From: Bradyrhizobium sp. ORS 285
GTDB lineage: Bacteria; Pseudomonadota; Alphaproteobacteria; Rhizobiales; Xanthobacteraceae
DNA length: 64,000 nt
Reading direction: 5' to 3'
Assembly: GCF_900176205.1 (NCBI RefSeq)
Contig: NZ_LT859959.1
Span: 2,687,001 to 2,751,000 of the forward strand
A program made the position numbers and the translations under genes. The notes under the pieces are model-generated. The model was not told the origin of the DNA. It saw only the letters and a list, made by a program, of their open reading frames with translations, and ran no database searches. Below are positions 1 through 64,000 of this stretch, in pieces (the stretch's first letter is position 1; each line of letters opens with the position of its first letter).

Positions 1-626
1 TGAAGACGCGCGGCATGATCGGACATGTGTCGACGATGAGCGGGTGCCCGACCCTGTCCGGCCTGACCGCGGAGGGTCCGCGTGCACGCGCCTGTGCGGA
101 GCTGCGCGACAGTGAGCTGCCGCGCATCCAGCAATCGCCGGCCGATTTCGTCGTGATCGGGCAGGCATGGCAGAACTATCTGGATCTGCGCGAGGGACCG
201 GCGGCGCAGGCGCGCAACGCCGAGGTCGCCCAGCGCCTGGTCGAGACCATTCGCCTGCTGGATCGGCCGGGCCGCCATTTCCTCGTGATCGGCGGCCAGG
301 TGCGCCCCGTGAACTGCGCCTTCGATCCCCTGCGCATGCTGCCGGGCCCGCGCTGGCATGCGCCGGCGAGGCCTTGCGAGGCCGTGCCGAAGAGCGAGGC
401 GCTCGCCGCCAATCACACCATCGATGTGGTCCTCGGCGAGGCGATCAGGCCGTTGGCCAAGGTGATGCTGCTGCGGCCATCGGAGGTGTATTGCGACCGG
501 GATTGTCCTGTCGTCGAGGACGGCGTCTGGCTGTTCCAGGACGCCGGCCATTTCACGGTGGCGGGCGCGCAGCGCATGGGCGAGCGCGCCGCGCCGATCT
601 TTGCGACTTTCCTGGCTGACGATTAG
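1..626 (+). CDS. Acyltransferase C-terminal SGNH domain (5' partial)
   Basis: The reading frame is open from the window edge (first full codon at 3), so only the last ~208 residues are seen. It reads like the periplasmic SGNH hydrolase-type domain found at the C-terminus of OafA/YrhL acyltransferases. The visible support is the segment DAGHFTVAGAQ near the end, the Asp-x-x-His block of SGNH enzymes, plus a pattern of Cys residues common in exported domains. The complete minus-strand gene next door carries a similar block (WDDGHFTAQGS). It probably modifies a surface polysaccharide or lipid with an acyl group. The N-terminal membrane half is assumed, not seen. It is convergent with the next gene, 21 bases away. 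Confidence 0.7.
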   Translation, partial: KTRGMIGHVSTMSGCPTLSGLTAEGPRARACAELRDSELPRIQQSPADFVVIGQAWQNYLDLREGPAAQARNAEVAQRLVETIRLLDRPGRHFLVIGGQVRPVNCAFDPLRMLPGPRWHAPARPCEAVPKSEALAANHTIDVVLGEAIRPLAKVMLLRPSEVYCDRDCPVVEDGVWLFQDAGHFTVAGAQRMGERAAPIFATFLADD

Positions 627-647
627 TCCGGGGCGCCGCTTGGGTGT

Positions 648-2531
648 TCACTCGCTCCGGGGCGTGATCGACGCAGCCAGCGCTGGCGAGGCCTTGACGA
701 TCTCGATCGCCGCCAGTGCCGAGCCTTGGGCGGTGAAATGGCCGTCATCCCAGGCGAGCGGCGCGTCGTCGGATGTCTGCAACACGCAGCGGCTCCTGGG
801 GCAGAGCCGGTCGATCAGCGACACGTAATCGGTCTGCGGCAGGCCGTCCAACAGCTCGCGCAGGAACTCGTCGACTTCGCCGAGCAGATCCAGCGTGTGA
901 CCATCAGTGGCGACGCCGAAGCGCTGCGCCGCGATCAGCAGGTGCGGCAGGGGCCGGTCGAATTGCGGGCTCGGCCCCACCACGACGATCTCGGCGCCGG
1001 TGTCCGCGATTGTCTTGATCACGGCCTGCAGGCTTGCGCGCGCAGCCGGTGCCATCGCGGTGCGCGTCCAATTGCCTGAGAGAATGACAATGTCGGGTGC
1101 GAGATCGCGCACCAGGCCGGGCAGCCGGCGGTTGAACTCGGCGCAGGCCGAGGATTGGCCCGGTTCGTCGTAGGGAACGCATTGCGCCATCGTTGCGCGC
1201 GCCAGCGTGATCTGCGGCAGAGCGCGCTTCAGCCCGTCGACGAGATGCGCGGCATGGCTGTCGCCCCACAGCAGGACGCGGGGCCGGGCGCCCTTGGCGA
1301 GGCAGTCGGGCTGTAGCGCTGCGAAGGTCTGACCCGGGGTCAGGAAACAATGCCCTTCCTCATAAGCGCTCCGGTGGTCATAGCCGAGGAAAGCGGCCAT
1401 GGCCTGCTGCTGCGGGGAGAAGCGGCCGGGAAAGCCTGATAGCATGATCATGGTGATGCTGGCCGCCACTGCGGTCGCGCCGGTCGCGGCAAGCGCCCGC
1501 GCCGTGATCTGCCAGTCGGCGCGACGTGCGGGTTGCTCGACGAGATAGAAGCTCGCCAGCGCCAGCATCGTGCAGGCGCCGAGCAGGGCGAGCTTGTCCG
1601 TGGCCGAGCTCGGCGGCCCCCACATGGCGGTGGCGAACGACGCGACCGGCCAGTGCCAGAGATACAGCGAATACGACCACAGTCCGATTGCGATCATCGG
1701 CGATGCCACTGTGAGAACCGTCCTGTTCAGGTCCGGCTTGCCCCAGATCACGGCGGCGGTGGCGAGGCAGGGCAGCAGCGCGGCGACGCCGGGGTAGGGT
1801 GTGCGCGGCGAGTAGATGTTGACGGAGATGCCGAGCGCGATCCACCCGAGCGTGGTCACCGCGATCCTGAGCGACTGAGAGCGCAGCGCCGGCAGCGCTT
1901 CCACCGCGAGCAACGCGCCAAGCGCCAGCTGCCAGGCGCGCGCCGGCAGCAGATAGAAGGCGGCGGCCGGGTGCGTCCGGGTCTGGATCACGCAGAGCAG
2001 CAACGAGGCTGCGCACACAGCGATGAGGCTCGCGAGCATCAGCGGGCGGCGCAGCCTGAACACGGCCAGCGCGAACACGGGAAACAGCAGATAGTACTGC
2101 TCCTCGACGCCGAGCGACCAGGTGTGCAGCAGCGGCTTGGTAATCCCCGCGGCATCGAAATAGCCCTGCTGCGACCAGAACAGGATGTTCGAGGAGAAGG
2201 TGAGCACGGCCAGAGCCTGCTGTGCGGCCGACACCGTGTCCTGCGGCAGCAGGATCACGCCGGCGCCGAGCAGGATGGCGAACAGCATGGCGAAGGCGGC
2301 GGGCAAGATGCGCCGGGCGCGGCGGCGGTAGAACGCCGCGAAGGAGAACGTGCCGGCGCGCGCTTCGTCACGGATGATCCGCGTGATCAGGAAGCCCGAG
2401 ATCACGAAGAACACGTCCACGCCGACATAGCCGCTGCGGAACGGCGGGATGTCGTAATGGAACGCGATCACCGAGATCACGGCGAAGGCGCGCAGGCAGT
2501 CGATGTCGGGACGATAGTTGATTGAACTCAA
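648..2531 (-). CDS. OafA/YrhL-type acyltransferase with C-terminal SGNH domain
   Basis: This 627-residue protein starts at TTG (no in-frame ATG lies close upstream). Residues 1-~350 form the acyltransferase-3 membrane domain: RPDIDCLRAFAVISVIAFHY, then GYVGVDVFFVISGFLI, FYRRRARRILPA, and about ten hydrophobic segments. Residues ~400-627 form an SGNH domain with WGDSHAAHL (catalytic Ser block) and WDDGHFTAQGS (Asp/His block). Members transfer acetyl or other acyl groups across the inner membrane to O-antigen, peptidoglycan or other glycans. The substrate cannot be told from the sequence. The upstream 5' partial gene is a paralogue by domain type, suggesting a surface-glycan modification region to the left. 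Confidence 0.9.
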   Translation of the reverse strand: MSSINYRPDIDCLRAFAVISVIAFHYDIPPFRSGYVGVDVFFVISGFLITRIIRDEARAGTFSFAAFYRRRARRILPAAFAMLFAILLGAGVILLPQDTVSAAQQALAVLTFSSNILFWSQQGYFDAAGITKPLLHTWSLGVEEQYYLLFPVFALAVFRLRRPLMLASLIAVCAASLLLCVIQTRTHPAAAFYLLPARAWQLALGALLAVEALPALRSQSLRIAVTTLGWIALGISVNIYSPRTPYPGVAALLPCLATAAVIWGKPDLNRTVLTVASPMIAIGLWSYSLYLWHWPVASFATAMWGPPSSATDKLALLGACTMLALASFYLVEQPARRADWQITARALAATGATAVAASITMIMLSGFPGRFSPQQQAMAAFLGYDHRSAYEEGHCFLTPGQTFAALQPDCLAKGARPRVLLWGDSHAAHLVDGLKRALPQITLARATMAQCVPYDEPGQSSACAEFNRRLPGLVRDLAPDIVILSGNWTRTAMAPAARASLQAVIKTIADTGAEIVVVGPSPQFDRPLPHLLIAAQRFGVATDGHTLDLLGEVDEFLRELLDGLPQTDYVSLIDRLCPRSRCVLQTSDDAPLAWDDGHFTAQGSALAAIEIVKASPALAASITPRSE

Positions 2532-2768
2532 GATAATGGTCCGGGCGCTCGCGGCCGGCGACCATCAATCCTTCCAGTCGCCGCGCATGGGCGACTGACT
2601 AAGCTCTGATTGCAACCGAGTTGCGGGCTTCCTGTGGCGAGCCGGTCGTGCAGATAGGACACAATGCCATTGAATTGACATCGCTCGGGCCTCACGCAAC
2701 GCGCCTTCACAGACTTGCCTCAATGGCGTGTTCGCCTCGTACCAGTTTGTGCGTCGAGCGAGCGTGTC

Positions 2769-3734
2769 ATGCGTACATTGGGGCGGAAGGCCGGCCAAGC
2801 CGGTTTGGTGTGTGGCGTTGTACTATTTCAGGTTGTGATCGGCGTCACCCTTGCGCGCAGCGCAGAGCAAGGTGCCGCCGAGACGGCCAAGGAGACGCTG
2901 AAGGAGAGCGGGCCATTCGGCGGCTGCGAGCCGATCGGGCTCACGGCATCGGGCGAGCTGGTGTTTCCGCTCGAATGCAAGAAGCTGATCAAGAAGCCTG
3001 CGGAGGCGCCGGTCGCCGAGGACAAGAGCGCGACCGAGGACAGGACTGCGTCGACAGACGCGGCGCCGTCGCGGCCAGTCCAGTCTGCCGTGGCCGACAA
3101 GCCGGCTCCGGACATCAAGCCGGCCGCCAGTGAGGCGGCCTCGGTCGCCCAGCCGACGCCCGCCGAGCCGAAGCAGGCGGCGGTGATCGACAAGCCCGAG
3201 AACAATCCTAAGACGCCGCAAAAGGCGTCCGGCCTCGATCCTGTGGCGGCCCCCAAGGCCGCGGCCGGTAAGCCCTCCATCAGCAAGCCTGGGATGAGCA
3301 AGCCGGTCGCCAGCAATCCGGCCACCAGCACGTCCGCCCCCGCAAAATCGCCTGGCAGCGCTGTCACAGCCAGCGCCGCGGCGGGCAACGCAGCGCCCGG
3401 CAAGGCCGGGACGTCGACGCCGCAGCCTGGAAAGTCGTCAGCCGGCAAGCCGGGTAAGCCCGTTGTGATTGCGGTCAAGGATCCCGCGGTGAGGAGCGCG
3501 CCGACGGAGGCTCCGGCCGCGGCAAGCAAGCCGACGGCGATGTCCGCGATCCGAAAGATGATCGTGATGGCCAAGCCGGCCAACACCGGGACGCCGGTCG
3601 CGGCCCGGCCGCAAGCGGAGGATGGGCCGCGGCTGCGCACCGCCGGCATGCCCGGCTGCATGCAATTCCGCAGCTATAATCCGAGCACGCGGAGCTATCG
3701 CGGCTTCGACGGCCATATCTATGCCTGCCGCTGA
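2769..3734 (+). CDS. Secreted Ala/Pro/Lys-rich protein with BA14K-like C-terminus
   Basis: The ATG at 2769 is chosen because it places a classical signal peptide at the N-terminus (MRTLGRK, then a hydrophobic core, then LARSAEQ). The frame is open further upstream to a TTG at 2715. The middle (~residues 60-280) is low complexity, rich in Ala, Pro, Lys and Ser, and likely an unstructured spacer. The last ~25 residues, CMQFRSYNPSTRSYRGFDGH followed by IYACR, resemble the C-terminal repeat of the rhizobial BA14K (lectin-like immunoreactive) family. An exported or envelope-associated protein is likely. The function is unknown. Confidence 0.65.
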   Translation: MRTLGRKAGQAGLVCGVVLFQVVIGVTLARSAEQGAAETAKETLKESGPFGGCEPIGLTASGELVFPLECKKLIKKPAEAPVAEDKSATEDRTASTDAAPSRPVQSAVADKPAPDIKPAASEAASVAQPTPAEPKQAAVIDKPENNPKTPQKASGLDPVAAPKAAAGKPSISKPGMSKPVASNPATSTSAPAKSPGSAVTASAAAGNAAPGKAGTSTPQPGKSSAGKPGKPVVIAVKDPAVRSAPTEAPAAASKPTAMSAIRKMIVMAKPANTGTPVAARPQAEDGPRLRTAGMPGCMQFRSYNPSTRSYRGFDGHIYACR

Positions 3735-3766
3735 GCTCTCGCGGCTGAGACAATGACGAGGGACTG

Positions 3767-3787
3767 GACGGCGCATATCGCGCCGTC
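3767..3787 (+). terminator. Possible hairpin terminator after the BA14K-like gene
   Basis: An 8-bp perfect inverted repeat (GACGGCGC / GCGCCGTC, loop ATATC) lies 33 bases after the stop. Only a short T-poor tail (TTCGTG) follows, so it is a weak intrinsic terminator at best. Confidence 0.35.
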
Positions 3788-3882
3788 TTCGTGCGGGGCC
3801 ACGCGACGGCGTGGCAGACCTGCTATAGGATCGGCAACGAATTGACCCCCGAATTGATAGCCATGCCTGCCGCCGATCTGAA

Positions 3883-4485
3883 ATGACCGAGCCTCAACCC
3901 GACCTGTTCGAGATGCGCCGGCTGGAATCGCTCTCCAACACCATCTTCGGTGTGGCGATGACGCTTCTGGCCTACGACCTGCCGAAGCCGAATTTCGCCC
4001 ACATGCCGGGCTGGGACGATCTGGCTCACACCTATTCCGGACGCCTCGCCGGGCTCGTGCTCAGCTTCATCATCGCCGGGGTGTTCTGGATCAGTCATCA
4101 CCGCCGGCTGGCGCGGCAGCCGTTCGGCAGCCGCTTCGTCGTCATCCTCAACCTGTTTTTCCTGCTGTCGATCGTGCTGCTGCCGGTCACCAACGGCCTC
4201 TACAGCAGCTACCGGCTGTCGAGCGCGGTAGCCGTGCTCTACGGTCTGCATCTGACCATCATCGCCGCATTGAACGCCGCGCTCTGGTGGCTGGCTCTCT
4301 CGGGCGGCCGTCATTCCGAGATCGCCGGCGCCGTCTTTCCCGTCATCGTGTTCGTGCCGGGAATCGCGCTGGCCGCCTACGCGCCGGAATACGTGCAATA
4401 TTTCTGGATGCTCGGCTTCGGCGGATTTCTGGCGCGCCGCTTCGTCGCCACCAAGCCGGCCCAACCGCCGGGCGAGGGCGGCTGA
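3883..4485 (+). CDS. TMEM175/DUF1211 family membrane protein (putative K+ channel)
   Basis: The product is a 200-residue, six-helix integral membrane protein. The first helix carries RRLESLSNTIFGVAMTLLAY, which aligns with the family signature R-x3-FSD-x2-F-x-I at the start of TM1 in TMEM175-type potassium channels. Here FSD is replaced by LSN. The helix-2/3 region IAGVFWISHHRRL is also typical of DUF1211. Family members form tetrameric or dimeric K+ leak channels, and the bacterial length (~200) fits. Because the FSD motif is altered, channel activity is an inference. No operon partner is evident. Confidence 0.8.
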   Translation: MTEPQPDLFEMRRLESLSNTIFGVAMTLLAYDLPKPNFAHMPGWDDLAHTYSGRLAGLVLSFIIAGVFWISHHRRLARQPFGSRFVVILNLFFLLSIVLLPVTNGLYSSYRLSSAVAVLYGLHLTIIAALNAALWWLALSGGRHSEIAGAVFPVIVFVPGIALAAYAPEYVQYFWMLGFGGFLARRFVATKPAQPPGEGG

Positions 4486-4504
4486 GCGATCAGACGCAGC
4501 CCAT

Positions 4505-4537
4505 AAAAAACGCGGCGGGCCGTCTGACCCGCCGCGT
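4505..4537 (-). terminator. Strong intrinsic terminator on minus strand
   Basis: A 10-bp perfect GC-rich stem (ACGCGGCGGG / CCCGCCGCGT, 8-base loop) is followed, reading on the minus strand, by six T. It has no T run on the plus strand, so it ends a minus-strand transcript. The only candidate start upstream is the micro-ORF unit at ~4.65-4.73 kb. Confidence 0.8.
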
Positions 4538-4648
4538 CTCCGATCTTGAACTCGCTGGTCCAGGGCTGAGACCGCCCCGTTGCCGAGCCGTGATGGCGCT
4601 GATGCTGACGAATCACGCGCTCATCGAACGTCGCTCATGAAGAGCCGC

Positions 4649-4693
4649 TCAGCGGGCGATCCCAGCGAGGTGACAGCGCTTGGTGAAAGACAC
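4649..4693 (-). CDS. 14-codon micro-ORF with perfect extended Shine-Dalgarno
   Basis: On the minus strand GTG starts the peptide MSFTKRCHLAGIAR and a stop follows. It is preceded by GAAAGGAGGTGATCC (4696-4710), a 15-base perfect complement of the alphaproteobacterial 16S rRNA 3' end, at ideal spacing (7 bases from AGGAGG to GTG). Nothing longer is in frame downstream. About 110 bases of non-coding-looking sequence separate it from the terminator at 4505-4537. The unit therefore looks like a leader-peptide or dual-function small RNA of roughly 200-230 nt. The function is unknown; the coding call rests on the ribosome-binding site alone. Confidence 0.5.
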   Translation of the reverse strand: MSFTKRCHLAGIAR

Positions 4694-4884
4694 TGGATCA
4701 CCTCCTTTCGTTGTTGATGGTCCAACCAATATAGGCTGACGATCGGGGGCGCGGTAGGGGGGCCGACTACGGAACTTGGGACATGCTGCAGTGCGGCCTC
4801 GGAGCGGAGGGCGCGACCGGATGGGCCGGTGTTCCCGACTGCTCAACCCGTTCCGATCCCCTCCGCCGACCTCGTCCGAAGAGG

Positions 4885-4913
4885 TTGAGACCCGCCACGG
4901 ACCGTGTTAGGGA
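4885..4913 (+). promoter_or_regulatory. Candidate sigma-70 promoter of tRNA-Gly
   Basis: TTGAGA at 4885-4890 and TAGGGA at 4908-4913 are separated by 17 bases. The tRNA begins 12 bases after the -10 element. Confidence 0.5.
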
Positions 4914-4924
4914 ACGCGCCAGAC

Positions 4925-4998
4925 GCGGGTGTAGCTCAATGGTAGAGCAGCAGCCTTCCAAGCTGAATACGAGGGTTCGATTCCCTTCACCCGCTCCA
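4925..4998 (+). tRNA. tRNA-Gly (anticodon TCC)
   Basis: A 74-base cloverleaf is present. The acceptor stem GCGGGTG pairs with CACCCGC, the D-arm region reads TAGCTCAATGGTAGAGC, the anticodon loop is CTTCCAA with TCC, and the T-arm reads GAGGGTTCGATTCCCTT. The 3' CCA is encoded. It decodes GGA and possibly GGG. Confidence 0.97.
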
Positions 4999-5052
4999 GC
5001 CCCATGGATCTGCAAGCGGACGCTGCCCCGGCCGGTCCCGGCGGGGCGCCGA

Positions 5053-5376
5053 TCAATCGCAATAGATCTGGTTGCCGATTCGCCGGCAGGATCTGCCATC
5101 GCTGAAATAGGTGGTGTTGCCGATCGTCTGCGATGACGTGCCGTCGCTGTAATAGGTGTGAGGGCCGATCTGCTGCGAGCTGGTGCCGTCACTGTTGTAG
5201 GTGAAGCTTCCGAGCTGCTGCGACGAGGAGCCGTCGCTCCAATAGGTGTTGTTGCCGACCCGCTGGCCGGATAGGCCGTTGTCGCACATGATCTGGTTGC
5301 CGATCGTCTGGCAGTTTTCGGCGTGAGCCGCCGTGACCGCGAGCAGGCTGAAGGCGATCGTCAGAATCGAGCGCAT
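5053..5376 (-). CDS. Secreted protein made of 15-residue tandem repeats
   Basis: The product is 107 residues. Residues 1-19 are a signal peptide (MRSILTIAFSLLAVTAAHA). The mature part is almost entirely repeats with the pattern G-x-x-T-Y-x-S-D-G-x-S-S-Q-x-[IL]: GNNTYWSDGSSSQQL, GSFTYNSDGTSSQQI, GPHTYYSDGTSSQTI and GNTTYFSDGRSCRRI. They are flanked by diverged units containing paired Cys (NCQTI...IMCD at the start, SCRRI...IYCD at the end). The terminal Cys pairs may close the array by disulfides. Each unit could form a beta-hairpin. The family is not recognised and no function is assigned. It lies next to tRNA-Gly with no operon partner. Confidence 0.75.
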   Translation of the reverse strand: MRSILTIAFSLLAVTAAHAENCQTIGNQIMCDNGLSGQRVGNNTYWSDGSSSQQLGSFTYNSDGTSSQQIGPHTYYSDGTSSQTIGNTTYFSDGRSCRRIGNQIYCD

Positions 5377-5444
5377 GGCTGTTTTCCCGGGATTATCGCA
5401 TTCAAGCGCAACCGGGGCGGGAGCACAACTCCCCCCATGTCATC

Positions 5445-6371
5445 CTACTTTTTTCGCGCGACCTTGAATGCTCGCATCTGGCCGCTGAGGAAGCGCAGCA
5501 GATGGCTGGCGGCGTGCGGCAGCTCGCGGCCGCGCCGGGTGATGACGCACGCTTCGCTCGAGGACAGCAGGCGGTTGTCGATTGGCACGGCGGCGAGCGA
5601 GCCATCGGCGAGATCGGCGGCGATCGAGAAGGCCGGCAGCAGAGTCAGGCCGAGGCCGCTCTTGACGAAATGGCGGAGCACGTTGATCGAGCTGGTCGTC
5701 AGCTTGGGTGACAATGCGATGCGCTCGGCGGTTTCGGCCATCGCCACGATCTGCCGCGTGCCGTAGCTCTGATGCATCAGGCCGAGCGGATGGTCGGCGA
5801 GCTCGCGCAGGCGCAAGGGGCGGCCGAGCCGCGCCAGCGCATGATCCGGCGGCACGATCGCGCACAGCGGCTGGCGGCTCGCGGTGGCGACGCGGATGCG
5901 CGGATCGGCTGACGGGTTGAACACCAGGCCGATGTGATAGCGGTCCTCGGCCACCGCATTGACGACCTCGTTGGTGCCGGCGAGATCGAACGACATCGTC
6001 AGCTCCGGATGACGCTGCCAGAAGCGACCGAGCGGGCCCGACATCAGGTCGCTGACGAAACCCTCGCCGAGCACGATGTCGACATGGCCGCGTTTGAGCC
6101 CTTGCAGCTCGCGCAGCTTGGCGACGGTGTCCGCCTGGTCGGCTTGCCACTGTCGGAAGCGCTCGACCAGCAGCGCGCCTGCCGCGGTGGCGCGGATGCC
6201 GCGGCTGAGCCGCTCCACCAGCGTCAGCCCGAGCTCCTTCTCCAACAGCGCGATCTGCCGGCTGATCACTGAGGCGTTGACGTCGAGCGCTTCAGCCGCT
6301 GCGCGCACGGAGCCGAGCCGAATGGTCTCATGGAGGTAATGCAGCCGGTGATGATCGAGCAGGGCGGACAT
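5445..6371 (-). CDS. LysR-family transcriptional regulator
   Basis: The 308-residue protein has the LysR winged-helix domain at residues ~8-65 (GSVRAAAEALDVNASVISRQ, then LEKELGLTLVERLSRG) and a substrate-binding effector domain over residues ~95-295. It is transcribed away from the 3-hydroxyisobutyrate-dehydrogenase-like gene, with 109 bases between them that hold a perfect 17-base palindrome. By the usual LysR logic it controls that divergent catabolic/transport operon, probably in response to a pathway substrate. The effector is unknown. Confidence 0.92.
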   Translation of the reverse strand: MSALLDHHRLHYLHETIRLGSVRAAAEALDVNASVISRQIALLEKELGLTLVERLSRGIRATAAGALLVERFRQWQADQADTVAKLRELQGLKRGHVDIVLGEGFVSDLMSGPLGRFWQRHPELTMSFDLAGTNEVVNAVAEDRYHIGLVFNPSADPRIRVATASRQPLCAIVPPDHALARLGRPLRLRELADHPLGLMHQSYGTRQIVAMAETAERIALSPKLTTSSINVLRHFVKSGLGLTLLPAFSIAADLADGSLAAVPIDNRLLSSSEACVITRRGRELPHAASHLLRFLSGQMRAFKVARKK

Positions 6372-6386
6372 GGGCGTCGGACGAGT

Positions 6387-6403
6387 GTTGACTTGAAGTC
6401 AAC
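6387..6403. promoter_or_regulatory. LysR-type operator palindrome
   Basis: GTTGACTTGAAGTCAAC is a perfect inverted repeat (8-base arms around one base) containing a T-N11-A core. It lies between the divergent LysR and dehydrogenase genes, 15 bases from the regulator's start. This is the expected position for an autoregulatory and activating LysR site. Confidence 0.65.
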
Positions 6404-6480
6404 AGTAACGGCGGGAACCGCTGATGTCTGCTCTGAAATCGCATCGCTAGCTTTTCTGGGACGTTTTCGCAGGAGGCATC

Positions 6481-7356
6481 GTGACCGCGGTCGGCATCAT
6501 CGGACTTGGCAACATGGGACGCGGCATGGCGCTGACGCTGAAAGGCGCGGGCTTTGCCGTCACCGGATACGACGCATCCGAGACGACATGCGCGGCGCTG
6601 GCGGCAGAGGGCCTCTCCATTGCGGACGGCATCGGCCCGCTGGTCGCCGCCGCCGACATGATCATCCTGTCGCTGCCGACGGCCGAGATCGTCGAGCGCG
6701 TCGTGGCGGATGGCATTCTCGCCCATGCGCGGCCCGGCGTCGTCATCGTCGATACATCGACCTCGCATCCCGAGACCTCGCGCCGTCTCGCTGCGCTGCT
6801 GAAGGCGCGCGGCATGGGCTTCGTCGATGCGCCGGTCAGCGGCGGCCCGAAGGGCGCCGCGGCGGGCAGCATGACTATGGTGATCGGCGCCGAAGATGAT
6901 GACCTCGCGCGCGTGCTGCCGGTGCTGGAGAAGATGAGCGCCAAGCGCGTGCATGTCGGCGGCGTCGGCGCGGGCAACGTAGCCAAGATCGTCAACAACC
7001 TCTTGTGCGCCGCGCATCTGCTCACCGCTGCCGAGGCGCTGCGCATCGCCGGCGCAGCCGGCGTCGATGCTGAGCGGCTGCTCGACGGCCTCAATGCGGG
7101 CTCCGGCCGCTCCGGCGTGACACAGGTCAACGTGCCCAACTGGATTCTCAACGGCGCCTTCGATTCCGGCTTCACCATGCAGCTGATGCGCAAGGACGTG
7201 AGGCTCGCGGCGCAGTTCATCGGCGAGCTCGGCCTCGCTTTGCCGATGGCGGCGGACACCGCGCGCATCTGGGCGGACAGCGCCGGCAGCATCGCGGACC
7301 CTGAGGATTTCAACCGCATCGTCGAGCTGCAGCTCGGCCCGATCTCGAAGACATGA
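6481..7356 (+). CDS. 3-hydroxyisobutyrate dehydrogenase-family oxidoreductase
   Basis: The GTG start is preceded by AGGAGG at a good distance. The 291-residue protein has an N-terminal NAD(P)-binding Rossmann motif (GIIGLGNMGRGMA, residues ~5-17), the family's substrate loop DAPVSGGPKGAAAGSMT (~118-134), and the catalytic Lys block GAGNVAKIVNN (~165-175). This beta-hydroxyacid dehydrogenase family includes 3-hydroxyisobutyrate dehydrogenase, tartronate-semialdehyde reductase and related enzymes; the exact substrate cannot be told. Its stop overlaps the start region of the aldehyde dehydrogenase (ATGA), so the two are translationally coupled. This suggests successive alcohol-to-aldehyde-to-acid oxidation. 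Confidence 0.88.
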   Translation: MTAVGIIGLGNMGRGMALTLKGAGFAVTGYDASETTCAALAAEGLSIADGIGPLVAAADMIILSLPTAEIVERVVADGILAHARPGVVIVDTSTSHPETSRRLAALLKARGMGFVDAPVSGGPKGAAAGSMTMVIGAEDDDLARVLPVLEKMSAKRVHVGGVGAGNVAKIVNNLLCAAHLLTAAEALRIAGAAGVDAERLLDGLNAGSGRSGVTQVNVPNWILNGAFDSGFTMQLMRKDVRLAAQFIGELGLALPMAADTARIWADSAGSIADPEDFNRIVELQLGPISKT

Positions 7357-8894
7357 GAGACGCCATGACCCATTTCATCGATCCGCGCCTGGGCGAGGCG
7401 ATCAGGCCGTTCTGGCCCGACTTCGCGAGCATCGGCTCGCATGTCGGCGGCCAGTGCGTCATCGGCGATGGCGCGACCGTCGCGGTGAATGATCCTGCAA
7501 CGGGGCAGTTGCTGTTCAGTTATTCCGATGCGGGGGCCGATGTCGCGGCAAGAGCTGCCGCCGCAGCCGTTGCCGGGCAGGCGGCATGGACCCGCGTTAC
7601 GGCCGCCGGCCGTGGTCGCCTAATGCAGGCGGTTGCCCGCGCGATCCTCGCTGCGGCCGAAGACTTGGCGAAGCTGGAATCGCTCTCCGCCGGCAAGCCG
7701 ATCCGCGACACCAGAGGCGAGGTCGCCAAGGTCGCGGAGATGTTCGAATACTATGCGGGCTGGGCCGACAAATTCCACGGCGACGTCATTCCCGTGCCGA
7801 CGAGCCATCTCAACTACACCCGGCGCGAGCCGATGGGAGTCGTGCTGCAGATCACGCCCTGGAATGCACCGGTCTTCACCGCCGGCTGGCAGATCGCGCC
7901 GGCGATCAGCATGGGCAATGCCGTACTGCTCAAGCCGTCCGAGCTGACGCCCTTGACCTCGCTGGCGCTCGCGGTCATCGCGGAAACCGCCGGCCTTCCG
8001 AAGGGCGTCGTCAACGTGCTCGCGGGCTTCGGCCACACCACCGGACAGGCGGCGCTCGCGCAAGCAGCGGTGAAGAAGGTCGTGTTCGTCGGCTCGGTGC
8101 CGACGGGACGGCTGATCGGCGAAGCTGCGGCGCGGCGGTTGGTGCCGTCCGTGCTCGAGCTCGGCGGCAAGTCCGCCAACATCGTGTTCGCCGATGCCGA
8201 TCTCGAACGCGCCGCGATCGGCGCGCAGGCCGCGATCTTCGGCGGTGCGGGACAGAGCTGCGTCGCGGGCTCGCGGCTGCTGGTGCAGAGCGCAGTGTAT
8301 GACCGCTTCGTCGATCTGGTCGCGCAAGGCGCAGCCAAGATCAGATGCGGCGATCCGCTGTCCGTGGACACCGAGATCGGCCCGATCAACAACGCCAGGC
8401 AATATGATCATGTGCTGTCACTGATCCGCGAGGGTGCGGAGGAGGGCGCGGAGATCGTCACCGGCAGTAAAGGTGAGCGCGCGGACGGCGGCTACTACGT
8501 CAAGCCCACGGTGCTGAAGAACGTCACCAACACCATGGGTATCGCGCGCAAGGAAGTGTTCGGGCCCGTCGTCGCCGCGATCCGCTTCGAGACGGAAGAG
8601 GAGGCGATCGCGATCGCCAATGACAGCGAGTTCGGCCTCGCCGGCGCCGTGTGGACAAAGGACGTCGCGCGCGCGCACCGCGTCGCAGCGAGCGTGAAGG
8701 CCGGCACGTTCTGGATCAACTCCTATAAGACGATCAACGTCGCCTCGCCCTTTGGTGGCTACAACAACAGCGGCCACGGCCGCTCCTCCGGCGTCGAGGC
8801 GCTGTACGAATATACGCAGGTGAAGAGCGTGTGGGTTGAGACCGCGGCCGAGCCGGCGGTCGCGTTCGGCTACGCACCCGGCTTGCGCGATTGA
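7353..8894 (+). CDS. NAD(P)+-dependent aldehyde dehydrogenase
   Basis: The protein has 513 residues from the ATG overlapping the upstream stop, or 509 from a second ATG at 7365; either start is possible. ALDH superfamily hallmarks are present: the cofactor region LQITPWNAPVFTAGWQIAPA, the general-base block LELGGKSANIVF, and the nucleophile block GGAGQSCVAGSRLL with Cys near residue 300. The C-terminal block SPFGGYNNSGHGRSSG is also typical. It oxidises an aldehyde to the acid. Coupling to a beta-hydroxyacid dehydrogenase and an N-carbamoyl amidohydrolase suggests amino-acid-derived semialdehydes as substrates. That is an inference from context. Confidence 0.93.
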   Translation: MRDAMTHFIDPRLGEAIRPFWPDFASIGSHVGGQCVIGDGATVAVNDPATGQLLFSYSDAGADVAARAAAAAVAGQAAWTRVTAAGRGRLMQAVARAILAAAEDLAKLESLSAGKPIRDTRGEVAKVAEMFEYYAGWADKFHGDVIPVPTSHLNYTRREPMGVVLQITPWNAPVFTAGWQIAPAISMGNAVLLKPSELTPLTSLALAVIAETAGLPKGVVNVLAGFGHTTGQAALAQAAVKKVVFVGSVPTGRLIGEAAARRLVPSVLELGGKSANIVFADADLERAAIGAQAAIFGGAGQSCVAGSRLLVQSAVYDRFVDLVAQGAAKIRCGDPLSVDTEIGPINNARQYDHVLSLIREGAEEGAEIVTGSKGERADGGYYVKPTVLKNVTNTMGIARKEVFGPVVAAIRFETEEEAIAIANDSEFGLAGAVWTKDVARAHRVAASVKAGTFWINSYKTINVASPFGGYNNSGHGRSSGVEALYEYTQVKSVWVETAAEPAVAFGYAPGLRD

Positions 8895-8968
8895 ACCTGC
8901 ATGGCATGATGAGTGCAGGAGCAGCGCAGCCCGCGAACGACACAGTTCCGGAATAAGGAACAGGAATC

Positions 8969-9925
8969 ATGCCGCGCTTCGTCAATGTCGCCATCGGCCA
9001 GCTCGGCCCCATCGCCAAGAGTGAGCCGCGCAGCGCGGTGGTCGCGCGGCTGACCGCCTTGATGAGGCAGGCGCATGCCAATGGCTGCGATCTCATCGTC
9101 TATCCCGAGCTCGCGCTGACCACCTTCTTCCCGCGCTGGTACATGGCCGATCAGGACGAGGTCGACACCTATTTCGAGCGCGAGATGCCGGGGCCCGAGA
9201 CGCAGCCGCTGTTCGCGCTCGCGAAGGAGCTGCGCGTCGGCTTCTGCTTGGGGTATGCTGAGCTCGCGATCGAGGACGGCGTCGTCCACCGCTACAACAC
9301 CGCCATTCTCGTCGACAAGGACGCCCGCATCGTCTCGAAATACCGCAAGGTGCATCTGCCGGGGCATGCCGAGCACGAGCCGTGGCGCAAGTTCCAGCAT
9401 CTGGAAAAACGCTATTTCGAGCCGGGCCGCAATTTCGGCGTCACGAACGCATTCGGCGGCGTGATCGGCATGGCGATCTGCAACGATCGCCGTTGGCCGG
9501 AGACCTATCGCGTCATGGGGCTGCAGGGCGTCGAGATGGTGCTGATCGGCTACAACACGCCGGTGCACAATCCGCCCGCGCCGGAGCATGACGACCTCTC
9601 GCTGTTCCACAACCGCCTCGTGATGCAGTCCGGTGCCTATCAGAACGGCACCTGGGTGATCGGCGTGGCGAAAGGCGGCATCGAGGAGGGCGTCGACGCC
9701 ATCGCCGGCAGCTGCATCATCGCGCCCTCGGGCGAGATCGTGGCGGCCTGCGCCACCAAGGGCGACGAGATCGCGTTGGCCCGCTGCGATCTCGATCTGT
9801 GCAAGTCCTACAAGCAGACGATCTTCAATTTCGACGTCCATCGCCAGCCGCAGGCGTACGGCATGATCGTCGAACGCAAGGGCGAGCGGCTGATGGCCGA
9901 CGGCTCGCCGGTGCAGAAGCCGTGA
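8969..9925 (+). CDS. N-carbamoyl-D-amino acid hydrolase
   Basis: This 318-residue nitrilase-superfamily amidohydrolase closely resembles the Agrobacterium D-carbamoylase by eye (shared GQ.GPIA, PELALTTFFPRW, MPGP, LPGH, FQHLEKRYFEPG, FNF..HRQPQ.YG). The catalytic triad is visible: Glu47 (YPELALT), Lys127 (KYRKVHLPG) and Cys171 (AICNDRRWPE). It hydrolyses N-carbamoyl-D-amino acids to D-amino acid, CO2 and NH3, the second step of hydantoin breakdown. No hydantoinase is in the window. The downstream ABC importer may bring in the carbamoyl compound or a peptide-like precursor. The ribosome-binding site AAGGAACAGG lies before the ATG. Confidence 0.9.
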   Translation: MPRFVNVAIGQLGPIAKSEPRSAVVARLTALMRQAHANGCDLIVYPELALTTFFPRWYMADQDEVDTYFEREMPGPETQPLFALAKELRVGFCLGYAELAIEDGVVHRYNTAILVDKDARIVSKYRKVHLPGHAEHEPWRKFQHLEKRYFEPGRNFGVTNAFGGVIGMAICNDRRWPETYRVMGLQGVEMVLIGYNTPVHNPPAPEHDDLSLFHNRLVMQSGAYQNGTWVIGVAKGGIEEGVDAIAGSCIIAPSGEIVAACATKGDEIALARCDLDLCKSYKQTIFNFDVHRQPQAYGMIVERKGERLMADGSPVQKP

Positions 9926-9928
9926 CGC

Positions 9929-10086
9929 GTAGGGTGGGCAAAGGCGCGCCGTGCTGTTTCCAAACGCGAGATCGCAATGGCGCCGTGCCCACCGTCTCGC
10001 TGCAGACCATGCGGCGCGATGGTGGGCACGGCGCCATCGCGACCTTGCATGTGGACGGGACAGGGCCTCGCCTTTGCCCACCCTAC
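9929..10086. repeat. Intergenic palindromic repeat, GTAGGGTGGGCAAAG family (copy 1)
   Basis: The element opens with GTAGGGTGGGCAAAGG and closes with the reverse complement CCTTTGCCCACCCTAC. Inner inverted GTGCCCACC / GGTGGGCAC pairs complete the structure. Seven such elements occur in this window, always between genes. Here it separates the amidohydrolase from the ABC importer operon. Confidence 0.85.
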
Positions 10087-10209
10087 GGCACCTTCATCCT
10101 TGCGCCCCATGCCTCATTTGCGTTCAAATGAATGCCCTCGACGTGCATGGCATGGGCCTTGCTTACAATTTCGGCAATTGAACTCGGTCACGTTGCATCA
10201 GGAGAGAAC

Positions 10210-11811
10210 ATGGATCGCAGAACGGTATTGAAGGGATTGGCGGGCGCGGGTGGTCTGGCGCTGACCGGCTTCGCAGCCCCCGCGATCGCGCAAGGCGCAA
10301 ACGCACGCACCCTGCGCTTCGTCCCGCAGGCCAATCTCGCCAATTTCGATCCGATCTGGGGCACGCAATATGTCGTGCGCAACGCAGCGGCGATGGTGTG
10401 GGACACGCTGTACGGCATCGACGACAAGTTCGTGCCGCAGCGCCAGATGGTGGAGTCCGAAGAAGTTTCCTCCGATGGACTGACCTGGACCTTCAAGCTG
10501 CGTCCCGGCCTGAAATTCCATGACGGCTCGCCGGTGCTCGCCAAGGACGTCGTCGCCAGCCTGACGCGCTGGTCGGCGCGTGACCCGATGGGCCTGATGC
10601 TGAAGGCCATCCAGAACGAGCTCACCGCGGTCGATGACAAGACCTTCAAATGGGTGCTGAAGCAGCCTTATCCGAAGATGCTGTTCGCGCTCGGCAAGGG
10701 CAACGCGCCGTGCGCTTTCGTGATGCCCGAGCGCATCGCACAGACCGATCCGTTCAAGCAGATCTCCGAATATGTCGGCTCTGGCCCGTTCAAATTCGCG
10801 AAGGGCGAATGGGTGCCGGGCGCCAAGGCCGTGTTCGAGAAGTTCGCCGACTACGTGCCGCGCGACGAGAAGCCGGTGTGGCTGGCCGGCGGCAAGAAGG
10901 TGCTGGTCGATCGCGTCGAGTGGGTGATCATGCCGGATCCCGCGACTGCTGCGGCCGCCTTGCAGAACGGCGAGGTCGACTGGTGGGAGAACCCGATCAC
11001 CGATCTCGTGCCGGTGCTGAAGGGCAACAAGAACATCGGTGTCGACATCGGCGACCCCCTCGGCAATGTCGGCTCGTTCCGCATGAACCATCTGCATGCG
11101 CCGTTCAACAATGCCAAGGCCCGCCAGGCCATCCTGATGGCGATGAGCCAGGAAGACTACATGCGCTCGCTGGTCGGCGACGACAACGCGCTGTGGAAGC
11201 CGCTGCCCGGCTTCTTCACCCCGGACACGCCGCTCTACACCGAAGCCGGCGGCGAGATCCTGAAGGGCAAGCGCGACTTCACCGCTGCCAAGAAGCTGCT
11301 CGAGGAAGCCGGCTACAAGGGCGAGCCGATCACCTGCGTGGTCGCGCAGGACCAGCCGATCACCAAGGCGTTCGGCGACGTCACCGCGGATCTTCTGAAG
11401 AAGCTCGGCATGAATGTCGACTTCGTCGCGACCGATTGGGGCACCGTCGGCGCCCGCCGCGCGCAGAAGACGCCGCCGTCGCAGGGTGGCTGGCACATGT
11501 TCCACACCTGGCACGCGGGCGCGGACTGCATCAACCCGGCGGCCTACACCGCGCTGCGCGCCAATGGCGACAAGGCCTGGTTCGGCTGGCCGACCAGCGA
11601 GAAGGTGGAGACCGAGATCACCAACTGGTTCAACGCCAAGTCGCTCGACGAGGAGAAGACCGTCGCGGCGCGCATCAACAAGGCGGCGCTCGACGACGTG
11701 GTGTTCGCACCCACCGGCTTCTTCCTCGGCTACACCGCCTGGCGCAAGAACGTCTCCGGCGTGACCAAGGGGCCGATCCCGCTGTTCTGGGGCGTGTCGA
11801 AGACCGCATAA
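10210..11811 (+). CDS. ABC transporter substrate-binding protein, SBP family 5 (peptide/opine type)
   Basis: The ATG at 10210 follows CAGGAGAG and gives a Tat-like signal peptide (MDRRTVLKGLAGAGGLALTG, then FAAPAIAQ). The frame is open further upstream, but that part looks non-coding. The 533-residue length and internal features (SSDGLTWTFKLRPGLKFHDG at ~85-105, later NPITDLVPVLKG) are those of DppA/OppA-like periplasmic binding proteins. It captures the ligand for the two permeases and two ATPases that follow. The ligand is unknown. The neighbouring N-carbamoyl hydrolase and dehydrogenases hint at a modified amino acid or peptide. Confidence 0.93.
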   Translation: MDRRTVLKGLAGAGGLALTGFAAPAIAQGANARTLRFVPQANLANFDPIWGTQYVVRNAAAMVWDTLYGIDDKFVPQRQMVESEEVSSDGLTWTFKLRPGLKFHDGSPVLAKDVVASLTRWSARDPMGLMLKAIQNELTAVDDKTFKWVLKQPYPKMLFALGKGNAPCAFVMPERIAQTDPFKQISEYVGSGPFKFAKGEWVPGAKAVFEKFADYVPRDEKPVWLAGGKKVLVDRVEWVIMPDPATAAAALQNGEVDWWENPITDLVPVLKGNKNIGVDIGDPLGNVGSFRMNHLHAPFNNAKARQAILMAMSQEDYMRSLVGDDNALWKPLPGFFTPDTPLYTEAGGEILKGKRDFTAAKKLLEEAGYKGEPITCVVAQDQPITKAFGDVTADLLKKLGMNVDFVATDWGTVGARRAQKTPPSQGGWHMFHTWHAGADCINPAAYTALRANGDKAWFGWPTSEKVETEITNWFNAKSLDEEKTVAARINKAALDDVVFAPTGFFLGYTAWRKNVSGVTKGPIPLFWGVSKTA

Positions 11812-11825
11812 GGCGCTGACCACAG

Positions 11826-12767
11826 ATGCTCGCTTATGCGCTCCGACGCGTGCTGTCGACCTTGCCCGTGATGGCGATCGTCGCGCTGTTCGTCTTCAGC
11901 CTGCTGTACATCGCGCCGGGTGATCCCGCCGCGGTGATTGCCGGCGACCAGGCGAGCCCGGCCGACGTCGAGCGCATCCGCGCCAATCTCGGACTGGACC
12001 AGCCTTTCCTGGTCCAGTTCGGCAGCTGGGTGTGGCGCCTGCTGCACTTTGATCTCGGTACATCGATCTTCACCAATCTGCCGGTGGCGTCGATGATCGC
12101 CCAGCGCATTGAACCTACTCTGTCGCTGATGATGGTCACCTTGGTCCTGACCATCATCATCGCGGTGCCGCTCGGCGTCCTCGCGGCGTGGAAGGCGGGC
12201 ACCTGGATCGACCGCGTGATCATGGCCTTCGCCGTGTTCGGCTTCTCGGTGCCGGTGTTCGTGGTCGGCTACATCCTCGCTTATGTCTTCGCCTTGAAGT
12301 TCGACCTGCTGCCGGTGCAGGGCTATACGCCGTTGTCGCAAGGCTTCTGGCCGTGGCTGCAGAACCTGATCCTGCCGGCGGTCGCGCTCGGCTGCGTCTA
12401 CATCGCGCTGATCGCGCGCATCACCCGCGCCGCCATGCTCGAGGTGCTGCAGCAGGACTACATCCGCACCGCGCGCGCCAAGGGCCTGGGGCAGGGCGGC
12501 ATCCTGTTCATCCACGCGCTGAAGAACGCGGCGGTGCCGATCGTCACCGTGGTCGGCATCGGCATCGCGCTGCTGATCGGCGGCGCCGTCGTCACGGAGA
12601 GCGTGTTCGCGATTCCCGGTTTGGGACGGCTCACCATCGATGCCATCCTGCGCCGTGACTATCCCGTCATCCAGGGCATCGTGCTGCTGTTCAGCTTCGT
12701 CTATGTGCTCGTCAATCTCCTGATCGACATCACCTACACCCTGGTCGACCCGAGGATCCGCTATTGA
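11826..12767 (+). CDS. ABC importer permease (DppB-like)
   Basis: This 313-residue protein has six predicted membrane helices. Residues 1-~100 carry the family N-terminal helix (MLAYALRRVLSTLPVMAIVA) and periplasmic region. The cytoplasmic EAA loop is visible as YIRTARAKGLGQGGILFIHA (~217-236). It pairs with the next permease to form the channel of a dipeptide/oligopeptide-type importer. It starts 14 bases after the binding-protein gene and overlaps the next gene by four bases (TTGA), typical of a tight operon. Confidence 0.94.
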   Translation: MLAYALRRVLSTLPVMAIVALFVFSLLYIAPGDPAAVIAGDQASPADVERIRANLGLDQPFLVQFGSWVWRLLHFDLGTSIFTNLPVASMIAQRIEPTLSLMMVTLVLTIIIAVPLGVLAAWKAGTWIDRVIMAFAVFGFSVPVFVVGYILAYVFALKFDLLPVQGYTPLSQGFWPWLQNLILPAVALGCVYIALIARITRAAMLEVLQQDYIRTARAKGLGQGGILFIHALKNAAVPIVTVVGIGIALLIGGAVVTESVFAIPGLGRLTIDAILRRDYPVIQGIVLLFSFVYVLVNLLIDITYTLVDPRIRY

Positions 12768-13678
12768 CCGTCACTACAACCTCTCCGCCGCCAGGCCTCG
12801 TCGTCGCGCCTGTTCTGCCGGACCTGATGGCGGCGCCGAAGATCCGCCGCGGAGCCATCGGCTTTCTGCGCAACCATCCGACGGTCGCGATCGGCGGCGC
12901 GCTGCTTCTCGTGCTCGTGATTATCGGTGTGTTCGCGCCGTTCCTCTTCACCGTCGATCCCACCGCGATCGCGCCGGCCAAGCGTACGCGCTTGCCGTCG
13001 GCGGATTTCTGGTTCGGCACCGACGCGTTGGGACGCGACATCTATTCGCGCGTGCTCTACGGCACCCGCGTCTCGCTCACGGTGGGCCTGGCCGTTGCGC
13101 TCGGCGCGTCCTTGATCGGCCTCACCATCGGCCTCGTCGCCGGCTTCGTGCGCTGGGCCGACGGCGTCCTGATGCGCTGCATGGACGGGCTGATGTCGAT
13201 CCCGCCGATCCTGCTCGCGGTCGCGCTGATGGCGCTGACGCGCGGCAGCGTCGGGAACGTCATCCTCGCCATCACCATCGCCGAGATCCCGCGCGTCGCG
13301 CGCCTCGTCCGAGGCGTCGTGCTGAGTTTGCGCGAGCAGCCATATGTCGACGGCGCGGTCGCCTCGGGCACGCGCACGCCGATGGTGATCCTGCGCCACA
13401 TCCTGCCGAACACGACGGCGCCGATGCTGGTGCAGGCGACCTATATCTGCGCCAGCGCCATGATCACTGAGGCGATCCTCTCCTTCATCGGCGCCGGCAC
13501 ACCGCCGACCATTCCGTCCTGGGGCAACATCATGGCCGAGGGCCGCGCGCTGTGGCAGGTCAAGCCCTATATCGTGTTCTTCCCGGCAGCGTTCCTGTCG
13601 GTGACCGTGCTCGCCGTGAACCTCGTCGGCGACGGCCTCCGCGACGCCCTCGACCCGCGTATGGCGAAGTCACCATGA
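12764..13678 (+). CDS. ABC importer permease (DppC-like)
   Basis: The 304-residue second permease starts at a TTG that overlaps the previous stop. It carries the OppC/DppC N-terminal segment (residues ~25-60: RRGAIGFLRNHPTVAIGGAL), FWFGTDALGRDIYSRVLYGT (~80-100), and an EAA loop YVDGAVASGTRTPMVILRHI (~194-213). Five to six hydrophobic helices are present. It works with the upstream permease. A gap of 277 bases containing a repeat separates it from the ATPase genes. Confidence 0.94.
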   Translation: MTVTTTSPPPGLVVAPVLPDLMAAPKIRRGAIGFLRNHPTVAIGGALLLVLVIIGVFAPFLFTVDPTAIAPAKRTRLPSADFWFGTDALGRDIYSRVLYGTRVSLTVGLAVALGASLIGLTIGLVAGFVRWADGVLMRCMDGLMSIPPILLAVALMALTRGSVGNVILAITIAEIPRVARLVRGVVLSLREQPYVDGAVASGTRTPMVILRHILPNTTAPMLVQATYICASAMITEAILSFIGAGTPPTIPSWGNIMAEGRALWQVKPYIVFFPAAFLSVTVLAVNLVGDGLRDALDPRMAKSP

Positions 13679-13711
13679 GCGGAGTCCTCTCAAACCGTGC
13701 GGCCCGAGTGG

Positions 13712-13910
13712 GGGCCTCGCCCTTCGAGACGCCCGCCGCTGGCGGGCTCCTCAGGGTGAGGGGTGGGAGCGTGCGCTGTGGGGACCCTGATCATGGCGGC
13801 GCCGCAACGCCGATCTCGGACCCCAACCCTCATGGTGAGGAGCGCCGCGCCGAGTTGCCCGTGATCGCGGGCAGTTGCAATGCGCGGCGCGTCTCGAACC
13901 ATGAGGCCCC
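13712..13910. repeat. Intergenic repeat inside the ABC operon (TTCGAGACGC ... GCGTCTCGAA)
   Basis: The gap between permease and ATPase genes holds paired elements: CCTTCGAGACGC...CTCCTCAGGGTGAGG at the left, and CCCTCATGGTGAGGAGCGC ... GGCGCGTCTCGAACCATGAGG at the right. The outer CTTCGAGACGC / GCGTCTCGAA pair is inverted. It is a repeat inserted within an operon. No gene was seen in the gap. Confidence 0.6.
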
Positions 13911-13955
13911 GATGACACCGCACGAGGCTCCAACCGCTCGCCGGGAGCTGAACTG

Positions 13956-14941
13956 ATGCCGCTGCTCGAGGTCGAGAATCTCCAAGTGCATTTTCGCACC
14001 CCCACCGGCATCAACCGCGCCGTCGACGGCGTGTCGTTCCACGTCAACCCCGGCGAGACGCTCGCCATCGTCGGCGAATCCGGCTGCGGCAAGTCGGTCA
14101 CCTCGATGTCGATGATGCGGCTGATTCCTGAGCCGCCCGGCAAGATCGCGGGCTCGATCAAGCTCGAGGGCAGGGACATCCTGACGCTCAGCGATCGCGA
14201 GATGCGCGCGCTTCGCGGCAACGACATTTCGATGATCTTCCAGGAGCCGATGACCAGTCTCAATCCCGTGCTGACCGTCGGCCGCCAGATCGGCGAGACC
14301 TTGCGGCTGCATCAGGGACTTGATCAGGCGCAGGCCGAGGCGCGCGCGGTCGAGATGCTGACCCTCGTCGGCATCCCCGAGCCGGCACGACGCGTGCGCG
14401 AATATCCGCACCAGCTTTCGGGGGGCATGCGCCAGCGCGTGATGATCGCGATGGCGCTGGCGTGCAATCCAAAACTCCTGATCGCGGACGAGCCGACCAC
14501 CGCGCTCGACGTCACCATCCAGGCGCAGATCCTCAAGCTGATGCTCGAACTGAAGCAGCGCGTCGGCGCCGCGATCATCCTGATCACGCACGATCTCGGC
14601 GTCGTCGCCGAGGTCGCCGAGCGCGTGATGGTGATGTATGCGGGACGCAAGGTCGAGGAAGCGCCGGTCAAGGAGCTGTTCCGCTCGCCGCGTCATCCCT
14701 ATACGCAGGGCCTGCTCGGCGCGCTGCCCAAGCTTGGCTCGTCGCTGTCGGGCGAGACCAAGCGCCTTGCGGAAATTCCCGGCCAGGTGCCGGACCTCAA
14801 GCAGCGCATCGAGGGCTGCGTGTTCGCCGGCCGCTGTGCGCTCGCCACGGACGTCTGCCGCCAATACGCGCCGGGCCTGGAGCAGAAAGCCGCGCATCAC
14901 ATCGCCGCCTGTCATTTCGCCTTGAAGGAGCAGGCCGCCGC

Positions 14942-14945
<4 letters not shown>
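13956..14945 (+). CDS. ABC importer ATPase 1 (DppD-like)
   Basis: This 329-residue nucleotide-binding protein has Walker [12 protein letters not shown] (~42-52), Q-loop [15 protein letters not shown] (~92-106), signature [12 protein letters not shown] (~156-167) and Walker [14 protein letters not shown] (~173-185). The C-terminal oligopeptide-transporter extension contains [17 protein letters not shown], a Cys cluster typical of DppD/OppD. It powers the importer together with the next gene, which it overlaps by four bases (ATGA). Confidence 0.95.
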
Positions 14946-15916
<971 letters not shown>

Positions 15917-15923
15917 CGCGACC

Positions 15924-16005
15924 GTAGCCCGGATGAGCGCAGCGACATCCGGGTTCTCATGAGCCGCGCGTTGAACCCGGATCTCGCTACGCTCATCCGG
16001 GCTGC
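15924..16005. repeat. Palindromic repeat, GTAGCCCGGATGAGCG family (copy 1)
   Basis: GTAGCCCGGATGAGCGCAGC at the left is mirrored by GCTACGCTCATCCGGGCTGC at the right, with the half-site GACATCCGGG inside. A second full copy is at 18941-19023 and a half copy at 22181-22213. Confidence 0.8.
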
Positions 16006-16027
16006 ACGTGACACACGCTCTCACCGC

Positions 16028-16107
16028 GTCATTGCGAGCGGAGCGAAGCAATCCAGGGGCGTGGGCGGGACCCTGGATTGCTTCGTCGCTGCGCTCCTCG
16101 CAATGAC
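16028..16107. repeat. Palindromic repeat, GTCATTGCGAGCGNAGCGAAGCAATCC family (copy 1)
   Basis: GTCATTGCGAGCGGAGCGAA / GCAATCC at the left and GGATTGCTTCG...CTCGCAATGAC at the right form a large hairpin. Two more complete copies lie at 19237-19310 and 29406-29503. Confidence 0.85.
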
Positions 16108-16587
16108 GGATGAGAGAGCGTGCATGGTCTCGACGAGCATGACTCGGGTGCATGTGCGGAGCGCGGTCCGACGGACCTCCGCTTTTGGGCCATCCTCCGC
16201 CCTCGTCCCGGGCAAGCCTGCCGACGCGCAGCGGCGGCGGGCGCTGACCCGGGACCCATACTCCGTGACGGTCGTTGGCTTGCGCAAGTCGGGCCATCTC
16301 GTGTCACGGCATCGTCCTGTGGTTATGGATCCCGGCGTGCGCCGGGATGACGGCGGAGGTGGTGCAGGCAGCAGGTTTCTGTCGGCAGAGCTGCAGTGCT
16401 TGCCTTGCCGTCTGCGGCCCATCCGCCACACCGGCCTTGCCAATCCCCAGCGACAGCCTGCCATCCCCAAGGCGGTGCATTGTCACCGCCCGACCCGGCG
16501 ACTAGAAATTGATCCGGTTGAGGAATCTCCAATTCGCCGGGCTGGGACATCGACCCGCCGGCCTGTCCCGCGTTCGAAGAGGCCGCC
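16108..16587. other. Gene-free stretch with further repeat fragments
   Basis: No credible gene is seen. The segment holds fragments of other intergenic repeats: CTCGTCCCGGGCAAGC ... CCCGGGACCCATACTCCGTG (~16201-16268) and the short hairpin ATCCCGGCGTGCGCCGGGAT (~16329-16348). The remainder up to the csaA start shows nothing recognisable except possible promoter sequence. Confidence 0.5.
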
Positions 16588-16959
16588 ATGCATCTCGCCC
16601 ATGATCCGACAGCACCGGCAGCGGCCCAGATCAGCTTCGACCAGTTTCTCGCCGTCGACATCCGCGTCGGCACCATCGTCGCCGCCGAGCCGTATCCGGA
16701 GGCGCGCAAGCCGTCGCTGAAGCTGACGATCGATTTCGGCGAGGGCATCGGCACCAAGCGCTCGAGCGCGCAGATCGCCTCGCTCTATGATCCGGCCACC
16801 CTGGTCGGTCGCCAGGTCGCCGCTGTCGTCAACTTCCCGCCGCGGCAGATCGGCAAGTTCATGTCCGAGGTGCTGACGCTCGGCTTTCCCGATGACCAGG
16901 GCAATGTCGTGCTGTTCAAGCCCGACAAGGCCGTGCCCAACGGCGCGCGGTTGTTCTGA
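16588..16959 (+). CDS. csaA: CsaA-like tRNA-binding domain protein
   Basis: This 123-residue protein is a single tRNA-binding (EMAP/OB-fold) domain. Visible landmarks are FLAVDIRVGTIVAAEPYPEA (~22-41), GEGIGTKRSSAQI (~54-66) and QVAAVVNFPPRQIGKFMSEV (~78-97), which match CsaA of Bacillus and related MetRS C-terminal domains. CsaA proteins form dimers and bind tRNA; a chaperone-like role in secretion has been described for the Bacillus protein. The length fits the family. It sits 15 bases before the glycosidase gene, so the two may be co-transcribed, though no functional link is apparent. Confidence 0.9.
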   Translation: MHLAHDPTAPAAAQISFDQFLAVDIRVGTIVAAEPYPEARKPSLKLTIDFGEGIGTKRSSAQIASLYDPATLVGRQVAAVVNFPPRQIGKFMSEVLTLGFPDDQGNVVLFKPDKAVPNGARLF

Positions 16960-16974
16960 GCGGGGGGCGAGACC

Positions 16975-18936
16975 GTGGATATGCTGCTGGAACCTGTTAC
17001 GCTGCCGCCATTTCCGGAAGGCATCCGAATTTCGTTGAGGCAGATGCATCTTCTCCAGGCTCCCATGGGCGGCACCCTGGTGACCGGGGGCGCCACCTTC
17101 CGCGTGTTCGCGCCGCATGCCAAGGCGGTCTACGTGTCCGGCCCGTTCAACGACTGGGCGCAGGATGCGAGCTGCCGTCTCGCGCCGATCGGCAACGGCC
17201 ATTGGGCGATCTTCATCCCCGGCCTCAAGGACGGCGACGCCTACATGTACTTCGTCGAAGGCGAGGGCAATTCGGGCTACAAGCGCGATCCGCATGCGAG
17301 ACTGCTGACGGTCGATCCGCCGTTTCCGCAGGCGCATTCGGTGCTGCGCAATCCGCAAGCCTTTCCCTGGCACGACACCGATTTCACGCCGCCGCCCAGC
17401 AATGAGCTCGTGATCTATCAGCTTCATGTCGGCACGTTCGACATGAAGGCCGGCAACCCCGACGGCTGCTTCTTCGACGTCATCGAGCGCGTGCCGCATC
17501 TGAAGAAGCTCGGCGTCAACGCGATCGAGCTGTTGCCCGTGCAAGAATTCCCGTCGATGTTCAGCATGGGCTACAACGGCACCGACCTGTTCAGCCCGGA
17601 AACCGACTACGGCGAGCACGAGGATACGAATCTCGCGGCCTACTTCGCGCGCACCAACGAGATCCTGACGGCCGCGGGTGCCGCGCCTTACGCCGACATC
17701 GGCGTCGTCAGGCATTGCGACGACCAGCTGCGCGCGCTGATCGACGTCTGCCATGTTTATGGCATCGCCGTGCTGTTCGACGTCGTCTACAACCATGCCG
17801 GCGGCGGTTTCGACGAGGCCAGCATCTGGTTCTTCGACCGCCAGCCTTACGGCGATCCCAACCGGAGCCTGTATTTCACCGACCAGGGCTGGGCCGGCGG
17901 CCAGGTGTTTGCCTATTGGAACGCCGACGTGCGGCAGTACCTCGTCGACAACGCCATCATGTTCTATCGCGAATATCACGCCGACGGCCTGCGCTTCGAC
18001 GAGGTCAGCGTGATGGACCGCTTCGGCGGCTGGGCAACCTGTCAGCAGCTGACCGAGGCGTTGCGCGCGGAGAAGCCGGACGCGATCCAGATCGCCGAGT
18101 TCTGGCCGGTCAATCCATGGGTGGTAAAGGACATTGCGCAAGGCGGTGCTGGTTTCGACGCAACCTGGAGCGATGGCCTGCGGCTCGCCGTGCGCGGCGC
18201 CATTGCCAGTGCGGCCGGCGGAGCAGGGGCTCATGTCGCCATGCAGCCGATCGCCACTGCCATCGCCGATCTCGGCCTCGGCAACCGCTGGCGCGCGGTC
18301 AATTCGATCGAGAACCACGACATCGTCTATGCCGGCCGCGAGCCGCGCATCTCGCGTCTCGCCGATCCCATCGACAGCCGCTGCTGGTACGCCCGCAGCC
18401 GCTGTCGCGTCGCCACTGGTCTGTTGCTGACTGCGCCGGGCATCCCGATGCTGTTCATGGGCCAGGAGATGTTCGAGGACCGGCCGTGGAGCGACACGCC
18501 GAGCCTGGACACCACGATTCAGTGGGCGCTGCTCGACGGCGAGGACAAGATCACCGCGGACGCGATGCGCTTCACATCGGAGCTGATTGCCATCCGCCGC
18601 ACCCATCCGGCGCTGGCGGCCGAGGGCTGCGCCATCGTCCACGTCCACGACGCCAACCGCGTGCTCGCCTTCCACCGCTGGGACGGGCAGGGCGACGACG
18701 TCATCGTGATCGTCAGCCTGAGCGAAACGCCGTGGCGCGACTACGCGATCGGCTTTCCGGCGGCAGGGACGTGGCACGAGGTGTTCAACAGCGACGTCTA
18801 CGACAATTGGGTCAATCCGGGCGTGGTAGGCAACAACGGCGCGGTGAATGCGAACGGCCCCGCGCTGCACGGCCAGCCCAGCTCGGCCATGGTGACGATC
18901 CCGGCGAATGGCGTGCTGGTGTTCGCGCGGAAATGA
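16975..18936 (+). CDS. GH13 alpha-amylase-family protein, branching-enzyme-like
   Basis: The 653-residue protein starts at GTG after GGGGGGCGAG (an ATG two codons in is an alternative). Residues ~25-115 form a CBM48-like N-terminal domain (TFRVFAPHAKAVYVSGPFND). The catalytic barrel follows, with YQLHVGTF, the nucleophile block DGLRFDEVS (Asp near 341), the acid block IAEFW (Glu near 375) and the third acid in ENHD (~447). The C-terminal ~110 residues are an all-beta domain. This arrangement suits glycogen branching enzyme or a maltooligosyl-trehalose hydrolase-type enzyme. The sequence alone does not choose between them. No other glycogen gene is nearby. Confidence 0.85.
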   Translation: MDMLLEPVTLPPFPEGIRISLRQMHLLQAPMGGTLVTGGATFRVFAPHAKAVYVSGPFNDWAQDASCRLAPIGNGHWAIFIPGLKDGDAYMYFVEGEGNSGYKRDPHARLLTVDPPFPQAHSVLRNPQAFPWHDTDFTPPPSNELVIYQLHVGTFDMKAGNPDGCFFDVIERVPHLKKLGVNAIELLPVQEFPSMFSMGYNGTDLFSPETDYGEHEDTNLAAYFARTNEILTAAGAAPYADIGVVRHCDDQLRALIDVCHVYGIAVLFDVVYNHAGGGFDEASIWFFDRQPYGDPNRSLYFTDQGWAGGQVFAYWNADVRQYLVDNAIMFYREYHADGLRFDEVSVMDRFGGWATCQQLTEALRAEKPDAIQIAEFWPVNPWVVKDIAQGGAGFDATWSDGLRLAVRGAIASAAGGAGAHVAMQPIATAIADLGLGNRWRAVNSIENHDIVYAGREPRISRLADPIDSRCWYARSRCRVATGLLLTAPGIPMLFMGQEMFEDRPWSDTPSLDTTIQWALLDGEDKITADAMRFTSELIAIRRTHPALAAEGCAIVHVHDANRVLAFHRWDGQGDDVIVIVSLSETPWRDYAIGFPAAGTWHEVFNSDVYDNWVNPGVVGNNGAVNANGPALHGQPSSAMVTIPANGVLVFARK

Positions 18937-18940
18937 CTGC

Positions 18941-19023
18941 GTAGCCCGGATGAGCGCAGCGACATCCGGGTTCATCTCAACAGCGCGTGAGACCCCAGAT
19001 ATCGCTGCGCTCATCCGGGCTAC
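18941..19023. repeat. Palindromic repeat, GTAGCCCGGATGAGCG family (copy 2)
   Basis: A full copy: GTAGCCCGGATGAGCGCAGC at the left, GCTGCGCTCATCCGGGCTAC at the right. It begins five bases after the GH13 stop and is followed directly by two other repeat families. Confidence 0.85.
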
Positions 19024-19048
19024 GGCTGTTTGCGAGAGCATGAGGGCT

Positions 19049-19185
19049 GTAGGGTGGGCAAAGGCGCTGCACTGCTCTCCTCACGAATGAGATCGCAGAG
19101 GCGCCGTGCCCACCATTCTGCCGACGTGCTCGCGGATGCGCGGTGGGCACGCTGCCGCCTTTGGCGGCCGCTTTGCCCACCCTAC
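19049..19185. repeat. Intergenic palindromic repeat, GTAGGGTGGGCAAAG family (copy 2)
   Basis: Outer arms are GTAGGGTGGGCAAAGG and CTTTGCCCACCCTAC, with the inner pair GTGCCCACC / GGTGGGCAC. It sits between the convergent GH13 and NAD-kinase-like genes. Confidence 0.85.
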
Positions 19186-19236
19186 GGGTCCGAGCCGCAC
19201 GGCGATGTGTGAGAGATGGACGCCTGTCTCTCCACC

Positions 19237-19310
19237 GTCATTGCGAGCGTAGCGAAGCAATCCAGGATGATGGGCGGGACTCTGGATTGCTTCGCTGCGC
19301 TCGCAATGAC
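19237..19310. repeat. Palindromic repeat, GTCATTGCGAGCG family (copy 2)
   Basis: Left arm GTCATTGCGAGCGTAGCGAA then GCAATCC; right arm GGATTGCTTCGCTGCGCTCG then CAATGAC. Together with the two preceding repeats it fills most of the 422-base gap between convergent genes; no gene lies in the gap. Confidence 0.85.
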
Positions 19311-19358
19311 GTGGTGAGAGCGGCGCGCCCCATCGGCGAAGCAATTTGTAGAGGCAGA

Positions 19359-20288
19359 CTACACAATCAATCGCCCCTGTCGTTCCGCAATTCCGATCAC
19401 CGCCTCCGTCCCCGCATTGAAATCGAGATGATCCGCCTCGATGCCATCGGAGAAGATCACGCCGTTCTCGGGCATCAGCGAGCGCAGCCGCAAGGTCTCG
19501 GCACCATCGAGTCCGCCGCACACCAGTGAGGTCTGCGACGTCTTGCTCGGGAACGGCTCGCGGACGGCGAAACGGAGCGCGCGGGCGTCCCAGGGCAGGG
19601 CGGTGTAGTCGCCATCGCCATGGCTGCCATAGCTGTCGGCAATGGCCAGCGCGCCGGTGACGATGCTCTTGAACCAGGCGGTCGAGCCGAGGCCGGTTGC
19701 CACGATCAGGCCGCTGGACGACTGCCGCTCCTGGGCGTCGCGCGTGGCGATCTCGTAGCGCGCCGAGACATGCGTGCGCGCGCCGATGAAGAGGTCGTTG
19801 ACGGCGTACAGAACCTGGCCGTCGGCAAGGCTGGCGCGCGCCATGGTCACCGCCTTGGCCGCGCGCTTGTCGGCGGCGACCTCCGGCAGAAGGCTGGCGA
19901 GATCATCCGGCGCGAACGGCAGCAGCACGCCGTCATGGAGCTGCTTGTCCGGGTTGAGGCCGAGCAGCGGCTGGCCGTCGAGATATTTCATGGTATTGGC
20001 GACCAGCCCGTCGGGGCCGAGGGCCGCGACGATATCGGCGGGGCCGAAGATGAAGTTCGGCAGGAAGCCGCGGTCGATGATCTGGTAGCGCCCCCAGCGC
20101 TCCAAGGTCTGCGTCGCCGTGGCGCGCGCGGCCTGGTAGGCCGCGTGCTCGCGTTCGTAGTCGGAGAAGTCGGCGCCGAGATGCTCGACATAGAAGCGGG
20201 CCTGATCCGCGGTGAGGAACTTTGCGATCAGCTCCTCCAGCCGCGTTCTCCTGGTGACCAGCACCACCTTACGGTCACTGCCGGACAC
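19359..20288 (-). CDS. NAD-kinase-like protein (non-canonical)
   Basis: The 309-residue protein has two landmarks of the ATP-NAD kinase fold. The first is a glycine-rich loop LGPDGLVANTM (residues ~90-100) where kinases have GGDGT. The second is the C-terminal-domain block GLIVATGLGSTAWF (193-206), equivalent to the kinase (T/S)P-x-GSTAY motif, with NDLFIGARTHVS before it. The first Gly of GGDGT is replaced by Pro and the Thr by Leu, so it may not phosphorylate NAD. It is often the kind of gene labelled sugar kinase. Its start overlaps the end of the SPFH gene by 14 bases, so the two are coupled. Confidence 0.7.
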   Translation of the reverse strand: MSGSDRKVVLVTRRTRLEELIAKFLTADQARFYVEHLGADFSDYEREHAAYQAARATATQTLERWGRYQIIDRGFLPNFIFGPADIVAALGPDGLVANTMKYLDGQPLLGLNPDKQLHDGVLLPFAPDDLASLLPEVAADKRAAKAVTMARASLADGQVLYAVNDLFIGARTHVSARYEIATRDAQERQSSSGLIVATGLGSTAWFKSIVTGALAIADSYGSHGDGDYTALPWDARALRFAVREPFPSKTSQTSLVCGGLDGAETLRLRSLMPENGVIFSDGIEADHLDFNAGTEAVIGIAERQGRLIV

Positions 20289-21312
20289 GGGGCGCCTCCG
20301 CGGGCTTCTGCATCAGGCTGTTCAGCAGCTCCGGCGAGACGTTGAGCTGGCCGATCTTCTCGGCCTTTTCGGCCAATCCAGAGAACGCCTGCGCGATCAG
20401 CTGGCCCGGCTGCATGCCGGTCGCCGCCAGCGCCTGGATCACGCGGGTGTCGACGCCCTCGAAGATCTTCATCAGCGCGCCGACGCGATAGGCTTCTGCA
20501 TCCGCCAAGGTGCGGGTGTTCGCCGCGTTCAAGGAGACGAAGTCCTTGCGCTTGGCCTCCAGCCCGATGTCGGCGACCATGCCGGCCTCGCGCAGCTCAT
20601 TCTTCTTCGCCGCGACGCTGGCCTCCGCGTCCATCTGCGTCTCGCGGATCGACCGCTTCTTCTGCTCGACCGCGATCTCGGTATCGAGCTCGCTCTCGCG
20701 GATGGCGCGCTCACGTTCGACCGCGAAATTGCGCCGGGCGAAGATGGCCTCGTCGGCGGTCTTCAGGATCGCCTCGCGGGCTTCCGCTTCCAGCGCCTTG
20801 GCGGTCTCCGGCGTCGGCTTCACCGCGCGCACGGCGACGCCGAGGATCTCCAGACCCAGCGCATCGATATCGGCGCGTTGCTTCAACCCGGTCGCGATCG
20901 CCTCGGCAATGCGGTCGGAGGCGCGCAGCGCTTCCTTCAAGGTCATGTCCTTGACCGCCTGCTGCGCCAGCACCTCGACCGCGCCCAGCACGCGCTGCGG
21001 CAGCTCCTCGGGGTCATCGGATTCGTACGACTTGCCGTCGCGCTTCAGCGTGAAGTTCAGCATCGCCGCTGCCTTCTTCGGCTCACCGATGCGGTAGGTG
21101 ACCTGGCCCTGGATCGTCAGCGTCTGAAAGTCGCGGGCGATCTGCTGGAAGATGAACGCGGCATCGCGGCTGCCGATCGGGATCGCGACCAGCGAGGTGG
21201 CGGGTCCGTAATAGAAGGTGGAGAGCCCGGCGCCTTCCTCGACGATCGCGCCGGCGCGGTACTTGAGCAGGTAGGTGGTGGGCTGGGCCTTGATGAAACG
21301 CAAGCCGAACAT
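20275..21312 (-). CDS. SPFH/band-7 domain protein without obvious membrane helix
   Basis: The 345-residue protein carries an SPFH (stomatin/prohibitin) domain over residues ~20-200 (LSTFYYGPATSLVAIPIG, then FQTLTIQGQVTYRIGEPKKA). A long charged helical region (~195-290, many Ala/Glu/Arg, likely coiled coil) and a C-terminal tail follow. No N-terminal hydrophobic helix is visible, unlike flotillins and HflK/C, so it is probably soluble or peripherally bound. SPFH proteins oligomerise into rings or cages. Coupling to a NAD-kinase-like protein and divergence from an NrtR-like regulator suggest a nucleotide-linked stress assembly (inference). GGAGG precedes the ATG. Confidence 0.85.
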   Translation of the reverse strand: MFGLRFIKAQPTTYLLKYRAGAIVEEGAGLSTFYYGPATSLVAIPIGSRDAAFIFQQIARDFQTLTIQGQVTYRIGEPKKAAAMLNFTLKRDGKSYESDDPEELPQRVLGAVEVLAQQAVKDMTLKEALRASDRIAEAIATGLKQRADIDALGLEILGVAVRAVKPTPETAKALEAEAREAILKTADEAIFARRNFAVERERAIRESELDTEIAVEQKKRSIRETQMDAEASVAAKKNELREAGMVADIGLEAKRKDFVSLNAANTRTLADAEAYRVGALMKIFEGVDTRVIQALAATGMQPGQLIAQAFSGLAEKAEKIGQLNVSPELLNSLMQKPAEAPRVRQ

Positions 21313-21350
21313 GGCGGCCTCCTGTGGTTCGATGGCGTAAGTGTGTCACG

Positions 21351-21395
21351 CCAACTAAGTAAGTTGGACAGTACAACTAAGCATGCTAGTGTCAA
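21351..21395. promoter_or_regulatory. Overlapping divergent promoters with CCAACT/AGTTGG operator
   Basis: Plus strand: TTGGAC (21364-21369), 17 bases, TAGTGT (21387-21392), towards the Nudix-type gene. Minus strand: TTGACA (read from 21395-21390), 16 bases, TACTGT (21373-21368), towards the SPFH gene. The inverted repeat CCAACT-N5-AGTTGG (21351-21367) and a further CAACT half-site (21374-21378) overlay the minus -10. This would let one repressor close both promoters. Confidence 0.55.
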
Positions 21396-21420
21396 GGGGC
21401 AAAATCGAGGGGATGGTGGT

Positions 21421-22173
21421 ATGGCAGGACGGCAGGGGCAGGGCGGTGGATCAGGGGATCAGGCGGGTGGCAAGAGGGCCGGGCTGGATTTCCCGCGGCC
21501 CCTGACCACCGTCGACATCGTCATCTTCACGATCCGGCTGGAGGCGCTGCACGTCCTGCTGGTGCGTCGCGGCCATGCCGACGGGGAGCCGTTTCCGGAC
21601 GCCTTCGCGCTGCCCGGCGGCTTCGTCGACGTGACCAGGGATGCCGACCTCGCCGCCTGCGCCGGGCGCAAGCTCGCCGAGAAGACCGGCGTCGTCAGCC
21701 CCTATCTGGAGCAACTCGGCAGCTGGGGCAGCGCCACGCGCGACCCCCGCGGCTGGTCGGCGACCCATGCCTATTTCGCGCTGATCCCCGCCTCAGCAGC
21801 GGAAAAGACCCTGGCGGCCGATGCGCAATGGTTTCCGCTTGAGGGCAGCACCGTGAAGCCGAAGCTCGCCTTCGATCATGCCGAGATCCTGCATGCCGCC
21901 GTGCAGCGGCTGCGTAATAAGGTCGAGTATACCTCGCTCCCGGCCTATCTGATGCCGGAGGAGTTCACTCTGCCCGAGCTGCAGCGGACCTATGAGATCG
22001 TGCTCGATCGTCCGCTGGAGAAGAGCGCGTTCCGCACCCGCATGCTCTCGGCCGACCTGATCGAGCCGATCGACAAGATGCGCAAGGGCCCGAACCGGCC
22101 GGCGCAGCTCTACCGGCTGAAGAAGGCCGCCGCGCCGGTGTATTTCGCGCGAACGTTCAACGCGCCGGAGTGA
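21421..22173 (+). CDS. NrtR-like Nudix / winged-helix regulator
   Basis: The ATG at 21421 gives a 250-residue protein; the open frame upstream is antisense to the SPFH gene and is discounted. Residues ~30-160 are a Nudix domain (TTVDIVIFTIRLEALHVLLV, FALPGGFVDV). Its Nudix box reads RKLAEKTG where active enzymes have RE-x2-EE-x-G. Residues ~175-245 are a winged-helix-like domain (EEFTLPELQRTYEIVLDRPL, FRTRML), as in NrtR repressors, which sense ADP-ribose or NAD metabolites. The loss of metal-binding Glu residues fits a sensor rather than a hydrolase. It likely regulates the divergent SPFH/NAD-kinase-like pair. Confidence 0.8.
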   Translation: MAGRQGQGGGSGDQAGGKRAGLDFPRPLTTVDIVIFTIRLEALHVLLVRRGHADGEPFPDAFALPGGFVDVTRDADLAACAGRKLAEKTGVVSPYLEQLGSWGSATRDPRGWSATHAYFALIPASAAEKTLAADAQWFPLEGSTVKPKLAFDHAEILHAAVQRLRNKVEYTSLPAYLMPEEFTLPELQRTYEIVLDRPLEKSAFRTRMLSADLIEPIDKMRKGPNRPAQLYRLKKAAAPVYFARTFNAPE

Positions 22174-22180
22174 CGTTCCC

Positions 22181-22276
22181 ATAGCCCGCATGAGCGCAGC
22201 GACATGCGGGATTCTACGCGCCGTGAGGGGGCGGCCCGTCTGCCTCGCCACCGTCATTGCGAGCGCAGCGACCTGC
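22181..22276. repeat. Composite of two partial palindromic repeats
   Basis: A half copy of the CCCGGATGAGCG family (ATAGCCCGCATGAGCGCAGC, 22181-22213, with the compensating change GACATGCGGG) is followed by the left half of the GTCATTGCGAGCGCAGCGA family. The latter runs straight into GCGCTCATC of the first family. The right arm of the second family is missing. Confidence 0.6.
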
Positions 22277-22294
22277 GCTGCGCTCATCGGTCGG

Positions 22295-22849
22295 TCAGGC
22301 CGAGAAATCCACCACCAGCGACTTGCTTGTCGAACTCGACGAGGTACTTCCGTTGGCGCTGTAGGACGACGTCTTGCTGCTGTTCGAGCTCTGTAGCGCC
22401 TCGAGCAGCTTCTTCAGAAGCTCTTCGACCTGAGACGAGGAGTCCGAGGACGTCGATGACGAGGTGCTCGACGTCGTGTCGGTGCCGGAATCATCGCTCG
22501 GCGGCGGACCGCCGGCGCCACCAGGACCGCCGGAGAAGGCATTGGCGAACACGTTTTTCAGCTCGCTCGCCTGGTCGGAGGTGAGCTTGCCGCTGTCGAC
22601 CTCGCTCTGGATGAGATCGTCGATCTTCGACTGCATCTCCTTGGGCGACGGCGGCGTGGAGCTCGTCGATGAGGAGGACGAGCTACTGCTGCCGCTCTGT
22701 AGAGCGGAATCGATATCGTCGAGCGCCGAGGACAGCGCGGTCTGGTCCGTCGAGCTGACCTTGCCGGCGGAGACTTCCTTGGTGAGCTCCTGCTTGAGCA
22801 AATCGAGCGGCGAGTAGCCACTCATGGAGGAGGCAGAGATCGACGTCAT
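22295..22849 (-). CDS. Ser/Thr-rich low-complexity protein, possibly secreted
   Basis: The ATG at 22849 follows CGGAGC; the frame is open for 40 more codons but those look non-coding. The 184-residue protein has two short amphipathic segments of similar plan (SPLDLLKQELTKEVSAGKVS and IDDLIQSEVDSGKLTSDQAS), each followed by A/S-L-x-N/D. These are separated and followed by long Ser/Thr tracts, including runs of eight or more Ser and a Gly/Pro patch. The protein ends in KSLVVDFSA. No signal peptide is present. Similar Ser-rich proteins are common in Bradyrhizobium; function unknown. A type I-type C-terminal export signal is conceivable but not shown. Confidence 0.6.
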   Translation of the reverse strand: MTSISASSMSGYSPLDLLKQELTKEVSAGKVSSTDQTALSSALDDIDSALQSGSSSSSSSSTSSTPPSPKEMQSKIDDLIQSEVDSGKLTSDQASELKNVFANAFSGGPGGAGGPPPSDDSGTDTTSSTSSSTSSDSSSQVEELLKKLLEALQSSNSSKTSSYSANGSTSSSSTSKSLVVDFSA

Positions 22850-23093
22850 GACGTGCTCCGATGGTTGTGACATCAAACCTGCATCCAGCTGTTGATCGGA
22901 GCGCTTAACAGCTTCTTGTGCTGTATGTCCCGATGTGTCCGGAGCCAGGCTGCACACAAAACGAAGCAAGAAAGTAGGCCGACCCCGTGTTTTTGCGGGG
23001 CGTTCGCAAGTGTGGCTACGAAGGGCGCCAGACGAATTATTAAGGACGAGCGGTGAAAGTAGCTCCGGAGAATTTCGGGGTGGAATTGATCAG

Positions 23094-25193
23094 ATGCGAT
23101 TGCTCGACGGCCTGACCATACGAACCGTTCTCGGCTTGATCATCGGCGCGCTGGCGCTGCTGTTGATCGGCAGTCTCGCCACCGGCCTGGTGGATGCGCT
23201 CGGCCGCTATCAGTCGGCGCAGCGGATCGCGCGGCTCGCAGGCGCCGACCAGCAGCTGTTCAACACGCTGATCGGCTTCCGGCTCGAGCGCGGCACCTTC
23301 CTGGCCACGCTGGCCGCGGACGGGACCGCCGACCAGGCCGCCGACACCCGCATCTCGACCAATCGCCAGATTTCCGAGACGGCCTACAAGCAGGTGCAGG
23401 ACGCGCTGTCCGGCGTTGCCGACGCCAAGATCGTGAGCCGGCTGAGCACGCTCGTCGCGACACACGACCGCCTGGCCGCGTTGCGCGGCGATGCCGAGCG
23501 CGCCATCCACCAGCCCAAGGCGTCGCGCGACATGCAGGTCGTGGACTCCTTCCGCAAGGCCGCGCAGGACTATCTCGATGCGCTGCTCGTCATCGCCGCC
23601 GACCTCGAGGAGACGATGAAGCTCGCCGACCCCGCCGTCGATCAGATGGTCAACGTCAAGCAGTCGGCCTGGGCGGCACGCAATTTCGGCGGCCAGTTCG
23701 CGATCAAGATCGAGAACGCCGCGGCTTCGGGTAAGCCGTGGAGCGTCGCCGAGATCGTCGCGGGCGCCGAGGATTCCGGACGGCAGGCGCAGGCGTGGAG
23801 CCAGGTGCTGACGGCCGCAGCGCGGCCCGATGCGCCTGCTGCGCTGGTCGATGCCGTCAACCGCTCCAAGCAGGCGGACGCGACCGCGATGGCCGAGCAG
23901 CAGGGCGGACTCGTCAAGGCGCTGCGCAACAACCAGAGCATCGACTTCAAGTTCGCCGAACTGTCGAAGCTCAACACCGCGCTGCTGTCCTACAGCGTCG
24001 ATGCCGCGAATGCGGCGCTGGCCGAGATGGTCGCGGTCGCCGGCCGCCGGATCAGCGAGGCGCGCGAGAGCCTCGTCATCAATGCCGTGATGATGGGCAT
24101 CGCGCTCGCCGTGGCGCTGGTCGGCATGATCGTGGTGCAGAGCCGCATCTCGGCGGCGATCCGCTCTTTGGCCGCGGCGATGCAGCGCCTGGCCGCTCGC
24201 GACTATACGATCGAGCTCACCGGGCTCGACCGTCGCGACGAGATCGGTGAGATGTCGCGCACGGTCGCCGTATTCAAGGACAGCATGATCACCGGCGACC
24301 AGCTCGCGAGCGAGAAGGATGCCGCGCAGGCGCGGCGCGAGCAGCGCCAGGCCGCCGTCGACGCGCTGATCCGGGAGTTCGAGGCGACCGTCACCGCCTC
24401 GCTGCAGACGCTGACCTCGGCCTCCACTGAGTTGAACGCCACGGCGCAATCGATGTCGACGACCGCCGACCAGGGCCGCCAGAAGGCCTCGTCGGTCGCC
24501 GACGTGTCGCAGCGCGCCTCGGGCAACGTCCAGATGGTGGCGGCGGCGACCGAGGAATTGTCGGCCTCGATCAGCGAGATCAGCCGCCAGGTGACCGAGT
24601 CGACCTCGATCGCGAGCGCGGCCGCCACGCAGGCCGAGAAGACCAATGACGAGGTGCGGGCGCTGTCGGATGCGGCGCAGCGGATCGGCGACGTCGTCGC
24701 GCTGATCAGCGGCATTGCCGAGCAGACCAACCTTTTGGCGCTGAACGCGACCATCGAGGCGGCGCGCGCCGGCGAGGCCGGCAAGGGCTTTGCCGTGGTC
24801 GCCGCCGAGGTCAAGACGCTCGCCAACCAGACCGCCAAGGCGACCGAGGAGATCACCTCGCAGGTCGCCGGCATTCAGAGCGCGACCAAGGCCTCGGTCG
24901 ACGCCATCCAGGCGATCTCCTCGACCATCCACCGCGTCAACCAGATTGCGGCGGCCATCGCGGCGGCAGTGGAGCAGCAGGGCGCTGCGACCCGCGAGAT
25001 CGCCCGCAACGTGCAGCAGGCATCGGAAGGAACCAACGCCGTGTCGCACAACATCTCCAGCGTCTCGGAAGCGACCGCCGCCACCGGCCAGGCCGCCGGC
25101 GGGGTGCTGGACTCGGTGCGGACGCTGTCGAAGCTGTCGGCCGATCTGCGCCACGACGTCGACCAGTTCGTGACCCAGCTGCGCGCGGCGTAG
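23094..25193 (+). CDS. Methyl-accepting chemotaxis protein
   Basis: The start is the ATG ([16 protein letters not shown]), which opens a first membrane helix at ~10-35. A ~290-residue periplasmic, mostly helical sensor follows ([20 protein letters not shown] resembles nitrate/nitrite-sensing-type helical bundles). TM2 is at ~325-350, HAMP at ~350-400 ([20 protein letters not shown]), and the signalling hairpin tip is [20 protein letters not shown] (~542-561). The total is 699 residues. It signals through CheA/CheW to flagella. No other chemotaxis genes are near, so it is an orphan receptor. The frame stays open upstream to 22935, but the earlier starts would add a non-membrane N-terminus. Confidence 0.95.
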
Positions 25194-25251
25194 CGCTCTC
25201 ATCCGCGCAGCGGGAGGTGAAGCCCGCCCGCCGGTCGCCCCTGCCACAGGT

Positions 25252-25353
25252 GTCATTCCGGGCGCGCCTAGCGCGAGCCCGGAATTCATCGGGCGGCACA
25301 CTGTGCGGAGGAATGGATTCCGGGTTCGTGCTGCGCGCACGCCTCGGAATGAC
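25252..25353. repeat. Palindromic repeat, GTCATTCCGGGCGCG family
   Basis: GTCATTCCGGGCGCGCCTAG ... CGCGAGCCCGGAATTC forms one hairpin. GGAATGGATTCCGGGTTCG ... GCGCACGCCTCGGAATGAC closes the element with the inverse of its first bases. It lies in the 306-base gap between the chemotaxis receptor and the CoA-transferase; nothing else is seen there except the ribosome-binding site GGAGG at 25490. Confidence 0.75.
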
Positions 25354-25499
25354 GACCTCACGGGCATATGTCCTTGATCGGCAAGGCCGCATGCCGAGAG
25401 CGCAGTGCTCCAGCCCGTGAAATGGTGTATCCGCGAGTGACTGGCGGCGCGCCCTGCGGGCATGTCCGCCACAAGGAATAACACTCCCGGAGGAACTCC

Positions 25500-26726
25500 A
25501 TGTCGGCCCTGCCGCTGTCTGGCATCAAGATTCTCGACCTCACGCGCGTATTGGCCGGACCGCTCTCCGCCCAGATGCTGGCCGACCTCGGCGCCGAGGT
25601 GATCAAGATCGAACGGCCCAAGACCGGCGACGACGCCCGCGCGTTCGGACCGCCTTACCTCAGGGATCCCGAGGGCAAGGCCAACAACAACAACTCCTTC
25701 TACATCTGCGCCAACCGCAACAAGAAGTCGGTCACCGTCAACATCGCCTCGCCGGAAGGGCAGGAGATCATCCGCGCGCTCGCGAAAGACTGCGACGTGT
25801 TCATGGAGAACTACAAGGTCGGCGATCTCAAGCGCTACGGCCTCGACTACGACGCCATCAAGGCGATCAATCCGGACGTGATCTACTGCTCGGTCACCGG
25901 CTTCGGCCAGACCGGGCCGTATGCGCCGCGCGCCGGCTATGACGCGATCTTCCAGGCGATGGGCGGGCTGATGAGCGTGACAGGCCACATGGACGGCGAG
26001 CCCGGGGCAGGGCCGATGAAGGTCGGACCGTCGATCGTCGACTACATGACCGGCATGAACACCTCGATCGGCATCCTCTCGGCGCTGTATCACCGCGACG
26101 TCAATGGTGGCGGCGGCCAGCATGTCGACGTCTGCCTGTTCGACACCGTGATCGCCTCGCTGTCGCATTACGCGCAGATCTTCCTGATCAACGGCAAGTC
26201 GCCGCCGCGCCGCGGCACCTGGGGCAATGGCGGCATGCCGGCCGGCGTGTTTCGCTGCACCGACGGCGAATTGATGCTGGTGGTCGGCAACGACGCGCAG
26301 TTCGCGCGCACCTGCGCCGTGCTCGGCGCGCCGGAGCTTGCGACCGATCCGAAATTCGTCAAGAACAACGACCGCGTCGTCAACGGCAAGGAGATCATGG
26401 CGATCTTCGCCGGCCTGTTCCTGAAGAACTCGGTCGCGCATTGGCTGGAGGAGCTGGAGAAGGCTGGCGTGCCCTGCGGCCCCGTCAACGATTTCGCGCA
26501 TGTCTTCGCCGATCCGCATGTCCGCTCGCGCGGCATGGAGGTCAAGGTCGAGCATCCGTTCGAGCCGCAGCTGTCGGTGATCCGCAACGCGCTGACCTTC
26601 TCCGGCACCCCGATCACCGACTACCGCGCCCCGCCGCTGCTCGGCGAGCATACGCAGGACGTGCTGGCGTCGATCGGTTATGACGAAGCGAAGATCGCGG
26701 CCCTGAAGCAGCAGGGTGTGGTGTAG
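25500..26726 (+). CDS. Class III (CaiB/BaiF) acyl-CoA:carboxylate CoA-transferase
   Basis: The 408-residue protein starts at an ATG with GGAGG nine bases upstream. Family landmarks are LPLSGIKILDLTRVLAGPL (~4-22), LGAEVIKIERPKTGDDAR (~31-48), SVTGFGQTGPYAPRAGYDAI (~131-150) and the region around the catalytic Asp, GPSIVDYMTGM (Asp near 181). CaiB/BaiF enzymes move CoA between organic acids (formyl-, succinyl-, carnitine- and bile-acid-CoA types). The substrate is not deducible. The nearby acyl-CoA dehydrogenase and kinase suggest use of acyl-CoA intermediates, but it is separated from them by repeats and minus-strand genes. Confidence 0.93.
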   Translation: MSALPLSGIKILDLTRVLAGPLSAQMLADLGAEVIKIERPKTGDDARAFGPPYLRDPEGKANNNNSFYICANRNKKSVTVNIASPEGQEIIRALAKDCDVFMENYKVGDLKRYGLDYDAIKAINPDVIYCSVTGFGQTGPYAPRAGYDAIFQAMGGLMSVTGHMDGEPGAGPMKVGPSIVDYMTGMNTSIGILSALYHRDVNGGGGQHVDVCLFDTVIASLSHYAQIFLINGKSPPRRGTWGNGGMPAGVFRCTDGELMLVVGNDAQFARTCAVLGAPELATDPKFVKNNDRVVNGKEIMAIFAGLFLKNSVAHWLEELEKAGVPCGPVNDFAHVFADPHVRSRGMEVKVEHPFEPQLSVIRNALTFSGTPITDYRAPPLLGEHTQDVLASIGYDEAKIAALKQQGVV

Positions 26727-26747
26727 CGCGCCACGCGCACGCCTTCC

Positions 26748-26885
26748 GTAGGGTGGGCAAAGGCGGTGCCGTGCCCTGTCGGCAGATGAGATCGCAGTGG
26801 CGCCGTGCCCACCATCTCGCCGCGCAACGCGCTGATCGACGGTGGGCACGCTGCCACCTGACGGCGGCTGCTTTGCCCACCCTAC
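26748..26885. repeat. Intergenic palindromic repeat, GTAGGGTGGGCAAAG family (copy 3)
   Basis: Outer arms GTAGGGTGGGCAAAGG and CTTTGCCCACCCTAC with inner GTGCCCACC / GGTGGGCAC. It lies between convergent genes and ends four bases before the stop of the small His-rich gene. Confidence 0.85.
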
Positions 26886-26888
26886 GGT

Positions 26889-27125
26889 TCAGTGGACGTG
26901 GCGATGCCTGTGGCGTTTCGCCTTGGGTCGGTGATAGCGCGGCTCTGCCACGTATGGAGCAGGCGGCGCCCCCAGTTGCTGCCGCGATTCCTGCAGGCGG
27001 CGCTGATAGCCGGGGGAGTTCATGATGTTGGCAGCGGCGCCGCGCGCGAGCACCGGCTCGGGGGCCGAGACGATCGCGAGCGCCGTGGCGGCGATGGCCA
27101 GGATCAATCGCAGGCGCTGCGTCAT
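26889..27125 (-). CDS. Small secreted protein with basic His-rich tail
   Basis: The 78-residue product has a signal peptide (MTQRLRLILAIAATALAIVS, cleaved near VLARG). The mature part is short and ends in AKRHRHRHVH. The alternating His/Arg tail could bind metal or anionic surfaces. The start is the ATG that gives the signal peptide. It follows the TetR gene by 19 bases on the same strand and may be co-transcribed with it. The family is not recognised. Confidence 0.6.
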   Translation of the reverse strand: MTQRLRLILAIAATALAIVSAPEPVLARGAAANIMNSPGYQRRLQESRQQLGAPPAPYVAEPRYHRPKAKRHRHRHVH

Positions 27126-27144
27126 CGGGCGTGCTCCATTCTCG

Positions 27145-27816
27145 TCAGCGCGCCTCGCGCGCCGCGACCTTCGGCGCTGACTTTGCCGCCGGCACACGCG
27201 CGGTCAAGCCGAGCACCGCGCCGCGCACCACGCGGTCGATCACATCCTCGACATCGTCGAGATCGCATTGTCCGTCCGAGAGTTTCGTCAGCCGCTCGCT
27301 TTCGCGGATGGTGTGATGCGCCATGGCGAGCGCGAAGTGCAGGCCCCAGAACAGGTCGACCTCGGCGCTGTCGGGCAGGGCTCGCCGCATCGCGCCCGCG
27401 AATTTGCGTAAGTGGTCGATCTCCTTGGTCTTGATGCGGCGGATCGGTGGCACCGATTCGATCGAGGCGCGGATCATGAACTGCGCCACCGGGGAGCGCT
27501 GGTTCTCCGGCCCCAGGCAGCCGCGCAGGATCGGGCCGACGAGGGCGCGCAGGATGGCGCTGATCTCGGCGCGGCCGCCGCCCGCATCCTCGGCTTCACG
27601 CAATTCGCGCAATCGCTCACGGTTGAGCGCGATCGAGCGCGTCACGAACAGCTCCGCGATCAGCTCGTCCTTGGAGCCGAAATGATAGTTCACCGCGGCG
27701 AGATTGACGTTCGCCGCCGCGACGATGTCGCGCAAGGTGACGTCGGAGAAGCCGCGCTCGGCATAGAGCCGCTCGGCGGCGACGAGGATCGCAGTCCGGG
27801 TCTGGTCGGTCGCCAT
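27145..27816 (-). CDS. TetR-family transcriptional regulator
   Basis: The 223-residue protein starts at MATDQTRTAILVAAERLYAE. The helix-turn-helix is visible at ~25-48 (VTLRDIVAAANVNLAAVNYH, FGSKDELI). The C-terminal region has the longer ligand domain often found in regulators of acyl-CoA and ester metabolism. Upstream codons in frame overlap the operator region and are rejected. A 20-base palindrome begins 16 bases upstream of the start. It is divergent from the acyl-CoA dehydrogenase, which it probably represses. Confidence 0.92.
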   Translation of the reverse strand: MATDQTRTAILVAAERLYAERGFSDVTLRDIVAAANVNLAAVNYHFGSKDELIAELFVTRSIALNRERLRELREAEDAGGGRAEISAILRALVGPILRGCLGPENQRSPVAQFMIRASIESVPPIRRIKTKEIDHLRKFAGAMRRALPDSAEVDLFWGLHFALAMAHHTIRESERLTKLSDGQCDLDDVEDVIDRVVRGAVLGLTARVPAAKSAPKVAAREAR

Positions 27817-27831
27817 GGGGTCCCCGTTGCG

Positions 27832-27862
27832 TTTCAAACAATTGTATGAAACTATTGTTTGA
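27832..27862. promoter_or_regulatory. TetR-type operator
   Basis: TTTCAAACAATTGTATGAAA (27832-27851) is a near-perfect 20-base palindrome (one mismatched pair). A further half-site ATTGTTTGA follows at 27854-27862 and pairs with CAAACAAT of the first unit. It lies between the TetR gene and the acyl-CoA dehydrogenase. Confidence 0.7.
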
Positions 27863-28024
27863 GACGGCCGGAATGTCAATCGCGGTGCTTCCGCGGGGCG
27901 AGATTTCGGCACTGCAGCGACGGTGCCCGCGAGATCGTGCCGCGCAAGATCACTCTTGCGCAGGTGCATCCGGTGGATCGACACTGCGGCAAAACGCGGC
28001 CAGGAAACACCCAAGGAGAGTCCC

Positions 28025-29260
28025 ATGGACTTCACGATGTCGGCGAAGCAGCAGGAATGGCTGGAGCGCGTGCGCAGCTTCATGACCAAGCATGTCCGCC
28101 CGGCGGTGCCGATCTACAAGCAGCAGGACGCCGAGGGCGACCGCTGGAAGGTGATCCCGATCCTCGAGGAACTCAAAGCCAAGGCGAAGGCCGAGGGTCT
28201 CTGGAACATGTTCATGCCGCCGTCGCCGCATGAGGACGACGAGTTCCGCGGCGCCGGCCTGACCAATCTCGAATATGCGCTGCTGTCGGAGGAGATGGGC
28301 CGCATCTCCTGGGCGTCCGAGGTGTTCAACTGCTCGGCGCCCGACACCGGCAACATGGAGGTGTTCATCCGCTACGGCACCAAGGAGCAGAAGCGCAAAT
28401 GGCTGCGCCCCTTGATGGACGGCGAGATCCGCTCGGCCTTCCTGATGACGGAGCCTGCGGTGGCCTCGTCCGACGCCACCAACATCGAGACCCGCATCGT
28501 GCGCGACGGCGATCACTACGTCATCAACGGCCGCAAATGGTGGTCGTCGGGCGTCGGCGATCCCCGCTGCAAGATCGCGATCCTGATGGGCAAGACCGAT
28601 CCGTCGGCCGCCAAGCATCAGCAGCAGTCGCAGATCCTGGTGCCGCTCGACACCCCCGGCATCAAGGTCGAGAAGATGCTGCCGGTGTTCGGCTTCGACG
28701 ACGCGCCGCATGGCCACGCCCAGGTGCTGCTCGAGAACGTCCGCGTGCCCGCGGAGAACATCCTGCTCGGCGAGGGCCGCGGCTTCGAGATCGCGCAGGG
28801 CCGTCTCGGCCCGGGCCGCATCCATCACTGCATGCGCACCATCGGCAAGGCCGAGGAGTCGCTGGAAAAGATGGTGCGCCGGCTGATGACGCGCACCGCG
28901 TTCGGCAAGAAGATCATCGAGCATTCGGTGTGGGAGCAGCGCATCGGCGAGGCCCGCACCAACATCGAGATGTGCCGGCTGCTCTGCCTCAAGGCCGCCG
29001 ACATGATGGACAAGGTCGGCAACAAGACCGCGCAGGGCGAGATCGCCATGATCAAGGTCGCCGCTCCGAACATGGCGCTGAAGATCATCGACGACGCCAT
29101 CCAGGCGTTCGGCGGCGCCGGCGTGTCCGATGATGCGGGTCTCGCCAAGGACTACGCCAACATCCGCACGCTGCGCCTGGCCGACGGCCCGGACGAGGTG
29201 CACAATCGCGCCATCGCCCGGCTCGAGATGAAGAAATACGCCAACGAGCCGCGCCACTGA
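28025..29260 (+). CDS. Acyl-CoA dehydrogenase, ACAD10/ACAD11-like
   Basis: The ATG follows AAGGAGAG; 411 residues. ACAD landmarks are [20 protein letters not shown] (FAD/substrate loop, ~141-160), [28 protein letters not shown] and [20 protein letters not shown] (~360-380). The segment that in classical enzymes holds the catalytic Glu (YEGT) reads ADGPDEVH here, as in the ACAD10/ACAD11 branch. The following gene is an APH-like kinase, the other half of the eukaryotic ACAD10/11 fusion, so the pair likely acts together on hydroxyacyl-CoA substrates. It is controlled by the divergent TetR. Confidence 0.9.
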
Positions 29261-29270
29261 GCGCAGACTT

Positions 29271-29380
29271 GTAGAGTGGGCAAAGCGTCCGGCTGAGCGC
29301 GTAGCGCGCAGGCGGACGCGTGCCCACCATTTTCGAGTCCAAAGCAGGATGGTGGGCACGCTGCGCTTTGCCCACCCTAC
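29271..29380. repeat. Intergenic palindromic repeat, GTAGGGTGGGCAAAG family (copy 4, variant)
   Basis: The left arm is GTAGAGTGGGCAAAGCG (one change), the right arm CGCTTTGCCCACCCTAC. The inner pair is GTGCCCACC / GGTGGGCAC. It lies inside the presumed acyl-CoA dehydrogenase / kinase operon. Confidence 0.8.
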
Positions 29381-29405
29381 GATTCATGGCACGCTCGCCA
29401 CCTCC

Positions 29406-29503
29406 GTCATTGCGAGCGCAGCGAAGCAATCCAGAGTCCCGACGGAACTCTGGATTGCTTCGCTCGCCGGACGCGCTCCGCGCGTCCGACGGTTCGCAAT
29501 GAC
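29406..29503. repeat. Palindromic repeat, GTCATTGCGAGCG family (copy 3, expanded)
   Basis: The left arm is GTCATTGCGAGCGCAGCGAA, the right arm ends in GTTCGCAATGAC. The right half carries an extra hairpin, GTCCGCCGGACGCG-like (CGCCGGACGCGCTCCGCGCG), absent from the other copies. Confidence 0.75.
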
Positions 29504-29538
29504 GGAGAGATCACACCAAGCGACCAAGGGAGTTCGTC

Positions 29539-30597
29539 GTGGCCGACGGCGTCAAGAAGGACGAAGAATTCTCCGGCACCAAGCCGGTCGAGGAGCGGCA
29601 TCGTTTCGACGAGGCCAGGCTCGCGGCGTGGATGGCCGAGCATGTCGAGGGCTATGCCGGCCCGCTGACCGTGCTGCAGTTCAAGGGCGGCCAGTCGAAC
29701 CCGACCTATCGGCTGAACACGCCGTCGCGCTCCTACGTGCTCCGCCGCAAGCCGTTCGGCAAGCTGCTGCCGTCGGCGCATGCGGTCGATCGCGAATTCC
29801 GCGTCATCGCCGCGCTCGGCAAGCAGGGCTTTCCGGTCGCGCACGCCTATGCGCTGTGCAACGACGACGGTGTGATCGGTTCGGCGTTCTACATCATGTC
29901 GATGGAGGAGGGCCGGGTGTTCTGGGATCCGACCCTGCCGCATGTCGCGGTTCCCGAGCGGCGCGCGATCTTCACCAGCAAGATCGAGACGCTGGCCAAA
30001 TTGCACACCTACGATCCCGCCGCCATCGGCCTCGCCGACTTCGGCAAGCCCGGCAACTATTTCGCCCGCCAGGTCGACCGCTGGACCAAGCAGTATCGCG
30101 CCTCCGAGACCGAGCATCTGCCGGAAATGGAGAAGCTGATCGAATGGCTGCCGCGCACTCTGCCGGTGCAGCAGCGCGTCTCGATCGTGCACGGCGACTA
30201 CCGCCTCGACAACATGATCTTCCACGCGACCGAGCCGCGCGTCATCGCGGTGCTCGACTGGGAGCTGTCGACCTTGGGCGATCCCATGGCCGACTTCACC
30301 TATCTCCTGATGCAGTGGATCATGCCCGGCCTCGCCGGCGTCGACCTCAAGGCGCTGAACATTCCGACGATGGAGGAGGCCGCGGAGATCTATCGCGGCG
30401 TCACCGGCACCGAGCTGCCCGATCTCAACTGGTACTTCGCCTACAATCTGTTCCGCCTCGCCGGCATTCTCCAGGGCATCATCGGCCGCATCCGCGACGG
30501 CACCGCCGCCAACGACAAGGCCATCGAGTCGGTCAAGCGCATGGTGCCGATGACCAAGCAGGCCTGGGAGTACGCGCAGAAGGCCGGCGCGGTGTAG
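29539..30597 (+). CDS. APH-like acyl-CoA/aminoglycoside phosphotransferase-family kinase
   Basis: The start is GTG with AGGGAG upstream; 352 residues. Kinase landmarks are GGQSNPTYRL (nucleotide loop, ~49-58), YVLRRKPFGKLL (Lys, ~64-75), the catalytic loop VHGDYRLDNMIF (~217-228) and the metal-binding block VLDWELSTLGDPMADF (~237-252). This subgroup is the one fused to ACAD in ACAD10/11 and is related to LvaA of the Pseudomonas levulinate pathway, where the hydroxyl of 4-hydroxyacyl-CoA is phosphorylated. Antibiotic resistance is not implied. Two repeats separate it from the ACAD gene; the shared strand suggests one operon. Confidence 0.88.
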   Translation: MADGVKKDEEFSGTKPVEERHRFDEARLAAWMAEHVEGYAGPLTVLQFKGGQSNPTYRLNTPSRSYVLRRKPFGKLLPSAHAVDREFRVIAALGKQGFPVAHAYALCNDDGVIGSAFYIMSMEEGRVFWDPTLPHVAVPERRAIFTSKIETLAKLHTYDPAAIGLADFGKPGNYFARQVDRWTKQYRASETEHLPEMEKLIEWLPRTLPVQQRVSIVHGDYRLDNMIFHATEPRVIAVLDWELSTLGDPMADFTYLLMQWIMPGLAGVDLKALNIPTMEEAAEIYRGVTGTELPDLNWYFAYNLFRLAGILQGIIGRIRDGTAANDKAIESVKRMVPMTKQAWEYAQKAGAV

Positions 30598-30658
30598 CTC
30601 CGTAGTCTCAGTGCTACGGAGCTGATCCCGGCACGGTCGTCGCCGCGGACGCATGGCC

Positions 30659-30808
30659 GTAGGGTGGGCAAAGCGGCCGCCGTAGGCGGCGGCGTGCCCA
30701 CCGTCTCTCCGCGAACTCATCAGCAAACTCATTGGCAAGGATGGTGGGCACGGCGCCATCGCGATCGCCTGTGAAGAAAGAGCGCGGCAGCGCCTTTGCC
30801 CACCCTAC
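30659..30808. repeat. Intergenic palindromic repeat, GTAGGGTGGGCAAAG family (copy 5)
   Basis: Outer arms GTAGGGTGGGCAAAGCGG and CCTTTGCCCACCCTAC, inner GTGCCCACC / GGTGGGCAC. It is located between convergent genes. Confidence 0.85.
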
Positions 30809-30838
30809 GGCCCGATCCGGTCGCCGCTGCTGTGTAGG

Positions 30839-31123
30839 CTAACGCCCACCACCACCACCACCACCTCCGCCGCCGCCGCCACCACCGGCCGCGGTCATCG
30901 CGCTGCTGTAGCGCGGGTCAGTCTGCTTCATGTAGATCGGCGAGCTATCGCGGCTCTGGCGACGCTGCGATTGCTGCACCTGGACGTCGGTGCCGCACGC
31001 CGTCCAGGAGGCGAGCTCACAGCCCGGCCACTGGGTCTCGCGCGCGCTGGCGCTCGTGATGGCTGCGCCGGCTGCCAGGGCGCCGATACAGGTGAGCAAA
31101 GCTAGCTTCGATCGCTTCGACAT
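30839..31123 (-). CDS. Small secreted protein with 14-Gly C-terminal tract
   Basis: The 94-residue product starts at MSKRSKLALLTCIGALAAGA, a signal peptide likely cleaved after SASA. Two Cys follow (WPGCELASWTACGTD), then a Gln/Arg/Ser-rich stretch, then AGGGGG... with 14 Gly and a final Arg. The ATG at 31123 has GGATGG at a sensible distance; another ATG three codons earlier is possible. The Gly tract is coded by a GGT/GGC run that may be prone to slippage. No family is recognised. Confidence 0.55.
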   Translation of the reverse strand: MSKRSKLALLTCIGALAAGAAITSASARETQWPGCELASWTACGTDVQVQQSQRRQSRDSSPIYMKQTDPRYSSAMTAAGGGGGGGGGGGGGGR

Positions 31124-31726
31124 GGTGTCCATCCTTCGTTTCGGCGAGGCCGGAATGGTCCGCTTGCGAGGTTCGACGGCATGTCGGAGCGGGCGGTTCG
31201 AAGATGTGGGCCGGAAAAATCTCGCCGGCGCTCGAGTTCTCGCTTGAACCCGATCACCATTTGCAGCGACGTGACGCCGACCGGTATTGGATCCGTGTGT
31301 GACTTCGGAAGCAGCGCACCATTCGCGAGCGTACCTCCATGGCGCGGCTTGCTCTCCTGACCACCTCGTGCCTGAGGAAAAAAAGTTCGCCAGCACGATC
31401 AAAGTGATCGCGGTCTTCAGTTCGTCGACGCGAAAAAATTCAGCTTTCGCTTTTCCGAAATTTATGATTTGATGCTGTCATCCCGCCCCACCGAAGGGGC
31501 GTTGCGCGCGATCGTCACGACACGCGGGGCGGGGAGCGGTGGCCGCGATCATGTCGCAGCGTAGCCTGGCTACGCGGACGAACGTCATGGCGCGGACGTG
31601 AAGTCGCAGCGTGCTGGCACCCCGATGCTGGTGCTACGTTCGTGACGGCGCTTGCGCGCCGCGCGGGCCATGGTGGCCAACAAGCCCGGCGCACCAGGCA
31701 GACTGCGTATAAGCGTGAAGACCATC

Positions 31727-31834
31727 GCGCAGGGAAGGCCGGGCGTTGTCCGGCTGCACCTGTGGTACCTGCCGCCTGCATTTTTTCTCGCAGGCGGGCC
31801 GCAGGCGTCAGCCGACGCCTGGCCTTCCCTGCGC
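31727..31834. repeat. Large inverted repeat with 14-bp arms
   Basis: GCGCAGGGAAGGCC (31727-31740) and GGCCTTCCCTGCGC (31821-31834) are perfect inverse copies separated by 80 bases. The interior contains further GC-rich complementary patches. Confidence 0.7.
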
Positions 31835-31962
31835 CCTTCGATTTGCGAGGGGCGGCGAACTTCGGGATCACTCGGGCGTGGATGCGCTGCGGGAATAAGC
31901 GCGCATGTCGATTTGTTTGCCACCAACTGTTCGTGTGTCGCGATGGCGCTAACTTCTTGCTC

Positions 31963-32046
31963 GTCATGCCCGGGCTTGTCCCGGGCATCCGCGTCGTTCC
32001 GAGCATGCCGCTCGACGTGGATGGCCGGGACAGGCCCGGCCATGAC
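31963..32046. repeat. Palindromic repeat, GTCATGCCCGGGCTTGTCC family
   Basis: GTCATGCCCGGGCTTGTCCC at the left and GGGACAGGCCCGGCCATGAC at the right are inverse copies with small differences. The outer GTCATG / CATGAC ends match those of other families in the window. Confidence 0.75.
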
Positions 32047-32095
32047 GGATGCGAGAGGAGGGGGTGGATGGGCGCCCTCGCAAAAGGCCAGAGCG

Positions 32096-32881
32096 TTAAA
32101 TCGGCTTCCCCGCATACGGCATCGAGGCCGTCAGGCCGCCGTCGACGGGGAAGGCCTGGCCGTTGACGTAGGAGGCTTCGTCGCTGGCGAGGAACAGGGC
32201 CATGGCGGCGATCTCGTGCGGCTGGCCGGCGCGCTTCAGCGGATTGAGCTGGCCGATCTTGCCTTCGGTGCCGCGCTCCTTGGCGCCGTCGAAGATCGGC
32301 TTGGTCATGCCGGTCTCGATCAGGCCAGGGCAGACCGCGTTGATGCGCACGCCGGTGCCGGACAGAGAGTAGGCGGTGGTCTGCACCAGGCTGATGACGC
32401 CGGCCTTGCTCGCCGCGTAGGGATGGCCCGAGGCGCCGGACTTCAGGCCGGCAACGGAGGCCGTGCAGACGATCGCGCCGCGCTGCTGCCTGATCATGTG
32501 CGGCATGGCGTATTTCACCGCGAGGAACGGGCCGATCAAATTGATGCGCAGGATCTCCTGCCAGTGATCGACTGTCTGCTCGGCGATCGGCTTCAGCCCG
32601 CCGGAGATGCCGGCATTGGCCCAGATGACGTCGAGCTTGCCGTAGGTCGCGACCGCGCGATCGATGAAGCCGGAGACATCAGCCTCGGAGCCGGCGTCGG
32701 CCATGACGGCTTCGGCAATGCCGCCTTGCTGCTTGACCATGTCGACCGTCTCCTTGACGGCCTCGCTGCGATCGACCGCGATCAGCCGCGCGCCTTCCTT
32801 CGTGAACATCAGGGATGCGGCGCGGCCGATACCGCTGCCGGCGCCGGTGATGATGACGGATTTGCCTTCGAGGCGGCCCAT
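32096..32881 (-). CDS. Short-chain dehydrogenase/reductase
   Basis: The start at MGRLEGKSVIITGAGSGIGR follows GGAGGAAAC; 261 residues. The Rossmann motif TGAGSGIG (~11-18), NAG (~86-88), the active-site Ser/Tyr/Lys block (ASVAGLKSGASGHPYAASKA, YxxxK near 154-158) and the C-terminal VDGGLTASM are those of classical SDRs. It probably oxidises or reduces a hydroxy/keto-acyl group. Orientation is opposite to the histidine phosphatase, with which it shares a 144-base promoter region. Context with ACAD, kinase and another SDR suggests a shared catabolic theme (inference). Confidence 0.92.
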   Translation of the reverse strand: MGRLEGKSVIITGAGSGIGRAASLMFTKEGARLIAVDRSEAVKETVDMVKQQGGIAEAVMADAGSEADVSGFIDRAVATYGKLDVIWANAGISGGLKPIAEQTVDHWQEILRINLIGPFLAVKYAMPHMIRQQRGAIVCTASVAGLKSGASGHPYAASKAGVISLVQTTAYSLSGTGVRINAVCPGLIETGMTKPIFDGAKERGTEGKIGQLNPLKRAGQPHEIAAMALFLASDEASYVNGQAFPVDGGLTASMPYAGKPI

Positions 32882-32928
32882 GTTTCCTCCTGTTGTCGTT
32901 GTGATCAGTTGCGTGCCGCGCAACGGAA

Positions 32929-32956
32929 TTCAAACGTCGTTTCAAACGTGCTGAAA
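32929..32956. promoter_or_regulatory. Possible regulator site between SDR and phosphatase genes
   Basis: TTCAAACGT occurs twice (32929-32937, 32941-32949), and TTTCAAACGTGCTGAAA (32940-32956) has TTTCA/TGAAA ends like the TetR operator at 27832, but with shorter spacing. It is a candidate operator only. Confidence 0.3.
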
Positions 32957-33025
32957 TCGCCAAGCGGCTTGAGACGACAGATGCCTTCACGTACAGCGAG
33001 AGACCGGCAGAGGGAAGGGTGAGCG

Positions 33026-33733
33026 ATGACGAGTGATGGAAGCAAGCCTTCTGTGGTCACCACGCGCTGGTGGTGGGTGCGCCACGCGCCGGTGCGCAGC
33101 GACGGCGGCAACATCTACGGCCAGTCGGATATCGCCTGCGACACCTCCGATCGCGAGGTGTTCGAGGCGGTCGCGAAAATCCTGCCGCGCAGCGCAGTCT
33201 GGTATGCGAGCAATCTGATGCGCACGCATCAGACGGCGGAGGCGATCTGGGCCGCCGGCTTTCCGCAGCCCGCCACGATGATCAAGGAAGCCGCCTTTGC
33301 CGAGCAGCATCTCGGCCAGTGGCAGGGCATGAACCGCGCGGCGTTCCTGGCGAGCCGTCCGGCCGGCAGCCACTGGTTCGCCGCGATCGACGAGCCCGCG
33401 CCGGGCGGCGAGAGCTACATGGATCTGTACACACGCGTCACTGCTGCCATCGCGCGAGTGACCACTGCCGAAGCGGGCCGCGATATCATCGCGGTGGGAC
33501 ATGGCGGCACGATCAAGGCTGCCGTCGGCCTGGCGCTCGGCGGCCTCGTCGAGAAGGGGCTGGCATTCGACATCGACAATTGCTCGGTGACGCGGCTCGA
33601 TCACATCGTGGCAGGGGAGACCAGCACATGGCGCCTGCCGATGGTCAATCAGCAGCCGTGGATGGCCGATGCCGCGCACCGCGCGATGCATCAGCCGGCG
33701 GGGCCGGAGGTCACGACGAGCAAGCTGGCGTGA
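33026..33733 (+). CDS. Histidine phosphatase-family protein
   Basis: The 235-residue protein has the phosphohistidine motif VRHAP (~19-23) where the family has RHG. The second catalytic His is in VGHGGTIKAAV (~156-166), and the acid region is EQHLGQWQGM (~93-102). It belongs to the phosphoglycerate-mutase/phosphatase superfamily. A small-molecule phosphatase is likely. Next to an APH-like kinase it could act on a phosphorylated intermediate (inference). The ATG has AAGGGTGAG upstream. Confidence 0.85.
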   Translation: MTSDGSKPSVVTTRWWWVRHAPVRSDGGNIYGQSDIACDTSDREVFEAVAKILPRSAVWYASNLMRTHQTAEAIWAAGFPQPATMIKEAAFAEQHLGQWQGMNRAAFLASRPAGSHWFAAIDEPAPGGESYMDLYTRVTAAIARVTTAEAGRDIIAVGHGGTIKAAVGLALGGLVEKGLAFDIDNCSVTRLDHIVAGETSTWRLPMVNQQPWMADAAHRAMHQPAGPEVTTSKLA

Positions 33734-33811
33734 GGATGGTAGGTCGCTCCATGTATCATTCGCGTCCGCGCATGCTTCGTGTATCAGCCTGCGTCGCCAC
33801 ACGGGCGGTGC

Positions 33812-33992
33812 ACCCTCTCCCCTTGTGGGAGAGGGTGGTATGATCGCGCTGGCGCGATCATACCGGGTGAGGGGTCTCTTTCCGCGGTCTCCATTCGTCG
33901 AGAGAGACCCCTCACCCAACCGAGTGTGCTGCGCTGTCCTACATGCCCTCTCCCACCCTGGCGAAGCTTCGCTTCGCCTTGGGGGAGAGGGC
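33812..33992. repeat. Composite palindromic repeat, CCCTCTCCC/GGGAGAGGG family
   Basis: ACCCTCTCCCCTTGTGGGAG forms a hairpin. GGTATGATCGCG...CGCGATCATACC forms a second. GGGTGAGGGGTCTCTT pairs with AGAGACCCCTCACCC, and CCCTCTCCC pairs with GGGGGAGAGGGC at the end. Four nested inverted repeats fill most of the 337-base gap between the phosphatase and the second SDR; no gene lies in it. Confidence 0.8.
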
Positions 33993-34070
33993 ACAGTCAC
34001 TAGCACCGCGAGGTCGACGTTGCGGTGCGAATTTCCCAACCAATAACATCTAATAACTCGGAGGACTCCA

Positions 34071-34838
34071 ATGACCCTGTTCGACATGACCGGCAAGGTG
34101 GCCGTCATCACCGGCTCCACCCGAGGCATCGGGCTCGCCATTGCCGAGCGCATGGCCGAGCACGGCGCCAAGGTGGTGATCTCCTCGCGCAAGGCCGATG
34201 TCTGCGACGCCGTTGCCAAGGAGATCAACGAGCGTTTCGGCGCCGGCACGGCGGCCGCGGTGGCCGCCAACATCTCAAGCAAGGAAAATCTGCAGAACCT
34301 CGTCGACGAGGCCAACCGCATCTACGGCCAGATCGACGTGCTCGTCTGCAACGCCGCGTCGAACCCGTATTACGGGCCGCTGGCCGGCATCTCCGACGAT
34401 CAGTTCCGCAAGATCCTCGACAACAACATCGTCGCCAACAACTGGCTGATCAGCATGGTCGTGCCGCAGATGATCGCGCGCAAGGATGGCTCGATCATCA
34501 TCGTCTCGTCGATCGGCGGCCTGAAGGGATCGACCATCCTCGGCGCCTACGCGATCTCCAAGGCCGCCGACATGCAGCTGGCGCGCAATCTCGCCTGCGA
34601 ATACGGCCCGCACAATGTGCGCGTGAACTGCATCGCGCCCGGCCTGATCAAGACCGACTTCGCCAAGGCGCTGTGGGACAATCCGGACAACCTGAAAGCC
34701 TCGACCGCCCGCTCGCCGCTGCTGCGCATCGGCATCCCCGACGAGATCGCCGGCGCGGCGGTGTTCCTAGGGTCAGCCGCGGGCAACTTCATGACCGGCC
34801 AGACCATGGTGATCGACGGCGGCGCGACGATCAGTTGA
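34071..34838 (+). CDS. Short-chain dehydrogenase/reductase
   Basis: The ATG follows CGGAGGACTCC; 255 residues. SDR landmarks are TGSTRGIG (~15-22), NAASNPY (~93-99), SSIGGLKGSTILGAYAISKA (Tyr/Lys near 158-162), CIAPGLIKTDF and VIDGGATIS at the C-terminus. It resembles the SDRs that accompany acyl-CoA dehydrogenase/kinase genes (for example the lvaD position in the Pseudomonas levulinate cluster). The equivalence is by context only. Confidence 0.92.
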   Translation: MTLFDMTGKVAVITGSTRGIGLAIAERMAEHGAKVVISSRKADVCDAVAKEINERFGAGTAAAVAANISSKENLQNLVDEANRIYGQIDVLVCNAASNPYYGPLAGISDDQFRKILDNNIVANNWLISMVVPQMIARKDGSIIIVSSIGGLKGSTILGAYAISKAADMQLARNLACEYGPHNVRVNCIAPGLIKTDFAKALWDNPDNLKASTARSPLLRIGIPDEIAGAAVFLGSAAGNFMTGQTMVIDGGATIS

Positions 34839-34860
34839 GGGCAGGGGTTCGCCGTGTTCC

Positions 34861-34985
34861 GTAGGGTGGGCAAAGACAGCACGCGGCGCAGCCGCGTGAT
34901 GGCGTGCCCACCGCAGTCCATCGTCGAAGGACGGTGGGCACGTCGTTTCGCGGCTTTCGCCGCGAACCGCCTTTGCCCACCCTAC
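34861..34985. repeat. Intergenic palindromic repeat, GTAGGGTGGGCAAAG family (copy 6)
   Basis: Outer arms GTAGGGTGGGCAAAG and CTTTGCCCACCCTAC, inner GTGCCCACC / GGTGGGCAC. It lies between convergent genes. Confidence 0.85.
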
Positions 34986-35009
34986 GCCACGATGATGCGT
35001 GCGCGTCCC

Positions 35010-36242
35010 TCACTCCACCGCGGCATACACCACGTCGCGGACCAGCGTGCGCAGATAGTCGCGCTGTCCCGGCGCCTGCGCCATGAACACGCAGAACAGC
35101 TCCTCCTTCGGGTCGATCCAGAAGAACGTCCCGGCGATGCCGCTCCAGAAGAAGGTGCCGGGCGAGCCGGGGAAGGGGGCGATGCCGGCGTCGCGGCGGA
35201 CGGCGAAGCCGAGGCCGAAGCCGTGACCGGGCGACAGCAGGGTGCCGACCGTCTTCACCTCCGGGCCGAGATGGTCGGAGGCCATCAGCTCGAGCGTCTT
35301 GCGGCCGACCAGCCTGGTGCCGGCGAGGCTGCCCTTGTTGAGCAGCATCGCGCAGAACCTGGCGTAATCCATCGTGGTCGCCACGAGCCCGCCGCCGCCG
35401 GATTCCATCACCGGCTGCTCGGTCATCTTGAACAGGTTGACGGCCTCGCCGGTCCACGGGTCCTTGGCGAACGGCTCGGCCAGCCGGCCGGCATTGGCCT
35501 CGCTGGTGAAGAACGCGGTCTCGTTCATGCCGAGCGGCTTGAGGATGCGCTCGGACAGGAACACGCCAAGCGACTGGCCGGAGACGACCTCGATGATCCG
35601 GCCGAGGATGTCGGTCGAGCAGCTGTAGTTGAACTCCGCGCCCGGCTGGCAGATCAGCGGCAGGCCGGCCACGATCGCGGCGTGCTCAGCATTGGTGATC
35701 TTGCGGCTGCGCACCCGCGACTGCTGGTAGAGCTGGTGCACCGGCCCGGTGCCGGTGTGCTCGTAGGCGAGACCCGAGGTGTGGCGCAGCAGGTCCTGCA
35801 CCGTCATCGGCTGGGCCACCGGCACCAGCTCCAGCTTGCCGCCCTTGTCGATCCCGACCTTCTGGTCGCCGAACTCCGGGATGAATTTTGCAACCGGGTC
35901 GGACAGCAGCAGATCGCCGTCCTCGGCGAGCATCATGATGCCGAGCGACACGATCGGCTTGGTCATCGAGAAGATGCGGAACAGCGAATCAGGGCGCATC
36001 GGCGTGTCCGCGTCCGGCGCCTGGCGGCCGATGGCATCGAACCAGCCGATCCGGCCACGGCGGCCGACCAGCAGGGTGGCGCCGGGGATGGTGCCCTTGT
36101 CCGCCTCGCGCTTGAATGCGTCCGAAGCCCGCTGCAGCCGCGCCGCAGACAGTCCAAGCGCCTCCGGCCGGTCATCCGGCAGCGGCGGGCTCAGGGAGCG
36201 CAGAGCGGACAGCGGCATGCTGGGGGCGGGGGACGGGGTCAT
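35010..36242 (-). CDS. Serine hydrolase, beta-lactamase/esterase family (class C fold)
   Basis: The ATG at 36242 follows GGGAGAGCCC; the frame extends 14 codons further but without a site. The 410-residue protein has the SxxK motif in FRIFSMTKPIVS (~91-102) and the YxN-like element YSCS (~206-209). PGAEFNYSCSTDILGRIIEV and LLSPGHGFGLGFAV are typical of EstB/penicillin-binding-protein-like esterases. No signal peptide is obvious, so it is likely cytoplasmic and an esterase rather than a true beta-lactamase. No operon partner. Confidence 0.88.
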   Translation of the reverse strand: MTPSPAPSMPLSALRSLSPPLPDDRPEALGLSAARLQRASDAFKREADKGTIPGATLLVGRRGRIGWFDAIGRQAPDADTPMRPDSLFRIFSMTKPIVSLGIMMLAEDGDLLLSDPVAKFIPEFGDQKVGIDKGGKLELVPVAQPMTVQDLLRHTSGLAYEHTGTGPVHQLYQQSRVRSRKITNAEHAAIVAGLPLICQPGAEFNYSCSTDILGRIIEVVSGQSLGVFLSERILKPLGMNETAFFTSEANAGRLAEPFAKDPWTGEAVNLFKMTEQPVMESGGGGLVATTMDYARFCAMLLNKGSLAGTRLVGRKTLELMASDHLGPEVKTVGTLLSPGHGFGLGFAVRRDAGIAPFPGSPGTFFWSGIAGTFFWIDPKEELFCVFMAQAPGQRDYLRTLVRDVVYAAVE

Positions 36243-36340
36243 GGGCTCTCCCTTGGGCAGTATTGTCTTGATTGTCTTGGGCAATGTTGTCGGTTTGCAT
36301 CAAGTCTGGCGCGGAAGTTGTGGTCTGACCAGTCGATTTG

Positions 36341-36364
36341 CCCCAATGCACCCTTGCATTGGGG
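36341..36364. promoter_or_regulatory. 10-bp inverted repeat upstream of the serine hydrolase and tRNA-Trp
   Basis: CCCCAATGCA and TGCATTGGGG are perfect inverse copies around a four-base loop, in the gap between the divergent serine hydrolase and tRNA-Trp genes. It could be an operator or an RNA hairpin. Confidence 0.4.
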
Positions 36365-36416
36365 GGGAGGTCTATGCTTGAAAGCGCCCGAACCGGCGAC
36401 ACTGTCCCGGCTCGCT

Positions 36417-36492
36417 AGGAGTGTAGCTCAATTGGTAGAGCACCGGTCTCCAAAACCGGGGGTTGGGAGTTCGAGCCTCTCCACTCCTGCCA
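36417..36492 (+). tRNA. tRNA-Trp (anticodon CCA)
   Basis: A 76-base cloverleaf: acceptor AGGAGTG pairs with CACTCCT, discriminator G, encoded CCA. The D-arm reads TAGCTCAATTGGTAGAGC, the anticodon loop is TCTCCAAAA with CCA, and the T-arm reads TGGGAGTTCGAGCCTCTCCA. A tRNA-Trp just before secE is a conserved bacterial arrangement, here disturbed by an inserted gene. A weak promoter (TTGAAA at 36378-36383) may lie upstream. Confidence 0.97.
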
Positions 36493-36552
36493 GCGAGATA
36501 GCTGCCAGCGAGATCAAGCACTTAAAGCCGAAATCGACGAAGACAGTTTGCC

Positions 36553-36587
36553 CGGGGCCCGCGATGCGCGAGCCCCGAACTCTTTTT
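36553..36587 (+). terminator. Intrinsic terminator after tRNA-Trp
   Basis: CGGGGCCCGCG / CGCGAGCCCCG forms an 11-bp stem with one mismatch (36553-36577), followed by CTTTTT ending at 36587. It separates the tRNA from the convergent binding-protein gene. Confidence 0.7.
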
Positions 36588-36596
36588 GGCGGGTCC

Positions 36597-37829
36597 TTAT
36601 TGTTTCACGTAAGGACAATTGCCGTCCTTCAGCGGCCGGAACGCCTGGTCGCCGGGCACCTCCGCCAGCACCTTGTAATAGTCCCACGGCCCCTTCGATT
36701 CCTCGGGCTTCTTCACCTCGAACAGGAACATCGAGTGCACCATGCGGCCGTCCGCGCGGACGACGCCGTTGTCGGTGAAGGCGTCACGCACCGGCGTTTC
36801 GCGCATCTTGGCGAGCACCGGCTTGGTGTCGCGGGTGCCGGCGGCCTTCACCGCGTTGAGATAGTGCAGGGTGGCGCTGTAGGTCGCCGCCTGGTTCATG
36901 GTCGGCATCCGCTTCATCCGATCGAAAAACTTCTTGCCGAAGGCGCGGGTGCGGTCGTTGAGGTCCCAATAATAGGCCTCGGTGATGATCAGGCCCTGCG
37001 CCAGCTTCAGCCCGAGGCTGTGGATGTCCGAGATGAACATCACGATGCCGGCGAGGTTCTGGCCGCCGGCGACGATGCCGAACTCCGCCGCCTGCTTGAT
37101 GGTGTTGATGGTGTCGCCGCCGCCATTGGCCATGCCGATGATCTTGGCCTTGCTGGCCTGCGCCTGCAGCAGGAAGGACGAGAAGTCCTGGTTGTTCAGG
37201 GGATGCCGGGCGCTGCCGACCACCTTGCCGCCGGCCGCGCGCACGACGTCGCCGGTGTCGCGCTCGATCGAATGGCCGAACAGGTAGTCCGCGGTGACGA
37301 AGAACCAGGTGTCGCCGCCGTTCTTGACGATAGCCTGGCCGACCGTGTGCGCGTTGCCGTAGGTGTCGTAGGTCCAGTGGATGGTATAGGGCGAGCAGGA
37401 TTTGCCGGTGATGTCGGAGCTTGCGGCGTCCGTCACGATCATCAGCTTCTCGAACTGCTTCGACATCTCCATGCCGGCCAGCGCGGTCGCCGAGGTCGGC
37501 ATGTCGATTACCATGTCGACGGCCTCGTTCTCGTACCATTTGCGCACGATCGTGGCGGCGATGTCGGCCTTGTTCTGCGGATCGGCGCTGATCACCTCGA
37601 TCGGCTTGCCGAACATGGTGCCGCCGAACTCCTCGATCGCGAGCTTGGTCGCCTCCAGATTGCCCTGGCCGCCGATGTCCGAATAGACCGACGAGAAGTC
37701 GCTGAGCACGCCGATCTTGAGCGGCGCCTGGGCGCGGGCAGGGGCGGCGGTGAGGGTGAGGGCGGCAAGGCTGGCAACGAGGCCGACGGCGGCAAGGCGC
37801 GTCAGTCCCTTGCCCGTGGCAAAGGTCAT
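36597..37829 (-). CDS. ABC transporter substrate-binding protein, Leu/Ile/Val-type
   Basis: The ATG at 37829 follows GGAGGAAACCC and opens a signal peptide (MTFATGKGLTRLAAVGLVAS ... PARAQA). The 410-residue mature protein begins APLKIGVLSDFSSVYSDIGG, the standard start of periplasmic-binding-protein type I (LivJ-like) domains. It continues with GNLEATKLAIEEFGG and DTWFFVTADYLFGHSIERDT. It should bind an amide, amino acid or aromatic/organic acid; the ligand is unknown. No permease or ATPase gene is nearby. It stands alone between tRNA-Trp and secE on the opposite strand. Confidence 0.93.
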   Translation of the reverse strand: MTFATGKGLTRLAAVGLVASLAALTLTAAPARAQAPLKIGVLSDFSSVYSDIGGQGNLEATKLAIEEFGGTMFGKPIEVISADPQNKADIAATIVRKWYENEAVDMVIDMPTSATALAGMEMSKQFEKLMIVTDAASSDITGKSCSPYTIHWTYDTYGNAHTVGQAIVKNGGDTWFFVTADYLFGHSIERDTGDVVRAAGGKVVGSARHPLNNQDFSSFLLQAQASKAKIIGMANGGGDTINTIKQAAEFGIVAGGQNLAGIVMFISDIHSLGLKLAQGLIITEAYYWDLNDRTRAFGKKFFDRMKRMPTMNQAATYSATLHYLNAVKAAGTRDTKPVLAKMRETPVRDAFTDNGVVRADGRMVHSMFLFEVKKPEESKGPWDYYKVLAEVPGDQAFRPLKDGNCPYVKQ

Positions 37830-38045
37830 GGGTTTCCTCCTGATTATTCTTGTGCCCGCGAGCATGAGCGGCCGTCGCAGGCGCGGCAAGGGCTGGAACT
37901 GCCTCGCCACGGGCATTTCGTCGCGGCAACTGCTCAACCTGCCGTCGTGCGGAAATGCCCTGCCGCGGCACAAAAAACCGGCGCGAGGCCCGACAAGAGA
38001 GGGCTTGCCGCCGATATGACCGGGGACGCCCGGCCTGCCCATATC

Positions 38046-38074
38046 TTGACCTCAGGCCGGTCCGACAGTAGATA
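38046..38074 (+). promoter_or_regulatory. Candidate promoter of secE-nusG
   Basis: TTGACC (38046-38051) and TAGATA (38069-38074) are separated by 17 bases, about 180 bases before the secE start. This promoter would free secE from the tRNA-Trp transcript, from which it is separated by an inserted gene. Confidence 0.6.
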
Positions 38075-38251
38075 TCGAGGACCTGCAGCCGGCCCGCGAC
38101 ATGCGGATATCCGGCGCGGCTTTTCACTCCCCGAACAAGCGAGCCCGTGGTTTTCGGCTCATCTCTCCGACAAGAGGGTGGGCAGCGGTCGGCTGTTCGG
38201 TTTTCCCAGTCAACTCTTCAATCGTCCGATGACGGACGAGGACCCCTGACG

Positions 38252-38443
38252 ATGGCTACAAGCCCGTTCAAATTCCTGCAGGAAGTGCGCTCGGAGACCG
38301 CCAAGGTCTCGTGGCCGAGCCGTCGCGAGGTCACCATCACCACGATCATGGTGTTCGTGATGGTGGCGCTGGCCTCGGTGTTCTTCTTCGCCGCCGATCA
38401 GATCATCCGTTATCTCATCACCCTCGTGCTGGGCATCCACTGA
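38252..38443 (+). CDS. secE: Preprotein translocase subunit SecE
   Basis: A 63-residue single-span SecE of the short type. The conserved cytoplasmic motif is visible (FLQEVRSETAKVSWPSRREV, ~8-27), followed by one membrane helix (~33-60). It clamps SecY in the general secretion channel. The start is the ATG giving MATSPFKF. Its stop overlaps the nusG start (TGATG), so the two are coupled. Confidence 0.97.
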   Translation: MATSPFKFLQEVRSETAKVSWPSRREVTITTIMVFVMVALASVFFFAADQIIRYLITLVLGIH

Positions 38444-39000
38444 TGGCAACCGCAACGCATTCGTCCGACAAGCGCTGGTACATCGTCCACGCCTATTCGA
38501 ACTTCGAGAAGAAGGTCGCGGAGTCGATCCGCGAGCAGGCCAAGCAGCGCAATCTCGAGGAGCTGTTCGAGCAGGTGCTGGTGCCGATCGAGAACGTCAC
38601 CGAGGTGCGCCGAGGCCGCAAGATCAACGCCGAGCGCAAGTTCTTCCCCGGCTACGTGCTGGTGAAGATGAAGCTGACCGACGAGGCGTTTCACCTGATC
38701 AAGAACACGCCCAAGGTGACCGGCTTCCTCGGCGCCGAGAACAAGCCGATGCCGATCTCCGAAGGCGAGGCGATGCGCATCCTGAACCAGATGCAGGAAG
38801 GCGTGGAGCGGCCGAAATCGTCGGTGTCGTTCGAGATCGGCGAGAACGTCCGCGTCGCCGACGGCCCGTTCGCCTCGTTCTCCGGCGTGGTCGAGGAAAT
38901 CGACGAGGCGCGTTCGCGCCTCAAGGTCGCGGTGTCGATCTTCGGCCGCGCCACCCCGGTCGAGCTGGAGTTCAACCAGGTCGAGAAGGTGGTCGGCTAA
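38443..39000 (+). CDS. nusG: Transcription termination/antitermination factor NusG
   Basis: 185 residues. The NGN domain spans ~10-110 (KRWYIVHAYSNFEKKVAESI, FFPGYVLVKM). The KOW domain is at ~130-180, with GENVRVADGPFASFSGVVEE. NusG binds RNA polymerase and links it to Rho or to the leading ribosome. The ATG at 38443 overlaps the secE stop. Confidence 0.98.
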   Translation: MATATHSSDKRWYIVHAYSNFEKKVAESIREQAKQRNLEELFEQVLVPIENVTEVRRGRKINAERKFFPGYVLVKMKLTDEAFHLIKNTPKVTGFLGAENKPMPISEGEAMRILNQMQEGVERPKSSVSFEIGENVRVADGPFASFSGVVEEIDEARSRLKVAVSIFGRATPVELEFNQVEKVVG

Positions 39001-39234
39001 GCCAAGCCGCCGCATCTGCGGCGTCCCCGGGCTTTCCTTTTCGTCCGATCTCGTGTATCGGGCGCGCTTCGCTCCCCAATGGGGGGCGATTTCGTTCGTG
39101 GGAGGCGCGGCCGGCTTTGCCAGCCGGAATAAAGCGCGCCGGACCACGGTCCCAAACCTCGCCCGACGGGTTTTGTCGCCCGGAGGGCGGTGCGTTCGCA
39201 TCAGGCAAACACGCGAACGCGTTGGAGAATCACA

Positions 39235-39663
39235 ATGGCAAAGAAAGTAACCGGTTACCTGAAGCTTCAGGTCCCGGCCGGCGCGGCGAACCCGTCGCCT
39301 CCGATCGGCCCCGCGCTCGGTCAGCGCGGTCTCAACATCATGGAGTTCTGCAAGGCGTTCAACGCGCAGACCCAGAAGGAAGAGAAGAACACCCCGATCC
39401 CGGTGGTCATCACCATTTACGCGGACCGGTCCTTCACCTTCGAGATGAAGACCCCGCCGATGTCCTTCTTCCTCAAGCAGGCCGCCAAGATCCAGTCGGG
39501 CTCCAAGGCCCCGGGTCGCGACAAGGCCGGCAAGGTGACCAAGGCGCAGGTGCGCGAGATCGCCGAGAAGAAGATGAAGGACCTGAATTGCGACTCGATC
39601 GAGTCGGCCATGAAGATGGTCGAGGGCTCCGCCCGCTCGATGGGTCTGGAAGTTGCGGGGTAA
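39235..39663 (+). CDS. rplK: 50S ribosomal protein L11
   Basis: 142 residues. It shows the L11 N-terminal domain ([20 protein letters not shown], the Pro-rich region) and the rRNA-binding C-terminal domain. The start is the ATG after TTGGAGAATCACA. It forms the GTPase-associated centre with 23S rRNA. The 234-base leader after nusG contains GC hairpins (for example 39008-39023) and probably the L1 autoregulatory site, which I could not delimit. Confidence 0.98.
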
Positions 39664-39669
39664 GCGGCC

Positions 39670-40362
39670 ATGGCTATCGGAAAGCGTTTGAAGAAGGCCC
39701 GCGAGGGCATCGACCGCACCAAGCTCTACCCGCTTGCTGATGCGATCAAGATGATCAAGGAGCGCGCCGTCTCGAAGTTCGACGAGACCATCGAGGTCTC
39801 GATCAACCTCGGCGTCGATCCGCGTCACGCCGACCAGATGGTCCGTGGCGTCGTCATGCTGCCGAACGGCACTGGCCGTACGCTGCGCGTCGGCGTGTTC
39901 GCCCGTGGTGCCAAGGCCGACGAAGCCCGTGCCGCCGGTGCCGACGTGGTCGGTGCGGAGGACCTGGTCGAGAAGGTGCAGAACGGCAACATCGACTTCG
40001 ATCGTTGTATCGCCACCCCCGACATGATGCCGCTGGTCGGCCGTCTCGGTAAGGTGCTCGGTCCGCGCGGCATGATGCCGAACCCGAAGATCGGCACCGT
40101 GACCATGGACGTCGCCGGCGCCGTCAAGGGTGCCAAGGGCGGCTCGGTCGAGTTCCGCGTCGAGAAGGCGGGCATCATCCAGGCCGGCGTCGGCAAGGCC
40201 TCGTTCGGCGAGGACAAGCTGGTCGAGAACATCAAGGCGCTGGCGGATGCGGTCGTGAAGGCCAAACCGGCAGGCGCCAAGGGCACCTACGTCCAGCGCG
40301 TCGCGGTGTCCTCGACGATGGGCCCGGGCGTCAAGGTCGAGCCGGGCACCGTGCTCGCCTAA
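39670..40362 (+). CDS. rplA: 50S ribosomal protein L1
   Basis: 230 residues with L1 landmarks ([55 protein letters not shown], and the C-terminal [18 protein letters not shown]). It sits in the ribosomal L1 stalk and represses its own operon mRNA. Six bases separate it from rplK. A strong terminator follows. Confidence 0.98.
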
Positions 40363-40386
40363 GCGGCCACGCATAGGTTAGACAGC

Positions 40387-40425
40387 AAGGGCGGGATCGT
40401 TGAACGATCCCGCCCTTCGCATTTT
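40387..40425 (+). terminator. Intrinsic terminator of the secE-nusG-rplKA unit
   Basis: AAGGGCGGGATCGTT / AACGATCCCGCCCTT is a 13- to 15-bp perfect stem followed by CGCATTTT. A TTG start inside this hairpin for the next gene is therefore unlikely. Confidence 0.85.
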
Positions 40426-40441
40426 GGAGTCCGCAGCCGCG

Positions 40442-41410
40442 ATGCCCGACAAGGTCCTGATCTATTCCCGCTTCCCCAAATCCCTGACCCAGCGCTTCGC
40501 CGACCGCTTCGACCTCCTCGACACCGGCGGCAAGCCGGCGCACGAGGTGTTTCCGGCGGAAGAGGTGGCGCAGGTGCGGGCGCTGATCACGGCCGGCGCC
40601 ACGCGGTTGGGCGCGGCCGAGATGGACCGGCTGCCGGCGCTGGGGGCGATCGTCTGCTACGGCACCGGCTATGATGGCGTCGATCTGAAGGCGGCGGCGG
40701 CGCGCAACATTGCGGTTGGCCACAGCCCGGGGGCCAATGCCGCGGCGGTCGCCGATGTCGCGGTGATGCTGATGCTGGCGAGCACGCGGCGGCTGGTCGT
40801 CGCCGATACCTATGTCCGCGATGGCGGTTGGGCCGGATCCAAGCCATCGCCGCTAATGAAGCCGCCGGCGAGCTTGGCCGGTTGCAAGGTCGGCGTCTAC
40901 GGCATGGGCGAGATCGGCCGCAAGATCGCCGCTCGGGTCGCGGCGTTCGAGACCGAGGTCGGCTATTTCAATCGCACCCGCTATGACGACCTGCCTTACC
41001 AGTACTTCCCGAGCCTCGATGCGCTGGCCGAATGGTGCACCGTGCTGATGATCGCCGTCCGCGCCGGCGCCGAGACGACCCACGTCGTCAACGCCGATCT
41101 GCTCAAGAAGCTCGGTCCCGACGGCCACATCGTCAACATCTCGCGCGGTTCGGTCATTGATGAGCGTGCGCTGCTGACGGCGCTCAAGGACGGCACCATC
41201 GCCGGCGCGGGCCTGGATGTGTTCGAGACCGAACCTCATGCACCGGATGAACTGACGGCACTTCCGAATGTCGTGGTGACGCCCCATATCGGCGGTAACA
41301 CCCGTGAGTCGCACGTTGCGATGCAGGCCTGCGTGGTGGCCAATCTCGCGGCGTTCTTCGCGGGGAAGAGGTTGCCTTATGCGGTATCGGCGTCCTCGGC
41401 AGGCTCATAA
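40442..41410 (+). CDS. D-isomer-specific 2-hydroxyacid dehydrogenase
   Basis: The ATG at 40442 follows TTTGGAGTCC; the longer frame begins inside the terminator hairpin and is rejected. 322 residues. The NAD-binding motif is CKVGVYGMGEIGRKIAARVA (~145-164). The catalytic Arg lies in VNISRGSVIDE, the Glu in DVFETEPHAP, and the His in TPHIGGNTRES (~280-290). It interconverts a 2-keto acid and a D-2-hydroxy acid, for example hydroxypyruvate/glyoxylate reductase type. It is bounded by terminators on both sides, a single gene inserted in the ribosomal protein/RNA polymerase block. Confidence 0.93.
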   Translation: MPDKVLIYSRFPKSLTQRFADRFDLLDTGGKPAHEVFPAEEVAQVRALITAGATRLGAAEMDRLPALGAIVCYGTGYDGVDLKAAAARNIAVGHSPGANAAAVADVAVMLMLASTRRLVVADTYVRDGGWAGSKPSPLMKPPASLAGCKVGVYGMGEIGRKIAARVAAFETEVGYFNRTRYDDLPYQYFPSLDALAEWCTVLMIAVRAGAETTHVVNADLLKKLGPDGHIVNISRGSVIDERALLTALKDGTIAGAGLDVFETEPHAPDELTALPNVVVTPHIGGNTRESHVAMQACVVANLAAFFAGKRLPYAVSASSAGS

Positions 41411-41440
41411 ACGACTTTAAGGACCTTCGGCCGGCGGCCG

Positions 41441-41467
41441 TCGCACCTCCAAATTGGTGCGATTTTT
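41441..41467 (+). terminator. Intrinsic terminator after the 2-hydroxyacid dehydrogenase
   Basis: TCGCACC / GGTGCGA, 7-bp stem with an eight-base loop, followed by five T. Confidence 0.8.
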
Positions 41468-41993
41468 GCTGATGGGGGTCTTGGCAAGTCGTCATCGACC
41501 CGTTAAAGAACCGACTTCCGGGCGGGCTGGCTTTTGCTGGCGCGCCCGTGCGCGCATTCCGAAAGACGTGGAGAGGACCAGCATTCCTTTTGAGGATATC
41601 CGTTTGGATTTCTCGGAAGGAAGAAGGATCTTTCTGCTCTCGAAATGCCGCAGGGGAGGTCGGTCCGCCGATCGCCTCGAATCCTGTCCGAGACTGCAGG
41701 TGCCGGTGCGGAAACACAGTTTCCTCAATGGCTTAATCATTCAGCCTGCATAGACGGGTGAAGACCGGATTTCGGCATGTCCTCTGCGCGTCGTCGTGGT
41801 GGCATGCAGGTTTGGTTCGAACCTCGACACTCCGCGGGCTCTTTTGGGGCCTTCGGAAGGGCAGGCTATTCATCGCCGTTTCGCCTTGTGTGTCCTCGGG
41901 TTCTTACGTCCGGAGGTCAGGTTTGGCGGGGCGGCGGGTTTAACCCGGCGGTCCCGCTTTCGGGCGAAGGCCGCCAACCGGAGAGAGCTTGCT
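41468..41993 (+). promoter_or_regulatory. Long rplJ leader region
   Basis: About 525 bases between the terminator and the rplJ GTG contain no convincing gene. Promoter(s) and the L10(L12)4-binding leader that autoregulates rplJL are expected here. Visible GC hairpin segments include CGGGTTTAACCCG (41936-41948). I could not fix the promoter. Confidence 0.5.
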
Positions 41994-42512
41994 GTGGAAC
42001 GAGCGGCAAAAAAAGAGGCGGTCGAAGAACTGCACGAGGTCTTCAAGACCACGGGCGTCGCGGTCGTCGCTCACTATTCCGGCCTCACCGTGGCCCAGAT
42101 GCAGAAGCTGCGCATGCAGATGAAGCAGGCTGGCGCGTCGGTGAAGGTCTCGAAGAACCGTCTCGCCAAAATTGCTCTTGAAGGCACGGACGTCGTCGGC
42201 ATCGGTTCCCTGTTGAAGGGGCCGACCGTGATCGCAACCTCGAACGATCCAGTCGCGGCGCCCAAGGTTGCCATCGAATTCGCCAAGGCGAACGAAAAGT
42301 TCGTCATCCTCGGCGGCTCGATGGGCTCAACCGTCCTGAATGTCGACAGCGTGAAGGCCCTGGCCTCGCTGCCGTCGCTGGACGAACTGCGCGGCAAGCT
42401 CGTCGGCCTGATCCAGGCTCCGGCGACCAAGCTGGCTCAGCTCGCCAACGCTCCCGCGGCCAAGGTCGCGCGCGTCATTCAGGCTCATGCCTCAAAGGGC
42501 GAAGCGGCCTGA
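41994..42512 (+). CDS. rplJ: 50S ribosomal protein L10
   Basis: The start is GTG at 41994 ([20 protein letters not shown]) after GGAGAGAGC. The longer frame upstream is leader sequence. 172 residues: an rRNA-binding N-terminal domain ([31 protein letters not shown]) and a C-terminal helix that carries L7/L12 dimers. It represses rplJL translation through the leader. Confidence 0.98.
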
Positions 42513-42572
42513 CGCCCTTCGCAAACACTCACAACCTGGTTTCGAACCGAACCACACTAAAGGACTACATCA

Positions 42573-42953
42573 ATGGCTGACCTGCAGAAGATCGTCGACG
42601 ACCTCTCGGCCCTCACCGTTCTCGAGGCCGCTGAGCTCGCCAAGCTCCTGGAAGAGAAGTGGGGCGTGTCCGCCGCTGCTGCCGTTGCGGTTGCCGCTCC
42701 GGGCGCTGCTGGCGGTGGCGCTGCCGCTGCTGCCGAAGAGAAGACCGAGTTCACCGTTGTCCTGGCTTCGGCTGGCGACAAGAAGATCGAGGTCATCAAG
42801 GAAGTCCGCGCCATCACCGGCCTGGGCCTGAAGGAAGCCAAGGACCTGGTCGAGGGTGCTCCGAAGCCGGTCAAGGAAGGCGTCAACAAGGACGAGGCCG
42901 AGAAGATCAAGGCTCAGCTCGAGAAGGCTGGCGCCAAGATCGAGCTCAAGTAA
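42573..42953 (+). CDS. rplL: 50S ribosomal protein L7/L12
   Basis: 126 residues. N-terminal dimerisation helix ([20 protein letters not shown]), an Ala-rich hinge (~36-53), and the C-terminal factor-binding domain ([40 protein letters not shown]). It recruits translation GTPases. Confidence 0.99.
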
Positions 42954-42967
42954 GCGCGATTGGCTCT

Positions 42968-43007
42968 GGAGCGTCCCGCGGCCTGATGGCGAAGCGCGGG
43001 GCGCTCC
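42968..43007 (+). promoter_or_regulatory. rplL-rpoB intergenic hairpin (attenuator or processing site)
   Basis: GGAGCGTCCCGCG (42968-42980) and CGCGGGGCGCTCC (42995-43007) form a 13-bp stem with one G-T pair, 15 bases after the rplL stop. There is no T run, so a partial attenuator or RNase III site is likelier than a full terminator. Confidence 0.65.
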
Positions 43008-43499
43008 CCGACGATCTGGTGACCGGGTGGTAACATTGCCCGGTCATCATAAAGACAAAGACGTTTGCGGGGGTATCCGGATCGGCCGGAATCGTTGCAA
43101 AAGGCGTGCAACGGGGAAGTCCGCTGCAGGCCGAACACGGAAAAGTGTGGAGATTTGGGGACGTCGCTCTCGAATCTCGACTAATGTCAACCCATATTGG
43201 GTCGGCAGCACGAAAAGCCGGTTTTGGCGATGGAGTGGCGTCTCTATCGTAAGCCGTTGGGAGATAGGCAATTTCGGGCTTTTGCAGTCCGTAACGAACT
43301 AGTTCTGACGAGCGGGTGCGCCCTCGCGCCTCGCGCGTCGTTTTGCGTTTTGGCGGTCTGAAGAACAGATCTGGGACGGTTTTCGTTCCGCGCTCTGTCC
43401 CTCAGACCTTCGAAATGGATCGAAATTCAACCCGGGATGGCGGTGGCAGCCGCTGTTTCGGAAGGATCGCCCCTCCGGGCGACGACATGAGAGGCCACG
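43008..43499 (+). other. Gene-free leader of rpoB
   Basis: About 490 bases with no credible gene. Small inverted repeats are present (GTTGCAAAAGGCGTGCAAC at 43094-43112; CCCATATTGGG at 43191-43201). A separate rpoB promoter may exist here but no clear -35/-10 pair was found. Confidence 0.4.
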
Positions 43500-47618
<4,119 letters not shown>

Positions 47619-47632
47619 TTCAAGAGATCTGG

Positions 47633-47655
47633 CCCGGCCGCCTGTAGCGGCCGGG
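47633..47655 (+). promoter_or_regulatory. Hairpin between rpoB and rpoC
   Basis: CCCGGCCGC / GCGGCCGGG with a five-base loop, 15 bases after the rpoB stop. There is no T run. It is probably an mRNA stability or processing element. Confidence 0.5.
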
Positions 47656-47753
47656 TGCCGGCGCCTTCCTCCCGCGGGTCGGGGCAGGGCGCCCTCTTAA
47701 AAGAGATTTTCGAATTTGCGGCCGACCCCCGATCGGTCCGCGAGGAGAATACG

Positions 47754-51953
<4,200 letters not shown>

Positions 51954-52013
51954 ACACAGCGTTGCGGCAGGGCCTGACGGTGTCAGGTTCTGCCGCTCGT
52001 TCATCTGATATAG

Positions 52014-52042
52014 AAAAGGCCGGCGCTTGCCGGCCTTTTTTT
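52014..52042 (+). terminator. Intrinsic terminator of the rpoBC operon
   Basis: AAAAGGCCGGC / GCCGGCCTTTT with a GCTT loop, followed by a run of T (TTTTTTT ending at 52042). The remaining 250 bases to the next gene show nothing definite. Confidence 0.9.
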
Positions 52043-52291
52043 GACAAGATTTTCTCCTGTTGCCGCGCTGCTGCCCCGTTGTTCATCTTCCCTTCAGGCA
52101 CAAAGGCGCTTCTGGGAGCATCAGATCCGCTGAGCTGATGTCCGTCCACCGCGCGTGGCGATGCGCCGATTTGCTCGGGCGCAAACCCTGTGCGGGCCGG
52201 GTAGGCTATGGCCGATCGAGCCCCAAGGGTGGCAGACCCGAAACACGGACGACCGGCGCTGTCGCAGACAGCCGGAGATGGCGGAACTTCG

Positions 52292-54355
52292 ATGCTTGAC
52301 CTTGCGATTGTTGGTGGCGGTCCGGGCGGCCTGATGAGCGCCTGGTATTTGCGGCGGAAGCTCGGCGATCTCTGCAAGGTGACCATCTTCGAAGCATCCG
52401 ACCGGCTCGGCGGCAAGATCGTCACGCGCAAGTTCGACACGGCGCCGGCCATGTACGAAGCCGGCGTCGCCGAGATCTACGACTACTCGATGACCGGCCC
52501 CGATCCCTTGCGCGAGCTGATCCAGCATTTCGGCCTGCAGACGATTCCGATGGACGCCTTGCAGGTGCAGCTCGACGGCGAACTGCTCGACGACGTTCCG
52601 GGACTTCGCCGCAAATACGGGCCGAAGACCGCCGCGGCGGTCGAGGCGTTTCGCAAGCGCTGCTCCGAGGTGATGTCGCCGGTCGAATATTACGAGGGCG
52701 TCGGCGCCCACGATAACGAGCACCCCTGGGCCTACAAGACCTGCGAGGAGCTGCTCGACGAGGAGGTCGAGGATCCGACCGCCAAGCGCTTCTTCAAGGT
52801 GATGTCGCGCTCCGACATCGCCACCGAGGCCCACAACACCAATGGCCTCAACGCGCTCAAGAACTTCGTGATGGATATCGACGACTACATCGGTCTGTAT
52901 TCGATCCAGAACGGCAATGAGCAGCTGATCGAGTGCCTGCGCTCCGAGGTCGACGCCGACATCCAGCTCAACCACCGTGTGCTGCGCATCGGCAAGACCG
53001 AGCAGGGCCGCTATCGCCTCAACATGATGAACGGCAAGGGGCCGGAGACGCGCGAGTTCGATCTCGTGCTGGTGTGCCTGCCGCATTCCTGGCTGTCGAC
53101 GGTCGGCTGGGAGGGCGAGAAGCTGCGCAAGTCGATGGTCAAGCACGTCGCCTATTTCGATCGTCCCGCGCACTATCTGCGCGTCTCGATCCTGTTTGAT
53201 TCGCCGTTCTGGGGCGACAAGATCCCGGGCTCCTGGTTCATGTCGGAGGCGTTCGGCGGCTGCTGCATCTACAACGAGGGCTCGCGCCACGACGTCGGCA
53301 AACATGGCGTGCTGAACTGGCTGATCGCCGGTTCCGACGCGTTGGCGTTCGCCAACCTCTCCGACCAGGAGCTGATCGATGCCGCGCTGAAGTCGCTGCC
53401 GGCGGCGCTCGGCGATTCCAGCGCGCATTTCATGGAAGGCAAGATCCACCGCTGGCTGTCGTCGGTCAACGCGCTGCCCGGCGGCCTGCCGGTGCGCGAC
53501 GTCATGACCAATCACCGCCCCGAGCCGAAGGAGCATCCGGGGATCGTGGTCGTCGGCGACTATCTGTTCGATTCGACGCTCAACGGCCTGCTCGATTCCT
53601 CGGATGCCGCGACCGACATCATCCTCACCGAGATGATGCGGCTGCGCCGCGCCAAGTCGCAGGCGGAGACGCCGCTCTCCGACAAGATCGATCGCGACTA
53701 TTTCGACAATTATCGCGGGCAGGGGCCGTATGCCGAAGCCTGGTCGCACTTCACCGATCCGGACTATCTGCTCGGCCTGATCAAGATCGTCTGGAACAAG
53801 AGCAAGGGCAAAGGCTACAAGCTGCTGGTGGCCGGCTCCGCGAGCGGCGAACTGGTCGGCGCGCTGCGCGAGCGCGGCATCGATGCCTGGGGTATCGAGA
53901 ACAACCGCTACATCCACGGCAAGACGCCGAAGGCGCTCAAGAAGTACAACAAACTCGGCTCGATCGCGGACCTGCCGTTCAAGACCGGGGAATTCGACTT
54001 CGTGTTTGAGACCAGCCTGTGCCATCTCGGCGACAAGCAGGTCGTGCGCGCGATTCGCGAGCTCAACCGCGTGGTCAAGACCGGGCTGGTGTTCGGCTCG
54101 ATCACCTCGGACATGGCGCCGGCGCTTGTCGACCGCTACGACCTGCTGCGCGGCGTCAAGAAGCTCGGCACCTGGTGGGAATGGTCCGAGCTGTTCTTCG
54201 GCAACGGCTTCGATCTGGCGATGCACCGCCGCGACTGCACCGACGAGGTGTGGGCCGCAACTCTGGCCGCCAATAAGGGCCCGGGCCAGTGGTACGCCGA
54301 CGCGGACAGCCTGCGCTACTCGTTCTTCGACAAGGTCGAGGACGACGAGGACTAG
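52292..54355 (+). CDS. FAD amine-oxidase-like domain fused to a SAM methyltransferase-like domain
   Basis: Start taken at MLDLAIVGGGPGGLMSAWYL because FAD-binding Rossmann folds usually begin there; an in-frame ATG 28 codons upstream is the alternative. Residues ~1-470 look like a flavin amine-oxidase/protoporphyrinogen-oxidase fold: the dinucleotide motif, FEASDRLGGKIVTRKFDTAP, and a C-terminal FAD block (VVVGDYLFDSTLNGLLDSSD). Residues ~490-687 resemble a class I methyltransferase: KLLVAGSASGELVGALRERG with downstream acid (GIENN), then LPFKTGEFDFVFETSLCHLG. The fusion is not a standard named family; substrate unknown. Together with the next two genes it forms an odd cassette between rpoC and rpsL. 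Confidence 0.75.
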   Translation: MLDLAIVGGGPGGLMSAWYLRRKLGDLCKVTIFEASDRLGGKIVTRKFDTAPAMYEAGVAEIYDYSMTGPDPLRELIQHFGLQTIPMDALQVQLDGELLDDVPGLRRKYGPKTAAAVEAFRKRCSEVMSPVEYYEGVGAHDNEHPWAYKTCEELLDEEVEDPTAKRFFKVMSRSDIATEAHNTNGLNALKNFVMDIDDYIGLYSIQNGNEQLIECLRSEVDADIQLNHRVLRIGKTEQGRYRLNMMNGKGPETREFDLVLVCLPHSWLSTVGWEGEKLRKSMVKHVAYFDRPAHYLRVSILFDSPFWGDKIPGSWFMSEAFGGCCIYNEGSRHDVGKHGVLNWLIAGSDALAFANLSDQELIDAALKSLPAALGDSSAHFMEGKIHRWLSSVNALPGGLPVRDVMTNHRPEPKEHPGIVVVGDYLFDSTLNGLLDSSDAATDIILTEMMRLRRAKSQAETPLSDKIDRDYFDNYRGQGPYAEAWSHFTDPDYLLGLIKIVWNKSKGKGYKLLVAGSASGELVGALRERGIDAWGIENNRYIHGKTPKALKKYNKLGSIADLPFKTGEFDFVFETSLCHLGDKQVVRAIRELNRVVKTGLVFGSITSDMAPALVDRYDLLRGVKKLGTWWEWSELFFGNGFDLAMHRRDCTDEVWAATLAANKGPGQWYADADSLRYSFFDKVEDDED

Positions 54356-54570
54356 GCTTGCCTTCGGCGCGCGTCATTCTGGGGTAAGCTTGCTGACCTT
54401 GTCTGGGGCCAGCGGCCGGTCGCAACCTCGCTTGTTGCTCAGCATGGCCGGCTCGGCTGCCGGTGCGGCACCGTGTCGCGAGAATGCTGGCGGTCGACTC
54501 TCGCAGATGATAAAGCCGAGCCGCTTTCATCCGTTACGGTCATGCCGGCCGTGCAGGATCGGTTCGTTGA

Positions 54571-56658
<2,088 letters not shown>

Positions 56659-57917
56659 GCGTCGAGCGGCGTGCTCGCCAGACGGTGCTTGAGCCCGCGG
56701 CCGAGCGACACCGCGAATCGCGCCCAGCGCTGCGCCAGCCAATAAGGACTGGTGCCGATCGAGACCTCGCGGAACTGCCAGGCCTTCTGCAGCGACCACG
56801 CATCGCAAGCGGTCTTGACGGGATCGTCATAGAACGCGGCGATCTTGCCCTCGCTCATTCCGTCCGTCGCCAGCCAGCGCGGGATGTGGACGTTGCAGAG
56901 GCGCTCGACGTCGGTGAACACCTTGTCGGAGCCGGTGCCGGTGACCGGGCAGGTGGTGCAGAAGGCGTCTCCGATCAGCACCACACCGGGCATGCGGGTG
57001 CCGCTGTTGACGACGAGGTCGGCCGGCCGGACCTTGACGTCGCCGACAACGGCATAGTCGCCGGTGATCCGTCTGAGGCCGGGCAGGGCGGCATCCAGGG
57101 TTTCGACCGGATTGCGCCGGACCGCGCGGAGCCAAGGATCGTCGACCTCCCGATACGCGAACAGGTTCGCCCGCATCCGGTCGCCAATCGGGAACAGGGT
57201 GACGTAGGGCACGCGGGCGCTGGCCCGCTCCTGGAAATAGGTCATGGCCGGGAACGAGAAAGCCGGGCGGTCGACCGGCTCCAGATCGAAGCCGACCGAG
57301 ATCGAATGGGCCGGGCTGGTGATCGTCCGGGTGATTCCCAGCTGATGCCGTAGGCCGACATTCAGACCGTTGGCGAGCACGACCAGCCGGGCGGAGATCG
57401 TCTCGCCGGTGGAGAGGACGACGGACTGCCGATCTTCTCCGGGGGTGACTGCAGTGGCCTTGGCTACGATTCGCAGAACCGAATCTGGAATCTCCTCGCG
57501 GACGGCCGCGACCAGCGCGTGGTAGTCGATGCCGTATTGGTGTACCGGCGCCCTATCGAGGACATAGCCGAATCGGGCGATCCAGTTCTCGGCCGCCAGC
57601 GTCGCGTCCCGCAGCGCCTTGTCCGCCGTCCCGGTGCGCCGGAAGCGCGCGATCTGCTCCGCGCCCGAGATCTTCTCGATTCGGAAGTCCGGCGGGTAAG
57701 CCGCGTGGGGATCGACCAGAATCGCCGCAATGCCGGCACGCCCGAGCATGGCCGCCGTGATCGAGCCGGCCAGCCCGCCGCCGATGATCGCGATGTCGGT
57801 GTAGTGCGGCATGGGACGCCTCGTCGAAGCGCCATCCTTGGCTTCCAATGCCGAACAAAGCCTTAGCCGCCCTGTTTCAGATTGTTGCGGAGGGTGAACG
57901 GAGAATCGGAGGAAGCA

Positions 57918-58051
57918 GTAGGGGGCAAAGGCGCGGCCGCGCTGCATCCGCGCCCGAGATGCCGGTGGCGCCGTGCCCACCGCCGGGCGGCTTGCTTGCA
58001 GCGAGGTGGTGGGCACGTTGCCGCCTCCGGCGGCCGCTTTGCCCACCCTAC
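57918..58051. repeat. Intergenic palindromic repeat, GTAGGGTGGGCAAAG family (copy 7, left arm degenerate)
   Basis: The left arm is AGTAGGGGGCAAAGGCGCGG (lacking bases of GTGGG), the right arm CGCTTTGCCCACCCTAC. The inner pair is GTGCCCACC / GGTGGGCAC. Confidence 0.75.
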
Positions 58052-58635
58052 GACGTCACAATCTCCAACACCGTCAGAGGCTTGACTGGCCGACTTGAAT
58101 GTATAGGTAAGCTTTGCTGGTCTTGGCTGCCTCGCAGCGATCCGTGCGCAGCCGCCCTCGACATAGAAACGGCCGGTTTGCGCGTCCTGCGGCGTCGTTT
58201 TGCTTGACTTGGGTATTTACCGCTTATAAAAGGCCGGCACTCAACGACAGGCGGTGAGCTTCGCCAGCGTCGGTACGGATCACCCGGACCGCCCTAACCA
58301 GGGCAGAACGGGCACCAACCTCGACGAATGCCGCTCAAACGCTGTCGATCATAGCTAGGCAATGCCAGAACGATTTTAGATCTCTCGAGCTCGTTCTCTT
58401 GAGACCAATTTCGGATGCATGACCTCGGTAGGCCGCCTTCAGCGCAAGCTGAAGGGTGCTGATCGCGGTCCTCTGTGGCGTCAAGCGCTTTCCGTTCAGC
58501 GATGAATGGTTGGCGCGATTTCGTTTTGCGCGGGTTTTCGCGCGATGCGGCCCGGGTGAGGCGGGGAACCTCGAACAGAATTTGCGGAATCCGGTGACGG
58601 TTTTCGTGTGAACGTTGAGAAGGGTGAAGGCCAAG
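58052..58635 (+). other. Leader and promoter region of the str operon
   Basis: About 580 bases without a credible gene. A good promoter lies at 58203-58230 and the rest, to the rpsL start, appears to be a ~400-base untranslated leader. It may carry the regulatory site for S7 or S12 control but none was recognised. Confidence 0.5.
58203..58230 (+). promoter_or_regulatory. Promoter of the rpsL-rpsG-fusA-tuf operon
   Basis: CTTGAC (58203-58208) is followed after 16 bases by TATAAA (58225-58230). The -35 CTTGAC is typical of alphaproteobacterial housekeeping promoters. Confidence 0.7.
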
Positions 58636-59007
58636 ATGCCGACGATCAACCAGCTGATCGCAAATCCGCGCGAAGTGCAGAAGTCGCGCAAGAAGGTGCC
58701 GGCGCTGCAGCAGTCGCCGCAGAAGCGTGGCGTTTGCACGCGCGTCTACACCACGACCCCGAAGAAGCCGAACTCGGCGCTTCGTAAGGTCGCCAAGGTG
58801 CGCCTGACCAACGGCTTCGAGGTGATCGGCTACATCCCGGGTGAAGGCCATAACCTCCAGGAGCACTCGGTGGTCATGATCCGCGGCGGCCGCGTCAAGG
58901 ACTTGCCGGGCGTGCGCTACCACATCCTCCGCGGCGTGCTGGATACCCAGGGCGTCAAGAACCGTAAGCAGCGTCGTTCGAAGTACGGCGCGAAGCGTCC
59001 GAAGTAA
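58636..59007 (+). CDS. rpsL: 30S ribosomal protein S12
   Basis: 123 residues from [20 protein letters not shown]. The decoding-centre loops are wild type: [17 protein letters not shown] (Lys at the streptomycin-resistance positions) and [18 protein letters not shown]. It checks codon-anticodon pairing in the A site. First gene of the str operon. Confidence 0.99.
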
Positions 59008-59508
<501 letters not shown>

Positions 59509-59541
59509 CAGCGGCCCGAACGGAAATCAGGGAACAGATCC

Positions 59542-61614
<2,073 letters not shown>

Positions 61615-61653
61615 TTGTCGCGAGCTCAAGTTAGCGACTGAACGGAGAGTCAA

Positions 61654-62844
<1,191 letters not shown>

Positions 62845-62854
62845 CAACACGAAT

Positions 62855-62910
62855 AGGGAATGGCGGGTGGCGAATGGAGATCCATTCGCCGTTCGCTACT
62901 CGCCACTCAC
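62855..62910. repeat. Short inverted repeat between tuf and rpsJ
   Basis: GGCGAATGGA (62869-62878) and TCCATTCGCC (62881-62890) are perfect inverse copies. The flanks AATGGCGGGTGGCGAATGG / CCATTCGCCGTTCGCTACTC extend the symmetry imperfectly. It resembles a Bradyrhizobium-type AATGGCGAGTAGCGAATGG repeat. Confidence 0.6.
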
Positions 62911-62931
62911 TACTCAAAGAAAGATACGGCA

Positions 62932-63240
62932 ATGAACGGCCAAAATATCCGCATCCGTCTCAAGGCGTTTGACCATCGTATCCTCGATACGTCGACGCGC
63001 GAGATCGTCAACACGGCGAAACGGACCGGCGCGCAGGTTCGCGGACCCATTCCGCTGCCGACCCGCATCGAAAAGTTCACCGTCAACCGTTCGCCGCACG
63101 TCGACAAGAAGAGCCGCGAGCAGTTCGAGATGCGCACCCACAAGCGTCTCCTCGACATCGTCGATCCGACCCCGCAGACCGTCGATGCTCTCATGAAGCT
63201 CGACCTGGCTGCCGGCGTCGACGTCGAGATCAAGCTCTAA
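62932..63240 (+). CDS. rpsJ: 30S ribosomal protein S10
   Basis: 102 residues from the ATG giving [40 protein letters not shown] and the loop [20 protein letters not shown] are diagnostic. First gene of the S10 cluster and, as NusE, a transcription antitermination factor. The longer frame upstream runs through the repeat and is rejected. Confidence 0.98.
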
Positions 63241-63297
63241 GTTTTTGGATTCACGTTCGCCTCATCGCGGACATAGAGAAGAACAGGAAGCACGCCG

Positions 63298-64000
63298 ATG
63301 CGCTCCGGAGTGATCGCACAAAAGGTCGGGATGACGCGGGTCTTCACGGAGACCGGCGAACATATCCCCGTGACCGTGCTGAAGCTCGGCAATTGCCAGG
63401 TGGTCGGTCACCGCACCACCGAGAAGAACGGCTACGTCGCGCTGCAGCTCGGCAGCGGCAGCCGCAAGACGGTCTACATGCCGAAGGCGGAGCGCGGCCA
63501 GTTCGCGGTCGCCAAGGTCGAGCCGAAGCGCAAGCTCGCCGAATTCCGTGTCAGCGAGGACTCGCTGATCCCGGTCGGCGCCGAGATCCAGGCCGACCAC
63601 TTCGTCGTGGGCCAGTTCGTCGACGTCACCGGCACCTCGGTCGGTAAGGGCTTCGCGGGCGGCATGAAGCGCTGGAACTTCGGCGGCCTGCGCGCCACGC
63701 ACGGTGTGTCGATCTCGCACCGTTCGATCGGTTCGACCGGTGGCCGTCAGGACCCCGGCAAGACCTGGAAGAACAAGAAGATGCCCGGTCACATGGGTGT
63801 CGACCGCATCACCACGCTGAACCTGCGTGTGGTGCAGACGGACGTCGAGCGCGGCCTGATCCTGGTCGAAGGCGCGGTGCCCGGCTCCAAGGGTGGCTGG
63901 ATCTCGGTGCGCGACGCCGTGAAGAAGCCGCTGCCGAAGGAAGCGCCGAAGCCCGGCAAGTTCAAGGTCGCGGGTGAGCAGGCTGCCGAAGCGCCGGCCG
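63298..64000 (+). CDS. rplC: 50S ribosomal protein L3 (3' partial)
   Basis: The first 234 residues are visible ([100 protein letters not shown]). The window ends in an Ala/Glu/Pro-rich tail near the expected C-terminus. It binds 23S rRNA near the peptidyl-transferase centre. Confidence 0.98.

What the first reader, a model, noticed from the sequence alone, without database searches (positions are those of the whole stretch)
19359..22173. NrtR-like sensor, SPFH ring protein and NAD-kinase-like protein form one divergent cluster
Seen: a coupled minus-strand pair (SPFH protein and NAD-kinase-like protein, 14-base overlap) facing an NrtR-like Nudix-winged-helix gene across overlapping promoters. 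Known: NrtR-type repressors sense ADP-ribose/NAD metabolites, SPFH proteins build ring or cage assemblies, and the NAD-kinase fold binds NAD. Inference: a NAD-metabolite-controlled assembly, possibly for stress or phage defence or NADP balance. The NAD-kinase-like protein has an altered GGDGT loop (GPDGLV), so it may bind a nucleotide without classical kinase activity.
Basis: partly seen in the sequence, partly recalled or inferred. Interest (0 to 1): 0.75.

Follow-up and report, generated by a model that had tools for sequence, protein, structure and literature searches.

The report
NrtR-controlled SPFH and NAD-kinase-like pair
Three neighbouring bacterial genes - a switch of a type that senses a breakdown product of NAD, a ring-forming type of protein and a distant cousin of the enzyme that turns NAD into NADP - travel together through many bacteria and look like a so far undescribed module for keeping NAD in balance.

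The parts
19359..20288 (-). NADKL: NAD-kinase-superfamily protein, 309 aa, nearest to NADK2; motif GPDGLVAN (family GQDG)
   Evidence: no Pfam match
20275..21312 (-). SPFH (Band_7) protein, 345 aa, no clear membrane segment, helix 168-284 in the model
21421..22173 (+). NrtR-type regulator, 250 aa: Nudix-like domain plus NrtR winged helix; Nudix box degenerate (RKLAEKTG)
21360..21380 (.). Predicted NrtR operator, 21-bp palindrome TAAGTTGGACAGTACAACTAA (+ strand)
21338..21358 (.). Decayed second palindrome copy, 22 bp from the first; better kept in other Bradyrhizobium loci
   Evidence: my reading
21390..21395 (-). Predicted -35 (TTGACA) of the SPFH-NADKL promoter; its weak -10 (TACTGT, 21368-21373) lies inside the palindrome
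   Evidence: not found by the strict scan
21364..21392 (+). Possible NrtR promoter, TTGGAC-17-TAGTGT, overlapping the palindrome and the SPFH -35
   Evidence: my reading; not found by the strict scan

Best explanation
An NAD(P)-homeostasis module. NrtR represses itself and the SPFH-NADKL operon from tandem palindromes that cover the -10 region. When NAD is being broken down, ADP-ribose binds its degenerate Nudix domain and it lets go. SPFH assembles through its SPFH domain and long helix into a ring or cage without a membrane anchor and works with NADKL, a divergent NADK2-type protein that binds an NAD-like dinucleotide and most likely phosphorylates it (NAD to NADP). Shown by computation: gene identities, linkage of SPFH and NADKL, palindromes, NAD-kinase fold, retained motif Asp, NAD and ADP-ribose neighbours in some lineages. 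Inferred: ADP-ribose as ligand (from characterised NrtRs, recalled), the assembly, SPFH-NADKL contact, substrate and catalysis.
For: Linkage. Regulator and operator. Fold and nearest relative NADK2. Motif Asp invariant and paired with that of the genome's NAD kinase. NAD-salvage or ADP-ribosylation neighbours; virus-collection contig L133. SPFH fold.
Against: Gly-to-Gln (here Pro) change in the phosphate-binding loop and no Pfam or NCBIfam cut-off met. NAD or ADP-ribose neighbours are absent from 45 of 45 Bradyrhizobium and 9 of 9 plasmid loci. NrtR is not adjacent in L102 and L104, Treponema (a relative lies about 4 kb away), Kitasatospora and Streptomyces. The genome has an ordinary NAD kinase elsewhere, so a second one needs a reason. 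No complex was modelled; the SPFH model has pTM 0.50.
Confidence: 0.5

Rival explanations
1. NADKL is a non-catalytic NAD(P) or ADP-ribose receptor; ligand binding changes the SPFH assembly, so the pair is a metabolite-gated scaffold.
For: Changed phosphate-binding loop in the whole family; a canonical NAD kinase exists elsewhere in the genome; obligate pairing with SPFH.
Against: The Asp and the N-D/E, SSSG and TGxGST positions are kept across deep branches and align with the genome's NAD kinase, which looks like a used active site; GGDGL in that kinase shows that the Thr is dispensable (recalled: it is the only NAD kinase found).
Confidence: 0.25
2. NADKL is a kinase for another substrate, such as ADP-ribose, NMN or a lipid, in the same superfamily as diacylglycerol kinases.
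For: Loop differs from GGDGT; weak sub-cut-off DAGK_cat match of one deep member (0.0061); ADP-ribosylation-related genes beside L067, L100, L074, L077; records often name it 'sugar kinase'.
Against: Sequence and fold are nearest to NADK2; salvage operons L080 and L099 make NAD.
Confidence: 0.15
3. The unit is an anti-phage or anti-toxin defence module that answers NAD depletion.
For: Patchy: 12 of 398 genomes; on plasmids in 69 records; near NADAR, DUF4291, ADP-ribosylglycohydrolase in L067 and L100 and a RES NAD+ phosphorylase about 2.6 kb away in one Rhizobium plasmid.
Against: No PADLOC match; no phage record; local NrtR control and salvage operons fit metabolism; a virus-collection contig carries it itself.
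Confidence: 0.08
4. The three genes are neighbours by chance and not functionally related.
For: Only that NrtR is not adjacent in some lineages.
Against: 80 of 80 and 79 of 80 loci; same 12 of 398 genomes for SPFH and NADKL; conserved palindromes between the genes.
Confidence: 0.01

Closest known systems
NrtR, ADP-ribose-responsive Nudix-related repressor (solved relative 3GZ5/3GZ6)
   Same: Nudix-like domain plus NrtR winged helix, degenerate Nudix box, palindromic site in its own divergent promoter region
   Different: Target is SPFH-NADKL instead of (or, in some lineages, besides) NAD-synthesis genes; NCBIfam equivalog cut-off 400 not reached (231.8 bits)
NadQ regulator of nadABC (described in PMC5343134, passages seen)
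   Same: Same winged-helix family; this genome has a NadQ-like protein upstream of nadA-, nadB-, nadC-like genes (L109; gene names are my reading of the translations)
   Different: NadQ lacks a Nudix domain and, per that paper, has a different operator (ttATRCTCannntGAGYATaa)
NADK2, mitochondrial NAD kinase (7R4J-M, 7N29)
   Different: 22% identity; GGDGT becomes GQDG[VLIM]; paired with SPFH; activity unknown
Canonical bacterial NAD kinase (PF01513)
   Different: No PF01513 match for the window protein; the genome's true NAD kinase is a separate gene
SPFH assemblies: HflK/C, stomatin, prohibitin, erlin, flotillin, vault
   Same: SPFH domain followed by a long helix
   Different: No clear membrane segment in the window copy and an obligate NADK-like partner

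Membership tests
NrtR regulators | Nudix-like N-terminal domain and NrtR winged helix | tested here: met
   NUDIX 1.1e-10, NrtR_WHD 4.2e-23, both above cut-off
NrtR regulators | Non-hydrolytic, degenerate Nudix box (recalled definition) | tested here: met
   RKLAEKTG in place of REUXEEXG (sequence); activity itself not measured
NrtR regulators | Palindromic operator of about 21 bp at its targets | tested here: met
   strict form in 64 of 78 divergent regions against 0.2% of shuffles; unique in the genome
NrtR regulators | NCBIfam equivalog NF050029 cut-off | tested here: not met
   231.8 bits against 400; so a NrtR-family protein, not that equivalog
NrtR regulators | Release from DNA by ADP-ribose | not testable with these tools
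   needs binding assays
NAD kinase | NAD-kinase fold | tested here: met
NAD kinase | PF01513 match or NCBIfam NAD-kinase cut-off | tested here: not met
   no Pfam match; best NCBIfam 20.9 bits against 211
NAD kinase | GGDGT motif | tested here: not met
   GQDG in 75 of 81 and GPDG in 6 of 81 rows; its Asp is invariant in A4
NAD kinase | Phosphorylates NAD | not testable with these tools
   needs enzyme assay
NADK2 subfamily | Closer to NADK2 than to other NAD kinases | tested here: inconclusive
   best by sequence and fold but at about 22% identity and without a tree that includes eukaryotic NADK2
SPFH/Band_7 | Band_7 match above cut-off and SPFH fold | tested here: met
   58.9 bits against 23.6
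SPFH/Band_7 | N-terminal membrane anchor, common in known assemblies (recalled) | tested here: not met
   highest 19-residue Kyte-Doolittle mean 1.1 in the window copy; above 1.6 in 5 of 81 rows. Vault protein also lacks one (recalled), so it does not exclude membership
SPFH/Band_7 | Ring or cage oligomer | not testable with these tools
   only single chains could be modelled
Known anti-phage systems (PADLOC-DB) | Match to a PADLOC model | tested here: not met
   0 families for each of the 3 proteins

The most novel reading that the evidence does not exclude
SPFH-NADKL is an undescribed, obligately paired NAD(P) machine: an SPFH ring or cage without a membrane anchor encloses or displays a bacterial NADK2-type enzyme with a new active-site signature (GQDGxV.NxxKYL). 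ADP-ribose switches it on when NAD is being destroyed, and it has spread between phyla, plasmids and a virus-collection contig together with salvage and ADP-ribosylation genes. It would be a bacterial scaffold or compartment for nicotinamide nucleotides, loosely reminiscent of the vault and its PARP4 partner.
Probability: 0.3. Interest if true: 0.85.

Novelty: new variant of a known kind. Interest (0 to 1): 0.6.

Why it matters
Public records call these proteins 'sugar kinase', 'NAD kinase', 'hypothetical protein' and 'SPFH domain-containing protein', so the unit is hidden from annotation. If the reading is right, one small operon joins an NAD-breakdown sensor, a polymerising scaffold and a NADK2-type protein. 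That gives a bacterial comparison for mitochondrial NADK2 and a simple, testable model of an SPFH assembly that organises metabolism.

Tried and rejected
Chance neighbourhood: rejected. A dead NAD kinase in this strain only: rejected, since GQDG is family-wide and the Pro form is confined to the window and L002-L006 among 81 rows. Ordinary NAD kinase: rejected, since the genome has one elsewhere and NADKL reaches no cut-off. Known defence system: no PADLOC match. Phage origin: nothing in 50,697 phage records, no PHROGs match, 2 loci in IMG/VR; L134 carries the same run NADKL-DUF4291-NADAR-glycohydrolase as the bacterial locus L100 and may be host DNA. Strict sigma-70 scan of 19100-22400: nothing. 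My two ORF-based neighbourhood clusterings were partly spoilt by shadow ORFs in GC-rich DNA; I then relied on tblastn with defined queries.

Weak points of my counts; the queries came from L067, L100 and the window's relatives; without L067 and L100 it is 6 of 49 against 0 of 40, and L074 and L077 are relatives of each other. Half of the controls come from G246, whose own pncA and pncB lie at its NADKL locus and so could not turn up elsewhere, which lowers that control. In one search two further weak ADP-ribosylglycohydrolase-like matches (L050, L119; 25-26% identity) were seen; they fall outside the stricter limit. Searches used E limits of 1e-10 and 1e-20 that I chose; SPFH proteins of other subfamilies are below the latter. 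The loci are the best 80 of 371, so they lean to close relatives. The shuffles keep only base composition, and the -35/-10 pair count has no shuffle control. PncB-, PncA- (L133), nadA-, nadB- and nadC-like names are my reading of translations or of tblastn with an unsearched query; the L080 PncA-like protein scores below the Isochorismatase cut-off (22.4 against 27).

Literature: no paper holds NrtR with SPFH, SPFH with NAD kinase and operon, SPFH with NADK2, or SPFH domain-containing protein with sugar kinase and NUDIX; NADK2 with bacterial origin, NAD kinase and mitochondrial gave none; the one paper with 'band 7' and NrtR is on vegetation mapping. PMC5343134, PMC7159879 and PMC9503650: passages only; all others: listings only. 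The founding NrtR paper (10.1093/nar/gkn047, PMC2330246) is not held and may mention these genes. That NrtR leaves DNA on ADP-ribose, and the names of the motifs GGDGT and REUXEEXG, are recalled.
Full report
What is there. The window lies in a 7.8-Mb single-contig genome (G000). The nearest loci by NADKL are Bradyrhizobium strains, BTAi1 among them (93-95% identity for L002-L005). On the minus strand an SPFH protein (21312..20275, 345 aa) overlaps a 309-aa NAD-kinase-like protein, NADKL (20288..19359), by 14 nt. A divergent NrtR-type regulator runs from 21421 to 22173. Annotated Rhizobium plasmid loci show the same 14-nt overlap (L122, L123, L132).

The cluster is conserved. A scan of species genomes gave 371 relatives of NADKL; the best 80 were kept: 45 Bradyrhizobium and 35 others, among them alpha-, beta- and gammaproteobacteria. 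All 80 have the SPFH gene directly upstream and 79 have NrtR on its other side; the 80th (L057) starts inside SPFH. In L074 and L077 NrtR points the same way as the pair. A draw of 398 Pseudomonadota genomes had NADKL in 12 (E <= 1e-10). The SPFH profile at E <= 1e-20 hit the same 12 and no other, and the two genes lie side by side in each. NADKL was in 5 of 399 genomes of the order of G246 and in 4 of 385 of the window's class, and in 2 of the 10 genomes listed as own or same genus. Of 16 deeper loci, 16 have SPFH beside NADKL and 12 have NrtR; L106 and L107 stop at contig ends, while L102 and L104 have other genes there. NADKL occurs in 69 plasmid records, 42 of them Rhizobium. In those I opened, NUDIX/SPFH/NADKL is annotated in three Rhizobium plasmids, Moraxella osloensis and Providencia alcalifaciens and found by tblastn in Cupriavidus. 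SPFH/NADKL without an adjacent NrtR is seen in Treponema saccharophilum, where an NrtR relative lies about 4 kb upstream, in Kitasatospora and in a Streptomyces. The core is therefore the SPFH-NADKL pair; NrtR is its usual regulator in Pseudomonadota.

Regulation. The divergent region carries a 21-bp palindrome. GTTGN7CAAC occurs in 64 of 78 divergent regions against 0.2% of shuffles; a relaxed form occurs in 76 of 78 against 5.7%, twice or more in 45 of 78. In the window it lies at 21360-21380, with a decayed copy 22 bp away (21338-21358). With up to 3 mismatches it is the only site in the genome, and the reversed control pattern gives none. TTGAC is in 75 of 78 regions (13% of shuffles), and in 72 of 78 a -10-like hexamer follows at 16-18 nt; in the window that hexamer lies inside the palindrome. 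This layout fits repression of SPFH-NADKL and of nrtR itself. The window fails a strict sigma-70 scan, so the promoters rest on conservation. The Nudix box reads RKLAEKTG, away from the recalled catalytic REUXEEXG; the same stretch reads RKLAEKTA in the solved NrtR relative 3GZ5. A second protein with the NrtR winged helix but no Nudix match lies upstream of nadA-, nadB- and nadC-like genes (L109) and fits NadQ as described in PMC5343134 (passages). De novo NAD synthesis thus seems to have its own regulator, and this NrtR looks dedicated to SPFH-NADKL.

What SPFH is. Band_7 scores above its cut-off. The model has an SPFH domain and a helix from 168 to 284 (mean pLDDT 78, pTM 0.50; 299-309 and 311-345 unreliable). 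Its best matches are HflK/C, stomatin, erlin, flotillin, prohibitin and vault. The window copy has no clear membrane segment. Assembly is inferred from the family.

Neighbours that point to NAD. At one E-value limit and with the same queries, NAD-salvage or ADP-ribose genes were found in 6 of 35 non-Bradyrhizobium first-set loci, 2 of 16 deep loci, 0 of 45 Bradyrhizobium loci, 0 of 9 plasmid loci and 0 of 40 evenly spaced control stretches of two genomes. The link holds in some lineages only and the control is small (weak points under Tried and rejected). The clearest cases: L080 (SPFH-NADKL-PncA-PncB-NadE-NadM-like, one strand), L099 (SPFH-NADKL-PncA-PncB-like), L067 (NADAR, DUF4291 and the four salvage genes nearby), L100 (DUF4291, NADAR, ADP-ribosylglycohydrolase after NADKL) and L074/L077 (ADP-ribosylglycohydrolase beyond NrtR). 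A 257.5-kb IMG/VR contig (L133) holds in a row an NrtR-like C-terminus, an isochorismatase-like ORF (my reading), ClpP, DUF3228, SPFH, NADKL and a NAPRTase-like gene (20.3 bits against 20.8; 22.4). Whether that contig is a true virus was not tested.

Mechanism and verdict. The best-supported account is an NAD-stress module: ADP-ribose releases NrtR, SPFH and NADKL are made, an SPFH assembly works with NADKL, and NADKL acts on an NAD-like dinucleotide, most likely as a kinase. Shown by computation: gene identity, linkage, palindromes, fold, neighbours. Inferred: ligand, assembly, physical partnership, catalysis. The main rival is a non-catalytic sensor; another kinase substrate comes next; phage defence is weakly supported. 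I found no paper on the unit in the held library, but the founding NrtR paper could not be opened. I rate it a new variant of a known kind: regulator, fold and scaffold families are known, while the obligate SPFH-NADKL pair and its signature appear undescribed.

Noticed in passing
L125, L126, L128 (plasmid records): NADKL, with a whole (L126) or truncated (L125, L128) SPFH gene, lies directly beside tetR(H)/tet(H) on Moraxella, pHHV216 and pAST2 plasmids; shorter NADKL pieces occur in several other plasmid records whose neighbours I did not read. The tet(H) module may have picked up part of this cluster from a Moraxella-like chromosome or plasmid.
   Followed up: partly
L109 (G000:C1:4231000-4243000): The genome's second NrtR-winged-helix protein, without a Nudix match, sits upstream of nadA-, nadB- and nadC-like genes, as NadQ would.
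   Followed up: partly
L133 (IMGVR_UViG_3300023296_000874, 257.5 kb): A virus-collection contig with SPFH, NADKL and a NAPRTase-like gene in a row, beside ClpP and DUF3228.
   Followed up: partly
window 19236-19315 and about 22257-22275: A long inverted repeat (CGTCATTGCGAGCG ... CGCTCGCAATGACG) beside the 3' end of NADKL, and a similar stretch after NrtR; looks like a dispersed palindromic repeat (read).
   Followed up: no
window 16975-18936 (+): A CBM48/alpha-amylase protein that matches branching-enzyme and TreZ models well below their cut-offs.
   Followed up: no
window 22295-22969 (-): A serine-rich low-complexity protein of 224 aa without any match above a curated cut-off.
   Followed up: no
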